A DNA stretch of 54,873 bases from an archaeon. Its GTDB lineage: Archaea > Nanobdellota > Nanobdellia > Pacearchaeales > GW2011-AR1. The number at the start of each line of letters is the position of its first letter. The stretch's first letter is position 1. Shown here piece after piece: positions 1-54,873 of the stretch. Position numbers and translations under genes: made by a program. The notes under the pieces were generated by a model, which was not told the origin of the DNA, ran no database searches, and saw nothing but the letters and a program-made list of their open reading frames with translations. The DNA lies in NCBI GenBank assembly GCA_018693315.1, contig JABHLR010000003.1, forward strand, positions 1 to 54,873, given 5' to 3'.

Positions 1-2
1 AC

Positions 3-3000
3 GAAATCCAAGCTCTCTATGCGAATTCATCAACGAAGTATTTGAATGCGTCGGTGAGTATGGCGGAGGGGACGAGGGATGTGACTGTTTATTCGCAAGA
101 TGTTGGGGGGAATGTTGTTTCATTAACGAGTTATAATGTTAGTGTTGATAGTGTTGCTCCGACTATTAGTGTTGTTTCGCCTTTGAATGGGACTTATGAT
201 AGTAATGCGGTTCTTGTGAATGTTTCGTCGAGTGAGGAAGGGACTGGGATGATTGTTGGGAATTTGGATAATAGTTTGGTTAGTTGGTGGAGGATGGATG
301 ATGTTGATGGAAGTACTGTTAGTGATTATGTTGGTGGGAATGATGGGACTGCTGTTAATGCTGTGCAGGTTGATAGTGGGAAGTTTGGTAAGGGGTTTGC
401 TTTTGATGGGGATGGTGATTATGTTGTTGTTCCTGAGAATAGTTCGTTAGATCTTTCGACTTTTACTTTGTCGACGTGGGTTAAGTCGAATGATGAGGGA
501 TATATTTTGGCGAAGAATGGTACTGCCGGTAGTTCTAGCCCGGATCCTATTGGTTCGGGGACGATGGGAACGTATGATCATGATCATGTTACAATAACTG
601 GTACGGCGACGGCAATTAGTTCGTATGCTTGGACCTTTGATCATGAAGGAAGTATTTGGAAATATCGTTGGAATGCTGGTCCGTTGGATAAGTATAATGG
701 GACTACTGGGGCGTATATCAAATCTGTGACATTGGCTGATGATGCTAATTATGGTTATTGTTTACAGCTTGCAGTTGATTTGAGTGGAAGGATGTATTGT
801 AGTTCTTATACTGATGATCATATTTCTGTTTTCTGGCCGGAGAATGGGACGAGTATCGCTCTACATTCCGTATCGGGTGCTACGGCTGGTGCGGCAGGAG
901 TTTATTTTGATGGTAAGTATATATGGTATGGGGATAATATGGGCTCTGGTGGAAATGAATATTATCGTGTGAATGTTACAAATGGAGGATGGACGGTTTT
1001 GAATAACTTTACAAGTGATCAGACTGGATGGGGTTATGGGATGGGTGTTGTTGGAGATGTTTTATTTATAGCTTCGTCAACTGGAGATCAGTGGTATTAC
1101 CATACGGATTTAGATTATAGTGATGATAGTATGTCTGCTTCGTCTACTCAAACTTCTGCTCAAGGGGCGTCGAGTCTGATCAGTTTTAATTTTAATGGTA
1201 GTTATATGATGAGGAAGCAGAATACTGGTACGGTGGTTAGGGCGTATCAAACCGGAGAGAGGAATTGTACGGATTCGACCCAGTGTCTTTTGTATAAGGG
1301 TGGTTGTGTTGTTAGTGGGACTGTTATTGATTATGATTTGGATGGGGATGATGATACTTGTAGTGCTGGTTCTTGGGGAGCAGCTTCTGGGACGTTGGTT
1401 GTTCCGTATTCTTTGAGTACGATTGGCGGAGGTCAGTTCTTTATTAGTTCTGGTGCTGTGAATTATACTGCAGATGCGGTTACTGACGTTAATGATTTTG
1501 ATTGGCACCATGTCGCTGCGACTTACAATGGTTCTCTGATGGGAATATATGTTGATGGTGTTTTAGAGGGAACGAATGCGAGTTTTAGTGGAGATCTTTC
1601 TTCTAATGTTGGAGAGGTTGTGATTGGGGCGGATTACAATACGGTTGTGTCTGGATTTTTTAACGGTTCTCTGGACGAGGTTCTTATCTTCAGCGAGAGT
1701 TTGTCATCGGATGAGATCAGAGGGCTTTATAATGCTAGCAGAATTTCTTATACCGAAACGGGACTGGCTCAGGGTGCACACGAGTTTAGAGGATATACTT
1801 CGGATTTGTCTGGGAATATTGGGACTTCGGAGGATAGCTTTTTTGTTGATAGTATTCCCCCTGTCGCGTCATTTGTTAGCCCTACCCCTAACGATGACTC
1901 TTCGCAGGATTATTATATTGAGGTTAATGTGAGTGTTACTGAGAGCAATGATTACTATTCGTTTGTTGATTTTGATAGGGATTTGGTTGGATGGTGGAGT
2001 ATGGATGATTACAATGGGACGCATGTAATTGATTCGAGTAGCTATGGGAATAATGGGAGTGTTGTTGGTGGTGCTGTGCAGACTGATGCTGGTAGATTTG
2101 GGAAAGGGTTTTCGTTTGATGGGACTGGGGATTATATTGATATAGTTGGTGACGAATTTTCTTCGGATGTTATGACTTTTTCGACTTGGTTTAAGTCTAA
2201 TCCTGATGGGGAACTTAAGTCTTTGATGGGCTGGGATAATGCTACGAGCTCTCCGGCAATTGCTGTTTGGAGTAATGAGCAATTGATTGTGTATTTGACT
2301 GGTGGTTGTTATAGATATATTTCGGGTTCTGTTTCGGATGGAAATTGGCATTATGTTGCAGTTACTATTAATCAGACGGATAAGAGTAGTTGTAATGCGA
2401 TCCTTTCAAATTCTTATTCTTTTGTCGATGGGACCTATGCGGTTATGACCTATAATACTGGGACGCCTGCTTATTTTGAGGGAAGTTATAATCTTGGTGC
2501 ATCTGGAAGTAATGGGTGGATCTTTAATGGTACGATGGATGAAACAATGTTGTTCAGTAGGATGTTGAATGAGAGTGAGATTGATTCGTTGTATAATGCA
2601 TCAGCTAATCATTATTATCATAATTTTAGTGATTTGGTTAATGATACGACTCATAACTTTACTGGGTATGCTGTCGATGTTGCTGGGAATGTTGATTCGA
2701 CTGGGGAGTATAATGTTTATGTTGGTGTGACTGGGGAGGATGTTGATAGTTGTGGTATTTCTCTCAGTTCTCAGAATATGATTTATACTCTAACTGAACA
2801 CCTTTCTACGACTGAGACTTGTCTTACCGTGGAGGCAGACAATGTTACGGTAGATCTTAATGGGTATAGTATTGGTGGGAATGATGCTGGAGGATATTAC
2901 GGTATTGTTTCAGATGGTTATAATGAGACAAATGTACTAAATGGTTCGATTGCAAATTTTGATAAGGGGATTGGATATACAAATAGTCATAATGGAAGTA

Positions 3001-6000
3001 TTACTGATGTTACTATCGATTCTAGTAATGGTTACGGGATTTATTTATCTGATGCTACTGAAAATAATGTGTCTCGAAATGAGCTTTCTAGGTGTGCTGG
3101 TTCGTGTATTTATTTTTATGATTCGGATAGTAATTTTGCTTTAGATAATGAACTTGGTTATGGGCAGAATGGGTATAGTGCGGAGAGTACGAATGCGATC
3201 TATATAAATAGTAATTCCGATTTAAATAATGTCTCGGTAGTTAATACTACGAGATATATTTATGTTGAAGGGGATAATAATCGTGTTGGTGGAAATCTTC
3301 ATGCTGAAAGTAGTTATGCTACCGGAATTATTATGGCTGGTGGCGGAAAGACTTTGTATTTGTCTGAAAATACTAATGTGGATTCTCAAGGGTATTCATC
3401 AGGAGATATTTATGGGGTCGAGGTTCGTGGAGATAATATTGCGGTAGATCTTGCGGGTAATAATCTTACTGGGCGGGATGAGACTAGTCCATCTGGTTAT
3501 TATGATTACGGAGTTTATGTTTCTGGTTATGGAAATGTTATAGTGCGTAATGGTGGTATTAATGAGTTTAATAAGGGTGTTTATGCTACAAGTGCGCCGT
3601 CTATAATTGTTTCTGGCATCTCAGCTATTGGGAATATTTACTCGGGAATAGAGATTGGTTCTAGTTCGAATTCCGCGACAATTTCTAATTGTACTGCGAA
3701 TCTTACAGAATCTTCTTCGTACGGTTATGGTGTCGTCTCTTCTTCAGATTATACAACTGTAAGAGATAGTACCCTTGCGGGAAATTATAATTATAATGCT
3801 TATTTGTCTGGATCTTATTCTACGTTTTTTAATAATACTATTCAGGGAAATACGTATTACAGTAGGGTGTATAGTTCTGGAAGTTATGGTAATTTCTCTT
3901 ATAATGAGGCAAGTAATTCTGGTTATGGAGATTATACGACAACTTCTCATACTTTTGAAATATCTGGTAGTGATAATCAGATAGTTTCAAATACTGGATA
4001 TGGCAATGAAATCTCTGGCCACGAATCTTCAAATTTTTATATCTCTGGGGATCGGAATAATGTTTCTAATAATTATATCGACGGTACTTCTGCGAGTTAC
4101 GGGGTCAATTCTTTGTTTTATATCTATGGTAGCAATAATGATGTTTCTGGTAATCAGATAGGAACTTCTTTTTCCAGCCAGTTTTATGGGGATTCGGGCT
4201 ATGGGATTAAGGTGGAAGGAAATTATAATGATCTTGCGTCGAATTATAATTCTGGAGGGATTTATCGTTCAGATAGTAGTCATTTATGGGGGACGTGGAT
4301 ATATGGAAATTATAATACTGTGGATGATGATGTTGCAGCTTCTTTTAGTTGTGGGGGGTCTGCTTATGTTTATGGGGTTTCGGTTTATGGGGATTATAAC
4401 AATATTACTGGGTCGAGTTCGGATTATGGGGGGCATAGTGGTAGTTCGGGTTATGGGATAGTTATTGCTGGAGATAATAATCGTGTTGATTCAATTAGTA
4501 ATATTGATTCAATTAATACAGATTATTCTTTCGGGATTTATTTGGATTATGGTAGTGAGTGGAATACTATTAGTTCTAATGGTCCTGACAATAATGATCA
4601 CGGGATTTTCTTATATGAGGCAGATTATAATACTATTTATGCGAATTCTATGTATTCTTCGGATGATTCCGGTATTCATCTTTATTATTCAGATAATAAT
4701 GATGTTTCAATGAATACTCTGGGTACTTGTAATGGAGCTCAGGGATATTATGCCTGCCTTAATCTTTACGAAGCGGACAATAATGATTTTACATGGAATA
4801 GTGTTTATGATTGTCAGGTTTCTGGATATGGGTGTGTTGGGCTTTACAATTCGGATTATAATGATTTTAGTGGGGAATATTATTATGATTCGGATTATGA
4901 GCTTGTGACACTTCAGGGAGGTTCGGACGGTAATAATTTTAGTAGTATTTATCTCGGTGATGCTGGTGCTGATGGAGTGTTTGTTTATGATGGGTCTGGT
5001 TATAATTGGTTTGGCAAGTTGTATTTTGGATATAATGGTTATCCTATTTATGGGGATGCGTTTCATGTTGACACCTCTAGCTATAATACTTTTTCGAACA
5101 ATGATCTCGATTATGGGTCTCAGTACATTTATGGATATGGTTTTAATATTTCTGATTCAACTGGAAATAATTTTATTGGTAATGATATGGGTTCTGGCTA
5201 TGTTACGTGGGATTATTTCTTTAATGGTTCTCAACCTTATCAATATGATTTTAGTGGAGATAGCTTGGAGTTTAAGACAGATTATGGGTCCATTAAGTTT
5301 TCGAATACTTCTCTTTATGCTAGTGGGTCGGATTTGTCTTCGGTGATTGGCGTTACTGGTAACAAAGCGTTTGTAAATAGTACTCTTCAGCCAGGACTTA
5401 ATGCGTCGGCTGGTATTACACTGAACAATATTTATGTTGAGACTCCAGATCCGCGTGTTGATTATAATGATGATGGTACTTATGAGGACTGTCCTTCGGA
5501 GGTTTGTACGGATATGAGTTATTCGAATAATATCGTGACGTTTAATGTGTCTCATTTTACCTCCTTTGAGGTTGCCGGCGAGTCTTCGGTTTCTGCTTGT
5601 GGTACTTTGAGTTCTGCTGATACGACATATATACTTAGTCAAGATATTCCAGGGATTCCGGGGAACTGTTTTATTATTGACGCCAATGGGATAACACTGG
5701 ATATGAGTGGGTATGGTATTACTGGAAGTCATTCTGGCTATGGGGTTTATGCCTCTGGGGCTGATGACGCGAAGATAATAAATGGAAAGATTTATGATTT
5801 TAGTATTGGGATTTATTTGACCAGTTCTAGTGATTCTTTTAATATTAGTAATATGGTTATAAGTTCTAATAGTGATCGGGGGATTGATTTCAGTGGTATA
5901 TTAAGTAGTGTTGTTCAGAATGTTAGCATAAGTGATAATACTGGTTACGGGATTGCTCTGGACTCTAATTCGAATAGTAATAATTTTACTAATGTGATAT

Positions 6001-8009
6001 CTAGCTCTAATGAGTATGGGGTAGCTTTGCAATATGGTTCTAATAATATTTTTACTAATGTGACGACGAACGCAAATAATATTGGGTGGTATATTGTTTC
6101 CGGTTCTAATAGCTTTGTTGATATTGTCGCGAATTCAAATAGTGATTACGGAATTGATCTTTCGTCAAATTGGAATAATTTAACAAATATAACTGTGAAT
6201 TCGAATGTTTGGGCCGGAATTCGTATAGGTGGGAGCAGTAATAATCTCACAGATGTAAGTGCTTACAATTGTTCTACTGGTGGGGCCTCTGCCTGTGTGA
6301 GAATTACTTATGGAGATGATAATAGTATGGAATTTGGGACATTGAATTTGAGTTCGAATTATTTGTTGTGGGTATTTGGAAGTGCTTATAGAAATAATTT
6401 CTCTTCGATGATTTTGGATAATGCGACAAATCATGGGGTTTATGTAGGTGGAGCTGCTGCAGGTTTGGCTAATCGGTTTTACAATTTTAGTATTTCGAAT
6501 ACTGAAAAATCTGCGTTTAATATTTCAAATGGTACTGATAATAAGTTGATTAATAATACGTTTAGTAATGTTCTGTGGGATTATGTTGTTCAGGACGGAG
6601 CTGTTAGTGAGTATGATTTTAATTCGGATTCTTTGGAAGTATTTGATTATGATTATGGACGTGTTAAGTTTTTGAATGAGTCGCTTATTGTTTCTGGGGA
6701 TAATTTGTCGAGTGTGATTAATATTTCATCTAATAATGTTTTTGTAAATTCGACTGCGCAGCCAGGGTTTAATACTAGTGCGAATATTACTTTGACTGGG
6801 ATTATCAATGAGCCTAGGGCGACAGTTGATTATAGCGACGGTGGAACTTATGTTACATGTCCTGCAAGTATTTGTACTAATTTGAGTTATGCTGGTAATA
6901 TTTTTGTTTTCAATGTTAGTCGTTTCACGAGTTATTCTTCGGAGGTTGACAATGAGGCTCCTGATGATCCGGTTATCTTTTTGAACACATCTGGCGTTGA
7001 GAATATTTCATCGGAGAATGTGATTTGTAATACTAATATTAGTGATTATGATGGGAATGATTTGAATGTTTCTGTGAATTGGTATTTGAATGGTGTTTTG
7101 AACTTGACGGTTAATTATACTAATCAAGTTAATGGAACTGCGTTTGGTGCGGTGTTAGATTATGGGAATACAACTAAGACTGATAATTGGACTTGTGGAA
7201 TGAGGTTCTATGACGGATATGAATATAGTAATTGGACGAACGAAAGTTACAATGTTACTATTGTTAATGATGTTCCTGATGTGACTTTGGTTTCGCCGAG
7301 CGATTGGTCTTCTACTATGAACAGGAGTTTAGAATTTAATTGGACAGTTGTTGATGCAGATGATGACACGATAACTTACGAGTTTAATTTGAGCGAGGAA
7401 TATTTTGTTGGTGGACCGGGTACTTGTCAGGATGATAGATACAACGGAACTTTGACAGATACTAGCTATATTCCTTCGAGTGATTTGTTGTGTTTGTATG
7501 ATAACGGTTATTATTACAACTGGACTGTTAGGGCTCATGATGGAGAGGTTTATGGAAATTGGTCTGATGTTTACCATGTTAATATTAGTGCGACTGTGAC
7601 GATTAGTTTGGATAATGCTTCGATGAACTTTGGGACTCTTGCGCCGACGACTGTTGAGAATACTAGTGATGATGATCCGAACCCATTTACGATTAATAAT
7701 GATGGTAATGCGCTTATGAATATCAGTATTAATTCGTCGTCGATATGGGAAGTTATTTCTTCTTCTAGTAACTATTATCAGTTTAAGGTTGATAATAGAA
7801 GCGGTGAGGCTGGGGCGTTTAGTTGGCTTGGTTCGGTTGTTGATTGGTTTAGCGTGCCGATTACTGGAAGTGTTGTTGCGGTTAAAGAATTAAATTATGG
7901 GAACGGTAATGATAGCGCTGAGGTTGATATTCGGTTGGAAGTTCCGTCGAATGAAGGGCCTGGCAATAAGAGTGCGCTTGTTATTTTCTCTTCGGGGTTG
8001 GCTGAATAA
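3..8009 (+). CDS. Giant surface protein: LamG domains, tandem beta-helices, C-terminal beta-sandwich (5' end outside window)
   Basis: The frame is open at the left edge and gives 2668 visible residues, so the true start lies upstream. It begins with the end of a LamG-type domain (EIQALY...), then an Ig-like linker. LamG domain 1 (bases about 255-1735) is split by a roughly 300-residue insertion at about 525-1430; LamG domain 2 is at about 1960-2610. Two right-handed beta-helix blocks follow, about 2745-5230 and 5595-6590, each rich in short Asn/Gly/Ser/Tyr repeats and each closed by a similar cap ending in FNVS-F-S/T. Two Ig-like domains (6950-7590) precede a final beta-sandwich that starts near the FGTL motif. 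There is no C-terminal TM segment, so the protein must be held by another component. N-X-S/T sequons are very abundant, suggesting heavy glycosylation. An adhesin or S-layer-like role is inferred; no ligand can be named. Confidence 0.85.
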   Translation, partial: EIQALYANSSTKYLNASVSMAEGTRDVTVYSQDVGGNVVSLTSYNVSVDSVAPTISVVSPLNGTYDSNAVLVNVSSSEEGTGMIVGNLDNSLVSWWRMDDVDGSTVSDYVGGNDGTAVNAVQVDSGKFGKGFAFDGDGDYVVVPENSSLDLSTFTLSTWVKSNDEGYILAKNGTAGSSSPDPIGSGTMGTYDHDHVTITGTATAISSYAWTFDHEGSIWKYRWNAGPLDKYNGTTGAYIKSVTLADDANYGYCLQLAVDLSGRMYCSSYTDDHISVFWPENGTSIALHSVSGATAGAAGVYFDGKYIWYGDNMGSGGNEYYRVNVTNGGWTVLNNFTSDQTGWGYGMGVVGDVLFIASSTGDQWYYHTDLDYSDDSMSASSTQTSAQGASSLISFNFNGSYMMRKQNTGTVVRAYQTGERNCTDSTQCLLYKGGCVVSGTVIDYDLDGDDDTCSAGSWGAASGTLVVPYSLSTIGGGQFFISSGAVNYTADAVTDVNDFDWHHVAATYNGSLMGIYVDGVLEGTNASFSGDLSSNVGEVVIGADYNTVVSGFFNGSLDEVLIFSESLSSDEIRGLYNASRISYTETGLAQGAHEFRGYTSDLSGNIGTSEDSFFVDSIPPVASFVSPTPNDDSSQDYYIEVNVSVTESNDYYSFVDFDRDLVGWWSMDDYNGTHVIDSSSYGNNGSVVGGAVQTDAGRFGKGFSFDGTGDYIDIVGDEFSSDVMTFSTWFKSNPDGELKSLMGWDNATSSPAIAVWSNEQLIVYLTGGCYRYISGSVSDGNWHYVAVTINQTDKSSCNAILSNSYSFVDGTYAVMTYNTGTPAYFEGSYNLGASGSNGWIFNGTMDETMLFSRMLNESEIDSLYNASANHYYHNFSDLVNDTTHNFTGYAVDVAGNVDSTGEYNVYVGVTGEDVDSCGISLSSQNMIYTLTEHLSTTETCLTVEADNVTVDLNGYSIGGNDAGGYYGIVSDGYNETNVLNGSIANFDKGIGYTNSHNGSITDVTIDSSNGYGIYLSDATENNVSRNELSRCAGSCIYFYDSDSNFALDNELGYGQNGYSAESTNAIYINSNSDLNNVSVVNTTRYIYVEGDNNRVGGNLHAESSYATGIIMAGGGKTLYLSENTNVDSQGYSSGDIYGVEVRGDNIAVDLAGNNLTGRDETSPSGYYDYGVYVSGYGNVIVRNGGINEFNKGVYATSAPSIIVSGISAIGNIYSGIEIGSSSNSATISNCTANLTESSSYGYGVVSSSDYTTVRDSTLAGNYNYNAYLSGSYSTFFNNTIQGNTYYSRVYSSGSYGNFSYNEASNSGYGDYTTTSHTFEISGSDNQIVSNTGYGNEISGHESSNFYISGDRNNVSNNYIDGTSASYGVNSLFYIYGSNNDVSGNQIGTSFSSQFYGDSGYGIKVEGNYNDLASNYNSGGIYRSDSSHLWGTWIYGNYNTVDDDVAASFSCGGSAYVYGVSVYGDYNNITGSSSDYGGHSGSSGYGIVIAGDNNRVDSISNIDSINTDYSFGIYLDYGSEWNTISSNGPDNNDHGIFLYEADYNTIYANSMYSSDDSGIHLYYSDNNDVSMNTLGTCNGAQGYYACLNLYEADNNDFTWNSVYDCQVSGYGCVGLYNSDYNDFSGEYYYDSDYELVTLQGGSDGNNFSSIYLGDAGADGVFVYDGSGYNWFGKLYFGYNGYPIYGDAFHVDTSSYNTFSNNDLDYGSQYIYGYGFNISDSTGNNFIGNDMGSGYVTWDYFFNGSQPYQYDFSGDSLEFKTDYGSIKFSNTSLYASGSDLSSVIGVTGNKAFVNSTLQPGLNASAGITLNNIYVETPDPRVDYNDDGTYEDCPSEVCTDMSYSNNIVTFNVSHFTSFEVAGESSVSACGTLSSADTTYILSQDIPGIPGNCFIIDANGITLDMSGYGITGSHSGYGVYASGADDAKIINGKIYDFSIGIYLTSSSDSFNISNMVISSNSDRGIDFSGILSSVVQNVSISDNTGYGIALDSNSNSNNFTNVISSSNEYGVALQYGSNNIFTNVTTNANNIGWYIVSGSNSFVDIVANSNSDYGIDLSSNWNNLTNITVNSNVWAGIRIGGSSNNLTDVSAYNCSTGGASACVRITYGDDNSMEFGTLNLSSNYLLWVFGSAYRNNFSSMILDNATNHGVYVGGAAAGLANRFYNFSISNTEKSAFNISNGTDNKLINNTFSNVLWDYVVQDGAVSEYDFNSDSLEVFDYDYGRVKFLNESLIVSGDNLSSVINISSNNVFVNSTAQPGFNTSANITLTGIINEPRATVDYSDGGTYVTCPASICTNLSYAGNIFVFNVSRFTSYSSEVDNEAPDDPVIFLNTSGVENISSENVICNTNISDYDGNDLNVSVNWYLNGVLNLTVNYTNQVNGTAFGAVLDYGNTTKTDNWTCGMRFYDGYEYSNWTNESYNVTIVNDVPDVTLVSPSDWSSTMNRSLEFNWTVVDADDDTITYEFNLSEEYFVGGPGTCQDDRYNGTLTDTSYIPSSDLLCLYDNGYYYNWTVRAHDGEVYGNWSDVYHVNISATVTISLDNASMNFGTLAPTTVENTSDDDPNPFTINNDGNALMNISINSSSIWEVISSSSNYYQFKVDNRSGEAGAFSWLGSVVDWFSVPITGSVVAVKELNYGNGNDSAEVDIRLEVPSNEGPGNKSALVIFSSGLAE

Positions 8010-8488
8010 TGAAAAATATAATGAAGTTTGATTTGGTTTTGATTGGTATTAGTTTGGTCGCTTTAATTTTTGTTGTTGGTTATGTTAGTCCTTTGGTAAT
8101 TGCTCCGATTGATGATTATGAAAGTAGTGATGGAGATGTTTTGTTCGAGATTGAGAAAGCTGACGTTTTGATGATTGATGATAATGCTGACTTTAGTTCT
8201 CCTGATGAGTATGGGGTTGAGGATGGTCTTAAGATTAGGTTGGAGCCTGGCGAATATTATTGGATGGCCGTTGGGGTTTTGGGGAGTGAGGTTAGAACTT
8301 TAAAGATTAATTCCGTTGTCAATTTGGAGTTGGTAAAAATTGGTGATGGATTTGGGGTTGTGAATGGTGGTAATGTTAGATTGAACGTTGATGTTTATGA
8401 TGGTGATGAGTTGGTGGATAATGTTAAGCTTGGGGTTGGGGATGTTTCTGAAACTGATGGTGATAAAATTGTTGGAGGTGCAGAATGA
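8009..8488 (+). CDS. Small N-terminally membrane-anchored extracellular protein
   Basis: 159 residues. Its ATG overlaps the stop of the giant protein by one base (taATG), so the two are translationally coupled. Residues about 8-31 form one hydrophobic segment (LVLIGISLVALIFVVGYV), followed by an acidic domain rich in Asp, Val and Gly. That domain looks like a compact beta-sandwich, with a central GEYYWMAVG stretch. No catalytic motif is visible. The position directly after the giant protein and before a C-terminally anchored Ig-like protein suggests an accessory or docking subunit of the surface assembly. I do not recognise a named family. Confidence 0.75.
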   Translation: MKNIMKFDLVLIGISLVALIFVVGYVSPLVIAPIDDYESSDGDVLFEIEKADVLMIDDNADFSSPDEYGVEDGLKIRLEPGEYYWMAVGVLGSEVRTLKINSVVNLELVKIGDGFGVVNGGNVRLNVDVYDGDELVDNVKLGVGDVSETDGDKIVGGAE

Positions 8489-9669
8489 GAAAGTTGATGT
8501 TTTTGTTGATTGGAATTTTTATGATTAGTTCGGTTTGCGCATTGGGTGTTACGCCAGCGAGGACAACTTTAGATTTTGAGCCTGGTTCTAGTAGGAGTAT
8601 TGGTTTTCAGATTTTGAATTCTGGCAATGAAGATATGAAGGTTGTGTTTTCGGCCCAGGGAGAATTGGCTGAATATATTTCTCTGGATGTTGCTGAGGCG
8701 TCGATTAGTGCCAGCGAAGGCTCGAGAGCTTTTAATTATAATTTGAATTTACCTTCGGAGTTGACTCCTGGTTTGCATACTGGTGAGGTTTTCGCGATGC
8801 AGTTACCGAGTGGACCCACTTCCGATGGTTCTCAAATTTTGGCGACGTTGGCAGTTGTTACGCAGGTTTATGTTTATGTTCCTTATCCTGGAAAATATGC
8901 GAGCTCGAGTTTGACTATTTATAATGCGAATCAGGGCGATGAGGTTGTTTTTGTTTTCCCTGTTGTGAGTCAGGGTGAGTTCGATTTGACGTCGGTGAGG
9001 GCTAGTGTTGATATTTATAATAAGTTGAATGAGAAGGTTGATAGTTTTAATACTGATTCGATTGCTGTGACGAGTGGGTCTAGGAAAGAGTTGGCTTATA
9101 GGTGGAAGGCGGATGTTCCGATTGGCGATTATTTGGCGAAGGCGAGTTTGATTTATGATGATGGGACGTTGAATTTGGAGGAGACGTTTAGCGTTGGCAG
9201 TGAGGATTTGGAGTTGAAGGAAATTAGCGTTAATGGTTTTAGTTTGGGTGAGATTGCTAAATTGGAAATGTTGGTTGAGAATAAATGGAGTGAGCCGATT
9301 AGCGATGCACATGTTGCGACGAAGATTATGAATGAGCGTGGTGATGTTGTTTCGAGTTTTGAGTCTGCGACTTATGATGTTGATCCGTTGTCGAAGAAGG
9401 TTTTCGTTTCTTATTGGGATACTGCTGGTGTTAGGGTTGGAACTTACGAGACAGAGGTTTCGATTAATTATGGCGAGAAGAGTTCAAAGAAAGCATTGCA
9501 GTTTGATGTTGAGGAGAATAAGTTGACGGTGATTGGTTTGGGTTATGTGATTTCTGCGGATGGGGGCGAGTCAAATACTTTGATGATTGTTTTGATTAGC
9601 GTGATTGTTCTTTTGGTTTTGGTAAATATATTGTGGTTCTTTCTGTTTAGAAAGAAGTTTAAAAAATGA
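8485..9669 (+). CDS. Secreted Ig-like protein with C-terminal TM anchor (paralogue A)
   Basis: 394 residues; overlaps the previous stop as ATGA. A signal peptide (MRKLMFLLIGIFMISSVCA) is followed by LGVTPARTTLDFEPGSSRSI, typical of an Ig-like domain in which a surface protein's strands are defined by 'treated as fixed point' residues. A second Ig-like region begins after VPYPGKY (about residue 133) and a third after about residue 245. The C-terminus has a TM helix (TLMIVLISVIVLLVLVNILW) and a short basic tail RKKFKK, so the bulk is extracellular. It is paralogous to the protein at 10518-11624: same signal peptide, same VPYPG(K/R) junction, same tail. The architecture resembles DUF916/DUF3324 proteins of Firmicutes WxL loci; homology is not proven. 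Confidence 0.82.
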   Translation: MRKLMFLLIGIFMISSVCALGVTPARTTLDFEPGSSRSIGFQILNSGNEDMKVVFSAQGELAEYISLDVAEASISASEGSRAFNYNLNLPSELTPGLHTGEVFAMQLPSGPTSDGSQILATLAVVTQVYVYVPYPGKYASSSLTIYNANQGDEVVFVFPVVSQGEFDLTSVRASVDIYNKLNEKVDSFNTDSIAVTSGSRKELAYRWKADVPIGDYLAKASLIYDDGTLNLEETFSVGSEDLELKEISVNGFSLGEIAKLEMLVENKWSEPISDAHVATKIMNERGDVVSSFESATYDVDPLSKKVFVSYWDTAGVRVGTYETEVSINYGEKSSKKALQFDVEENKLTVIGLGYVISADGGESNTLMIVLISVIVLLVLVNILWFFLFRKKFKK

Positions 9670-9705
9670 CGATAGAATTAAATATTGAATTGGTGTGGTG
9701 AAGAT

Positions 9706-9897
9706 ATGAAGAGGAGAATATTGGCGATTATACTTTTGGTTGTGGCGATAGTTCTTTTGCTTACGGTGACGGTTGTTGAGTTTGTTATGAATGAGGTTAA
9801 AGATAGGGAGGAGGGGCTTGGTGAGACTGTTGGCGGAGAGTTGCAGGGAAGTGTTAAATTATTTGTTGAAGCACCGAGGAGGATTTCTGATGGGTGA
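9706..9897 (+). CDS. 63-residue single-pass membrane protein
   Basis: ATG 9706 is preferred; an in-frame TTG at 9685 would add seven residues. The product is MKRR followed by a strong hydrophobic helix (ILAIILLVVAIVLLLTVTVV) and a short polar tail with EEGLGETVGGELQ. The 3' end overlaps the start of the next gene by eight bases, supporting co-translation. Orientation is probably N-in, with a short outside tail. No family is recognised. The size and placement between two secreted beta proteins suggest a small membrane partner of the surface complex. Confidence 0.6.
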   Translation: MKRRILAIILLVVAIVLLLTVTVVEFVMNEVKDREEGLGETVGGELQGSVKLFVEAPRRISDG

Positions 9898-10480
9898 TAA
9901 TACTTTGCTTTTTGCGTCTGCTGTGGTTTTTGGTTTTGCGATAGTGTTGACAGTTTCTATGTTTGGGGCGATGGGAGATTTTTCTATTACAGGGTTTGCG
10001 ACTGCGAATGGTTCGGTTAATGTTACGATTAATGAAAGTGTTAGTTTGAATTTTACGACGAGTGAGGTTAATTGGGGGTCTGGGGCTGTAGATATAGATA
10101 CTGCTTGGGCAACTATTGATACGGTTGGTGGTGTTACAAATGGAACGTGGTCTGCTTTGAGTGATGGGCTTATTATTAGGAATGCTGGGAATGTTAATCT
10201 GACTTTGAATTTTACAACTGGGAAAAATGCGAGTGTTTTTATTGGAGGGACCGGAGAGTCTTATGAATATAATGTTACAAATGTTGATGACGATGCGTGC
10301 GATACTCCTGTTGGTTTTGATTTGAATACTTATTATGACGCGGGGGATAATGCTTTGATTTGTGATTCTTTTTTGGCTAATAAAAGTATTCGTGTTGATT
10401 TGCGACTGGTAATTCCTGTTGATTCTTCGCAGGGTATTTTGTCAGATGTTGCGACGATCACTTATGAGAAAGATGTCTGA
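9890..10480 (+). CDS. Membrane-anchored beta-sandwich protein related to the giant protein's C-terminal domain
   Basis: 196 residues. ATG 9890 is chosen because GAGGAGG at 9877-9883 gives a strong ribosome-binding site. An N-terminal hydrophobic segment (residues about 4-25) is followed by TGFATANGSVNVTI and a beta-rich domain. The pattern V-x-I/V-T-I...NF near its start, GLIIRNAGNVNLTLNF in the middle and VDLRLVIPVDSSQG near its end matches the C-terminal domain of the giant protein (VTISLDNASMNFGTL, FTINNDGNALMNISI, VDIRLEVPSNEGPG). The giant and this small protein therefore share a module, much as WxL-locus proteins share a C-terminal WxL domain. It probably resides on the outer face of the membrane. 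Confidence 0.78.
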   Translation: MGDNTLLFASAVVFGFAIVLTVSMFGAMGDFSITGFATANGSVNVTINESVSLNFTTSEVNWGSGAVDIDTAWATIDTVGGVTNGTWSALSDGLIIRNAGNVNLTLNFTTGKNASVFIGGTGESYEYNVTNVDDDACDTPVGFDLNTYYDAGDNALICDSFLANKSIRVDLRLVIPVDSSQGILSDVATITYEKDV

Positions 10481-10517
10481 TGGATAATAATAAAAAGTGT
10501 TTTTGGTTTTGGTTTTA

Positions 10518-11624
10518 ATGAAGAGGTTTGTTTTTTTGGTGATGTTGGTTTTTGCGTGTAGTGGTGCTTTTGCGATTTCTGGAGTTAGTCCGGGAAGTTA
10601 TGAAATTGATTTTCAGCCCGGGCTAAGTAGAGAGGTTGTTTTTAATTTTATTTTTGATGATGGGGTCAAGGCTGAGATTTATCTTGAGGGCGATTTGTCG
10701 GAGCACATGAGTGTTGATAAGAATGAAATTTCTGGGAGCGATAGCGTCGTGGTTAGTTTGAATCTTCCTGAGTCTATTGATAGTCCTGGTGTCAATAAGG
10801 TTCGTGTTGGTGCAAGGCAAATTGTAGATGATGTTAGTGGGGTTGGTGTAGCTGCAGATGTTCGTGGCGTGGTTAAAGTTAATGTTCCGTATCCTGGCAG
10901 GTGGATTGATTTGGAACTTGTCTCTCCTAATACGAATGCTGGTGATGTTGTTGATATGAAATTGAAAATTTTTAATAGAGGAAATGAGAGTGTTGTGGTT
11001 TCTCCAATGATTCAGATTTTTAAAGATGGTGAGTTTTTGGATAATTTTGACTTGGAGCTTGTTAGAATTAGTCCTGCCGATTTTAAGGAGGTTGGTTTTT
11101 CTTTAGATAGTTCTAGGTATTCTCCTGGAGATTATGTTGCGACGGCGTTGGGTGACTATGGCGATGAGAGATTGGCGAGGGATGATGATCCATTTAGACT
11201 TGGAGAGTTGTTTGTTAAGATTGTGAATTATAGTAGGAATTTTGATGAGGGTGGTATTGAGAAGTTTAAGATTGAGGTTGAGAGTTTTTGGAACGATGAC
11301 ATTGACGACTTGTATGCAGAAGTTATTGTTGATGATTTTGAGAATGCAGGATTTATTACTCCCGTTACCGAGCTGGGGGCTTGGAAAAGTAAATCTCTTG
11401 ATGGTTTTTTGGATGTTAGTAGTATTGGAGTTGAAGTTCTCGAGGCTGATATTGTTTTGCATTATCAAAATAAAACTAGCTCCGAGAGGATTAAATTGAA
11501 TATTGAGCTTGCTTACGATTATTCTAATTTGTTTTTTGTGTTGGCTATTTTAATTGTTGTTGGGTTGATTGTTTGGAGAGTTGTTGTTTTTGCGAAGAGT
11601 GTTAAAAAACATCGTAGGAAATAG
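10518..11624 (+). CDS. Secreted Ig-like protein with C-terminal TM anchor (paralogue B)
   Basis: 368 residues from ATG 10518, which gives the signal peptide MKRFVFLVMLVFACSGAFA; an in-frame GTG at 10497 would add seven residues and is less likely. The mature N-terminus ISGVSPGSYEIDFQPG parallels LGVTPARTTLDFEPG of the protein at 8485-9669, and both have the VPYPG junction after the first Ig-like domain. The TM helix LFFVLAILIVVGLIVWRVVVF lies near the C-terminus, with a basic cytoplasmic tail KKHRRK. Overall identity between paralogues looks low, so they probably diverged to bind different partners. It is placed directly after the small beta-sandwich protein, mirroring paralogue A downstream of the giant protein. 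Confidence 0.8.
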   Translation: MKRFVFLVMLVFACSGAFAISGVSPGSYEIDFQPGLSREVVFNFIFDDGVKAEIYLEGDLSEHMSVDKNEISGSDSVVVSLNLPESIDSPGVNKVRVGARQIVDDVSGVGVAADVRGVVKVNVPYPGRWIDLELVSPNTNAGDVVDMKLKIFNRGNESVVVSPMIQIFKDGEFLDNFDLELVRISPADFKEVGFSLDSSRYSPGDYVATALGDYGDERLARDDDPFRLGELFVKIVNYSRNFDEGGIEKFKIEVESFWNDDIDDLYAEVIVDDFENAGFITPVTELGAWKSKSLDGFLDVSSIGVEVLEADIVLHYQNKTSSERIKLNIELAYDYSNLFFVLAILIVVGLIVWRVVVFAKSVKKHRRK

Positions 11625-11654
11625 GTTTTTATATTGTGGATTGTTGGTTATTTA

Positions 11655-13721
11655 ATGGTTAAAAAGAGGGTGTTTGTTGTAACATTGTTTGTGTTTGTAT
11701 TGATTTTTAGTATGTTGAATTTTTTCTCTGTTTATTATTTGAACACTCCTTTGTCGCCGGTTGCTTTGACTGGGCAGGTTGTTGATAATGGGATTGTGAA
11801 ACTTTATGTTGAGGGTGGTTCAAAAAATATTACGATTCATTCTCCGCTGAATGATAGTTATGATTTTGCCATTGGCGATCCCTATCTTTTTAATCTAGAT
11901 GTTATCGCAGATTTTTTTGTTGATGAGTGGAATTATTCTCTTTATGATTTGAAGCATGGATCCGCGACTGAAACCGAAACAGATTTTACACCAAACACCA
12001 CTATTACAGCTACGAGGTGGAGTAATAGATTGACGATTTCTGCTCATGAAACTGATGGTGCTTGGATCGAAAAAGAGGTTGTGTTTTATGTTAATGTTCC
12101 TAATTCTGAGCCAGTTCTTGGTGCGATAGATAGTGAAATTTTTGCGTGTGAGGGAGATGCGTCGTTTTCTTCTTTGTTTAATGCGTCTGATGTTGATGAG
12201 GAAACATTGACTGGAGATATTTATACTAAGGATCCGTTTTATGTTAAATATTTGGGAATGAGTGGCTCGACTGTTAGTTTGTTTGAGATTTTTTCTAGAG
12301 TGTTGAATAAGGAAAATTTGGGGGTTGATGATGGTTTTGTTTCTAAGAGTTATAATGAGACCATTTCGGCCATTGATGAGAGTGGCAGTGTTGGCGGTAT
12401 TAATAGTATTAGTGTTAATATAACTGTTATAGAGGTTAATGATGCTGTTACGCTTGGCGAGAATCTTAGTGCACTTACTGTTTATTTCAATGGAACAGGT
12501 ACGAGTTTTGAACATCAGATGGTTGCCAGCGATTCTGAGGATGGGGTTTCTGCGGATGGAAATTTGACTTTTAATTTGAGCTTTGCTGGCGGAGAGAATA
12601 AATTTACCATAAATAGTACGACTGGGCTAATGAATTACACTCCGTCGATAGATCATAATGGAAGTGTGTTTTATTTGACGGTTTGTGTTCAGGATAATGC
12701 ATTGGCTTCGTCACATTCTAATTTTGAGTTTTGTTCTAATAATGGTTATGCGAATGAATCAACATCGGTTTGTGATGATTTTAGTTTGACCGTTACAGAT
12801 AATAATCGTGCTCCGAGTATTGATAGCTATACACCTGTGACTGATAATTTTACTGTTGATGGTACAACTGCTACGGATTTCACTGTTGTTGTTAGTGATC
12901 CTGATGGGACTGTTCCAGATATAGATTGGTATGTTGATGGTGTTTTGAAAGAGGAGAATGAGGCTAAAACTACTGATGGTTATAGTTATGCGTTTGGGTG
13001 TGGTGTTCGTGGGACTCATAATGTTAGTGTTATTGTTAGTGATGGTATTGCTAGCGTTGTTCAAACTTGGGATGTTGCTGTTTCTGTTGTTGCTTGTGCC
13101 GATGATGGTGGCTCTAGTGGCGGAGGCGGCGGAGGCGGCGGGGGCGGCGCTGCTCTTGGTGGTTTGTGTTCAGAGAGTTGGGCCTGTGGGGATTGGGATG
13201 TTTGTCAGAACGTAGAGAGGTCGTTCCTCGCTAAAAGTTTGTCCCCCGAAGATTATTATTCAACTAAGGAAATTTGTGCCCAGAATCAGTTTGATGATAG
13301 ATTTTGTGGTCTTCAGTTGGCGGATTGTCTGGATGTTAATCTTTGTAATAATACCCAGTTTAAAGTTCCAAGACCTGTTGAAACAAGGATATGCTATTTT
13401 ACTGAAAATCCCAGTTGTGATGACGGTATTACAAATTGTCACGATGGTGGTTGTGAATTGTTAGTTGATTGTGGCGGGCCATGTACCATTTGTCCTACTT
13501 GTTCAGATGGAAAGCAAAATCAAGGAGAGGATGATGTTGATTGTGGCGGACCCTGTCCTTATCGTTGCGAGGCCGAGCAGCCATTTGGAGTCATTAGTTT
13601 TGCACTTATCGGGTTGCTCATTGTGTTGATTGTGGCAATTCTGTTTATAGGATTCAAATTATTTAATATCTGGAGATATGGTGCGTTTGTGAAAAGAAGA
13701 AAAAAAGAGAAAAAACGTTAG
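11655..13721 (+). CDS. Cadherin-like surface protein with Gly-rich hinge, Cys-rich stalk and C-terminal TM
   Basis: 688 residues from ATG 11655; a TTG at 11634 is an alternative. An N-terminal hydrophobic segment (about 5-25) is followed by Ig/cadherin-type domains with ND/DxD calcium-type patterns (VIEVNDAV, VTDNNRAPS). A run of eleven glycines at about 13115-13150 forms a flexible hinge. The Cys-rich stalk begins CSESWACGDWDVC and contains CSDGKQNQGEDDVDCGGPC, a module also present in the protein at 27610-28935. A TM helix (VISFALIGLLIVLIVAILFI) and a strongly basic tail (KRRKKEKKR) anchor the C-terminus. It appears to be a type I surface protein; ligand and partner are unknown. Confidence 0.8.
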   Translation: MVKKRVFVVTLFVFVLIFSMLNFFSVYYLNTPLSPVALTGQVVDNGIVKLYVEGGSKNITIHSPLNDSYDFAIGDPYLFNLDVIADFFVDEWNYSLYDLKHGSATETETDFTPNTTITATRWSNRLTISAHETDGAWIEKEVVFYVNVPNSEPVLGAIDSEIFACEGDASFSSLFNASDVDEETLTGDIYTKDPFYVKYLGMSGSTVSLFEIFSRVLNKENLGVDDGFVSKSYNETISAIDESGSVGGINSISVNITVIEVNDAVTLGENLSALTVYFNGTGTSFEHQMVASDSEDGVSADGNLTFNLSFAGGENKFTINSTTGLMNYTPSIDHNGSVFYLTVCVQDNALASSHSNFEFCSNNGYANESTSVCDDFSLTVTDNNRAPSIDSYTPVTDNFTVDGTTATDFTVVVSDPDGTVPDIDWYVDGVLKEENEAKTTDGYSYAFGCGVRGTHNVSVIVSDGIASVVQTWDVAVSVVACADDGGSSGGGGGGGGGGAALGGLCSESWACGDWDVCQNVERSFLAKSLSPEDYYSTKEICAQNQFDDRFCGLQLADCLDVNLCNNTQFKVPRPVETRICYFTENPSCDDGITNCHDGGCELLVDCGGPCTICPTCSDGKQNQGEDDVDCGGPCPYRCEAEQPFGVISFALIGLLIVLIVAILFIGFKLFNIWRYGAFVKRRKKEKKR

Positions 13722-13722
13722 G

Positions 13723-13784
13723 TTTATATACTTTTTAAAGTACTTTCTGAGTATAATAAAAGGAGCGAAAAAGTATATATAAAG
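13723..13784 (+). promoter_or_regulatory. Promoter region of the AbrB-like gene with 12-bp inverted repeat
   Basis: TATATACTTTTT at 13725-13736 and AAAAAGTATATA at 13768-13779 are exact reverse complements separated by 31 bases. The left arm overlaps a TATA-like box (TTTATATAC), and the right arm ends six bases before the start codon of the AbrB-like gene. This is a plausible autoregulatory operator and marks a new transcription unit inside the surface cluster. Confidence 0.45.
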
Positions 13785-13785
13785 T

Positions 13786-13950
13786 ATGGCAGAAATAATT
13801 TTTAAAGACAATAGTATTCAGACAGGACACCGGATTAAGATTCCTAAGGCGATTATTGATACTTTGGATTTGAAGGTTAAGCAGGGGATTACGATTAGGT
13901 TTGATGTTGATAAAAAAAATATGTTGGTGGAGGTTGATGATGAAGAGTAG
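13786..13950 (+). CDS. AbrB/SpoVT-type (swapped-hairpin) small DNA-binding protein
   Basis: 54 residues. The core HRIKIPKAIIDTLDLKVKQG followed by ITIRFDVDKKNMLVEV matches the AbrB/SpoVT pattern: R-hydrophobic-x-IPK, a short helix ending in L-x-L-K-x-G, then two beta strands. Such proteins dimerise into a DNA-binding double-psi/swapped-hairpin fold and act as transition-state regulators or antitoxins. No toxin gene is adjacent. The downstream neighbour overlaps its last 14 bases and encodes a surface protein. A role as regulator of the surface/MoxR unit is inferred. Confidence 0.75.
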   Translation: MAEIIFKDNSIQTGHRIKIPKAIIDTLDLKVKQGITIRFDVDKKNMLVEVDDEE

Positions 13951-16900
13951 TTCTGGGGTGAGTCTGTTTTTGATGATGCTTATTGGTATGATTGTCGTCG
14001 TCGGTGCTGTGACTTGGAATGGCAGTAATGTTAATTATTATTTAGATGAGGATACATCTTATTATCATAATCTTAGTGCTAATATTACTGGTTTTAGTAA
14101 TGATATAACTTTTGAAATGGCTGGTGGTTTAAATAAGGTTAATTGGACTAATTCTAGCGGGTCTTATCTTGTCGCCCCAACGGTTGTGTCAGATTGGATT
14201 TCTATAACTGATTCTTCGACTGGTAATTTGACGATAGATACTATATATGATAACCAAACCGGGTTTTTTATTGTTCCGATTAAGGCTTTAAACTCAAGTG
14301 GTGATGATACTATTACTGATTTTGAATTTCAGATTAATTCTACGAATGATTATCCTAAGTTTGTTACTGATTTGGGTGAGGGGTATAATTGGACTACCTC
14401 TGCTGATAATTTTACTGTTATTGCTGCTGATGAAGAGTCTCATGTGCCGTTCGATTTTACACTAACATCTGTTAATTGTACGCATGCAGATTTTACGGGG
14501 ATTGTTGATGATGTTGCATGTGATATTTTTACCTTGTATAATACTTCTTCTACAACGGCTAATATAGGATTAGACCCCAACAATAATGGAAACCATACAG
14601 GGGTTTATGTTTTTAATTTATCTATCTCTGAGGCGGATCACACTTGTCCTCATGATTATTGTGATAGTTCTATTTATGAAACCAATTTGATTAATGTTAG
14701 TCGTGTTACGTTAACTGTTTTGTCTTCGCTGTCGATTAATGTTTCGAATTGTACTGGGCAGGTTTTGACAGAGGATACGCCATTTAATTGTGTTGTTAAT
14801 ATTACGACTGTTGGGGCGACAGACAGTGTAGATGTTTCGACCTTTGCTTCTTTTAGGGCGGATAGTGATTATAGTCTTGCCGATAATTCAAGTTGGTTTT
14901 ATGCTAATAAAACTAAGGTTGCTACAGACAACATTATATCTATCCCTATTTCTGTGACTCCAAGAAAGGAAGATGTTGGTAATTGGACGATTAATTTTAG
15001 TGCTGATGATGGTGGGGTGTCTGTTGATCCTGGGCAGATTTTGCTTTATGTTAATTGGACGGAGGAGACTGTAAGTTTAGATTCTATTTCGAATTTGACA
15101 GGAGATAATGCGGTTTATGAAAATCATAGTTTTGCGGTTAGTGGTTATGATAATGATTTATTGATTTTGGACAATAGTGTTAAAGACGAACAACTGGTTT
15201 ATGATTCGAATACAAGTTGGGTTAGTGTTTCTAGTCCGATATCTTCGCATTTTCTTAATTATACTACGTCGACGGTTTCGATTAATTTCGATTATGCAAA
15301 TGATAATGGTTTTTGGGGGAATAATTCTGTTTTGATTAATGTGACTGATGTTGATGGTAGTGTTGCTAGCCAGGTTTTTAAGATTGAGATTTCTAATGAT
15401 ACTGCGCCAGAATGGAGTCCTAGCCTGAGTGATCCTGTTGTTGTGAGCTTAACAGAAGGCTCGTCGTTTTATTATAATGTTAGTATGAATATTAGTGATG
15501 TTGATGAGGATGCGCTCACTTTTTATTATTCAAATGTTTCGGCTGATTTTTGTTCTATGAATTCTTCGACTTTTAATTCTACTACGGGCGTTGTTAATTT
15601 TACTCCAGTGGATTGTGATGTTGGTTATCATAATGTTACTATTGTTGTTGGCGATGGGAAGCTTAATAGTACGGTGAGGCAGTTTAATTTTACAGTTGAC
15701 AATCTTGCAGATGCTCCAGTTATCGCGAATGGGAATCCGTATATTGATGATGCGGATGATACTGTTATTTTGGAGGGAGGAAATGAAACTTTACTTGAGG
15801 GTGTTAGGTATTCATTTGTTCTTATTGTTAATGATGACGATTTTTTGATTCCTTCTGATCAGGAAAGTTTTTACAATGAATCTTTGACCGTTGATGTTAT
15901 TGTTACAAATTCGACTGGGAGTGATGTGGATTTATTTGAGTTTTCGTTTATTGAGTTTGGGCCCTCTGATGAGAGTGTAACTTATAATGTGAGTTTTACT
16001 CCGAGCGGAACGCAGGTGGATAATTTTACAGTACTTATTAATATTACAGATGAGTCTTCTAGTTCGATCGATAGGAGTTTTTATCTAAATATTACTGAAA
16101 CATTTAATGCCCCTAATTTGACGGCAATTACCAATCAATCCTTTACGGTTCATGATTATTTGAATTTTACTGCTGACGCTAGCGACGATGAGGACGATAG
16201 GGATGGATTGGATTTGGCTTATTCAATTGTTAATTTGAGTGAGGGGTCCCCTAATTTGACAATTGGTGGCACGAGTGGTTTTGTTACTTTTGACTTTGAT
16301 TCCAATGAAAGTTATGCAGGTATTTGGGATTATAATATAACGGTTACTGATTCTAATTCTCAAACTGATACTAAGGTTGTTTATGTTTATGTTTATGGGA
16401 ATCAGACGCTGGTTTCTCCTGCTGAGAGTTTTGTTTTTAATGTTACTGAAAATGTGGCGACTGTTTTAAATTTTACAATTAATCATTCAATTGCTAATAA
16501 TTTGACTTATGAGTTTTGGGTTGATTCTATTTCGTGTGCTTATCAGAATAATTCGAATTGTACTTATGGTAATTCTAGCCTTAGGGGAATTTTTGGTTCG
16601 TATGGCAATGGGTCCGCTTATAATTGGGCACTTACCCCAACTTATACCGACGAGACTTATACTCGCTATAAAAATTTAACAGTGATGGTTTACCCGAATG
16701 CTACATCTCTTAATTCGACGCAACTGTTGGCTGTTGCTAGCAATTTTAGTTTTAAATTAAATGTGAGTCATACCAATGCGCCGGTTACTTTGTCTGCGAA
16801 TATTCCGAATCCGTATCCGAGTGGAATTTTTGGGACTACTCCGATTAATATTCCACTTTCTTCTTATTTTAGCGATGTTGATTATTTAGATACATATTAT

Positions 16901-17854
16901 AATCAGAGCGTAGAGTTTAATGTTTCTACGAGCGCGTCTAGCAGTATTATTAGAGCGGAGTCTAATTCTGTTGGTTCTCGTTTGTCGTGGAATGGAACGA
17001 TTGATGATTGGAGCTTGCAGCTTTATGGGGAAGAGGCGGGATCTGAGAATGTTACGATTATTGCGAATGATTCTTTGAGTGAAGTTTCGAATGGTCCGTT
17101 TTCCATTGTATTTGCTGCACCATCTGTAACAGTAATTACAACACCTACTAGTGGTGGTGGCACGACTACAAAACTAAAACATTATTCGTTGAAGCTGATT
17201 GTCCCTCAGGATGTTATAATTTCTGAGAGGAACTATATTGATATTCCGTTTAGTATTCAAAATAATGGGCAGATTGATTTAAGTGGGATTACGTTGAGTA
17301 GTTTCGTTGAGTTTGATAATGTTTTTTCTGATGAAGTTACGATTTCGCTTGAGGATGATTATATTGATGAGTTGAAGTTTGGGCAGTCTGAGAATTTTTC
17401 GATGAGGATTTTGGCGAACACTGGAAGGGCTGGAAAATATAAGGCGAAGATTTTTGCAAATGTTACGTCGCCTAAATTTTCTGATTGGGCTGAGTTTTTT
17501 ATTGAGATAAGGAAAGCAAACGAGAGCGAGGCTGAGCAGATTTTAATTTTTACGGAGAAGCTTGTTGCTGATAATCCTGAATGCTTGGAGTTGACGGAGT
17601 TGATTAATCGTGCCAATGAGGCGTTTTCTCTTGGTGAGTTTTCCAATGCTGTGAGGATGGCACAAGAAGCTATTGAGGCTTGTGAGAATTCCATTGAGGC
17701 TGGGGGGCAGGTTAGATTTGGGATCGATGGTTTTGTTGAGGATAATTTTTACTATATTTCTTTTGCGACATTGGTAATATTTTTTATGGGGTTTGTGTTT
17801 TATATTTATAAAAGAGTAAGGTTTAATAAATCTGGAATGGATGAATATGTGTGA
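13937..17854 (+). CDS. 1305-residue surface protein with repeated Ig/cadherin-like domains and C-terminal TM
   Basis: GGAGG at 13929-13933 supports a start at ATG 13937 or 13940. A signal-anchor (SLFLMMLIGMIVVVGAVTW) is followed by about 1050 residues of beta-rich domains. Many end in cadherin-like signatures (IEISNDTAPEWSP, FTVDNLADAPV) and carry abundant N-X-S/T sequons. A flexible TTPTSGGGTTTK linker at about base 17145 precedes a CARDB-like Ig domain. A short helical hairpin with two conserved-looking Cys (NPECLELTEL...AIEACENSI) and a TM helix (FATLVIFFMGFVFYIY) with a short cytoplasmic tail close the protein. It lies immediately upstream of the MoxR gene, so it is a likely client or receptor of that ATPase module. 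Confidence 0.8.
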   Translation: MMKSSSGVSLFLMMLIGMIVVVGAVTWNGSNVNYYLDEDTSYYHNLSANITGFSNDITFEMAGGLNKVNWTNSSGSYLVAPTVVSDWISITDSSTGNLTIDTIYDNQTGFFIVPIKALNSSGDDTITDFEFQINSTNDYPKFVTDLGEGYNWTTSADNFTVIAADEESHVPFDFTLTSVNCTHADFTGIVDDVACDIFTLYNTSSTTANIGLDPNNNGNHTGVYVFNLSISEADHTCPHDYCDSSIYETNLINVSRVTLTVLSSLSINVSNCTGQVLTEDTPFNCVVNITTVGATDSVDVSTFASFRADSDYSLADNSSWFYANKTKVATDNIISIPISVTPRKEDVGNWTINFSADDGGVSVDPGQILLYVNWTEETVSLDSISNLTGDNAVYENHSFAVSGYDNDLLILDNSVKDEQLVYDSNTSWVSVSSPISSHFLNYTTSTVSINFDYANDNGFWGNNSVLINVTDVDGSVASQVFKIEISNDTAPEWSPSLSDPVVVSLTEGSSFYYNVSMNISDVDEDALTFYYSNVSADFCSMNSSTFNSTTGVVNFTPVDCDVGYHNVTIVVGDGKLNSTVRQFNFTVDNLADAPVIANGNPYIDDADDTVILEGGNETLLEGVRYSFVLIVNDDDFLIPSDQESFYNESLTVDVIVTNSTGSDVDLFEFSFIEFGPSDESVTYNVSFTPSGTQVDNFTVLINITDESSSSIDRSFYLNITETFNAPNLTAITNQSFTVHDYLNFTADASDDEDDRDGLDLAYSIVNLSEGSPNLTIGGTSGFVTFDFDSNESYAGIWDYNITVTDSNSQTDTKVVYVYVYGNQTLVSPAESFVFNVTENVATVLNFTINHSIANNLTYEFWVDSISCAYQNNSNCTYGNSSLRGIFGSYGNGSAYNWALTPTYTDETYTRYKNLTVMVYPNATSLNSTQLLAVASNFSFKLNVSHTNAPVTLSANIPNPYPSGIFGTTPINIPLSSYFSDVDYLDTYYNQSVEFNVSTSASSSIIRAESNSVGSRLSWNGTIDDWSLQLYGEEAGSENVTIIANDSLSEVSNGPFSIVFAAPSVTVITTPTSGGGTTTKLKHYSLKLIVPQDVIISERNYIDIPFSIQNNGQIDLSGITLSSFVEFDNVFSDEVTISLEDDYIDELKFGQSENFSMRILANTGRAGKYKAKIFANVTSPKFSDWAEFFIEIRKANESEAEQILIFTEKLVADNPECLELTELINRANEAFSLGEFSNAVRMAQEAIEACENSIEAGGQVRFGIDGFVEDNFYYISFATLVIFFMGFVFYIYKRVRFNKSGMDEYV

Positions 17855-17862
17855 GGTGATTG

Positions 17863-18909
17863 ATGGCTAAGAAAAAGAAAGTTGATAATAAGAAAGTTGA
17901 TGCTGTGGCTGAAGAGGGCGTGACCGTTGTTGGAAGCGTCGGGCCGCCGATTAAAACTAAGGCTGATGTTGTGAAGTTGCTTTCTGCGGTTAAGACTGAG
18001 ATGGGCAAGATAGTTGTTGGGCAGGAGAAAATTATTCATGGGATTTTGCGGGCGATAATTTGTAATGGGCATGTTCTGGTTGAAGGTGTTCCTGGTGTGG
18101 CGAAGACGCTGATTGTTAGATCCGTGGCGTCGATTCTTGGGTGTGATATGAAGAGGATTCAGTTTACTGTTGATTTGTTGCCTACAGATATTACAGGTAT
18201 TATGAGCTATACTCCGGATAAAGGATTTGAGATGATTAAGGGTCCAGTTTTTACGAATTTTGTTTTGGCTGATGAAATTAACCGAAGTCCGCCGAAAACA
18301 CAGTCGGCTCTTTTGGAAGCGATGCAGGAAAGGGAAGTTACTCTTTCGCGTCAGACTTATGCTTTGCCGAATCCGTTTTTTGTTATGGCGACTGAGAATC
18401 CTTTAGAGGTTAGCGGGGTTTATTCTTTACCTGAGGCGCAGATAGATAGGTTTTTGTTTAAGTTGTTGATAGGTTATCCGGATGCGGATGAGGAGAAAAT
18501 GGTTTTGAGAAAGAATACGACGATAAATGCTTTTGATAGTTATGATTTGAAGGCGGTTTTGAATCCGAGTAGAATTTTGGAATTGCAGGCGAAAGTTAAA
18601 GAGGTTTTTACTTCTGAGGCTATTGAGGAATATATTATTAAGATTGTTGAGGAGACGAGGAAGAAGGATTGGGAGTATGCTAAGTATATTTCTTATGGTG
18701 CGTCGCCGAGGGCCTCGATTGCTTTGTTTATTGCGTCTAAGGCTGAGGCGTTGATGCATGGTCGTGATTATGTGACGCCTGAGGATGTTAAGACTATTGT
18801 TTATCCGGTTTTGAGGCACAGGATTATTCTAAATTATGAGGCTGAGGCCGAAGAGATTACTACGGATAAGGTGATTAGTCATATTCTTAGTAGTATCAGT
18901 GCTCCTTAG
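17863..18909 (+). CDS. moxR: MoxR-family AAA+ ATPase
   Basis: 348 residues; ATG 17863 is preceded by GAGGTG at 17852-17857 (a TTG three bases upstream is unlikely). Walker A is VEGVPGVAKT; Walker B is LADEINRSPPKTQSALLEAMQE, with the MoxR-specific presensor insert region and the sensor stretch FVMATENPLE. The C-terminal lid contains GASPRASIAL, typical of the family. MoxR ATPases are cytosolic chaperone-like machines that act with DUF58 and VWA proteins to mature or insert cofactors and complexes. Here the partners follow directly (DUF58, then VWA), and a large TM surface protein precedes it by eight bases. The N-terminal ~20 residues are a Lys-rich extension. Confidence 0.95.
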   Translation: MAKKKKVDNKKVDAVAEEGVTVVGSVGPPIKTKADVVKLLSAVKTEMGKIVVGQEKIIHGILRAIICNGHVLVEGVPGVAKTLIVRSVASILGCDMKRIQFTVDLLPTDITGIMSYTPDKGFEMIKGPVFTNFVLADEINRSPPKTQSALLEAMQEREVTLSRQTYALPNPFFVMATENPLEVSGVYSLPEAQIDRFLFKLLIGYPDADEEKMVLRKNTTINAFDSYDLKAVLNPSRILELQAKVKEVFTSEAIEEYIIKIVEETRKKDWEYAKYISYGASPRASIALFIASKAEALMHGRDYVTPEDVKTIVYPVLRHRIILNYEAEAEEITTDKVISHILSSISAP

Positions 18910-18937
18910 AATTTTTGTGGTAGATGAATTTGGTGCT

Positions 18938-19864
18938 ATGCACGATAAGATTGTTGATGATGTTCCGAAACTGAATAAAGGAAAACTTGTGGTTAATTTT
19001 CCTAGGGCGATTGCGGAGTTTGAAAATGCGATGCATAAATTTCCTGTGAAAAAAGTTTTGTATAGGTCCACGTTTCATGGAAAGGGCCTGGAGTTTGATT
19101 CTTATCGTGTTTTTGCTGAGGGTGATGATGCGGATTTGATTGATTGGCGAGCGAGTTTGAGGGCGAATGAAATTATGGCTAAGAAGTATATTGAGGAGAG
19201 GGATTTGAATGTTTATTTTTTGCTTGATGTTTCAAACAGTATGCTTTTTGGTTCTGGGGATAAATTGAAGGCGGAGTATGCAGCCGAGTTTATTATTTCA
19301 CTTAGTCATTTGATTATTGGCGCTGGAGACAGGATTGGTTTGGTGATGTTTAGCGATAAGGTCGTTAAGGTTTTGCACCCTTCTTCGAGTAAGAATCAAT
19401 TTGCGCTTTTTACAAAGTTTCTTTCTGATTCGAGTTTGTATGGAGGAGGTTTTGATTTTGATAAAGCTGTTGAGCATGTTACGCGGAGGGTCAGTTCGGA
19501 TTATACGGTTTTTATTTTGGTGTCTGATTTTATTAGGACTAGGAAAAGTAGTTTGAGGAGTTTGAGGTTGATTGGTTCTAAGTTTGAGACGGTTGCGGTT
19601 ATGGTTAGGGATAAGTTTGATGAGAATTTGCCAAAGACGGGGCAGCAGTTTTCGATTCAAGATCCATATTCGGGGAGGCAAATGATTTTGGATCCTTCGA
19701 TTGCGGCGGAGGTTTATCGTAAGAATGTTATTAGGCAGAAGGGGTTGATTAAGGAGATGTTGAAGAGGTCGAGGGTTGATTTGTTGGAATTGCAAACGGA
19801 TAAGGGATTTGCGATGCCGGTTTCTGGGTTTTTGAGGGGAAGAGCTTTGGGAGGTAGAGTATAA
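18938..19864 (+). CDS. DUF58 domain protein (VWA-like, MoxR partner)
   Basis: 308 residues from ATG 18938; an in-frame GTG at 18899 overlapping the moxR end is an alternative that would add 13 residues. The DUF58 signature is clear: EFDSYRVFAEGDDADLIDWR followed by a Lys/Arg-rich strand and VYFLLDVSNSM, which is the MIDAS-type DxSxS motif of the VWA-like fold. A C-terminal domain with coiled helices ends in GFLRGRALGG. There is no TM segment, so it is cytosolic, unlike many DUF58 proteins that carry two N-terminal TM helices. Its stop overlaps the start of the VWA gene by one base, so the trio is translationally coupled. Confidence 0.88.
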   Translation: MHDKIVDDVPKLNKGKLVVNFPRAIAEFENAMHKFPVKKVLYRSTFHGKGLEFDSYRVFAEGDDADLIDWRASLRANEIMAKKYIEERDLNVYFLLDVSNSMLFGSGDKLKAEYAAEFIISLSHLIIGAGDRIGLVMFSDKVVKVLHPSSSKNQFALFTKFLSDSSLYGGGFDFDKAVEHVTRRVSSDYTVFILVSDFIRTRKSSLRSLRLIGSKFETVAVMVRDKFDENLPKTGQQFSIQDPYSGRQMILDPSIAAEVYRKNVIRQKGLIKEMLKRSRVDLLELQTDKGFAMPVSGFLRGRALGGRV

Positions 19865-20787
19865 TGGGATTGTCTTTTCTTTATCCGAAATTTTTGACTT
19901 TGTTATTGCTGGTTCCATTTTTTGTATTTGTATATTTTTTTAGTGTTGTTTATAATAAAAAGAAGGCGTCTGTGTTTGCGAATTTTGAAGCGTTAGAAAG
20001 ATTCTATGATATCGAGTTTTTCTCTAAGAATTTTTTGGCTTTGTACATTAATTTGTTTGTTTTGGTTTTGTTGGTTTTTAGTTTGTCAGGGACGGCAGTT
20101 TCTTTTAATATTGATACATCTGCTTTTTCGTTTGTTGTTGCTGTTGATAGTTCTAGTAGTATGGCCACCGACGATGTTGTTCCGAATAGGCTTGAGGCTG
20201 CGAAGATTGAGGCTAAGAATTTTATTGACATGTTGCCGTTTGGTGTCGAGGTGGGGGTGATAAGTTTCTCGGGTGATGCGCTGGTGCTGCAATCGCTGGA
20301 CAGCTCTAAGATTAGGGCGAAGATGGCTTTGGATAATGTTGACTATGGTGTGATTCAGGGAACGAATGTTTACAATGCGTTGCTTGCGTCGAATAAACTT
20401 TTTGGTACTGAACAAATGAAATCGGTGATTTTGATTAGTGATGGGCAGTTGAATGTTGCTGATGCTCCGCAGATTATTCGTTATATTAATCGGAATAATT
20501 TGATTGTGAATACGATTGCTGTTGGAACTGAAGAGGGTGGGTTAACTGAGCTTGAGACACTTTCTAAGGTTGATGAGGATTTTTTGAAGTCGCTGGCGTT
20601 TAATAGTGGTGGTAGATTTTTTAGGGCTAAGGATGCTGAGAGCTTGAGTGCGTCTTTTGATGCGTTAGTTAAAGAGACAAATAGGGAAGTTGAGATCGAT
20701 TTGTCGTTTTACTTTTTGTTGGCTGCGATTGCGATATTTAGTTTGTTGTGGGTTCTCTATAACTTACGATTTAAGGTTGTGCCTTAA
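19864..20787 (+). CDS. Membrane-anchored von Willebrand factor A domain protein (BatA/B-like)
   Basis: 307 residues. Two N-terminal TM helices (about residues 7-28 and 58-78) are followed by a VWA domain with the MIDAS motif VVAVDSSSSM (DxSxS), the later T in GTNVYNAL and D in ILISDGQLN. A C-terminal TM helix (FYFLLAAIAIFSLLWVLYNL) closes it. This topology (2 TM, VWA, 1 TM) is that of BatA-type proteins found beside MoxR and DUF58. The MIDAS site binds a divalent metal and mediates protein-protein contact. Its last codons overlap the last codons of the convergent MinD-like gene by four bases. Confidence 0.9.
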   Translation: MGLSFLYPKFLTLLLLVPFFVFVYFFSVVYNKKKASVFANFEALERFYDIEFFSKNFLALYINLFVLVLLVFSLSGTAVSFNIDTSAFSFVVAVDSSSSMATDDVVPNRLEAAKIEAKNFIDMLPFGVEVGVISFSGDALVLQSLDSSKIRAKMALDNVDYGVIQGTNVYNALLASNKLFGTEQMKSVILISDGQLNVADAPQIIRYINRNNLIVNTIAVGTEEGGLTELETLSKVDEDFLKSLAFNSGGRFFRAKDAESLSASFDALVKETNREVEIDLSFYFLLAAIAIFSLLWVLYNLRFKVVP

Positions 20788-21584
20788 ATTTGACTTTTGT
20801 AGAATTTTTCTCGTAGAAGTTCTCTGTTGACTTTTTCTTTTTGGAAGATAGTTTTGAAAGGGAGTAATTTTTGGAAGAAGCCATTTTTTTCTGGAGAGCC
20901 GCAGATTGATGATGCGAATCTTTTGATTTCTCTTGAGATTGTGTTTGCTGAATCGAAGACTGTGATTGGGGTTTTTTGATGAGCTGCGTGTGCTATTTTT
21001 TTGTGGTCTCTGATTCTTGCGAGAACTGGGACGTCAGAGATTGTTTCTATTTCTTCCAGATTGTATTCGTGTTTTGGTGAACGGATTTTGTTGACGATGA
21101 TTCCTTCGATTGGTGTGTTTTGGTCTCGTGCGATTTGTGCGGCTTTTAGCGTTGTTGTTAGTGTGACGTTGTCTGGTGATGTTACGAGGAATATTTTATC
21201 GGCTGCTGTGATTACTGGTTTTAGTTCTTCATAGTTTGGTGATGAGTCGAGGATTATGAAGTCGTATCGGTTTTTGAATTTGTTTAGGATTTTTTTTAGC
21301 TTGAAGGGGTCGACTTCTTTGTGGTAGTTCATTGAGGCTGGGATTACGTCGATTCCGTGGGCTTCGTAGATTGCGTTGTGGAGTAGTGTTCCGTCTAGTG
21401 CGTCGTGTAGCGTTGTTTCGTTTGTTAGGTCTAGGTAGAGTCCGATGTTTGGGGCTGAGAAATTTGCGTCGACTAGGAGGACTTTTTTGCCGAAGTCGTT
21501 TGCTAGAGATGAGGCTGTTTCTAGTGCTAATGTAGTTTTGCCTACTCCTCCTTTTATAGATACGAATGCTAGAACGTTTGTCAT
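20784..21584 (-). CDS. minD: MinD/ParA-family ATPase
   Basis: 266 residues. Deviant Walker A KGGVGKT is at residues 11-17, and the second conserved segment VLLVDANFSAPNIGLYLDL (A') and DFIILDSSPNYEEL (switch/Walker B) follow. The family positions proteins at membranes or poles (MinD), partitions DNA (ParA/Soj) or regulates motility. The C-terminal ~30 residues (FFQKLLPFKTIFQKEKVNRELLREKF) form a basic amphipathic segment, which could be a membrane-targeting helix as in MinD. It has its own promoter (TTAAATAT at 21616-21623) and a GGTGAT site just before ATG. No MinE, ParB or archaellum gene is nearby, so the client is unknown. Confidence 0.9.
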   Translation of the reverse strand: MTNVLAFVSIKGGVGKTTLALETASSLANDFGKKVLLVDANFSAPNIGLYLDLTNETTLHDALDGTLLHNAIYEAHGIDVIPASMNYHKEVDPFKLKKILNKFKNRYDFIILDSSPNYEELKPVITAADKIFLVTSPDNVTLTTTLKAAQIARDQNTPIEGIIVNKIRSPKHEYNLEEIETISDVPVLARIRDHKKIAHAAHQKTPITVFDSANTISREIKRFASSICGSPEKNGFFQKLLPFKTIFQKEKVNRELLREKFYKSQI

Positions 21585-21614
21585 GTTATCACCTAGTCTT
21601 GATGAAGATTGTTG

Positions 21615-21624
21615 GATATTTAAG
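21615..21624 (-). promoter_or_regulatory. TATA box of the MinD-like gene
   Basis: CTTAAATATC on the minus strand lies about 35 bases upstream of the start codon. That leaves a short leader of about nine bases, which holds a GGTGAT ribosome-binding site. Confidence 0.5.
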
Positions 21625-21631
21625 GGTTATG

Positions 21632-23260
21632 TTAGAATTCAGTTTCGCCAGATAGTAGTTTTCTTAGTGTGTCTTTCAATTTGTTGATTTTGATTCTTTT
21701 TTGTTTTCCGTCGTCTCGGTTTCGGATTGTTACATCTTGGTTTTCGATTGAGTCGCTGTCGACTGTTATGCAGAATGGTGTTCCGATTTCGTCGTTTCGC
21801 GCGTATCGTCTTCCGACCGAGCCTGTTGCGTCGTATAATACATTCCATTCTTGTCGTAGGTCTTTGTGGATTTCTTTTGCGATTGATACTAGGTTTTCAT
21901 CTTTTTTTACTAGAGGGAAAATTGCGGCTTTGATTGGGGCTAGTTTCGGGTTTAGTTTTAGGACTACGTTTCCTTTTTCATTTTCTGTGTAGGCTTCGTT
22001 CATGAAAACTAGGAATGCTCGTTCGACACCGAATGATGGTTCGGCTACTACCATTGGTAGGATTTTTTTATTTGTTTCACCGTCCATGATTTTCAAATCT
22101 TTGCCTGAATTTTTTTCGTGTTGTGATAGATCGTAGGTTCCACGGTCTGCGATTCCTTGGAGTTCTTTCCATCCGAATGGGAATTTGTATTCGAGGTCCC
22201 AGGTGTCTGTTGAGTAGTGTGATTTTTCGTCTTTGAGGTGTTGTCGGATTCTGAAGTTTTCCATGTTTGCTCCGAGGGATCTGAACCAGTTTAGAGAGCT
22301 TGATAACCAGTATGCGTGCCATGGGAGTTGGATGATTTTTTTGTTTAGAGCGTCGAGGATTTTCATTGGGATTGGTTCTTCGTTTTTTTCTTGCATGTCT
22401 GATGATAGGAGTTTGATTTCGATGTCTTCGATTTCGTAGGGGCATTCTTCTTTTTTGTCTGGGTCGATGAAGTATTCGATTTCCATCTGTTCTAGCTCTC
22501 GGACTCTGAAGATAAAGTTTCGTGGAGCGATTTCGTTTCTGAATGCTTTACCGATTTGTGCGATTCCGAATGGGAGTTTCATTCTTGCGTTTTCTTGGAC
22601 GAGTTTGAAGTTTGTGAAAATTAGTTGTGCTGTTTCTGGTCTTAGATAAGCTAGTGTTGAATCTTCTTCGATTGGTCCGACTTGCGTTGTGAACATTGGG
22701 ACGAATTTTCCTTTTGATTCTACGTCGCTTCCGCACTTGTCACATTTGGCTGTTGCTAGTTCTTGTTCGTCTACTTTGAATTTGTTTTTACATTTCTTGC
22801 AGACTACTGCGATGTCTGTGAAATTTTCTACGTGGCCTGATGCTTCCCATACTTTTGGGTTTGTTAGGATGCTTCCGTCGATTCCGACTATGTCTTCTCT
22901 TGCGTGGATGTGTTGTTTCCACCATTGTGCTTTGATGTTGTTTTTTAGTTCGGAGCCGATTGGTCCGTAGTCCCAGAATCCTGCGAGTCCTCCGTAGATT
23001 TCTGCTGAGGGGTAGATGAATCCTTTACGTTTGCAGAAGTTTGCGATTTCGTCGATTGTTAGTTGCTTTTTTTCTATTGGTTTTTCTTCCATTGTATTTT
23101 CTTTGTTTTCCAGCTTAAATTCTTTTGCCTTTTTTTCGGCTTCTTCTTTTGATTTGCCGAGGTAGGCGATTGTTTTGGCGACGACTTTGCCGTCTTCTCT
23201 TTTGCTTTCTCGAAGGTAATAGTAATTGTTGCCTTTGATTTCTTTTTTTACTACGAACAT
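21632..23260 (-). CDS. glyS: Glycyl-tRNA synthetase (class II, alpha2 type) with N-terminal extension
   Basis: 542 residues. The class II catalytic core is evident: GLAGFWDYGPIG, motif 2 FRNEIAPRNFIFRVRELEQM and motif 3 MVVAEPSFGVERAF. Two CxxC pairs (CKKCKNKF and CDKCGSD) form the usual zinc-binding insertion, and the C-terminal anticodon-binding domain is present (KAAIFPLV...YDATGSVGRRYARNDEIGTPFCITVD). The first ~55 residues (KGNNYYYLRESKREDGKVVAKTIAYLGK, then a Lys/Glu-rich linker) are an added module; GlyRS proper starts near residue 66. The ATG is leaderless with a TATA box 25 bases upstream, between direct repeats. Confidence 0.96.
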   Translation of the reverse strand: MFVVKKEIKGNNYYYLRESKREDGKVVAKTIAYLGKSKEEAEKKAKEFKLENKENTMEEKPIEKKQLTIDEIANFCKRKGFIYPSAEIYGGLAGFWDYGPIGSELKNNIKAQWWKQHIHAREDIVGIDGSILTNPKVWEASGHVENFTDIAVVCKKCKNKFKVDEQELATAKCDKCGSDVESKGKFVPMFTTQVGPIEEDSTLAYLRPETAQLIFTNFKLVQENARMKLPFGIAQIGKAFRNEIAPRNFIFRVRELEQMEIEYFIDPDKKEECPYEIEDIEIKLLSSDMQEKNEEPIPMKILDALNKKIIQLPWHAYWLSSSLNWFRSLGANMENFRIRQHLKDEKSHYSTDTWDLEYKFPFGWKELQGIADRGTYDLSQHEKNSGKDLKIMDGETNKKILPMVVAEPSFGVERAFLVFMNEAYTENEKGNVVLKLNPKLAPIKAAIFPLVKKDENLVSIAKEIHKDLRQEWNVLYDATGSVGRRYARNDEIGTPFCITVDSDSIENQDVTIRNRDDGKQKRIKINKLKDTLRKLLSGETEF

Positions 23261-23262
23261 AA

Positions 23263-23342
23263 GTTAGGCACTACATTATGATATTTAAATGTTTTGTTAG
23301 GTACTACAATGTTTTGGGAATTGTGGAGTTAGGCACTACATT
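23263..23342 (-). repeat. Three 15-bp direct repeats around the glyS TATA box
   Basis: GTTAGGCACTACATT occurs at 23263-23277, with one-or-two-base variant GTTAGGTACTACAAT at 23296-23310 and an exact copy at 23328-23342. Starts are 33 and 32 bases apart, about three helical turns, so the copies lie on one DNA face. The TATA box ATTTAAAT (23281-23290) is between copies one and two, and copy one ends two bases before the start codon. They are candidate operator sites. Confidence 0.7.
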
Positions 23343-23365
23343 TCAAATGAGGACAGTGAGCTATA

Positions 23366-23436
23366 AGCAGGTACTGGGAGTTGCACCCAGGATCAGCGGG
23401 TTGCAGCCGCTTGCCTTACTGCTTGGCTATACCTGC
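23366..23436 (-). tRNA. tRNA-Cys (GCA)
   Basis: 71 bases. Acceptor GCAGGTA pairs with TACCTGC; discriminator is T (U73), as expected for Cys. Anticodon arm AGCGG-CTGCAAC-CCGCT gives GCA. T-arm is CTGGG-TGCAACT-CCCAG, so position 55 is G instead of the universal T. The D-loop (AAGCAGTAA) has no GG pair. No intron. Confidence 0.88.
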
Positions 23437-23449
23437 ATGGTTTTTGCCA

Positions 23450-23524
23450 CGGCCCCGGCAGGATTTGAACCTGCGACTTCTAGCTTAGAAGGCTAGCACT
23501 CTATCCAGACTGAGTTACGGGGCC
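23450..23524 (-). tRNA. tRNA-Arg (TCT)
   Basis: 75 bases. Acceptor GGCCCCG/CGGGGCC with discriminator G; D-arm ACTC...GAGT with GG in the loop; anticodon arm CTAGC-CTTCTAA-GCTAG gives TCT, reading AGA/AGG; T-arm GCAGG-TTCAAAT-CCTGC is canonical. No intron. Confidence 0.95.
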
Positions 23525-23597
23525 ACGGAAATAGGTGTTTAATCTGGTTTAAAAGTTTATTGACAAAGAATAAAAAGTCTTTTTTCTTGTGGTATTA

Positions 23598-24506
23598 ATG
23601 GTAGAGAAAATTAAGTTGAATTTTTTGGGAACTGGGAGTGCGATTCCTACGGCGAGGCGGAATCATCCAGCTGTGCTTTTGAGATATAAGGCGGAGAGTG
23701 TTTTGATTGATTGTGGGGAGGGGACGCAGAGGCAGTTTCGGAAGGCGCATTTGAATCCGTGTAAGATTACGAAGATTTTGATTAGTCATTGGCATGGGGA
23801 TCATGTTTTGGGATTGCCTGGACTTTTGCAGACGATGATGTTGAATGGTTATAATAAGAAGTTGGAGATTTATGGGCCGAAGGGGACGAGTGCGAAGGTG
23901 CGGCAGTTTTTTGATTTGCTTGGGCGGAAGGGACAGGATTTGGATGTGAAGGTTAAGGAAGTTTCTCGTGGGAAGATAGTTGATGAGGGCGATTTTTATA
24001 TTGAGGTTGCTGAGATGGATCATGATGCGCCGGCTGTTGCTTATTCGTTTGTTGTGAAGGAGAAGATGAGGTTGGACAAGGCGAAGTTGAAGAAGATGAA
24101 GGTGCCGAATTCTCCGTTGGTTGGTGAGTTGGTTAAGGGGAAGACTGTTGAGATTGGGGGGAAGAAGATTAATGGGAAAAAGTTGATGTATAAGGAAGAT
24201 GCTCGGAAGGTTGTGGTTGTTATGGATACTCGTTATAATGAAGGTGCTGTGAAGTTGGCGAAGGGCGCGGACTTGTTGATTAGCGAGGCGACTTATTCTA
24301 AGGAAGAACAGGAGATTGCTGATGAGTATGGGCATTTGAGTTCTGTTGGTGCGGCGAAGATTGCGAAGAAGGCGAAGGTTAAGGGATTGGTTTTGATGCA
24401 TTTGAGTCAGAGGTATGAGGCGATTCCTAAGGTTATTTTGAAAGAGGCTAAGGAAGTTTTTAAGGATGTGATTATTCCTGAGGATTTGGATGAGGTTGAG
24501 CTGTGA
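23598..24506 (+). CDS. rnz: Ribonuclease Z (tRNA 3' endonuclease)
   Basis: 302 residues from ATG 23598 (a GTG nine bases upstream is possible). This is a metallo-beta-lactamase-fold enzyme that removes tRNA 3' trailers. The zinc motif H64-W-H66-G-D68-H69 is followed by the expected downstream His in EMDHDAPAVAYSF and in MHLSQRY, and Asp in VVVMDTR. The exosite region between LKKMKVPNSPLVGELVKG and GKKINGKK matches the short RNase Z form in length. AATAAAAA at 23569-23576 fits a leaderless start. It sits next to two tRNA genes and is coupled to the SemiSWEET gene by a GTGA overlap. Confidence 0.96.
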   Translation: MVEKIKLNFLGTGSAIPTARRNHPAVLLRYKAESVLIDCGEGTQRQFRKAHLNPCKITKILISHWHGDHVLGLPGLLQTMMLNGYNKKLEIYGPKGTSAKVRQFFDLLGRKGQDLDVKVKEVSRGKIVDEGDFYIEVAEMDHDAPAVAYSFVVKEKMRLDKAKLKKMKVPNSPLVGELVKGKTVEIGGKKINGKKLMYKEDARKVVVVMDTRYNEGAVKLAKGADLLISEATYSKEEQEIADEYGHLSSVGAAKIAKKAKVKGLVLMHLSQRYEAIPKVILKEAKEVFKDVIIPEDLDEVEL

Positions 24507-24760
24507 TAGAACTAATAGAGTTGGTTGGGTTTTCTGCTGGGATTTTGGTTGCGATTTCTTCGTTGCCTCAATTGATTAAATCTTGGAAAACAAAGTCTAC
24601 GACAGATGTTTCGTTGCTTTGGTTGATTATTAATCTTCTTGGTCAGATAACATGGATGACCTATGGTTCCTTGAAGGGCAGTCTTTCTTTGGTTGTTATG
24701 AGTTTTATAACTTTGTTGATGGTTGGTTCTGTTATGGGCTTGAAGATTAAGTATGGTTAG
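24503..24760 (+). CDS. SemiSWEET-type sugar transporter
   Basis: 85 residues beginning at GTG 24503, overlapping the RNase Z stop by four bases. Three TM helices are evident. The PQ-loop signature SSLPQLIKSWKTKSTTDVSL is at residues 18-37, and LINLLGQITWMTYG lies in helix 2; these are hallmarks of SemiSWEETs, which form a six-helix transporter by dimerisation and carry mono- or disaccharides across the membrane. The substrate cannot be assigned from sequence. Uptake of a sugar by an organism with little biosynthesis would be consistent with a symbiotic DPANN life style (inference). Confidence 0.88.
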   Translation: MIELIELVGFSAGILVAISSLPQLIKSWKTKSTTDVSLLWLIINLLGQITWMTYGSLKGSLSLVVMSFITLLMVGSVMGLKIKYG

Positions 24761-24792
24761 AGCTATCACTAATTAAAGAGTTCTGAGAATTC

Positions 24793-24817
24793 TTGTCTAG
24801 CGAAATTAATTAGACAA
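24793..24817. terminator. Hairpin between convergent genes, possible bidirectional terminator
   Basis: TTGTCTA at 24793-24799 and TAGACAA at 24811-24817 form a perfect 7-bp stem with an 11-base AT-rich loop. It is located between the stops of the SemiSWEET (24760) and LSm (24824) genes. Function is inferred from position. Confidence 0.35.
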
Positions 24818-24823
24818 AACGCT

Positions 24824-25063
24824 CTATGCTTTAGTGGCTGGGGAAATGAAGATAATTGTATCTCCTCGCAGGAATGTCAAGCCGTAGCTTGTTGTCTGCT
24901 CTCCGTTTTCAACTTCTTTCGCGTTGTCGAGAACCACGTTGATGTGGATGTCGAATGCGAGCAAAGTTCCGACAAATTGTTTGCCAGTTTTCAGCTGCAC
25001 TAAAATCTCTTTACCTTTTGCTGAATTCAGCAAATCCAAAGGTCGATCGATTCCGTTTACCAT
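24824..25063 (-). CDS. LSm/Sm-like RNA-binding protein (SmAP)
   Basis: 79 residues. The Sm1 motif (RPLDLLNSAKGKEILVQLK, then GKQFVGTLLAFDIHINVVLDNA) and the short Sm2 motif (YGLTFLRGDTIIFISP, with RGD in place of RG) are both present, and the length is that of archaeal SmAPs, which form heptameric rings that bind U-rich RNA. The start is leaderless, with CTTAAAAA at 25085-25092. It is single-gene and divergent from the Lys-rich protein gene. Archaeal SmAP partners are commonly tRNA or ribosome genes; here the neighbours are RNase Z and a transporter. Confidence 0.95.
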   Translation of the reverse strand: MVNGIDRPLDLLNSAKGKEILVQLKTGKQFVGTLLAFDIHINVVLDNAKEVENGEQTTSYGLTFLRGDTIIFISPATKA

Positions 25064-25084
25064 AAATTAGACGAGTGATGTTGC

Positions 25085-25092
25085 TTTTTAAG
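25085..25092 (-). promoter_or_regulatory. TATA box of the LSm gene
   Basis: CTTAAAAA on the minus strand, centred 25.5 bases before the LSm start codon. The opposite-strand TATA box for the divergent Lys-rich protein gene is at 25128-25135. Confidence 0.55.
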
Positions 25093-25127
25093 AGTTTGGA
25101 TTTGGATTTCTTACTTTGGAGTAACCT

Positions 25128-25135
25128 TTTTATAT
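25128..25135 (+). promoter_or_regulatory. TATA box of the Lys-rich membrane protein gene
   Basis: TTTTATAT centred near 25132 predicts transcription from about 25158. The mRNA then has a ~15-base leader containing GAGGTGG (25157-25163) before ATG 25173. Confidence 0.55.
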
Positions 25136-25172
25136 GCAAATGTTATGTAATTGTATGAGGTGGTACGCATTA

Positions 25173-27575
25173 ATGTCGTTGTTTTCAGATGGTAGGGTTA
25201 AGTTTCTTCTGTGGTTCGTTGCTTTTGCTGTTGTTGCTGCGATAGTTCTTACGGTTATTGAGATTAGGTTGAAGAAAAAGAAGGAGAGGCATCTTGCGAA
25301 GGTTGTTGATTTGTCTGCTGTTGAGAAGATGAAGAAATTTTTGAAGTTGAACAAAACACCGAGGGAGAAATTGGATTTTGTTGATAAAACTGCGAAGGAA
25401 TATTTTAAGGAAGCTTACGGAACTCATTTGAATTCTGGTTACTCTACATTAATTCAGGACTTTGAAAAGAAGAAAAGGAAGAATGAGCTTGCGTTTTGTA
25501 AGGCAATGTTTGCGACTTATTATTCACACAAAGCTTTGAGTGATAATAGGGCACTTGCTTTGGGAAGTTTGTTGATTGATCTTGAAAGAGGAAAGAAGAG
25601 ATCTGATGAAATTTCTAGAGTTCCTGGTTTTATGGAAAGGATTGAAAGATTTTTTGACATGAGGAGGAAAGTTAATTCTAAGAAAAAGATTTTGAAGAAA
25701 GAGGCGCGGCATGCGAAGAAACTTGAGCTGAAAAGGGCAGCTAAGAGGCAGAGTGCTTTGAGGGTTGTTAAGAAAAAGGAGAAAGTTATCAAACAACAGA
25801 AGGTTGTCGCCATAAAGGTTAAGAATAAGGTTGCTAAGAAGTCTGAGAATAAAAAGAAGAGGTTGATTAGGAAAAGGACTAGGGTTCTTAGAAAACAGAA
25901 GGGGAAGGATTCTCGTAATATAAAGAAACAGAAAGCTGCGAGAGTTAAGCATGTGAAGAGAGTTGCTGCTGAGAAGAATAAGGTTGCTGCAAAAAATGAG
26001 AAGACTAGGCAGATTATTGAGAAGAAGAAAGCGCGAGAGTTGGTGACACAGAAAATTGTTGCTAAGAAGATTGCTAAGAAGAATAAAAAAGTTGTTATGA
26101 AAAAGAGGAATGTCGCCGCTAAGAGGAACAGGAAGATTTCTAAGGTTAAGGCGAAGGAGATGATTAAGAAGAATAAGAGATTGGCTGCTGCTAGGGTTGT
26201 TGCTGAGAGAAAGGCTGTTGAGGTTGCTAAGATTAAGAAAATTGAGATGCTTAAGAAGAAGAGAGCGGCAGAAGTCAGGGCTAAAGTTGTTGCTAGGGCA
26301 AATGAAGTTGCTGCGATTAAGAAGAAGAAGGAAATGGCTGCTGCTCGAGAAAGAGCTGAGATTAAGGCTAAGGCTTTGGCTAAGAAGAGAGCTGCTGATG
26401 CTGTTAAGGCTAAGGCTGAGAAGGCTAGGCTGGAGAAGATTGCTGCCAAGAGACGAAAGGTTTTGTTTAAGAAAAAAGCAAAGGCTGAGAAGGCTGCTAG
26501 GGCTCAAGCTCAAGCTGAAGCTGTTGTTCGCAAGAGAGAGGCAGAGAAGAATGCTAAATTGAGTAAGAAGCAGAAGAAGATTTCCGATAGGGTTAAGGTG
26601 AAGAAGATGAGGATTGCTCGTTTACGGATTGCTGAGAATGAGGCGAATTACAAGAAGGTTCAGGCTCGGAAGGCTAAGGTTGCTGCTAAGGCTGCGAAGA
26701 AATCAGTTCGTGCGAACCTTAAGAAGATTAAGGCGTTTAAGATCAGACAAGCTCAGAAAGCTAAGGTAGCTAAGAAGGCTGCTGTGATTGCGGCTAAACA
26801 GAAGAAGGTTGATGACAAGAAGAGGGCTAAGGTTGTTAGGATTGTTGAAGCTCGGAAGAGAGTTGCCGATGCGAAAGCTAAGAAGTTGGCTGTTGTTATG
26901 AAAAAGAAGGCGAAGCAGGTTGTGGTTGTTAAAAAGAAAGTTGTGCCGAAGAGGGATGTTAGGGCTGATAGAATTGTTGCTAAGAAGAAGATTGTCGTTG
27001 CTAGGGCTAAGGTTGAGGCTATGAGGGTCGCTGAGAGAGAAAAGAAGATTAATGACAGGAAGAAGAGTGATCTTGCTGTTTTGATGAAGAAGAAAGCTGA
27101 GAAGGATGCTAGGGTTCGTTCTGATGTTGCTGCAAAGCAGTCTAAGATTAGGGCTATTGAAAAAAGAAAGTTTTTGAAAAAAGCAAAAAAAGAGAAAAGG
27201 ATCAGGTTGAAAAGAGAGGCGAAAGAAAAGGCAGATAAGATTGTCGGTGATAAGGTTGCTGCGAAAAGAGAAAAAAGGATGGCAAAGATTGTGGCTCGCG
27301 ATAGGTTTTTGGCGAAGAAAAAGGCTAAGAAAAATAAGATAAGAGCTGAGAAGATTGCGAGAGCTGAGAAGAAGAGAGTTGATAAGATTGCGGACGAGAG
27401 AAGGAAAGTTTTGTTTGAGAGACAGAAGGCCGAGAAGAAAAAGATTGCTGAAATGGTTGAAAAAAATAGAGGTAGAAAAATGAAGGAACTTGAGAAAAAA
27501 AGGAAATCAATTGTTTCTTCATATCCGATTGGAAGTCGAGAATGGATGAAGGAGCTGAAGAAGAATTCGAAATAG
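25173..27575 (+). CDS. Membrane-anchored, extremely Lys/Ala/Arg-rich protein of about 800 residues
   Basis: 800 residues from ATG 25173. An upstream in-frame ATG at 25134 overlaps the TATA box and would lie before the predicted transcription start, so it is unlikely. One TM helix (about residues 9-31, FLLWFVAFAVVAAIVLTVIEI) is followed by KKKKER, so the rest should be cytoplasmic. Residues about 45-155 form a helical domain (TPREKLDFVDKTAKEYFKEAYG...NELAFCKAMFATYYSHKALS). From about residue 165 to near the end runs a low-complexity basic helix or coiled coil of Lys, Ala, Arg and Val with few Asp and almost no Pro or Gly. The net charge is very high, and nucleic-acid binding or anchoring of a nucleoid or ribosomes to the membrane is inferred. 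No named family is recognised. Confidence 0.85.
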   Translation: MSLFSDGRVKFLLWFVAFAVVAAIVLTVIEIRLKKKKERHLAKVVDLSAVEKMKKFLKLNKTPREKLDFVDKTAKEYFKEAYGTHLNSGYSTLIQDFEKKKRKNELAFCKAMFATYYSHKALSDNRALALGSLLIDLERGKKRSDEISRVPGFMERIERFFDMRRKVNSKKKILKKEARHAKKLELKRAAKRQSALRVVKKKEKVIKQQKVVAIKVKNKVAKKSENKKKRLIRKRTRVLRKQKGKDSRNIKKQKAARVKHVKRVAAEKNKVAAKNEKTRQIIEKKKARELVTQKIVAKKIAKKNKKVVMKKRNVAAKRNRKISKVKAKEMIKKNKRLAAARVVAERKAVEVAKIKKIEMLKKKRAAEVRAKVVARANEVAAIKKKKEMAAARERAEIKAKALAKKRAADAVKAKAEKARLEKIAAKRRKVLFKKKAKAEKAARAQAQAEAVVRKREAEKNAKLSKKQKKISDRVKVKKMRIARLRIAENEANYKKVQARKAKVAAKAAKKSVRANLKKIKAFKIRQAQKAKVAKKAAVIAAKQKKVDDKKRAKVVRIVEARKRVADAKAKKLAVVMKKKAKQVVVVKKKVVPKRDVRADRIVAKKKIVVARAKVEAMRVAEREKKINDRKKSDLAVLMKKKAEKDARVRSDVAAKQSKIRAIEKRKFLKKAKKEKRIRLKREAKEKADKIVGDKVAAKREKRMAKIVARDRFLAKKKAKKNKIRAEKIARAEKKRVDKIADERRKVLFERQKAEKKKIAEMVEKNRGRKMKELEKKRKSIVSSYPIGSREWMKELKKNSK

Positions 27576-27609
27576 TCAAGTAAATAAACTCTTTTTCTCT
27601 TAAATTATC

Positions 27610-28935
27610 ATGCAAAAAAAATGGTGGGTTGTGCTGAATGTGTTTGTTTTGATTATTGTTATTCTGGCGTTGGTTTTTTTTGTTTGGATTTTTTCTGTTA
27701 ATGGTGATGAGATTGTTGTTGATGAATGTATTGAGGTGAATAAGGTTTCGAGTTTTGTTTATGATGCTTGTTATGATGCTTATTCGAAGATGATTTTTAT
27801 GGAGATCCAGAGGGGGCAGGATGCGTATAAAATTAATTCGATGAGTGCTTCGTTTTTTGATTTTTCTGAGCAGGTTTATGATTTGACTGATGTGCCAAAT
27901 ATCAAGGATTCTCGGGCGTTCAAAATTCCGGCTGAGAAGAATCCTCAGAGTATTGATATGAAATTGAATATTGTTAAGGATTTTTCGTCGCCTATTTGTG
28001 AGGACCCTCGGAAGGTTTTTGTGAGATATTGTCCGACAGGTGTTGGTGAGGACGGTGTTAATGTTACCATAAGTCCTTTGGAAAATGTTGGGTTTGAAGA
28101 TTTTATTGAAATTGAAAAATCTCCAAGGCAGGATTCTGATACTCTTGCTTTGAGCTTGGTTGATAAGGAGAGAGTTTGGAAGTCTCAGTGTGAGTCTAAG
28201 TGGAAATGTGATGAATGGGAGGGTTGTGTCGACGGTGTTCAGAAAAGAGAGTGTAGCGATTCGTCTGATTGTTTTATTCCTACGGGGGTTCCAGATACTG
28301 TGAAATATTGTGATGCTGGTTGTGTCGAAAAGTGGGAATGTGAGTGGTCTAGGTGTAGTAGTGGGTTTACTGTTCCAAAGTGTAAGGATTTGAATAAGTG
28401 TGGGACATCATATAATATTCCACAGAAGCTGGAGTGTGGGAGTGGTCGGTGTGTTCCAGATATTAAATGTAGTGAATGGACTAGTTGTGACGTTGATTAT
28501 AATTTTATGGATTTGGTTGGCGGGGCGATTAGTGATTTGAAGGGGACTAAATCGAGGGTTTGTGTTGATGATAATTCTTGTGCGGATTCTGTTGAGGAGG
28601 TTAGGAGTTGTTCTGTTAATGTTGATATTTATACGAGGAGGTTTAGTAAATGTGGGCAGGATTTTATTGGGATTTATGATAGACTGGATAATGATTTGAT
28701 TGCGAGAATTGAAGAAGGTGATGTTGATAATCCACATTTGAATATTCATCTTGATGATGGGAGGGATAGTGAGTTTTGTGATTATTGTTTTGATGGTGTG
28801 ATGGATGGTGATGAGACCGGGGTTGATTGCGGTGGTAGTTGTCAAAAATGTTCTGAGAAATTTAAGAGGGTTGATTTTGAGAAGAGGGGATGGTTTGACA
28901 GGTTTGGTGATTGGTTCAAAAGATTGATCACATAG
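27610..28935 (+). CDS. N-anchored extracellular Cys-rich protein
   Basis: 441 residues. An N-terminal TM (VVLNVFVLIIVILALVFFVWIF) is followed by an extracellular domain of ~150 residues, then a series of TSP1-like, W-x-C-rich motifs: CESKWKCDEWEGC, CVEKWECEWSRC and CSEWTSCDVDY. Near the end is the CxDGxxxGxExxVDCGGxC module (CFDGVMDGDETGVDCGGSCQ), shared with the protein at 11655-13721. The C-terminal ~20 residues (RVDFEKRGWFDRFGDWFKRL) are amphipathic. The protein should be secreted and disulphide-stabilised, which fits with the DsbA-like protein at 34801-35808. Its partner is unknown. Confidence 0.8.
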   Translation: MQKKWWVVLNVFVLIIVILALVFFVWIFSVNGDEIVVDECIEVNKVSSFVYDACYDAYSKMIFMEIQRGQDAYKINSMSASFFDFSEQVYDLTDVPNIKDSRAFKIPAEKNPQSIDMKLNIVKDFSSPICEDPRKVFVRYCPTGVGEDGVNVTISPLENVGFEDFIEIEKSPRQDSDTLALSLVDKERVWKSQCESKWKCDEWEGCVDGVQKRECSDSSDCFIPTGVPDTVKYCDAGCVEKWECEWSRCSSGFTVPKCKDLNKCGTSYNIPQKLECGSGRCVPDIKCSEWTSCDVDYNFMDLVGGAISDLKGTKSRVCVDDNSCADSVEEVRSCSVNVDIYTRRFSKCGQDFIGIYDRLDNDLIARIEEGDVDNPHLNIHLDDGRDSEFCDYCFDGVMDGDETGVDCGGSCQKCSEKFKRVDFEKRGWFDRFGDWFKRLIT

Positions 28936-28941
28936 TAAGTC

Positions 28942-28950
28942 TTTTAAATG
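28942..28950 (+). promoter_or_regulatory. TATA-like element of the CAT-anticodon tRNA
   Basis: TTTTAAATG is centred about 24 bases before the mature tRNA 5' end, which fits transcription starting at or close to base 1 of the tRNA. Confidence 0.4.
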
Positions 28951-28969
28951 AATTTTAGTTTCTAGTTTT

Positions 28970-29041
28970 GGCTCTGTAGCTCAGCGGTAGAGCGCCGCTC
29001 TCATGAGGCGGAGGTCCCGAGGTCAGCACTCGGCAGAGCCA
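28970..29041 (+). tRNA. tRNA with CAT anticodon (elongator Met or Ile2)
   Basis: 72 bases. Acceptor GGCTCTG/CAGAGCC with discriminator A; D-arm GCTC...GAGC with GG in the loop; anticodon arm CCGCT-CTCATGA-GGCGG gives CAT. It lacks the three consecutive G-C pairs beside the anticodon loop that mark archaeal initiators, so it is either elongator Met or, if modified at C34, Ile2. The T-loop GTCAGCA has G54 and G58 in place of T54 and A58. Confidence 0.8.
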
Positions 29042-29181
29042 TTCGTACTTCTCTCGAAAATCACCGCACTTTGTTTGCTGCGATTTAGAGGTCAGCACTC
29101 GGCAGAGCCATTCGTACTTCTCTCGAAAATCACCGCACTTTGTTTGCTGCGATTTAGAGGTCAGCACTCGGCAGAGCCATT
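29019..29181 (+). repeat. 69-bp tandem repeat carrying the tRNA 3' end (2.4 copies)
   Basis: Copies start at 29019, 29088 and 29157 with exact 69-base spacing. Each begins with GAGGTCAGCACTCGGCAGAG, the T-arm and 3' acceptor of the adjacent tRNA, followed by 44 bases of spacer (TTCGTACTTC...GCGATTTA). The first unit is the tRNA's own 3' end; the third is partial (25 bases). The remaining downstream sequence up to 29213 holds the promoter of the next gene. Confidence 0.95.
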
Positions 29182-29183
29182 AG

Positions 29184-29191
29184 TTTTATAT
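29184..29191 (+). promoter_or_regulatory. TATA box of the 83-residue TM protein gene
   Basis: TTTTATAT centred at 29187.5 places transcription start at ATG 29214 (leaderless). Confidence 0.5.
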
Positions 29192-29213
29192 ATTGGTTTT
29201 TGTATTAGGTGAT

Positions 29214-29465
29214 ATGGTAGTTGGAGAGGTGGCGATGAATACAAGTGGATTGGTTGATCAGGTTATTCCTGTTTTGATGGATAAGCTTGGTCCTTTTATT
29301 ACGATTTTTAAGGCGGTTGGAATTGTTCTTCTTGTCTATATTATTTATTTGCTTTATAGAGGTGTTACTAGAATTCAGGATAGGCGAAGGTTGAAGAGGA
29401 TTGAGAAGAAGGTGCTTGATATTGATAGAAAGTTGAATAAGTTGTTGAAAAAGAAAAATAAATAA
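29214..29465 (+). CDS. Small membrane protein with basic coiled tail
   Basis: 83 residues from ATG 29214, favoured because the TATA spacing makes it leaderless; ATG 29235, preceded by GGAGAGGTGG, is an alternative. One TM helix (ITIFKAVGIVLLVYIIYLLY) is followed by a basic amphipathic helix (TRIQDRRRLKRIEKKVLDIDRKLNKLLKKKNK). The stop directly abuts the convergent Alba gene with no spacer. No family is recognised. Confidence 0.65.
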   Translation: MVVGEVAMNTSGLVDQVIPVLMDKLGPFITIFKAVGIVLLVYIIYLLYRGVTRIQDRRRLKRIEKKVLDIDRKLNKLLKKKNK

Positions 29466-29765
29466 TTATTCTTTTGTTAGGGCTATTTCGATGGTTGAAA
29501 CGTTGACCAATTTTCCTTCTTTGTTTTCGAATTCTTCGCTGCCGATTGAAACATTTGTTACGGAAACTTTTTTATCTTCTAAGAATTTTCTTCGTGCTAC
29601 TTCTGCGACGTCTACACCTTTTGAGATGAATTTACCTCGTGCCTTTACTGTTACTGTGTCGGCTCCGTTGCTAAATTGCATGACTACGCCTGTAACATAA
29701 TTCATGAAAGGTTTCCCCCCAATGAAAATAGAGTTCTCTTGTGATTTCTGTGTTTCTTCTGTCAT
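29466..29765 (-). CDS. albA: Alba DNA/RNA-binding chromatin protein
   Basis: 99 residues. N-terminal NSIFIGGKPFMNYVTGVVMQ is the conserved first Alba segment; SNGADTVTVKARGKFISKGVDVAEVARRKFLE contains the RNA/DNA-binding strand and the basic helix; SIGSEEFENKEGKLVNVSTIEIAL closes the fold. Alba forms dimers that coat DNA or RNA and shape archaeal chromatin. The gene follows eS17 after two bases on the same strand, so it is probably co-transcribed with that ribosomal protein gene. No Lys-16-type acetylation site can be judged from sequence alone. Confidence 0.95.
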   Translation of the reverse strand: MTEETQKSQENSIFIGGKPFMNYVTGVVMQFSNGADTVTVKARGKFISKGVDVAEVARRKFLEDKKVSVTNVSIGSEEFENKEGKLVNVSTIEIALTKE

Positions 29766-29767
29766 CT

Positions 29768-29971
29768 TTATTGTTCGTCGTCAATGATTGTTTTTGTATT
29801 CTTTTTTATCCGTGCAATATAACCTGCGATCTTGTTTCGCATTTTTTTACTTTGCAATGTGCTTCCGAGTGCTTTTTTGTTTTCCTCGAATGTTTTTCCG
29901 AAAGACTCGTCTGTCTTTTCGATTAGTTGTCTCGATGTTCTTTTGATCAGCTTTGATTTTATTCTTCCCAT
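29768..29971 (-). CDS. rps17e: Ribosomal protein eS17
   Basis: 67 residues. GRIKSKLIKRTSRQLIEK and the conserved SKKMRNKIAGYIARIKK are the signature of archaeal/eukaryotic S17e, a small-subunit protein; the length fits the short archaeal form. The ATG is leaderless, with TATA-like CTTTTAAACC at 29991-30000, 25 bases upstream. It is the first gene of a two-gene unit with alba. Confidence 0.93.
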   Translation of the reverse strand: MGRIKSKLIKRTSRQLIEKTDESFGKTFEENKKALGSTLQSKKMRNKIAGYIARIKKNTKTIIDDEQ

Positions 29972-29990
29972 GTTTAAAGGTACTAATTTG

Positions 29991-30000
29991 GGTTTAAAAG
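29991..30000 (-). promoter_or_regulatory. TATA box of eS17-alba
   Basis: CTTTTAAACC on the minus strand, centred 25 bases from the eS17 start codon. Confidence 0.55.
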
Positions 30001-30036
30001 TGTTTCGTGATGAAATTTATTACTCTGAGGTTATTC

Positions 30037-30903
30037 TTATTTGTCGCTTAGTTTGTCAATTTTTATGAGTTTTTTGTAGGCGTTGATTGTGTCGTTCATT
30101 TTTTTTGTTGGTTCGCCTTGGGTTATTATGTGATATGGGAGGTTTGATTCTTTTGCTTTTTTGTAGCATTTTATTAGTTCTAGTTCGGTGATTCTTTTTT
30201 TCTTGAAGGCGAATAACATGGCTTGTTGTGAGTTTTGAATTTTTGCTACTACGTTTTTTTTGTCGACTTCTTCGATAGATATGATTTTGGTGTTTTGTTT
30301 TTCTAAGAATTCTTCGATTTCGTTTAGGAATGTTTTGTTGTTGGATTTTGGTTTGTTAATAATTGGTTCTGATTTTTCGAATATTGGTTCTACTTTTTTT
30401 GGCTCAGGTTTTTCCATGACTGGCTCGGGTTTTTTCGGTTCTGGAGTTGGCCCTGGTTCTGGCTTTTCGTTTGATGGGGATATTAGTTTGTTGATTTCTT
30501 CTTCTGGCGTGAAGGTGTATCTCCACATTATTTTTTCGTGTAGCTTGAATGGTTTTGCAAAATCTTTGAGGTTTCTTAGAGCTACTCGGATTGCTGGTTC
30601 TTCGTTTTCGTCAGATAGTAGTTTGTTTTCTTTGAGTTTTAAATAGGCGTCTTTCTCTGCGGATTTTAGGCTGTCGGTGTGGTCTTCGAGTTTTTGTTCG
30701 TCGCCAGGAATCAGGTAGAGTGAGGATGCGCCGATTTTCATGTGACTTGTTATGATTTGTTTTGAGTCGAGGAGTTCTGCCGCGATTGCGGATGCGAAGA
30801 CTGGGTCCATTTCGATTGCTTTTGCTATCCGGACGGGGAGGGATGGTCCTGTTGTTTTTAGGAATGAGATTATCTTGTTCTTTTTTTCTTGGATGTCTAT
30901 CAT
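30037..30903 (-). CDS. Winged-helix protein with Pro/Glu/Lys linker, DPANN-type unknown
   Basis: 288 residues. N-terminal ~90 residues contain a winged-helix-like fold (KIISFLKTTGPSLPVRIAKAI...AELLDSKQIITSHMKIG). A Pro-rich linker of PEPKK-type repeats (about residues 155-195) follows. The C-terminal ~95 residues (FLNEIEEFLEKQNTKIISIEEVDKKNVVAKIQ...LPYHIITQG) form an alpha/beta domain that resembles a restriction-endonuclease-like fold without an obvious complete catalytic triad. It is preceded by a TATA box (GATTATAAAG, minus strand) and followed on the other side by endA. A role in RNA or DNA biology is suggested by the wHTH; no function is claimed. Confidence 0.75.
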   Translation of the reverse strand: MIDIQEKKNKIISFLKTTGPSLPVRIAKAIEMDPVFASAIAAELLDSKQIITSHMKIGASSLYLIPGDEQKLEDHTDSLKSAEKDAYLKLKENKLLSDENEEPAIRVALRNLKDFAKPFKLHEKIMWRYTFTPEEEINKLISPSNEKPEPGPTPEPKKPEPVMEKPEPKKVEPIFEKSEPIINKPKSNNKTFLNEIEEFLEKQNTKIISIEEVDKKNVVAKIQNSQQAMLFAFKKKRITELELIKCYKKAKESNLPYHIITQGEPTKKMNDTINAYKKLIKIDKLSDK

Positions 30904-30923
30904 GGGAATTAGAATTAAGCAGA

Positions 30924-30933
30924 GATTATAAAG
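30924..30933 (-). promoter_or_regulatory. TATA box of the winged-helix gene
   Basis: CTTTATAATC on the minus strand, about 25 bases before the start codon. Confidence 0.5.
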
Positions 30934-30937
30934 ATTT

Positions 30938-31450
30938 TTATGGTCGAGTCCATTTGACTTCGTAGTATGAGACGTCGCCCTCTTCGTCGGCGATTGCGAT
31001 TAGTAAGTTCTTTTTTGTGGAGTGTGCGACTCGGTTTTTTGCGGAGAAATCTTGCCATGTCATTTTTTGATTTTCTGATGTGGTGAAGCAAATCCATTTT
31101 GAGTGTTTTTCGCTTGAGCCTTTGTTGTAGACTCGGAAATCTGCTCCGAATTTTAGGGCTGTTTTTACGATGTAGCCTTTTTTTCTTAGATCTTTAAATA
31201 CGAGATATTTTGTTTTGAATTTTTTATCGATTCTTTGGAATTTGTTTAGGATTTCTTTTTGTGTTAGTTTTTTGTTTTGGTGATTGAAGATTTCCATTTT
31301 TTTGTTTTGAACTAAGAAGAGTGCTTCGGGTAGGGAGTATAGGATTTTGTTGTCTAGTTTTTCGCCGAATTTTTGTGATGCGTGTAGATTTTGAGCTTCG
31401 ACTGAGTTTGACGTGATTCTTTCTGAGATTAGTGTTGCTTTGATTTTCAT
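30938..31450 (-). CDS. endA: tRNA-splicing endonuclease (EndA)
   Basis: 170 residues, matching the alpha4-type subunit. The C-terminal catalytic domain reads KYLVFKDLRKKGYIVKTALKF, then FGADFRVY, with catalytic Tyr108, His116 (EKHSKW) and Lys146/147 (STKKNLLIAI). It cuts bulge-helix-bulge introns in archaeal pre-tRNA and pre-rRNA. The gene starts about 30 bases from the 3' end of tRNA-Gln on the same strand. The N-terminal ~75 residues are the non-catalytic domain seen in full-length EndA (SERITSNSVEAQNLHASQKF...ILYSLPEALFLVQNKKM). No tRNA in the window has an intron. Confidence 0.95.
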   Translation of the reverse strand: MKIKATLISERITSNSVEAQNLHASQKFGEKLDNKILYSLPEALFLVQNKKMEIFNHQNKKLTQKEILNKFQRIDKKFKTKYLVFKDLRKKGYIVKTALKFGADFRVYNKGSSEKHSKWICFTTSENQKMTWQDFSAKNRVAHSTKKNLLIAIADEEGDVSYYEVKWTRP

Positions 31451-31481
31451 AATTATAATTAGTATTTATCGTTAATAAATA

Positions 31482-31554
31482 TAGCCCCGCCAGGATTCGA
31501 ACCTGGGTCACGAGAGTCAGAGTCTCGTATCCTTGACCACTAGACTACAGGGCT
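31482..31554 (-). tRNA. tRNA-Gln (CTG)
   Basis: 73 bases. Acceptor AGCCCTG/CGGGGCT with A1-T72, a hallmark of archaeal tRNA-Gln, discriminator A; anticodon arm CGAGA-CTCTGAC-TCTCG gives CTG; T-arm CCAGG-TTCGAAT-CCTGG is canonical. TATA-like TTTTAAAA at 31577-31584 lies 26 bases upstream. Confidence 0.93.
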
Positions 31555-31576
31555 TTATTTTATGAATATTATTTCG

Positions 31577-31584
31577 TTTTAAAA
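31577..31584 (-). promoter_or_regulatory. TATA box of tRNA-Gln
   Basis: TTTTAAAA centred 26 bases before the tRNA 5' end. Confidence 0.5.
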
Positions 31585-31598
31585 GGTATCTTTTTGTT

Positions 31599-31632
31599 GG
31601 GGCGCCTTCGGGCATACCCCTGAGAGCAGGGG
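31599..31632. other. Two overlapping hairpins, one with a TTCG tetraloop
   Basis: GGGG (31599-31602) can pair with CCCC (31617-31620) around GCC-TTCG-GGC (31604-31613). CCCCT (31617-31621) can alternatively pair with AGGGG (31628-31632) around GAGAGC. The two structures share the CCCC strand and are mutually exclusive. The element lies between the divergent tRNA-Gln and eL41 promoters, so it belongs to neither transcript as predicted. No family is recognised. Confidence 0.35.
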
Positions 31633-31637
31633 CAAGT

Positions 31638-31645
31638 TTTATAAA
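31638..31645 (+). promoter_or_regulatory. TATA box of eL41
   Basis: TTTATAAA centred 25.5 bases before ATG 31667, so the mRNA should be leaderless. Confidence 0.6.
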
Positions 31646-31666
31646 GTGAAATTTGGATAAGTTGTT

Positions 31667-31777
31667 ATGAAAAGATCTAGTAGAAGATGGAAGAAGAAGG
31701 GTCAGATGCGTTGGAAGTGGCAGCGTAAGAGACTTAAGAAAGAAAAGCGTAAGAGAAAGTTGAAGAGAAATAGGTAG
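31667..31777 (+). CDS. rpl41e: Ribosomal protein eL41
   Basis: 36 residues, almost all basic. MRWKWQRKRLKKEKRKRKLK fits the eL41 pattern MRxKW-x2-KR-x2-R-x-K/R-x-RR-K-x-R. A single helix of this kind bridges the subunits in archaeal and eukaryotic ribosomes. ATG 31667 is preferred over the internal ATG 31706 because the TATA box is exactly 25 bases upstream of 31667, giving a 13-residue N-terminal extension (MKRSSRRWKKKGQ). It is easily missed by size filters. A methyltransferase-fold gene follows after 40 bases. Confidence 0.82.
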   Translation: MKRSSRRWKKKGQMRWKWQRKRLKKEKRKRKLKRNR

Positions 31778-31817
31778 TTGTAATTCTAGGTTCTGGTTGG
31801 AGAAATTGGTGGGAGAT

Positions 31818-32510
31818 ATGATGGTAGAAAAGATTGGGGAAGTTGGCATTGATCCGAGAAATGTTAAATATCCTTGTACAAATGAAAGTGTCCCTGCGGT
31901 TTTGGCTGGGATCGATCCTCATCGAGAAGATGTTGTTGTTTCTATTTGCGGGTCAGGAGATGTTCCTATTGCCCTGTCTCCATATGTGAAGAAGGTTTAT
32001 GCAGTTGATAATTCTCGGTGTCAGATAAATTACGCAAGAGAGCAGGCGACTCTATTGGCGGCGCAGGATGATTTATTTTTCCGTGATAGTTTGGTTGGCA
32101 ACCTTAACCCTTTTTGTTTGGGTGGGGTTCATGATATTGGAACATCTGATTTAATTAATAGGAAAGATTATTTTTCTTCAAGAATGAATGATTTTGGTGA
32201 TGCTTTGCATAAGATTGAATTTGTTGAGGCAGATATTTTAGATTTTTTAGGAGATTTTAATGGTGGTTTGCATAAAATTTATTTTTCAAATGCGATGGCT
32301 TTCGGGGGAGAAGGTATTTTAGAATCGTTTTCGCTTCCTGGATTAAACCCAGGGGGGTTGATATATTTATCAGGAAGTATAACTTATTATGATAGAAAGT
32401 ATCCTCATTTTGTGAAAGATTCTCGCTTGACAAGGAGGGCCCAGGAAGTACAGTGGGGAAAAGGTTGTCCTAGGTGGCATCCGAAAGTTTTTAAAAAAAA
32501 GGCGGCATAA
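31818..32510 (+). CDS. SAM-dependent methyltransferase/aminocarboxypropyltransferase-fold protein (DUF3419-like)
   Basis: 230 residues from ATG 31818 (31821 is equally possible), preceded by GGTGGGAG. A Rossmann-type SAM-binding start VVVSICGSGDVPIALSPYV is followed by VYAVDNSRCQINYAREQATLL, which resembles the D-x-N-x2-Q-x-N/L segment of BtaA/DUF3419 proteins. Those transfer the 3-amino-3-carboxypropyl group of SAM, for example to lipids. The later stretch KIYFSNAMAFGGEG and GGLIYLSGSITYYDRKYPHF is consistent with the same fold. It has no TM segment. The substrate cannot be assigned; membrane-lipid head-group modification is one possibility, RNA modification another. Confidence 0.7.
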   Translation: MMVEKIGEVGIDPRNVKYPCTNESVPAVLAGIDPHREDVVVSICGSGDVPIALSPYVKKVYAVDNSRCQINYAREQATLLAAQDDLFFRDSLVGNLNPFCLGGVHDIGTSDLINRKDYFSSRMNDFGDALHKIEFVEADILDFLGDFNGGLHKIYFSNAMAFGGEGILESFSLPGLNPGGLIYLSGSITYYDRKYPHFVKDSRLTRRAQEVQWGKGCPRWHPKVFKKKAA

Positions 32511-32548
32511 GTAATTCTGGCGTGAATAAACTTCCAGTACAATAATCC

Positions 32549-32555
32549 TTATAAA
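32549..32555 (+). promoter_or_regulatory. TATA box of rfcS
   Basis: TTATAAA centred 25 bases before ATG 32577. Confidence 0.55.
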
Positions 32556-32576
32556 GCGGGAGTGTTATTTTTTTTA

Positions 32577-33575
32577 ATGAGTGAGCATTTTAATTCGGAG
32601 GTGTGGACTGAGAAGTATCGGCCCAAAAAATTTGAGGATATGGTTGGGCAGGAGGAGATTATTAAGAGGGTTAAGTCTTTGACTAATTCGATGAATATTC
32701 CGCATTTGCTTTTTGCTGGTCCGGCTGGGACTGGGAAGTCGACTTTGGCTTTGATAATTGTTAAGCAACTTTTTGGTGAATCTTGGAGAGAGAATTATTT
32801 GGAGTTGAATGCGAGTGATGAGAGGGGAATTGATGTTGTTCGGCAGAAGGTTAAGGATTTTGCGAGGACGAAGGCCTTGGGAGATGTGCCATTTAAGGTT
32901 ATTTTCTTGGATGAGGCGGATGCTTTGACGAGGGAGGCGCAACAGGCTTTGAGGAGGACTATGGAGAATTATACTTCGACTTGCAGGTTTGTTATGAGTT
33001 GTAATTATTCATCTAAGATTTTGGATCCGATTCAGTCTAGGGCTGTTGTGTTTAGGTTTCAGTTGTTGGAGAAGAAGGATATTAAGAAGAGGATAGATTT
33101 GATTGCTGAGAGCGAGGGTTTGTCGATTAGTGCTGACGCGTTTGATGCTTTGTATGAGGCGTCTGAGGGCGATTGTAGGAGAGTTATTAATCTGTTGCAA
33201 GCAACTGCGTCGATTTCGCCGAACTTGACTCCAGACCTTGTTAATACGATTGTGTCGAAGGCTAAGCCGTCTGATATTAAGATTGTGTTGGATTATGCTT
33301 TGAGTGGGGACTTTGTGAATTCGAGGACGAAGTTGTTGGATATTATGTTGAAAGAGTCGATTTCTGGGCAGGATGTTATTAAGGCGATTCAGAAGGAGGT
33401 TTGGAATTTGCCGATTGATAATGCGTTGAAGGTTCGGTTGACTGAGAAGACTGGTGAGGCTGAGTTTAGGTTGGTTGAGGGAGCTGATGAGTTTATTCAG
33501 TTGGAGGCTTTGATTGCTGCGTTTATTATGGCGGGGCTTGGTGGTGACAAAGGGGATTTGAAGGGGGGTGAGTAA
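32577..33575 (+). CDS. rfcS: Replication factor C small subunit
   Basis: 332 residues from leaderless ATG 32577. RFC boxes are clear: WTEKYRPKKFEDMVGQ (box II), Walker A GPAGTGKST, LELNASDERGIDVVR, Walker B VIFLDEADALTREAQQALRR, the arginine-finger segment SCNYSSKILDPIQSR and the SRC-type sequence CRFVMSC. The C-terminal collar is complete (SEGDCRRVINLLQ, then a helical region). The clamp loader opens PCNA on primed DNA. A GTG 15 bases upstream is less likely. The large subunit follows after two bases, so they form an operon. Confidence 0.97.
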   Translation: MSEHFNSEVWTEKYRPKKFEDMVGQEEIIKRVKSLTNSMNIPHLLFAGPAGTGKSTLALIIVKQLFGESWRENYLELNASDERGIDVVRQKVKDFARTKALGDVPFKVIFLDEADALTREAQQALRRTMENYTSTCRFVMSCNYSSKILDPIQSRAVVFRFQLLEKKDIKKRIDLIAESEGLSISADAFDALYEASEGDCRRVINLLQATASISPNLTPDLVNTIVSKAKPSDIKIVLDYALSGDFVNSRTKLLDIMLKESISGQDVIKAIQKEVWNLPIDNALKVRLTEKTGEAEFRLVEGADEFIQLEALIAAFIMAGLGGDKGDLKGGE

Positions 33576-33577
33576 CG

Positions 33578-34780
33578 ATGATGAATATGGATAATGTGCC
33601 GTGGTGCGAGAAGTATCGGGCGCAGTGTTTTGAGGATGTGAAAGGTCAGGAATTGGCGGTTGATAAGGTTAAGGTTTTTTTGAAGATGTTTCCGAAGAAG
33701 AAGGCTGTGGCTTTGCATGGTCCGCCTGGAGTTGGAAAAACGAGTTTGGCTTATGCGATAGCGTCGGAGATGGATGCTGAGATTTTGGAGTTGAATGCCT
33801 CGGATTTGAGGAATAAGGCGAAGATTGGTGAGATTGTTGGGAATGCTAGTCGGCAGAAAAGTTTGTTTAAAAAGAATAAGATTATTTTGGTTGATGAGGT
33901 CGATGGGATTGCTTCGGTTAAGGATCGGGGTGGGCTTGGTGAGTTGCTTGGGCTTTTGGAGAAGTCGGCGTTTCCTGTGATTATTACTGCGAATGATATT
34001 TGGAATAAGAAATTTAGTATGTTGAGGAGGAAGGCTGAGTTGGTGCAGATGAAGGAGATTGATCATAAGGTTGTGTCTGCGATTTTGAATGATGTTTGCG
34101 AGAAGGAGAATGTCGTTGTTTCGAATGAGGTTTTGACTTCGATTGCGATTAAGGCACGGGGGGATATTCGTGCGGCTCTTAATGATTTGCAGGTTTTGTC
34201 GAAGATGGATTCGCCGGAGCTGGTTAGTGAGGTTGGGGATAGGAATAAGGAGCAGTCGATTTTTACTGCGTTGCAGCATGTGTTTCAGACTTCGAAGATT
34301 GATGAGGATATGTTGAGAGTTTATGATGAGGTGAATATGCCGATTGATGATGTGTTTTTGTGGATTGAGGAGAATATTCCGTTGGCGTATAAAGGCGAGG
34401 AGTTGTGTAAGGCTATTGAGGCTTTGAGTTTGGCTGATGTTTTTAGGGGGAGGATTAGGAGGCAGAGGCATTGGAGGTTTATGGTTTATGAGTATTTTTT
34501 GTTGGGGGCTGGCGTCGCCGGTGTGAAGGATTATGATAGGAGTGGGTGGGTTCAGTATAAGAAGCCTAGTCGGATTTTGAAGATATGGTTGCAGAATCAG
34601 AGGGCGGCGAAGAAGAAAACGATTTGCCAGAAGTACGCTAAGCATTGTCATATTTCTACGAAGACTGCGATGAAGGACTTTTTGTTGTTGAAGGTTATTT
34701 TGCAGAGGAATGAGATTAGGAATACTTTGAAGTTGTCAGATGATGAAGTTGCTTATTTGGATAAGCCTATTTCTAATTAG
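33578..34780 (+). CDS. rfcL: Replication factor C large subunit, short form
   Basis: 400 residues. Walker A GPPGVGKTSLAYAIA, Walker B ILVDEVDGIA, sensor ITANDIWNKKF and LARGDIRAALNDLQ (KARGDIRAALNDLQ) are archaeal RFC-L motifs. The C-terminal collar continues to QRHWRFMVYEYFLLGAGVAG and a final helical region ending YLDKPISN. Typical archaeal RFC-L is about 480-500 residues and ends in a basic region with a PIP-box (QxxLxxFF); none is seen here. Contacts with PCNA must then be made by the small subunits alone. The gene is translationally downstream of rfcS, with GGGGGGTGAG before the ATG. Confidence 0.95.
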   Translation: MMNMDNVPWCEKYRAQCFEDVKGQELAVDKVKVFLKMFPKKKAVALHGPPGVGKTSLAYAIASEMDAEILELNASDLRNKAKIGEIVGNASRQKSLFKKNKIILVDEVDGIASVKDRGGLGELLGLLEKSAFPVIITANDIWNKKFSMLRRKAELVQMKEIDHKVVSAILNDVCEKENVVVSNEVLTSIAIKARGDIRAALNDLQVLSKMDSPELVSEVGDRNKEQSIFTALQHVFQTSKIDEDMLRVYDEVNMPIDDVFLWIEENIPLAYKGEELCKAIEALSLADVFRGRIRRQRHWRFMVYEYFLLGAGVAGVKDYDRSGWVQYKKPSRILKIWLQNQRAAKKKTICQKYAKHCHISTKTAMKDFLLLKVILQRNEIRNTLKLSDDEVAYLDKPISN

Positions 34781-34800
34781 TTAGTTCTAAAAATAAAAAA

Positions 34801-35808
34801 TTATACTCCGCAACCTGCTGCTGCGTTGTTTGCTGAAGTTGAAGTTGACCATCCGAATCCTGGTGTTGGTTGTCCTGCTTCGAATTGTGTGTTACATTCT
34901 TCTGGAGCTGTCTCGAATGCTGCACAGATTGCGTTTAGTAGAGATACTGAATCTCGTCCTGCCTGTGCTTGTGCTCCATTGATGATTAGTGTTGGGGATC
35001 CGCCTACTTGGTATTTCTCATTGTCGGCTTTGTGAATATCGAACTTAGGGAATCTTCCGCTTAACCATGATGATTGGTCGTTTAGGTTTGCTATTACATT
35101 AAATTCTTCATCTGCTGCAGTTGTACATGTTTCTAGTTTTGCAGTATCAATTCCTGTTGATGTCAGGCATCCAGCTCCGTCGCCAGCTTCTAGGAAGCAA
35201 GTTAGGTAGTTGTTGAATTTTGCGTTTTGTTCTTCTTGGATACAGTATTGGTTTAGCTGTTCTTCTACTTCGCCTTGTGTTGGGTGCATAGCGTAGTAAA
35301 CGAATTTAAGCTCGAAGTCGATTTTATCTCCTAGTGTTTCTACAACTGGCAGAAGTCCTTTTTCTATTTGGGTTCCGTAAGGGCAGTGGGACATAACAAA
35401 TGCTTCGACAACTGGTTTATCGTTTTTAGGAATGTTAGTAGGTGTAGGTGTTGAGGGTGTGCTTGGTGCGGAAGGTGCTGCGTCTAGTGAAACTAGTTGT
35501 TGTGTGAATGACTTTCCATCCTTTGTTACATATAATGGAACTTCTTGTCCTTCGATTGATAGAACTACTTCGTAGAATGGGCCTTCTTCTGTTGTTGAGA
35601 TTAGTTCGGCTTCAGCTCCTTGTGCGTTTGCGAATGATAGTAGATTTTGTCCTGCTTCTTGTGCACTAACTGTTTGTCCGCTTGACCCTCCGGATGCTAG
35701 TAGTGCGATTAATAATAGTGCTAGAACTACAGTCGAGATTGCCCAATAATTTTTAGATAAAGTTTTCATTACTTTCTTGTAATCTGTGTCCTTTTTTTTG
35801 TCTGTCAT
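34801..35808 (-). CDS. DsbA/thioredoxin-fold extracytoplasmic protein with CPYG site
   Basis: 335 residues. One N-terminal TM (YWAISTVVLALLLIALLAS) is followed by a small domain of ~80 residues, then a Pro/Thr/Ser linker and a thioredoxin-fold domain. The active site SHCPYGTQIEKGLLPVVETL has C-P-Y-G, i.e. a single cysteine in place of CxxC. Further downstream, LNQYCIQEEQ, TCFLEAGDGAGCL and CTTAADEEF supply several conserved cysteines, and GGSPTLIING provides the cis-Pro of the fold. It probably acts in disulphide exchange on extracellular Cys-rich proteins such as those at 11655 and 27610. A leaderless start is supported by TTTATAAA at 35830-35837. Confidence 0.85.
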   Translation of the reverse strand: MTDKKKDTDYKKVMKTLSKNYWAISTVVLALLLIALLASGGSSGQTVSAQEAGQNLLSFANAQGAEAELISTTEEGPFYEVVLSIEGQEVPLYVTKDGKSFTQQLVSLDAAPSAPSTPSTPTPTNIPKNDKPVVEAFVMSHCPYGTQIEKGLLPVVETLGDKIDFELKFVYYAMHPTQGEVEEQLNQYCIQEEQNAKFNNYLTCFLEAGDGAGCLTSTGIDTAKLETCTTAADEEFNVIANLNDQSSWLSGRFPKFDIHKADNEKYQVGGSPTLIINGAQAQAGRDSVSLLNAICAAFETAPEECNTQFEAGQPTPGFGWSTSTSANNAAAGCGV

Positions 35809-35829
35809 GTTTTATTGAGAATGTTTTTG

Positions 35830-35837
35830 TTTATAAA
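35830..35837 (-). promoter_or_regulatory. TATA box of the DsbA-like gene
   Basis: TTTATAAA (its own near-palindrome) centred 25.5 bases from the start codon on the minus strand. Confidence 0.55.
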
Positions 35838-35885
35838 TCTTTTGTGGAAACTAGTTACTCCTGGGCATCGGTGTTAACCTTCGAA

Positions 35886-35893
35886 TTTAAAAA
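35886..35893 (+). promoter_or_regulatory. TATA box of the PP-loop gene
   Basis: TTTAAAAA centred 25.5 bases before ATG 35915, divergent from the DsbA-like promoter. Confidence 0.5.
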
Positions 35894-35914
35894 CTGATTT
35901 TACATTCTTGTATT

Positions 35915-36727
35915 ATGATTATCGAGAAGAAAGTTGCGGAGACGATTGCGAAATATAAGTTGTTGAAGAAAACGGATAAGGTAGTTGTGGCTTTGTCGGG
36001 TGGGAAGGATTCGACTTCTGTCTTATATATATTGAAGAAATTGGGTTATGATGTTGAGGGGTTGATGATTGATTTGTATTTGGGGCAGTGGTCTGAGACG
36101 CATAAGGAAAATATGTTGAGAATTTGTTCTGAGATGAGTGTGCCGTTGACGATTGTTGATTTGAAGGAGGAGTTGGGGCAAGGAATTTGTTTTATTAAGG
36201 CTGTTTTGAAGAAGCAGAAGAATTTGACGGGATGTACGGTTTGTGGGATTATTAAGCGGTGGATTTTGAATAAGTGGGCGAAGAAGCTTGGTGCTGATAA
36301 AATTGTGACTGGGCATAATTTGGATGATGAGGCGCAGAATGTTTTGATGAATTTTTTGAAGGGAAATGTTTTACTTGGAGTTAATTCTTCGCCAGCGACG
36401 GGCGGGAAAGAAGTTAAGGGATTTGCGCAGAGAGTTAAGCCTTTGTTTTTTTGTGCAGAGAATGATATTCGTGCTTATGCGAAGAAGATGAAGTTTGATA
36501 TTTTGTATGATAAGTGTCCGTGTTCGTTTGAGACTTATCGGGCTGATACTCGGGATTGGTTAGATAATATAAGTGATGGGGAGAAGTTGGCGATTGTTGA
36601 GAATTTTCAGAAGTTGGTTCCTGGGTTGCGGCGTGAGAATGTTAGAGAGATGAAGGTTTGTGGGAAGTGTGGGGAGCCTGCTAGTAGTGAGCTTTGTAAT
36701 GCGTGTAAGATTTTTGCTTGTTTGTGA
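35915..36727 (+). CDS. PP-loop tRNA 2-thiolation enzyme of the TtuA/Ncs6 family
   Basis: 270 residues. PP-loop motif VALSGGKDST (residues about 26-35) binds ATP. The catalytic region TGCTVCGIIKRWILNKWAKK contains the CxxC that holds the Fe-S or catalytic cysteines, followed by VTGHNLDDEAQNVLMNFLKG, and CPCSFETYRADTR provides the third Cys. The C-terminal zinc ribbon CGKCGEPASSELCNACKIF is present, but the N-terminal zinc finger of canonical TtuA (CKKCG...) is missing: the protein starts where that helix would resume (EKKVAETIAKYKLL). The enzyme should sulphurate tRNA uridine or cytidine; which site is not decidable. No ubiquitin-like sulphur carrier is nearby. Confidence 0.9.
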   Translation: MIIEKKVAETIAKYKLLKKTDKVVVALSGGKDSTSVLYILKKLGYDVEGLMIDLYLGQWSETHKENMLRICSEMSVPLTIVDLKEELGQGICFIKAVLKKQKNLTGCTVCGIIKRWILNKWAKKLGADKIVTGHNLDDEAQNVLMNFLKGNVLLGVNSSPATGGKEVKGFAQRVKPLFFCAENDIRAYAKKMKFDILYDKCPCSFETYRADTRDWLDNISDGEKLAIVENFQKLVPGLRRENVREMKVCGKCGEPASSELCNACKIFACL

Positions 36728-36872
36728 TTTTGCTTGTTTTTTTGAGTTCGACGGTGATTTTTTTGTTTGTGTGTTTTGGTATTTAAGGTTGCGTGACCAT
36801 TCAAAAAAAGTAACTGTCAGTTTTGTAAAGTTAACTATTGTGAACGAAATAATGCTTTTTATTACAATAATC

Positions 36873-36880
36873 TTTAAATA
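36873..36880 (+). promoter_or_regulatory. TATA box of nrdR-nrdJ
   Basis: TTTAAATA centred at 36876.5 predicts transcription start near 36902, giving a ~70-base leader before ATG 36974. The leader contains the two NrdR-box-like palindromes. Confidence 0.5.
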
Positions 36881-36906
36881 CTCTTTTGGTTAATGTTTTC
36901 TTACAA

Positions 36907-36954
36907 CTACAAGTAATTGTAGCAAAAAGGGGTGCAAGATACAATATCTTGTGT
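36907..36954 (+). promoter_or_regulatory. Paired NrdR-box-like palindromes
   Basis: Site 1 (36907-36922) is CTACAAGTAATTGTAG, a perfect 6+4+6 palindrome. Site 2 (36939-36954) is ATACAATATCTTGTGT, matching the bacterial NrdR consensus acaCwAtATaTwGtgt at 14 of 16 positions. Both hold TACAA-N4-TTGT, and the starts are 32 bases apart, the spacing of tandem NrdR boxes. They lie just after the predicted transcription start. Confidence 0.7.
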
Positions 36955-36973
36955 TCATTGCAAAATAACAAAA

Positions 36974-37414
36974 ATGAAATGTCCATATTGTACGGCGGTT
37001 GAGACGAAGGTTACTGACAAAAGAGACAGTGGGGCTCTAACCCGTAGGCGGCGTGAGTGTTTAAAGTGCAACAAGAGGTTTACAACTTATGAGAGGGTTG
37101 AGTTTGATTTGGCTATTATTAAGAAAAATGGTAGGCGAGAACAATTCGATCGTGACAAGCTGAGATATGGTATTGAAAAGGCTTTTGAGAAGTTGGATGT
37201 TAGTTCCAATAATCTTGATGCTATAGTTGATGATATTGTTGCAAAAGTTAGGAGGGTTGCAAAAGATAAAGATATTTTGAGCTCTCAGGTTGGGGATATT
37301 GTGATGAACAAATTGAAGAAAGTTGACAAGGTTGCATATATCCGATTTGCTGCGGTTTATCGGGAGTTCGCGGATATTGAAGAATTTAATGAGGAGATAA
37401 AAAAATTAAAATGA
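36974..37414 (+). CDS. nrdR: Transcriptional repressor NrdR
   Basis: 146 residues from ATG 36974, the usual NrdR start (MKCPYC). A zinc ribbon with two CxxC pairs (CPYC and CLKC), a Thr-Arg-rich loop GALTRRRRECLKCNKRFTTYERV and an ATP-cone domain (VEFDLAIIKKNGRREQFDRD...KLKKVDKVAYIRFAAVYREF) match the family over the full length. NrdR senses dATP/ATP and represses ribonucleotide reductase genes. It is mainly bacterial and occurs in only some archaea. The ATGA overlap with nrdJ shows that they are co-translated, so it controls its own operon. An upstream in-frame ATG at 36932 is not supported because it precedes the conserved start. Confidence 0.95.
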   Translation: MKCPYCTAVETKVTDKRDSGALTRRRRECLKCNKRFTTYERVEFDLAIIKKNGRREQFDRDKLRYGIEKAFEKLDVSSNNLDAIVDDIVAKVRRVAKDKDILSSQVGDIVMNKLKKVDKVAYIRFAAVYREFADIEEFNEEIKKLK

Positions 37415-40176
37415 GTCCAGAAAATACTAGTAATGTTGAGATAGAAAGATTTTTTACGAAAGATATACCTGGTGAGGTTTTCGATTCTATAGACTGGGAG
37501 AAGTCTGATATTGGAATATCTGATGATACTGGAAAAATTTTGTTTACACAGAAGGATGCTGAGTTTCCTTCTTTTTGGAGTCCGTTGGCGAGGAAGATAA
37601 CTTGTTCTAAGTATTTTTTTGGAGAGCAAAATTCTGAAGAAAGAGAGGGTGGACTTAAGGAGCTTGTTTGGAGAGTTACCTCGACGATGAAAGACTGGGC
37701 AGCGAAATATAATTATTTTAAATCTTCTGATGATCTTGAAAATTTTGAGAGAGAGTTGTCGTTTATTAATGTGAATCAGTTGATGGCGTTTAATTCTCCG
37801 GTGTGGTTTAATGTTGGAACTCATAAAGTGGAGAAGATTGATAACTTTAAATCTGGCGGGCAGAAGGATGCTTATGTTTTTGAAAATGGCGAGGTTGTTA
37901 AGATACCTATTGGGAAAGAATCTATGTATCCGCAAACTTCTGCGTGTTTTATTCAGAGTGTGGATGATACTATGGAAAGCATAATGGATCTTGCGAAAAA
38001 AGAAGCGCTTTTGTTTAAGCATGGATCTGGATCTGGAAGTAATATTTCGAGCTTGAGATCTTCTCGGGAAAAATTATCTGGGGGTGGATCTCCTTCTGGT
38101 CCGTTAGCTTATTGGGCGTTTTGGGATAAGGTCGCTGGAATTGTTAAGTCTGGTGGAAAAACGAGGCGTGCAGCGAAAATGGACATACTTAATATTAGTC
38201 ATCCGGATATTTTGGAATTTATAAATTCTAAGAGAAGAGAGGAGGAGAAGATGCATATGTTGATAGATAATGGAGTGGATTGGATGGAAGCTACTGAGAC
38301 TGTTTCTTATCAAAATACTAATATTTCGGTGAGGCTTAGTGATGATTTTATGGAGTCTGTTTTGAATAATAGAGATTGGAAAACTGTTCCGATACACAAT
38401 AAAGATATGGCTGACGAGATGCCAGTATATCCTGCGAAAATGCTTCTTGGTGAAATTTCTAATGGGACTCATTTTTGTGGAGATCCTGGGGTGCAGTTTG
38501 ATGACGCTGTGAATAAATGGCATACGTGTCCTAATTCCGGGAAGATTAATGCGTCTAATCCTTGTAGCGAATATATGTTTGTGGATAATTCTTCTTGTAA
38601 TTTGGCGTCGCTTAATTTGATGAAGTTTTTGAAGGAGGATGGTTCTTTTGATGTTGATTCGTTTTCGAATGTTGTAAGGATTACGGCGATAGCTCAGGAT
38701 TTGTTGATCGATAATTCTTCTTATCCGACTAAGGAGATTGCGGAAAATTCTCATAAATTTAGGCCGCTTGGTATGGGTTATGCTAATCTTGGTTCTTTGC
38801 TGATGTCCTTGGGGCTTCCTTATGATTCCGACGAGGGTCGTGCTGTTGCGGCTGTTATAACTGCGGCGTTGACAGGTAGGGCGTATGAAACTTCGACTGA
38901 ACTTGCGGAGTCGATTGGAACGTTTGAGGAGTTTTCAAAAAATAAGCAGCCCATGCTTAATGTTATAAAAATGCATAAGGATGCTTTGTTAGATATAGAT
39001 AAGGATAAGTTGCCTGAGGGATTTTTGGGTTTGCTTAAATATGCCGAGGGTGTTTGGCGTAGCGTTTTGGAGAGAGGAGAAAAATATGGTTTTAGAAATG
39101 CTCAGGCTACAGTTCTTGCGCCTACTGGAACTATCGGGTTTATGATGGATTGTGACACTAAGGGTATTGAGCCAGAGATTGGGCTTGTCCAGGTTAAGTT
39201 GCTTTCTGACGGTGGGATACTTAAGCTTGTGAATGGTACTGTGAAAAATGCTCTTGGCAAGTTGGGATATTCTTCTGACGATGTTGATAAAATTTTGGAG
39301 CATATTGAAAAAGAAGAAACTATTGAGGGTAGTATAATTAAGGATGAACATTTGCCTATTTTTGATTGTGCTAATAAACCAAAAAATGGGGCGAGGACTG
39401 TTAGTTGTGATGGGCATTTGAAAATGATGTCAGCTACTCAGCCTTTTTTGTCTGGTGCGATATCTAAAACTGTTAACCTTTCTGAGGATGCTACTGTCGA
39501 GGAGATTGAAAATGTTTATATGGATGCTTGGAGATTGGGCTTGAAAGCTGTTGCCCTGTATAGAGATGGTAGTAAAAGATTCCAGCCGCTTAGTTTTTCT
39601 AAGAAAGATAAGGATGGTGCTCAGGATTTTGAGAAGGGTGTGCCGAGGAGAACAAAACTTCCTAACACTAGAACTTCAATAACTCATAAGTTTAATATTG
39701 GAGGACACGAGGGTTATCTTACTTTTGGGTTGTACCCCGATGGTAAACCTGGAGAACTTTTTATAACAATGAATAAAGAGGGTAGCACTATTGGTGGTTT
39801 GATGGATACGGTTGGTACGTTGGTTTCTATTTCTCTTCAGTATGGAGTTCCTATTGAAGATGTGCTTAAGAAATTTAAGCATCAAAAATTTGAACCTAAA
39901 GGGATTATGTTTTCTGGTCATAGAAATATTAAGACTGCCGAATCTATAGTGGATTATATTGGGCAATTTATGGAGAAGGTGTTTGTTCGTGGGGAGACTG
40001 ATTTGGAGTTTAATGTTGACCTTTCTAGTGTGGAGAAGTCTGAAGAGGAAGAAGAGCTGGCTGGAGAGCCTGGTGGTTTTTGTACGACGTGCGGGACTCA
40101 GATGATTAAGAGAGGCCATTGTACTGAGGAGTGTCCTAGTTGTCACAATCAGACACAAAATGGATGTGGCGCTTAA
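37411..40176 (+). CDS. nrdJ: Adenosylcobalamin-dependent ribonucleotide reductase (class II)
   Basis: 921 residues. The catalytic core includes TSACFIQSVDDTMESI, GSGSGSNISSLRSSREKLSG, the active-site loop NPCSEYMFVDNSSCNLASLN (N-x-C-x-E, and the partner Cys in SSCN) and LAPTGTIGFMMDCDTKGIEPEI. The C-terminal redox tail carries CTTCGTQMIKRGHC and CPSCHNQTQNGCGA, a Cys-rich zinc-ribbon type. It reduces ribonucleotides using a B12 radical and needs no oxygen. A separate ATP cone at the N-terminus is not obvious; the first ~70 residues may be a reduced one. No B12 biosynthesis genes are in this window. It overlaps nrdR and is followed by a small Cys-rich gene. Confidence 0.95.
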   Translation: MSPENTSNVEIERFFTKDIPGEVFDSIDWEKSDIGISDDTGKILFTQKDAEFPSFWSPLARKITCSKYFFGEQNSEEREGGLKELVWRVTSTMKDWAAKYNYFKSSDDLENFERELSFINVNQLMAFNSPVWFNVGTHKVEKIDNFKSGGQKDAYVFENGEVVKIPIGKESMYPQTSACFIQSVDDTMESIMDLAKKEALLFKHGSGSGSNISSLRSSREKLSGGGSPSGPLAYWAFWDKVAGIVKSGGKTRRAAKMDILNISHPDILEFINSKRREEEKMHMLIDNGVDWMEATETVSYQNTNISVRLSDDFMESVLNNRDWKTVPIHNKDMADEMPVYPAKMLLGEISNGTHFCGDPGVQFDDAVNKWHTCPNSGKINASNPCSEYMFVDNSSCNLASLNLMKFLKEDGSFDVDSFSNVVRITAIAQDLLIDNSSYPTKEIAENSHKFRPLGMGYANLGSLLMSLGLPYDSDEGRAVAAVITAALTGRAYETSTELAESIGTFEEFSKNKQPMLNVIKMHKDALLDIDKDKLPEGFLGLLKYAEGVWRSVLERGEKYGFRNAQATVLAPTGTIGFMMDCDTKGIEPEIGLVQVKLLSDGGILKLVNGTVKNALGKLGYSSDDVDKILEHIEKEETIEGSIIKDEHLPIFDCANKPKNGARTVSCDGHLKMMSATQPFLSGAISKTVNLSEDATVEEIENVYMDAWRLGLKAVALYRDGSKRFQPLSFSKKDKDGAQDFEKGVPRRTKLPNTRTSITHKFNIGGHEGYLTFGLYPDGKPGELFITMNKEGSTIGGLMDTVGTLVSISLQYGVPIEDVLKKFKHQKFEPKGIMFSGHRNIKTAESIVDYIGQFMEKVFVRGETDLEFNVDLSSVEKSEEEEELAGEPGGFCTTCGTQMIKRGHCTEECPSCHNQTQNGCGA

Positions 40177-40196
40177 TATTAGGAGCTATGTAAATA

Positions 40197-40508
40197 ATGA
40201 AAAAAAGTGTTTCTAGCGTTGAAGATTTTACTTTTGAAAATAGAAGAAAAAAGTTTTTGGATAAGTGTCCTTGTTATGCTGAAAATAAACCTTGTCATGA
40301 TATGCCTCCAAATGAGCTGAATTGTCTTTTGTGTTTTTGTCCGGAATATGATACGTCTAAAAAAGAGGGTGGTTGTAAAATTAAATCTAAAAGTGGGAAG
40401 TGGTTTTTTAGCGATAAGTTGCCGAAGGGTAAAATTTGGGATTGTAGCGATTGTGTTTATCCTCATAGAAAGGATGTTGTGAAAAAGTATTTGGATAAGA
40501 TTGAGTAA
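40197..40508 (+). CDS. Cysteine-rich small metal-binding protein
   Basis: 103 residues. CPCY, CHDMPPNELNCLLCFCPEY, GGCKIK and WDCSDCVYPH fit the small zinc-type Cys-rich domain (PF04071-like) with a final C-x2-C-x2-PH. AGGAG at 40181-40185 precedes the ATG by 11 bases. The domain has no defined role but is often seen near or fused to cobamide-related proteins; location after a B12-dependent reductase supports that link as an inference. It is probably cytosolic; no signal peptide is visible. Confidence 0.8.
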   Translation: MKKSVSSVEDFTFENRRKKFLDKCPCYAENKPCHDMPPNELNCLLCFCPEYDTSKKEGGCKIKSKSGKWFFSDKLPKGKIWDCSDCVYPHRKDVVKKYLDKIE

Positions 40509-40543
40509 GTGTCCGCATTATATATTTTTAACAATATAAATCC

Positions 40544-40551
40544 TTTAAAGT
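40544..40551 (+). promoter_or_regulatory. TATA box of the multi-TM protein gene
   Basis: TTTAAAGT, about 25 bases before ATG 40572. Confidence 0.45.
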
Positions 40552-40571
40552 TAGGGTAGCTGGTTTTTGAT

Positions 40572-41027
40572 ATGGATAAGCAAGTTGTGTTTTTTTTAAT
40601 TTTGTCTGTGTTTTTTATTTACAATGGTGCTGTGAAGTTTGATCCCATTTTGCAAATAGCGGGAATTTTGATGATTGTTTTTTTAATCTATGGTATGTTT
40701 TTTCACAAGGAGGATCCTAATCTTTCGAAGCTCAAGTATGAAAGTAAATTTGGTCTTATTGTGATTTTTGGTAATATAGATTTATTTTTTGGTTTGTTGC
40801 TTGTTTTGGAGAGTATACATGGAATTGTTCCTCATATTATTTTGTCTATTGCGGCTGTGTTTGTTTTGCTGAAGGCTTTGTTTTTTGTTTTTGGTGGAGA
40901 TATTGCAAGTATAATCGACACTATCGTGTCTTTGTTAATTATTGTTGATGCTCCTATTTTGTCTGAGTTGAAAATTGTTGTGGCGATATATTTTATACAA
41001 AAAGGTCTTTTGACTTGTTTTAGTTGA
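40572..41027 (+). CDS. Integral membrane protein of unknown function
   Basis: 151 residues with four or five hydrophobic helices: FFLILSVFFIYNGAV, ILQIAGILMIVFLIYGMFF, FGLIVIFGNIDLFFGLLLVL, HIILSIAAVFVLLKALFFVFG and IVVAIYFIQKGLL. There is no recognised motif, and the protein ends without a soluble domain. The promoter spacing suggests a leaderless mRNA. No link with neighbouring nucleotide-metabolism genes can be drawn from sequence. Confidence 0.65.
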   Translation: MDKQVVFFLILSVFFIYNGAVKFDPILQIAGILMIVFLIYGMFFHKEDPNLSKLKYESKFGLIVIFGNIDLFFGLLLVLESIHGIVPHIILSIAAVFVLLKALFFVFGGDIASIIDTIVSLLIIVDAPILSELKIVVAIYFIQKGLLTCFS

Positions 41028-41048
41028 TATGTTTGATTTAGTAGTTTT

Positions 41049-41056
41049 TTTAAATA
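41049..41056 (+). promoter_or_regulatory. TATA box of the 107-residue ORF
   Basis: TTTAAATA, about 24 bases before ATG 41076. Confidence 0.45.
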
Positions 41057-41075
41057 GGAAAATGGTTGTTTTGTA

Positions 41076-41399
41076 ATGCCATTTATGACGAGGGAGAGCT
41101 TCATAAGGGAGTTCAAATATACCCGGGTTAGAATGAGGAGGCTTGCTAGTCATGACTTGCATCCTGTGGCTGGGAATGATGCGGATGATATGTTTTATGG
41201 TTTTTGGAAGCATAGCGCTAAAAAGCGCATGAGGGGTTTTGGTAAAAATATTAGGAGCGTGAAGAGATTGCCGTTTTGTTTGTGTTATGTCCCTTTAAGG
41301 TTATCTAATACAATGAAACTTTTTAAGAAGAGAGATTCTAAATATTCTAGTTTTTATGATCCGGGAATAGATAGGTCAGACCCTTCTATTGCCCTCTAA
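41076..41399 (+). CDS. Basic hypothetical protein
   Basis: 107 residues, mostly Arg/Lys/Ser-rich (TRVRMRRLASHDLHPVAG, HSAKKRMRGFGKNIRSVKRL). No TM or signal peptide and no recognised motif. Support comes from the TATA box at the leaderless distance, an open frame of ~320 bases without overlap with other genes, and a stop just before the dUTPase promoter. It could still be a spurious frame. Confidence 0.5.
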   Translation: MPFMTRESFIREFKYTRVRMRRLASHDLHPVAGNDADDMFYGFWKHSAKKRMRGFGKNIRSVKRLPFCLCYVPLRLSNTMKLFKKRDSKYSSFYDPGIDRSDPSIAL

Positions 41400-41430
41400 A
41401 ATGGAAGTGGATGGTGTGGCACGATAATTA

Positions 41431-41438
41431 TTATAAAT
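41431..41438 (+). promoter_or_regulatory. TATA box of dut
   Basis: TTATAAAT, about 25 bases before ATG 41459. Confidence 0.5.
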
Positions 41439-41458
41439 GGTTTCGCTTTCTTTTTTGT

Positions 41459-41989
41459 ATGGTGACGATGAGGGTGAAAAAATTGAGAGAGGGTGCGGTT
41501 TTGCCGAAGTATGAACATGAGGGTGACGCTGGAATGGATATTTCTGCTTGTGGCAGTTTTTTGGAAGTTGGGACGAATGAGAAGAAGGAGTTTGATGATT
41601 TGGATGTTTATGTTTTGAGGCCCGGGAAAAGAGTGCTTGTTAAGAGCGGGATTCAGGTTGAGTTTCCGGCTGGTTATGAGTTGCAGATTCGTCCGAGAAG
41701 TGGGCTTGCTTTGAAGAAGGGGATTTCGCTTGTTAATTCTCCTGGGACTTTGGATGCTGGTTATAGTGGAGAGCTTGGAGTTATTTTGATTAATCATGGT
41801 GAGAATGCTTTTGAGATTCGGAAGGGCGATAGGATTGCACAGGCGGTTTTGAGTAAGTTTGAGTTTGCTGAGATTAGCGAGGTTGGCGATACTGGTGAGA
41901 ATGGTGGAACTGGTGGTGGGACTTATTTGAGCGAGACGATGAGAGCTGAAGGTGGGTTTGGTAGTAGCGGTGGGCACGGATCGTTATGA
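41459..41989 (+). CDS. dut: dUTP diphosphatase (trimeric dUTPase)
   Basis: 176 residues from ATG 41459; ATG 41468 is an alternative, while the upstream 16 codons of the open frame precede the promoter-predicted start. All five dUTPase motifs are present: EGDAGMDIS, IRPRSGLALKKG, NSPGTLDAGYSGELGVILIN with the catalytic Asp/Tyr, IRKGDRIAQAV and a Gly-rich C-terminal arm RAEGGFGSSGGHGS. It hydrolyses dUTP to dUMP and PPi, lowering uracil in DNA and feeding dTMP synthesis. The insertion EVGTNEKKEFDDLDVY in the second strand is slightly longer than in bacterial Dut. Next to nrdJ it completes a dNTP-supply group. Confidence 0.95.
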   Translation: MVTMRVKKLREGAVLPKYEHEGDAGMDISACGSFLEVGTNEKKEFDDLDVYVLRPGKRVLVKSGIQVEFPAGYELQIRPRSGLALKKGISLVNSPGTLDAGYSGELGVILINHGENAFEIRKGDRIAQAVLSKFEFAEISEVGDTGENGGTGGGTYLSETMRAEGGFGSSGGHGSL

Positions 41990-42017
41990 TTTTTTAATAT
42001 GACTGGAGCAATAGTTT

Positions 42018-42025
42018 TTTAAATT
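42018..42025 (+). promoter_or_regulatory. TATA box of tRNA-Lys
   Basis: TTTAAATT centred 25.5 bases before the tRNA 5' end. Confidence 0.5.
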
Positions 42026-42046
42026 GAATTTTGATAAGTAATTTAT

Positions 42047-42121
42047 GGCTCCGTAGCTCAGCCTGGTTAGAGCACTGGACTTTTAATCCAGGTGTCGGGG
42101 GTTCAAATCCCCTCGGGGCCA
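42047..42121 (+). tRNA. tRNA-Lys (TTT)
   Basis: 75 bases. Acceptor GGCTCCG/CGGGGCC with discriminator A; D-arm with GG in its loop; anticodon arm CTGGA-CTTTTAA-TCCAG gives TTT; T-arm GGGGG-TTCAAAT-CCCCT is canonical apart from a wobble pair. No intron. Confidence 0.95.
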
Positions 42122-42138
42122 TACCTGGATTTTTTATG

Positions 42139-42177
42139 TCAATTTTGACGCGAACTACTTTAGAATGGCAAAAGTAG
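42139..42177. terminator. Two hairpins after tRNA-Lys
   Basis: GTCA-ATTT-TGAC at 42139-42150 and CTACTTT (42155-42161) pairing AAAGTAG (42171-42177) form two small stems in the spacer between tRNA-Lys and the rpoH promoter. Termination or trailer processing is inferred from position. Confidence 0.3.
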
Positions 42178-42183
42178 AAAGGT

Positions 42184-42214
42184 TTTTAAAGGCATTTTCG
42201 ATATTTTTTATATC
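42184..42214 (+). promoter_or_regulatory. rpoH promoter (two TATA-like boxes)
   Basis: TTTTAAAG at 42184-42191 and TTTATATC at 42207-42214. The second is placed for a nearly leaderless start at ATG 42239; the first predicts a ~25-base leader. Confidence 0.45.
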
Positions 42215-42238
42215 TAAAGGAATATTCTAAAAAGTAAG

Positions 42239-42433
42239 ATGCACGCACTCCAACCAAAGCACACGAAATTGAACACCGACGAGGCTGATAAAGTTTTATC
42301 TAAGTTTAACATTGCTCTGGCGCAACTACCGAAAATTTCAAAAAAGGATCCAGCACTTCCAGAAGGTTGTGAGACTGGTGACGTTGTGAAAATTTCTCGA
42401 GCTGATGAAGATTATTTCAGGGTTGTAATTTAA
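42239..42433 (+). CDS. rpoH: RNA polymerase subunit H (Rpo5)
   Basis: 64 residues. HALQPKHTKLNTDEADKVLS and QLPKISKKDPALPEGCETGDVVKISR are the archaeal RpoH signature, equal to the C-terminal part of eukaryotic RPB5. It forms the polymerase jaw and contacts downstream DNA. It starts the rpo operon; rpoB follows after one base. The codon use of this short gene is richer in A/C-ending codons than that of its + strand neighbours, which fits strong expression. Confidence 0.95.
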   Translation: MHALQPKHTKLNTDEADKVLSKFNIALAQLPKISKKDPALPEGCETGDVVKISRADEDYFRVVI

Positions 42434-42434
42434 G

Positions 42435-45400
42435 ATGGCTGAGCATATTTTGGTTAAAGAGTTTTTGAAGAATCATTCTTTGGTTGAATCTAATATTAAA
42501 TCGTTTAATGATTTTATTGAGAATAGAATGCAGGAAATTGTGACTGAGTTGTCTGATGCTTTGCCGAATGAGGATTTTGAGATTAAGTTGGGAAAGATCC
42601 GTGTTGGTAAGCCGAACATGGTTGAGTCTGATGGTTCTTCGAGGCCCGTGACACCTGCTGAAGTTAGGTTGAGGAAGTTGACTTATTCTGCTCCTGTTTG
42701 GATGGAGATGACTATTAATTATGCTGGGCAGGTTGAGACTGAGGAAGTTCAGCTCGGGCGGATTCCGGTGATGGTTAAGAGTGGGGCTTGTAATCTTGAG
42801 GGAATGAGTGAGGAAGATTTGGTGAAGAATTATATTGATCCGAAAGATCATGGTGGTTATTTTTTGATTAATGGAAATGAGAGAGTTATGGTTATGGCTG
42901 AGGATTTGGCGAGTAACCAGACTTTTGTTGAATGGCAGAAAGCGAAGAACCGTTTGATGCTCAGATTATTTTCCCAGAGAGGCGCCTACAAAATTCCTGT
43001 TTCTTTGGTTGAGAGTCCTGATGGAATTTTGGAGATTTCTTTTTCTAGGTTTAGGGATATTCCCGCTATTGTTTTATTGAAGGCTTTGGGTATGACTAGT
43101 GATGCTGATATTGTGAAGTTGATTGGGAAGCAGACTGATAGTTTGATTGTTAATCTTTATGAATATGCAGATGTCGGCGAAGTTAATGATGCTTTGATGT
43201 GGATTGCTGAGAAGAGTTCTTTACAGGGTACGAATAAGGAAATGCTTGATCGTGTTAAGCAGAGAATGGATTCTTATTTTTTGCCGCATATTGGTTTGGA
43301 TAAGGCAGCGAGAATGGAGAAAGCACGAACGCTTTGTAAATTTATTAAGCAGTTTTATGTTGCTAGGGAAAATCCTGAGGCGGCTTTTACGGATAAGGAT
43401 CATTATGCAAATAAGAGAGTTAGGTTGTCTGGAGATTTGTTGAGTGATTTGTTTAGGGTTAATATTAATATTTTATTGAGGGAAGTTCAGCATACTTTGC
43501 AGAAGACTGTGAAGAGGCGGAAATTTTATTCTATTAAGACGATTGCGAAGTCGACTTTGTTTACGCATCGAGTTGAATCTGCGATTGCAACTGGTTCGTG
43601 GATTGGAGAGAGGAGTGGTGTTACGCAGAATATGGATAAGAATAATTCGTTCGCGATTATGTCTCAACTACAGAGAGTGACTTCTACTTTGCCCGGAGAG
43701 CAGGAGAATTTGGCTGCGAGGACTGTTCATCCAACTCATTATGGTAGATTTTGTCCGATTGAAACTCCTGAGGGAACTGAGATTGGTTTGAGGAAAAATT
43801 TGGCTTTGTTGTCGAGGATTTCTACTAGGACAACTATGGATCACGACGCTGTTATGAAAGTTTTGAAGGGTGTTGGGATGAAGGACGAGGAAGGATTAGA
43901 TGTTTTCTATAATGGTCGATTTGTTGGAACGACTGATGATGTTGGTGGTTTTGTGAAATCTGTTAGGGTTGAAAGGAGAGCTGGGAATTTGCCAATTGAG
44001 ATGTCTGTTCGGTTTGACAAGTTTTTAGATACCGTTTTTATTAGTTCTGAAATTGGTAGAGTTATTCGACCTTTGATTGTTGTTGAGAATGGTAAATCTA
44101 TGTTGACGAATGAGCACCTGGCTTTAGTTAAGAATGGTTCTTTGGCTTGGGAGAATTTATTTGAGAAGGGAATTTTGGAATATTTGGATGCTGCTGAGGA
44201 AGATGATTGTTATGTTTGTCTTGAGAGCGATAAGTTGACTGATGAGCATACGCATTTGGAAGTTGATAAGATGGATATTTTTGGTGTTAGTGTTTCGTTG
44301 ATTCCGTTTGGTGATCATGATCCTCCTGCTCGTATGGTTAAGGGTGGTTCTAGGGCATATAGACAGGGTCTTGGTATTTACGCAGGTAATTTTCCAGTGA
44401 GAATTGATACTGATGTTTCGGTTTTACATTATGCGCAAAAACCTTTGGTTAGAAGTTTTACTTACGATACTTTGAATGTTCATCCTGTTGGGCAGAATGT
44501 TGTCTTGGCGGTTATGCCTTATGAAGGTTATAATATGGAGGATGCGACTGTTTTGAATGGTGGTTCTGTTGATCGTGGTTTTGGTAGGAGTTCTAGATTT
44601 AGACCTTATGTTTCTGTTGAGTTGAATTATGCGGGTGGACTTAAGGACGAGATTACTATTCCTGATAAAGATGTTTCTGGATATAGGCTTGAGGAGAGTT
44701 ATAAGTATTTGGAAGATGATGGAATTGTTTATCCTGAAGCTGAGATGCATGAGGGCGAGGTTGTTATTGGTAAGATTTCTCCGCCTAAGTTTTTGAGTGA
44801 AGCTAGAGAAATTTCTATTCAGGCCAAGAAAGAGAATTCTTCGGCTATTAAACAAGAGGAATCTGGAACTGTTGATGCTGTTTTTGTTACGCACGATAAG
44901 GAAGGAAATAGAATTATACAAGTTAGAATGAGAGAGCTGAGGATTCCTGAGATTGGGGATAAGTTTTCGGTACCGCACGGGCAGAAGGGTATTGTTGGTA
45001 TGATTGCTCCGGAGCAGGACGTTCCGTTTACTGTTAGTGGTATTCGACCGGATATTATGTTTAATCCTCATGGTATACCTTCTCGTATGACTGTGGGATA
45101 TCTGATGGATATTCTTGGAGGAAAGGTTGCGGCTTTGTCTGGACGCGTTGTTGATGCTTCTGCTTTTTCTGGAGAGAATATTGATAGCTTGGAAAACAAT
45201 TTGAAGAAACTTGGGTTTAGGGCTGACGGTAAAGAAGTTATGTATAATGGGATTACTGGAAAGAGAATGCCTGTTAAGATTTTTGTTGGTAATATGTTTT
45301 ATTTGAAGTTGAAATATATGGTTGCTGATAAGATGCATGCTCGAGCTTCGGGTAAGATTGCTTTGTTGACGAGGCAGCCTATCGAGGGTCGAAGTCGTGG

Positions 45401-45686
45401 TGGTGCTTTGAGGCTTGGTGAAATGGAGCAGGAAGCTTTGGTTGGTCATGGTGCTAGTCTTTTGTTGAAGGAGCGTTATGATTCCGATAAGGTTGTGATT
45501 AATATTTGTACTAAGTGTGGGACTTTGGTTATCGATGATCAGATTCATGATAAGAGGGTTTGTTCTCTTTGCCATTCGAATCAGGTTGAGCCGGTTGAGG
45601 TTTCGTACGCGTTTAAGTTGTTGATTGAGGAGTTGCAGGGTTTGCATTTATTAACTAAATTTGATTTGAAGAATAAATACGAATAA
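42435..45686 (+). CDS. rpoB: RNA polymerase subunit B (undivided)
   Basis: 1083 residues. N-terminal lobe/protrusion segments (VRLRKLTYSAPVWMEMTINY, IPVMVKSGACNLEGMSEEDL), fork and Rif-like region (LAARTVHPTHYGRFCPIETPEGTEIGLRKNL), hybrid-binding domain (GYNMEDATVLNG) and switch/clamp region (MHARASGKIALLTRQPIEGRSRGGALRLGEMEQEAL) are all present. The C-terminal zinc site is CTKCGTLVIDDQIHDKRVCSLC. The length equals that of B''+B' combined, so the gene is not split as in several methanogens. It is followed by rpoA after one base. Confidence 0.97.
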   Translation: MAEHILVKEFLKNHSLVESNIKSFNDFIENRMQEIVTELSDALPNEDFEIKLGKIRVGKPNMVESDGSSRPVTPAEVRLRKLTYSAPVWMEMTINYAGQVETEEVQLGRIPVMVKSGACNLEGMSEEDLVKNYIDPKDHGGYFLINGNERVMVMAEDLASNQTFVEWQKAKNRLMLRLFSQRGAYKIPVSLVESPDGILEISFSRFRDIPAIVLLKALGMTSDADIVKLIGKQTDSLIVNLYEYADVGEVNDALMWIAEKSSLQGTNKEMLDRVKQRMDSYFLPHIGLDKAARMEKARTLCKFIKQFYVARENPEAAFTDKDHYANKRVRLSGDLLSDLFRVNINILLREVQHTLQKTVKRRKFYSIKTIAKSTLFTHRVESAIATGSWIGERSGVTQNMDKNNSFAIMSQLQRVTSTLPGEQENLAARTVHPTHYGRFCPIETPEGTEIGLRKNLALLSRISTRTTMDHDAVMKVLKGVGMKDEEGLDVFYNGRFVGTTDDVGGFVKSVRVERRAGNLPIEMSVRFDKFLDTVFISSEIGRVIRPLIVVENGKSMLTNEHLALVKNGSLAWENLFEKGILEYLDAAEEDDCYVCLESDKLTDEHTHLEVDKMDIFGVSVSLIPFGDHDPPARMVKGGSRAYRQGLGIYAGNFPVRIDTDVSVLHYAQKPLVRSFTYDTLNVHPVGQNVVLAVMPYEGYNMEDATVLNGGSVDRGFGRSSRFRPYVSVELNYAGGLKDEITIPDKDVSGYRLEESYKYLEDDGIVYPEAEMHEGEVVIGKISPPKFLSEAREISIQAKKENSSAIKQEESGTVDAVFVTHDKEGNRIIQVRMRELRIPEIGDKFSVPHGQKGIVGMIAPEQDVPFTVSGIRPDIMFNPHGIPSRMTVGYLMDILGGKVAALSGRVVDASAFSGENIDSLENNLKKLGFRADGKEVMYNGITGKRMPVKIFVGNMFYLKLKYMVADKMHARASGKIALLTRQPIEGRSRGGALRLGEMEQEALVGHGASLLLKERYDSDKVVINICTKCGTLVIDDQIHDKRVCSLCHSNQVEPVEVSYAFKLLIEELQGLHLLTKFDLKNKYE

Positions 45687-45687
45687 A

Positions 45688-48600
45688 ATGATTAGACCAG
45701 TAAAGAAACAGGTTCGAGGAATGGAGTTTTCGTTGCTTAGCCCTGAGCAAATCAAAAAGTTAAGTGTTGCTAAGATTGTGACTCCGGAATTGTATGATGT
45801 TGATGGTTATCCAGTTGATGGTGGTTTGATGGATTTGAGACTTGGTGCGATTGATCCTGGTGTTCGATGTAGAACTTGTGGTGGTCGATTAAAAGAGTGT
45901 TTAGGTCATCCAGGTATTATTGAGTTGGCGAGGCCTGTTGTTCATATCAAATATTTGCCGATAATTGATTTGGTTTTGAGATCTACTTGTGAGGCTTGCG
46001 GTAAAGTTTTGATTAAGGAAGAGAAGGATATGAAGAAGGATTTGATTGGTCGGATTAAGAAAGCTAAGGACGGGAAGAAGTGCCCGCACTGTAGTATTAT
46101 TCAGGAGAAGGTAAAGTTGGAGAAACCTACAACCTTTAGATCTGGTAGGCGGAGACTTTTCCCTTCTGAGATTAGAGAGAGATTGGTTAAGGTCAGCGAC
46201 GACGATTTGAAAGTTTTGGGTATTAATGCTGGAACATTGAGGCCTGAGTGGGCGATTTTGACTTCGTTGCTTGTGCCGTCTGTAACAGTTAGACCTTCGA
46301 TTACTTTGGAATCTGGTGAGAGATCTGAAGATGATTTGACTCATAAGTTGTCTGATATTATTCGATCTAATCAGAGGCTTTGGGAAAATTTGAATGCCGG
46401 TGCTCCTGAAGTTATTATTGAAGATCTTTGGGATTTGTTGCAATATCATATTACGACTTTCTTCGACAATTCGATTGCGAAGATTCCGCCTGCTCGTCAT
46501 AGAAGCGGTCAGCCACTGAAGACGATCAAGGAAAGGATTGAGGGGAAAGAGGGTAGGATTAGAAAGAATCTTGCTGGTAAGAGAGTTAATTATTCTGCGA
46601 GGACTGTAATTTCTCCGGATCCAAATATGAGATTGAATGAAGTTGGTGTTCCGTTTGAAGTTGCTAAGATTTTGACTGTTGCTGAGAAAGTTACGACTGT
46701 TAATTTGAAAAGAATGAAGGCGTTGGTTGCTAAGGTTGGTTATCCTGCGGCGAATTATATTTTGAGATCTGACGGTAAGAGGAAGAGAATTGTTGATGAG
46801 CTTAGAGATGAATTGGTTGACGAGCTTGAGCCAGGATATACTGTTGAAAGGCATCTTGTCGACGGTGATATTGTTTTGTTTAATCGGCATCCTTCTTTGC
46901 ATAGAGCTTCGTTAATGGCACATTTTGTTAAGGTAATTCCTGGAAGAACTTTTAGAATTCATCCTGCTACTTGTGCTCCGTATGGTGCGGACTTTGATGG
47001 TGACGAGATGAATATTCATGCGCCGCAGACAGAGGAAGCTCGAGCTGAGGCTGAAGTTTTGTTGAACGTTAATACTAATTTGTTTTCGCCAAAGAATAAT
47101 ATGAATTTCCTTGGGACTGTTAAGGATGCTGTTAGTGGGAATTTTATGTTGAATGAATCTGAGATGAGCAAGGAAGATGCTTCGCAGTTATTGCATGAGG
47201 CTGGAATTGAAGCGCCAAGTTTGAATAAGAATAATTTGGGTAAGGATGTTTTTAATAAGATTTTGCCTAAGGCTATTGCTGGCAAGGGTTTTGATGCGAC
47301 TAGTTTTAAGACTGGTAAGGGTGAGGTTTTGAGAGCTGCAGATAAAGAGCTTGGTCGTGATGATGCTGTTGAACTTTTGAGACAGGTTTTTGCGCTTGGT
47401 ACAACTTTCTTGTCTAGAACAGGATTCACTCTTTCTGTTGATGATTTGGATGTTCCTGAAACTGTGAAAAATAAGACTGCGAAGATTATTGAGAATGCTG
47501 AGGGTAAGGCTGCGAAGATTATCGAGAGTTATTACAATGAGAGTTTAGAGTTGTTGCCTGGTAAGACTGCTGTTGAGACTAGAGAGAATAAGATTTTGCA
47601 GGTTTTGAATGAGACTAGGACTGAGATTGGTGACGCTGTTAAAGATGGTTTCCCTAAAGATAATTTGGCAAGTAAGATGATTGGTTCTGGTGCAGGTGGT
47701 AGTATGTTGAATATTACTCAGATTGCTTGTTCTGTTGGGCAGCAGGTATTGCATGGTAGGAGAATTGATTTTGGGTATACCGATAGGACTTTGTCGTTTT
47801 TCAAGCAAGGAGATTTGTCCCCGAAGGCACGAGGATTTATTTATAGTTCATTAATGAAAGGGTTTGAGCCTCAGGAGTTTTTCTTTGGTGCTATGACTGG
47901 TCGAGATGGTCTGATGGATGTTGCTTTGCGAACACCGAAGTCTGGTTATTTGTATAGAAGATTGGCTAACGCTTTGCAGGATTTAATTATGGCTTATGAT
48001 GGAACTGTTAGGGATGCTTCGAATAGTATTGTTCAGTTTGCTTACGGTCTTGATGGTGTTGATATTTCAGCTAAGCATTTGGGTAAGAAAGTTGCGCCAG
48101 GTGAAGCGATTGGTGTTGTGACTGCTCAGAGTTTTGGTGAGGCTTCGACTCAGATGGTTTTGAACGTGTTCCATTCTGCTGGTGTTGCGGAGATGCAGGT
48201 TACGCAAGGTCTTCCTCGTATTATTGAGATTTTGGATGCTCGAAAATTACCTAAAACACCGACGATGGAAGTTTATTTAGATAAGGATCATAACAATGAA
48301 AAGGATGCTAGAGTTATTGCTGAGAAGATTAAGGAAGTTAAGTTGAAGGAAATTATTTCTGATATTGCGATTGATTTTGGATCTAAGAAGATTAAGATTA
48401 GTGTTGATAATAAGTTGCTGAAGGGTGCGCATATTTCTTTGGATAAGGCCGTTGAGGTTCTTGGTGAGAAAGGGTTTGACGTTAAGAAGTTGTCTGATGG
48501 AATGGTTCTTGATATGGCCAAGGAAGATTTCAAGGTTATCTATAAGACTAAGGAAAAAATTAAGGAAGTTATTTTGACTGGTATTAAGAAAATCTCGCAG

Positions 48601-49110
48601 GTCTTGGTTGTTAAGAGAGATAAGAATTTCGTGATTTTGACTGCTGGTTCTAATCTTAAGGAAGTTATGCCATTTAAGGGTGTTGATGCTGATAAGACAA
48701 TTAGTAATGATATTCATGAGACTGCACAGGTTCTTGGTGTTGAGGCGGCTAGGCAGTTGGTTGTTAATGAAATTAACAAAGTGATTGGTTCGCAAGGTCT
48801 GGCTGTTGATAGAAAGCATGCGATGTTGGTTGCGGATATGATGGTTAGTTCTGGTGCGGTTAAGGGTATTACTCGTATGGGTATTATTGCTGATAAGAAT
48901 TCTGTTTTGGCGAGGGCTTCGTTTGAGACTGCTGTTAAACAATTTGTTATGGCTACTAAGACTGGAAAGAAAGACAAGTTAGCGTCGGTGATTGAGAATA
49001 TTATTTTGAATCAGCCAGTTCCTGTGGGTACTGGATTGCCTGGGCTTTTGGTTAAGGTTACTGGATCTTTAGCGGATAAGAAAGATAAGAAGGTGGTTAA
49101 GAAAAAATGA
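45688..49110 (+). CDS. rpoA: RNA polymerase subunit A, fused A'+A''
   Basis: 1140 residues. N-terminal clamp zinc sites CRTCGGRLKECLGHPG and CEACGK...CPHC; LAGKRVNYSARTVISPDPN (lid/rudder region); catalytic YGADFDGDEMNIHAP with the Mg-binding Asp435, Asp437, Asp439; funnel and bridge helix (GEAIGVVTAQSFGEASTQM). The reading frame continues without break through the A'' region (VFHSAGVAEMQVTQGLPRII, then the C-terminal clamp to LLVKVTGSLADK). Most archaea encode A' and A'' as two genes; here no stop or new start occurs near the usual split (about residues 570-640). The last bases overlap the eL30 start (ATGA). Confidence 0.97.
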   Translation: MIRPVKKQVRGMEFSLLSPEQIKKLSVAKIVTPELYDVDGYPVDGGLMDLRLGAIDPGVRCRTCGGRLKECLGHPGIIELARPVVHIKYLPIIDLVLRSTCEACGKVLIKEEKDMKKDLIGRIKKAKDGKKCPHCSIIQEKVKLEKPTTFRSGRRRLFPSEIRERLVKVSDDDLKVLGINAGTLRPEWAILTSLLVPSVTVRPSITLESGERSEDDLTHKLSDIIRSNQRLWENLNAGAPEVIIEDLWDLLQYHITTFFDNSIAKIPPARHRSGQPLKTIKERIEGKEGRIRKNLAGKRVNYSARTVISPDPNMRLNEVGVPFEVAKILTVAEKVTTVNLKRMKALVAKVGYPAANYILRSDGKRKRIVDELRDELVDELEPGYTVERHLVDGDIVLFNRHPSLHRASLMAHFVKVIPGRTFRIHPATCAPYGADFDGDEMNIHAPQTEEARAEAEVLLNVNTNLFSPKNNMNFLGTVKDAVSGNFMLNESEMSKEDASQLLHEAGIEAPSLNKNNLGKDVFNKILPKAIAGKGFDATSFKTGKGEVLRAADKELGRDDAVELLRQVFALGTTFLSRTGFTLSVDDLDVPETVKNKTAKIIENAEGKAAKIIESYYNESLELLPGKTAVETRENKILQVLNETRTEIGDAVKDGFPKDNLASKMIGSGAGGSMLNITQIACSVGQQVLHGRRIDFGYTDRTLSFFKQGDLSPKARGFIYSSLMKGFEPQEFFFGAMTGRDGLMDVALRTPKSGYLYRRLANALQDLIMAYDGTVRDASNSIVQFAYGLDGVDISAKHLGKKVAPGEAIGVVTAQSFGEASTQMVLNVFHSAGVAEMQVTQGLPRIIEILDARKLPKTPTMEVYLDKDHNNEKDARVIAEKIKEVKLKEIISDIAIDFGSKKIKISVDNKLLKGAHISLDKAVEVLGEKGFDVKKLSDGMVLDMAKEDFKVIYKTKEKIKEVILTGIKKISQVLVVKRDKNFVILTAGSNLKEVMPFKGVDADKTISNDIHETAQVLGVEAARQLVVNEINKVIGSQGLAVDRKHAMLVADMMVSSGAVKGITRMGIIADKNSVLARASFETAVKQFVMATKTGKKDKLASVIENIILNQPVPVGTGLPGLLVKVTGSLADKKDKKVVKKK

Positions 49111-49340
49111 GCGTGAAGGAAATTAAGGAAGCAATGGAGAAGGGAAATGTTCTTTTTGGGATTAGACAGGCTTTGAAGAGTAAGAAGTTGAAGGGAGTTT
49201 TTATTGCTAAAGATACTCGAGATGGTACTGTTGAAAAGCTTGAAGCGGCAAAGGTTGAGTTTGATGTTTTGAAGACTAAGGCTGATCTTGCTAAAGAACT
49301 AAATCTTGATTTCGAGTGTGAAGTTTTTTCTATCAAGTAA
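49107..49340 (+). CDS. rpl30e: Ribosomal protein eL30 (L7Ae-superfamily)
   Basis: 77 residues, shorter than the usual ~100. KEAMEKGNVLFGIRQALKSKKLKGVFIAKDTRDGTVEKLEAAK shows the L30e/L7Ae core (an RNA-binding alpha/beta/alpha sandwich), and the position between rpoA and nusA is the conserved archaeal one. The ATG overlaps the rpoA stop. The missing C-terminal part trims the last helix and strand; the protein could still bind K-turn-like RNA. Confidence 0.85.
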   Translation: MSVKEIKEAMEKGNVLFGIRQALKSKKLKGVFIAKDTRDGTVEKLEAAKVEFDVLKTKADLAKELNLDFECEVFSIK

Positions 49341-49342
49341 TA

Positions 49343-49768
49343 ATGGCAGTTACAATTGATATGCAGTTGATGAGGTATATTAATTTGTTTGCGAAGACTA
49401 CGAGGGTTGAAACGACGAAGGTTTTTGTTTACAATAATCAGATTATTTTCGCCGTTCCTAAGGCGAAGGTTTCTATTGCGATCGGGAAGGGTGCTGCTAA
49501 TGTTAAGAAGTTGAATGATATTTTGCGAAAGAAAATTAAGATTGTTGCAATGCCTGCGGTTGATAGTAACGAGGGAATTGGGAAATTTGTTGAAGAGGTT
49601 GTTTCTCCGGTTGAATTTAATAAGGTTGAAGTTAAAGAAAATTCGGTTGTTGTCAACGCTGGTCGGCAAAGTAAAGCGGCTTTGATTGGTCGAAATAGAA
49701 TGAGGGAAAAGGAACTCGGGGATGTTTTGAGGAACTTTTTTCATATTACTAAATTGAGGATAGCATAA
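49343..49768 (+). CDS. nusA: Transcription termination/antitermination factor NusA (archaeal short form)
   Basis: 141 residues, two KH domains and no S1 or N-terminal domain, as in other archaea. VFVYNNQIIFAVPKAKVSIAIGKGAANVKKLNDIL includes the first GxxG loop (GKGA), and GIGKFVEEVVSPVEFNKVEV, VVNAGRQSKAALIGRNRMREK provide the second KH. It follows eL30 by two bases. The role in archaeal transcription is established only in part. Confidence 0.93.
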   Translation: MAVTIDMQLMRYINLFAKTTRVETTKVFVYNNQIIFAVPKAKVSIAIGKGAANVKKLNDILRKKIKIVAMPAVDSNEGIGKFVEEVVSPVEFNKVEVKENSVVVNAGRQSKAALIGRNRMREKELGDVLRNFFHITKLRIA

Positions 49769-49772
49769 AAGT

Positions 49773-49780
49773 TTTTAAAG
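49773..49780 (+). promoter_or_regulatory. TATA-like box of the uS12-uS7 unit
   Basis: TTTTAAAG about 27 bases before ATG 49804, giving a nearly leaderless transcript that adds to read-through from rpoA-nusA. Confidence 0.45.
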
Positions 49781-49803
49781 CAACTTTTCGCATAATTTAT
49801 AAG

Positions 49804-50226
49804 ATGGGATTAATGAGTGGAAGAAAATTGAAGAATAAGAGAAAGAAATTTAGAGATAACAGGTTGCCGGATAAAAAGAAGCGGCTTGGAATTAGTTTGA
49901 AGTTTGATCCGATTGGTAGAGCTTCTCAGGCTAAAGGTATTGTTGTTAAGAAAATGCAAAAGGAAGCTAAGCAGCCTAACTCAGCTATGAGAAAATGTTG
50001 CAGGGTGCAGCTAATTAAGAATGGTAAAGAAGTATCTTGTTTTATTCCTGGAAACTTAGCACAGAAATTTGTTGATGAGCATGATGAAGTTATTATTGAG
50101 AGAATTGGTGGGAAGCAGGGGCGAACGAAAGGAGATTTGTCTGGGGTTAGATTTTGTGTTATTAAAGTAAACGATCAGCCATTGGAAAGACTTTGGCAAG
50201 GTAAGATCGAGAAGGGTAGAAGATAA
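49804..50226 (+). CDS. rpsL: Ribosomal protein uS12
   Basis: 140 residues. KQPNSAMRKCCRVQLIKNGKE is the uS12 signature, followed by CFIPGNLAQKFVDEHDEVIIERIGGKQGRTKGDLSGVRF. The KQPNSAMRK loop reaches the decoding centre. The archaeal N-terminal basic extension (MGLMSGRKLKNKRKKFRD) is present. ATG 49804 is used; ATG 49813 is possible. It overlaps uS7 by one base. Confidence 0.97.
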   Translation: MGLMSGRKLKNKRKKFRDNRLPDKKKRLGISLKFDPIGRASQAKGIVVKKMQKEAKQPNSAMRKCCRVQLIKNGKEVSCFIPGNLAQKFVDEHDEVIIERIGGKQGRTKGDLSGVRFCVIKVNDQPLERLWQGKIEKGRR

Positions 50227-50822
50227 TGGTACAAATGAAGATTTTTGGTTTGTTTGATGCTTCGGAAGTTAGAGTTGAAGATCCGGGAATGAAGAAGGCT
50301 ATTAATTTGAATGCTAAGTTAATGTTGAAATCGCATGGACGAATTAAGTGGGACCCTACTCGAGCTAAAGTTAATGTTGTTGAGCGATTGATTAATTTGT
50401 TGCAGGTTCCTGGTTCACGAGGGAAGAAGCATAAGATTATTACTGGTTGGATTACGGGGAAGCAGGCTCGGTGTACGAAGATTGTGATTGATGCATTTAA
50501 GATTATTGAGGAGAAGACTGGAGAGAATCCATTGAAGGTTTTTATTAGGGCGATTGAGAATGGTGCGCCGAGGGATGAGGTTACTTCGATTGAGTATGGT
50601 GGTGCTAAGTATCCGCAGGCAGTGGACGTTTCTCCTCGACGACGATTGAATTTGGTTTTGAGATATTTTGTTAATGGTGCTTATGATAAGGCGTTTAATA
50701 AGAAGGCTACGATTGTTGAGACTTTGGCTAAAGAGATAATGGCTGCAGCTGAAGGAAGTGGTGAGTCTTATGCTGTTTCGAAAAGAAATGATGCAGAGAA
50801 GCAAGCCGACGCAGCTCGGTAA
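50226..50822 (+). CDS. rpsG: Ribosomal protein uS7
   Basis: 198 residues. KWDPTRAKVNVVERLINLLQVPGSRGKKHK and ENPLKVFIRAIENGAPRDEVTSIEYGGAKYPQAVDVSPRRRLNLVLRY are canonical. The C-terminal ~40 residues (AAAEGSGESYAVSKRNDAEKQADAAR) are the archaeal tail. It is the primary binder of the 3' major domain of 16S rRNA and contacts the E-site tRNA. Confidence 0.97.
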   Translation: MVQMKIFGLFDASEVRVEDPGMKKAINLNAKLMLKSHGRIKWDPTRAKVNVVERLINLLQVPGSRGKKHKIITGWITGKQARCTKIVIDAFKIIEEKTGENPLKVFIRAIENGAPRDEVTSIEYGGAKYPQAVDVSPRRRLNLVLRYFVNGAYDKAFNKKATIVETLAKEIMAAAEGSGESYAVSKRNDAEKQADAAR

Positions 50823-50827
50823 TTTTA

Positions 50828-50916
50828 ATTCTTAGTGACTTATACTTCGTTGTGAGAACGCTCATGTGCGCTTGCACATTTTACAACCTCACGCCTCGTC
50901 TAAGCCTGCTAAGAAT
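50828..50916. ncRNA. Candidate structured RNA between uS7 and the next promoter
   Basis: The 89-base spacer folds into three nested stems: ATTCTTAG (50828-50835) with CTAAGAAT (50909-50916), GTGAG (50852-50856) with CTCAC (50888-50892), and ATGTGC-GCTT-GCACAT (50864-50879). All three are perfect. It could be a 3' UTR structure or terminator of the uS12-uS7 mRNA, or an independent small RNA on either strand. It is more GC-rich in the inner stems than the surrounding intergenic DNA. It is not a tRNA, and no known RNA family is recognised. Confidence 0.5.
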
Positions 50917-50950
50917 CAAAATTTTTATTATATTGTTTAGTATAATTATT

Positions 50951-50958
50951 TTTATAAA
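50951..50958 (+). promoter_or_regulatory. TATA box of the 110-residue gene
   Basis: TTTATAAA centred 25.5 bases before ATG 50980, leaderless. Confidence 0.55.
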
Positions 50959-50979
50959 GGTTGGATGTGTCTTTTTTTA

Positions 50980-51312
50980 ATGGAGAAGGCCTTGGAGGTT
51001 TATGAGTTGAGAGATGGAGAGGTTGACAATTTAACTGTGTTTATGGGGGAGAGTGGATTTCTGCATGGACCTTGTTTTTTTAATCTTCTTACTATGTCTT
51101 CTAGTCGTGATGATGTGAAGGGGAAGCATGATTTGGAGCATGTTAAGAGTGGAATTTGGTTTGGAAAAGAGTTTCCAAGAGGGGGGCACGATGTCCATTA
51201 TTGTGATGGGAAAATGTATTTAGATTTCAAAATGCTGGAAGGACGAGAGGCTTCAGAAGTTTTAGAGCGTTATGCTGCGAGATCCAAGTCTCATTTATGT
51301 TCACAACTTTGA
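50980..51312 (+). CDS. Small unknown protein inserted between uS7 and EF-2
   Basis: 110 residues from leaderless ATG 50980 (a frame opening at 50965 is upstream of the predicted transcript). MEKALEVYELRDGEVDNLTVFMGESGFLHGPCFFNL, then WFGKEFPRGGHDVHYCDGKMYLDFKMLEG; several His and Cys (HYC, FLHGPCFF) could bind a metal, but no motif is recognised. It has its own strong TATA box. The str-type operon is usually uS7-EF-2, so this gene is an insertion in a conserved block. Confidence 0.6.
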   Translation: MEKALEVYELRDGEVDNLTVFMGESGFLHGPCFFNLLTMSSSRDDVKGKHDLEHVKSGIWFGKEFPRGGHDVHYCDGKMYLDFKMLEGREASEVLERYAARSKSHLCSQL

Positions 51313-51327
51313 TTTCTTACGCAAACT

Positions 51328-51335
51328 TTTATAAA
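51328..51335 (+). promoter_or_regulatory. TATA box of EF-2
   Basis: TTTATAAA centred 25.5 bases before ATG 51357, so EF-2 is made from a leaderless mRNA. Confidence 0.6.
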
Positions 51336-51356
51336 GCGATTTTTTTATGATTAGAC

Positions 51357-53528
51357 ATGGCAGTTGATATGGCAGACAAGGTGAAGGCTTTACAGAAGGA
51401 CCCGAAGCATATTCGTAATATTGCGATTTGTGCTCACATCGATCATGGTAAGACGACGTTCTCTGATAATCTTTTGGCTGGAGCTGGAATGATGAGTGAA
51501 GCTTTAGCTGGTAAAGCTAGGACTTTGGATTTTCATGATGATGAGACGGAGAGGGGAATTACAATTGATTCGGCTTCGGTTTCTATGGTTCATAAAGTTG
51601 ATGACCAGGATTATTTGATTAATTTAATTGATACTCCTGGGCATGTTGATTTTGGTGGTGACGTTACTCGAGCTATGAGAGCTGTTGACGGTGCTATTGT
51701 TTTGTCGTGTGCATCTGAAGGAATTATGCCACAGACTGAAACTGTTTTGAGACAAGCTTTGAAGGAGAGAGTTAGACCGATTCTTTTTATTAACAAGGTG
51801 GATAGATTGATTAGAGAAGTTAAGTTGACTCCTGAAGAAATGCAAAAGAGATTTGTTGACATTATTAATTCTGTGAATAAGCTTATCGCTGAGATTGCTG
51901 AGCCAGAGTATAAGCAGAAGTGGCAAGTTAATGTTGCTGATGGTTCTGTTGCTTTTGGATCCGCTTTCCATAATTGGGCTTTGAGTATTCCGTACATGCA
52001 GAAGAATGGAATTAGTTTTAAGGAGATAATTGATGCTTACGAAGCTGGTGGCGAGGAGTATAAGGTCTTGGCTAAGAAGGCTCCGATCCATGAGGTTATC
52101 CTTTCTATGGTTGTTAATAATCATCCTGATCCTGTGACTGCTCAAGAATATAGGATTCCGAAAATTTGGCATGGCGATATTGATAGTCAGGTTGGAAAGG
52201 ATTTGAAGGCCTGTAATATTGATGGCGAGGTTGCGTTTGTTCCGATTAAGATTGTTATTGATCCGCACGCTGGAGAGGTTGCAGCCGGTAGATTGTTTGG
52301 TGGTAGTATTAAGCAGGGAGATGAGTTGTATATGAATATTGCGGGGACCAGTGTTAGGGCCCAGCAGGTTTCGATTTACAAAGGTGCTAGTCGGTTTCAG
52401 ATTGATGAGGTTGTCGCTGGTAATATTGTTGGTATTGTTGGATTGAAGGATGTTGTTGTTGGTGAGACTGTTTCTACTAATCCGATTGAGCCGTTTGAGG
52501 CTATTAGTCATTTGTTTGAGCCTGTTGTTACGAAGTCGATTTCAGCGAAGAGAACTGCGGACTTGCCAAAGTTGATTGAGATTTTGAGGCAGGTTGGGAA
52601 AGAAGATCCGTCTTTGAGGATTGAGATTAATGAGGAGACTGGCGAGTCTTTGATGAGTGGTATGGGTGAGTTGCATTTGGAAATTATTGAGAACAGAATT
52701 AAGTCTGAGAAGGGGTTGGAAGTTACAATGGGTCCGCCGATTATTGTTTATCGAGAATCTGTTAGTAAGGTTGGGGATATTGCTGTTGGGCGTTCGCCGA
52801 ATAAGCATAATGATTTCTTCATAACTGTTGAGCCTTTGGAGAATGAGATTGTCGAGGCTATTGCTGATGGGACTTTGCCTAATGGTAGGATTAAGAAAAA
52901 GGATAAAGCTTTGAATGAGACTTTGGTTACGCTTGGGATTTCTAGGGATGAAGCGCAGCAGTATAGAAATATTTACAAGGGTTCGATTTTCTTGGATAGG
53001 ACGAAGGGTATTGTTCAGATTGGTGAGGTTATTGAGTTGTTGTTGGATTCTTTTGAACAGGTTATGGATGCTGGTCCTTTGGCGAGAGAGCCGTGTCATA
53101 AGATGAAAGTTTCTGTTGTTGATATGAAGTTGCATGAGGATGCGATTCATAGAGGTCCTGCGCAAGTTTATCCGGCTGTTAGGGATGCGATTAAGGAAGC
53201 GTTTGCTAAGGCTATTCCTGCGATTTACGAGCCTGTTCAGGTTCATCAGATTGAGGCGCCTGTTTCTTTTATGGGGGCTGTTACTAGCTTGGTTTCTGGC
53301 AAGAGAGGAACTTTGGTTGATGTTCAGCAGGATGAGACTGGAATTACAATTAGGGCTGAATTGCCTGTTTCTGAAATGATTGGATGGACAAGTGATCTTC
53401 GAAGTGCGACTGAGGGTCGAGGTGTTAGCTCTTTGGTTAGTCAGACTTTTAAGAAGTTGCCAAGTGATATGCAGACTAAGATAATCAAACAAATAAGAGA
53501 GCGTAAAGGATTAGCCGAAAACCAGTAG
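51357..53528 (+). CDS. fusA: Elongation factor 2
   Basis: 723 residues. GTPase motifs: G1 AHIDHGKTT, G2 ERGITIDSAS, G3 DTPGHVDFGGDV, G4 NKVD, plus domains II-V. The diphthamide site is His598 in LHEDAIHRGPAQVYPAVR, so diphthamide modification is possible; the modifying enzymes are not in this window. A GTPase that moves tRNA and mRNA after peptide bond formation. The N-terminus starts with MAVDMADKVKAL; ATG 51369 is an in-frame alternative but would not fit the promoter as well. The dip PLENEIVEAIADGTLPNGRIKKKDKALN is typical of archaeal EF-2. Confidence 0.97.
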   Translation: MAVDMADKVKALQKDPKHIRNIAICAHIDHGKTTFSDNLLAGAGMMSEALAGKARTLDFHDDETERGITIDSASVSMVHKVDDQDYLINLIDTPGHVDFGGDVTRAMRAVDGAIVLSCASEGIMPQTETVLRQALKERVRPILFINKVDRLIREVKLTPEEMQKRFVDIINSVNKLIAEIAEPEYKQKWQVNVADGSVAFGSAFHNWALSIPYMQKNGISFKEIIDAYEAGGEEYKVLAKKAPIHEVILSMVVNNHPDPVTAQEYRIPKIWHGDIDSQVGKDLKACNIDGEVAFVPIKIVIDPHAGEVAAGRLFGGSIKQGDELYMNIAGTSVRAQQVSIYKGASRFQIDEVVAGNIVGIVGLKDVVVGETVSTNPIEPFEAISHLFEPVVTKSISAKRTADLPKLIEILRQVGKEDPSLRIEINEETGESLMSGMGELHLEIIENRIKSEKGLEVTMGPPIIVYRESVSKVGDIAVGRSPNKHNDFFITVEPLENEIVEAIADGTLPNGRIKKKDKALNETLVTLGISRDEAQQYRNIYKGSIFLDRTKGIVQIGEVIELLLDSFEQVMDAGPLAREPCHKMKVSVVDMKLHEDAIHRGPAQVYPAVRDAIKEAFAKAIPAIYEPVQVHQIEAPVSFMGAVTSLVSGKRGTLVDVQQDETGITIRAELPVSEMIGWTSDLRSATEGRGVSSLVSQTFKKLPSDMQTKIIKQIRERKGLAENQ

Positions 53529-53530
53529 TC

Positions 53531-53538
53531 TTATAAAT
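53531..53538 (+). promoter_or_regulatory. TATA box of EF-1A
   Basis: TTATAAAT predicts transcription near 53561, so EF-1A has a ~66-base leader, unlike its neighbours. Confidence 0.5.
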
Positions 53539-53560
53539 CAATATTTACATCATATTTTAT

Positions 53561-53589
53561 GCTTTTGTGGGAGAAATCCCGTCGAAAGC
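53561..53589 (+). promoter_or_regulatory. 5'-terminal leader hairpin of EF-1A mRNA
   Basis: GCTTTTG (53561-53567) pairs with CGAAAGC (53583-53589), with one wobble; inside, GGGA-GAAA-TCCC (53569-53580) forms a 4-bp stem capped by a GNRA (GAAA) tetraloop. The remaining 37 bases of leader are A-rich and unstructured. The stem starts at the predicted +1. Confidence 0.6.
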
Positions 53590-53626
53590 GTGATTAAACT
53601 AACTAAATTAAAATAGAAAAACAAAA

Positions 53627-54873
53627 ATGGCTAAAGAAAAACCAGGAATGAATGTTGTCTTCGTTGGACACGTTGACCAGGGAAAAAGTACTGCTGTAGG
53701 TAGAACTTTCTTCGATGGTGGCGCAGTTTCCGAACAGGAAATGAAAAAGTACAAGGAAGAAGCAGAAAAGCATGGTAAAGTAGGATTTGAGTTCGCGTAT
53801 GTGATGGATAATTTGAAGGAAGAGCGAGAGAGAGGAGTTACTATTAACTTGTCTTATAAGAAGCTTATGACTAAGAATTATGAAGTTACTATTATTGACG
53901 CTCCGGGGCATAAGGATTTTGTTAAAAACATGATCACAGGTGCTTCGCAAGCAGATGCGGCTTTCTTAGTTGTTGGATGTGAAGACGGTGTACAACCTCA
54001 GACAAAGGAACACGTTTGGTTGCTACGAACAATGGGTGTGAAAGCACTTTCAGTTCTTATCAATAAAATGGACGTTGTTAATTATGATGAGGCTAAGTAC
54101 AACAAGGCTGTTGAGGATGTTAAGGCTGTTATTAAACAAGCTGGATACAATCCTGAAGAGACTCCGTTTATTGCAGGTTCAGCTCTTATGGGCGACAACA
54201 TTGCAAACAAGTCTGACAAGATGGCATGGTACAAAGGACCAACTGTTCTAGAACAGATTGATAAGTTCCCTGCACCAGAGAAACCAACTACACTACCAAT
54301 GCGTATGCCAATCCAAGATGTCTACGATATCACTGGAATTGGTACTGTTCCTGTAGGAAAGATTGAAACTGGAATTATGAAAATCGGACAAAAGGTTATC
54401 GTATTACCAGGTCGATCCGGAACTGGAATTGAGGGTGAAGTTCGTTCAATCGAAGCTCACCACGAGCAGTTAAAAGAAGGCGAAGCTGGAGACAATGTTG
54501 GTATCAACATCCGAGGTGTTGGTAAGAAAGACATGGCTCGAGGCGACGTTATCTGTGATGCAGCTCAACCAGCTGAAATTGTTGAAGAGTTTGAAGCGCA
54601 AATCGCGGTTATAAACCATCCAACAGTTATCGCTAAAGGTTACACACCAGTTTTCCATGTTCACACAGCGCAAGTTCCATGTCAATTCATTGAACTAGTG
54701 TCTAAGTTGGACCCTGCATCAGGACAGGTTGCTGAAGAGAACCCAGACTTTTTGAAGAATGGGGACGTTGCTATTGTTAAGATCAAACCGATCGGAAATT
54801 TAGTTTTGGAATCTGCTGATAAGAATCCAAACATGGCGAGGTTCGCTATCCGAGACGCTGGTGTTACAGTTGC
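53627..54873 (+). CDS. tuf: Elongation factor 1-alpha (3' end outside window)
   Basis: 415 residues visible, about 15 short of full length, with no stop before the right edge. G1 [10 protein letters not shown]2 [10 protein letters not shown]3 DAPGHKDF, G4 NKMD and G5 SAL are present, followed by domain II ([22 protein letters not shown]) and domain III ([19 protein letters not shown], then [18 protein letters not shown]). It delivers aminoacyl-tRNA to the ribosome as a GTP complex. G1 has Gln where archaeal EF-1A normally has His (GHVDHGKS). The codon use is much less T/G-biased than its + strand neighbours, as expected of a very highly expressed gene. Confidence 0.96.

Follow-up and report, generated by a model that had tools for sequence, protein, structure and literature searches.

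The nrdR-nrdJ locus of this archaeon is very probably a self-regulated NrdR-ribonucleotide reductase (RNR) operon. By sequence, it encodes a true NrdR behind a paired NrdR operator, which in turn sits at a fixed distance from an archaeal promoter; this arrangement is conserved in relatives, and the same kind of site is found before RNR genes that are not linked to nrdR. The locus, part of a 54,873-nucleotide stretch of DNA (the window, meaning the whole stretch), can be added to the known NrdR regulon, in a lineage in which NrdR is common.

The nrdR gene (36974..37414, plus strand) encodes a 146-aa protein composed of a Zn ribbon and an ATP-cone. It scores 173.1 bits against the NrdR equivalog profile TIGR00244 (cut-off 124.65), covering positions 1-147 of 147, with the Pfam domains PF22811 at residues 1-40 and PF03477 at residues 47-134. 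Across 11 aligned archaeal NrdRs, the four Zn-ribbon cysteines (C3, C6, C29, and C32, arranged in two CxxC motifs) are invariant, and so are D15, R17, and R24-R27 (RRRR), the residues through which NrdR contacts DNA (PMC9110341). The nrdJ gene (37411..40176, plus strand) overlaps nrdR by 4 bp and encodes a 921-aa class II (adenosylcobalamin) RNR, assigned by NF005122 (1150 bits, cut-off 859), TIGR02504 (547 bits, cut-off 400), and Pfam; the sequence-only reading was thus right to see a genuine NrdR in an operon with nrdJ. A mechanical ORF call had placed the nrdR start at GTG 36932; it was rejected, as the conserved MxCPxC start corresponds to ATG 36974. With the start set there by homology, the second of the two boxes described below falls in the leader, outside the gene. 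Downstream of nrdJ, on the same strand (window 40197-41989), are genes for a dUTPase and for a zf-like protein rich in cysteine (PF04071); the locus thus groups dNTP genes.

The nrdR leader carries a TATA box, TTTAAATA (36873..36880, plus strand), followed by two palindromes, NrdR box 1 (CTACAAGTAATTGTAG, 36907..36922) and NrdR box 2 (ATACAATATCTTGTGT, 36939..36954). The TATA box precedes box 1 by 34 bp, start to start; the boxes are 32 bp apart, start to start, just as they had been read from the sequence, with a 16-bp spacer between them, and box 2 ends 19 bp before the nrdR start codon. Given the usual archaeal spacing, the position of the TATA box predicts a transcription start near 36903, a few bases before box 1, which puts the boxes at about +5 to +52; their earlier placement immediately behind an archaeal promoter therefore holds. 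By hand count, box 2 agrees at 14 of 16 positions, the figure given by the sequence-only reading, with the bacterial consensus acaCwAtATaTwGtgt, which reportedly goes back to Rodionov and Gelfand in 2005; box 1, the weaker of the two, agrees at 10 of 16. Both boxes keep the C/G pair, 9 bp apart (36910/36919 in box 1 and 36942/36951 in box 2), that is critical for NrdR binding in Streptomyces coelicolor (PMC9110341), and the 16-bp spacer falls inside the range of 14-17 bp (about 31-32 bp start to start) that NrdRs accept (PMC12051234). The pattern ACANNNNTGT does not match the boxes because its core is spaced differently, which is no evidence against them. Between the boxes lies a Shine-Dalgarno (SD)-like motif (AAAAGGGGTG, GGAGGT, or GAGGT), at 36926-36935 in the window and also present in leaders of relatives, with about 30-40 nt separating it from the start codon; an upstream short ORF that would use this motif was considered and rejected, its frame being inconsistent among relatives when compared by eye.

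Is this geometry kept in related genomes? NrdR is present in 70 of 90 near relatives, and the search for paired boxes that the sequence-only reading had suggested finds them, mostly 31-32 bp apart, in 62 of 67 nrdR leaders (the window's included) at p<=0.02 against each leader's own shuffles, which preserve base composition only, in counts that take no account of relatedness; 5 of the 67 fail the shuffle test. The absence of the palindromes from relatives, which the sequence-only reading had named as grounds for refuting it, is thus not what these genomes show. Measured from the best single box, the second box (C..G core) is offset by -32 in 40 of the 67 leaders and by -31 in 11, any other offset being found in at most 10. 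An alignment of the genus shows conservation of the TATA box, of the two NrdR boxes, and of part of the spacer; the stretch from the TATA box to box 1 is variable in sequence and near-constant in length. Of 39 leaders from beyond the genus, about 25 have a TTTAAATA-like box that starts 32-34 bp ahead of box 1; no other distance is seen in more than 4.

Perfect paired sites are found before RNR genes even when nrdR is elsewhere. A survey of 148 genomes yielded 15 fetched loci with a perfect site, 13 of which precede nrdR and/or an RNR gene. In seven genomes of one family (f62), nrdR and the perfect site are on different contigs: each genome has one perfect site, with an RNR gene adjoining it, and the leader of nrdR itself lacks boxes in the five of these genomes that were checked. 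One of the seven RNRs at these sites (genome G305) carries an insertion that looks intein-like by eye; intein-like insertions are also seen in the RNR genes of loci L209 and L234. The arrangement of the seven genomes recurs in G092, where the perfect site precedes the class III RNR gene nrdD, and in G159, G172, G184, and G220, where it precedes class I/II-type RNR genes. The two exceptions among the 15 are in G199 and G115. NrdR was not detected in G199, whose genome also contains another, one-mismatch site; its perfect site (L230, G199:C39:3573-3618) lies before a gene that resembles, by eye, an iron permease of the FTR1 type. Sites with at most one mismatch are present in 38 of 115 NrdR-bearing genomes versus 2 of 33 NrdR-less ones (Fisher p 0.0015, with kinship ignored and two surveys merged by hand), and six NrdR-less genomes contain no site within two mismatches. 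Within the genus of the window's archaeon, nrdR is followed in most relatives by a gene for class III NrdD, and in the window and at loci L041 and L069 by one for class II NrdJ. The repressor and its operator persist while the RNR class behind them changes, even within a genus: the predicted dATP switch stays put and the enzyme is exchanged.

Could the paired boxes be something other than an NrdR operator? That they are chance palindromes of an AT-rich leader is barely credible. Such leaders do yield weak palindromes easily, and in the 674-kb host genome (87% complete) the strict box-pair pattern has matches with three mismatches that are about as frequent as those of a reversed control pattern. 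Yet the same search finds a single 0-mismatch site, the one in the nrdR leader, and no site with one or two mismatches across the 674 kb; none of 100 shuffles of the window's leader, which keep base composition only, reaches the score of the box pair; and one spacing is conserved over dozens of genera. An alternative with a little more to recommend it, although still improbable, is that the boxes are the operator of another palindrome-binding regulator or hairpins of the leader RNA, with NrdR acting elsewhere or having lost its sites. Each box is palindromic and could form a short RNA hairpin, and 21 of 58 leaders carry the SD-like motif in the spacer that separates the boxes, versus about 4% of same-size upstream windows. 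However, hairpins require no fixed distance from one copy to the other or from a copy to the TATA box, boxes 31-32 bp apart are what an NrdR tetramer requires, both boxes retain the critical C/G pair, and the perfect sites that stand before RNR genes do so even with nrdR far away.

If the boxes are an NrdR operator, where did an archaeon obtain both? The sequence-only reading saw a lateral gain of NrdR together with its sites, and this claim was not supported: a recent transfer from bacteria into the lineage of this archaeon is, in our estimate, slightly less probable even than a foreign regulator or RNA hairpins. In its favor, published accounts treat NrdR as mainly bacterial and call it rare in archaea (PMC9110341, PMC12176259), and in the NrdR tree candidate-phyla bacteria interleave with archaeal NrdRs. 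However, this supposedly bacterial protein is encoded by 272 of the 371 genomes sampled from the phylum, or about three quarters (186 of 243 among the good genomes), and it is found in two further DPANN phyla, those of Burarchaeum (10 of 30 genomes) and of an Aenigmatarchaeota genome (19 of 30); the geometry of operator and TATA box is kept over many genera. The NrdR phylogeny, another check that had been proposed, groups the window's protein with its own family (98% SH-aLRT), and a constraint of the archaeal NrdRs to one clade (51 rows) is not rejected (AU p 0.7) in a test that omitted long-branch rows and haloarchaea. NrdR thus appears to be old in this archaeal phylum, and the phylum-wide presence, the own-family grouping, and the fact that a single archaeal clade is not rejected together make a recent import by this archaeon unlikely. 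Given the interleaved candidate-phyla bacteria, DPANN archaea and bacteria may have exchanged NrdR in ancient times, one way or the other; the tree, with about 150 columns and 52 of 90 forks under 80, does not give the direction of exchange. Haloarchaeal NrdRs (Natronomonas pharaonis, Halomicrobium mukohataei; PMC3019208) resemble the window's in being archaeal and encoded beside RNR genes; unlike it, they accompany class I RNRs, are encoded on plasmids, and sit apart in the tree on a separate long branch. Their class I RNR genes have been attributed to transfer from bacteria (PMC3019208), and the box pairs on the four plasmids checked are weak or unclear.

How would NrdR act at this promoter? 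In the favored model of a self-regulated operon, NrdR would carry dATP and ATP and, as a tetramer, occupy the two boxes downstream of the TATA box (about +5 to +52) and kink the DNA, keeping the archaeal RNA polymerase from recruitment or from promoter escape. Plentiful dATP would then turn off nrdR and the overlapping nrdJ, and dominance of ATP would turn them on. That binding depends on nucleotides, that it represses, and that the response runs in this direction are all carried over from bacterial NrdRs; by this analogy, dATP/ATP-sensing control of RNR, as already suggested from the sequence, is the likely role. A Pfam and profile search found no ATP-cone in the window's NrdJ, and the NrdR switch may therefore be the main dATP feedback on RNR in this cell.

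The nrdRJ operon of S. coelicolor (PDB 7P37, 7P3F, 7P3Q; PMC9110341) offers a parallel. It shares with the window the nrdR-nrdJ order, a class II RNR, an NrdR built of a Zn ribbon and an ATP-cone, and a pair of palindromic boxes separated by about three turns of the helix (31 bp in S. coelicolor, 32 bp in the window), each with a C/G pair 9 bp apart. S. coelicolor NrdR meets a bacterial promoter and polymerase, whereas the window's NrdR would act at an archaeal promoter of the TATA type, whose predicted start precedes both boxes. An operator at a fixed distance from an archaeal TATA box would provide a clean case of one repressor serving two unrelated transcription machineries. In Escherichia coli, NrdR controls three RNR operons, and nrdR is not adjacent to its targets; by contrast, the window's nrdR heads its operon, and the genome has one perfect site. 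The window's NrdR matches solved NrdRs by sequence, the closest being the E. coli structures (PDB 9FVR, 9FXK, 9FZF, 9GEX; PMC12176259), with 139 bits over the whole protein.

Twelve genomes from this archaeal class (loci L101-L112) have the repressor and the enzyme joined: an NrdR Zn ribbon is in frame with the class III RNR NrdD. Ten of these genomes were identified by Pfam and two (L103 and L106) were recognized by similarity; the fusions from the twelve fetched loci are 755-1047 aa long and represent eleven family codes (for example, L102:2417-5062 and L105:2269-4533). The usual layout is a Zn ribbon, an ATP-cone, a second ATP-cone, and NRDD; in L105 and L110 (the latter identical to L025), the Zn ribbon is placed directly on the single ATP-cone of the enzyme. 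Compared with shuffles, boxes are present upstream of the fusion at p<=0.004 in nine loci (L101, L102, L103, L105, L106, L108, L110, L111, and L112) and are weak in L107 (p 0.02), and no upstream boxes were found in L104 and L109; in the genome of L104 (G200), a perfect site precedes a second RNR. In each fusion genome a single NrdR-type Zn ribbon was found, so a separate NrdR is not seen. We give an even chance to the idea, drawn from domain architecture and boxes, that the fused enzyme is its own dATP-sensing repressor, with activity and transcription governed by one polypeptide. With the fused forms, repression of a gene by the enzyme that it encodes becomes testable. A search of the open-access literature found no description of NrdR-NrdD fusions or of archaeal NrdR boxes.

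The NrdD parts of the fusions vary. L101 is another RNR gene with an intein-like insertion, and its NrdD part contains a LAGLIDADG domain. In L108, L109, and L112, NrdD stops before the C-terminal glycyl-radical motif, which is carried by a small ORF directly behind; in L106, the motif is in a small ORF about 1.3 kb behind the fusion ORF. These arrangements may reflect either a split-off glycyl-radical domain of class III RNR or frame errors in the assemblies. The motif in the small ORFs reads RVVGY or RITGY, and in L109 and L112 an SD-like motif precedes the ATG of the small ORF.
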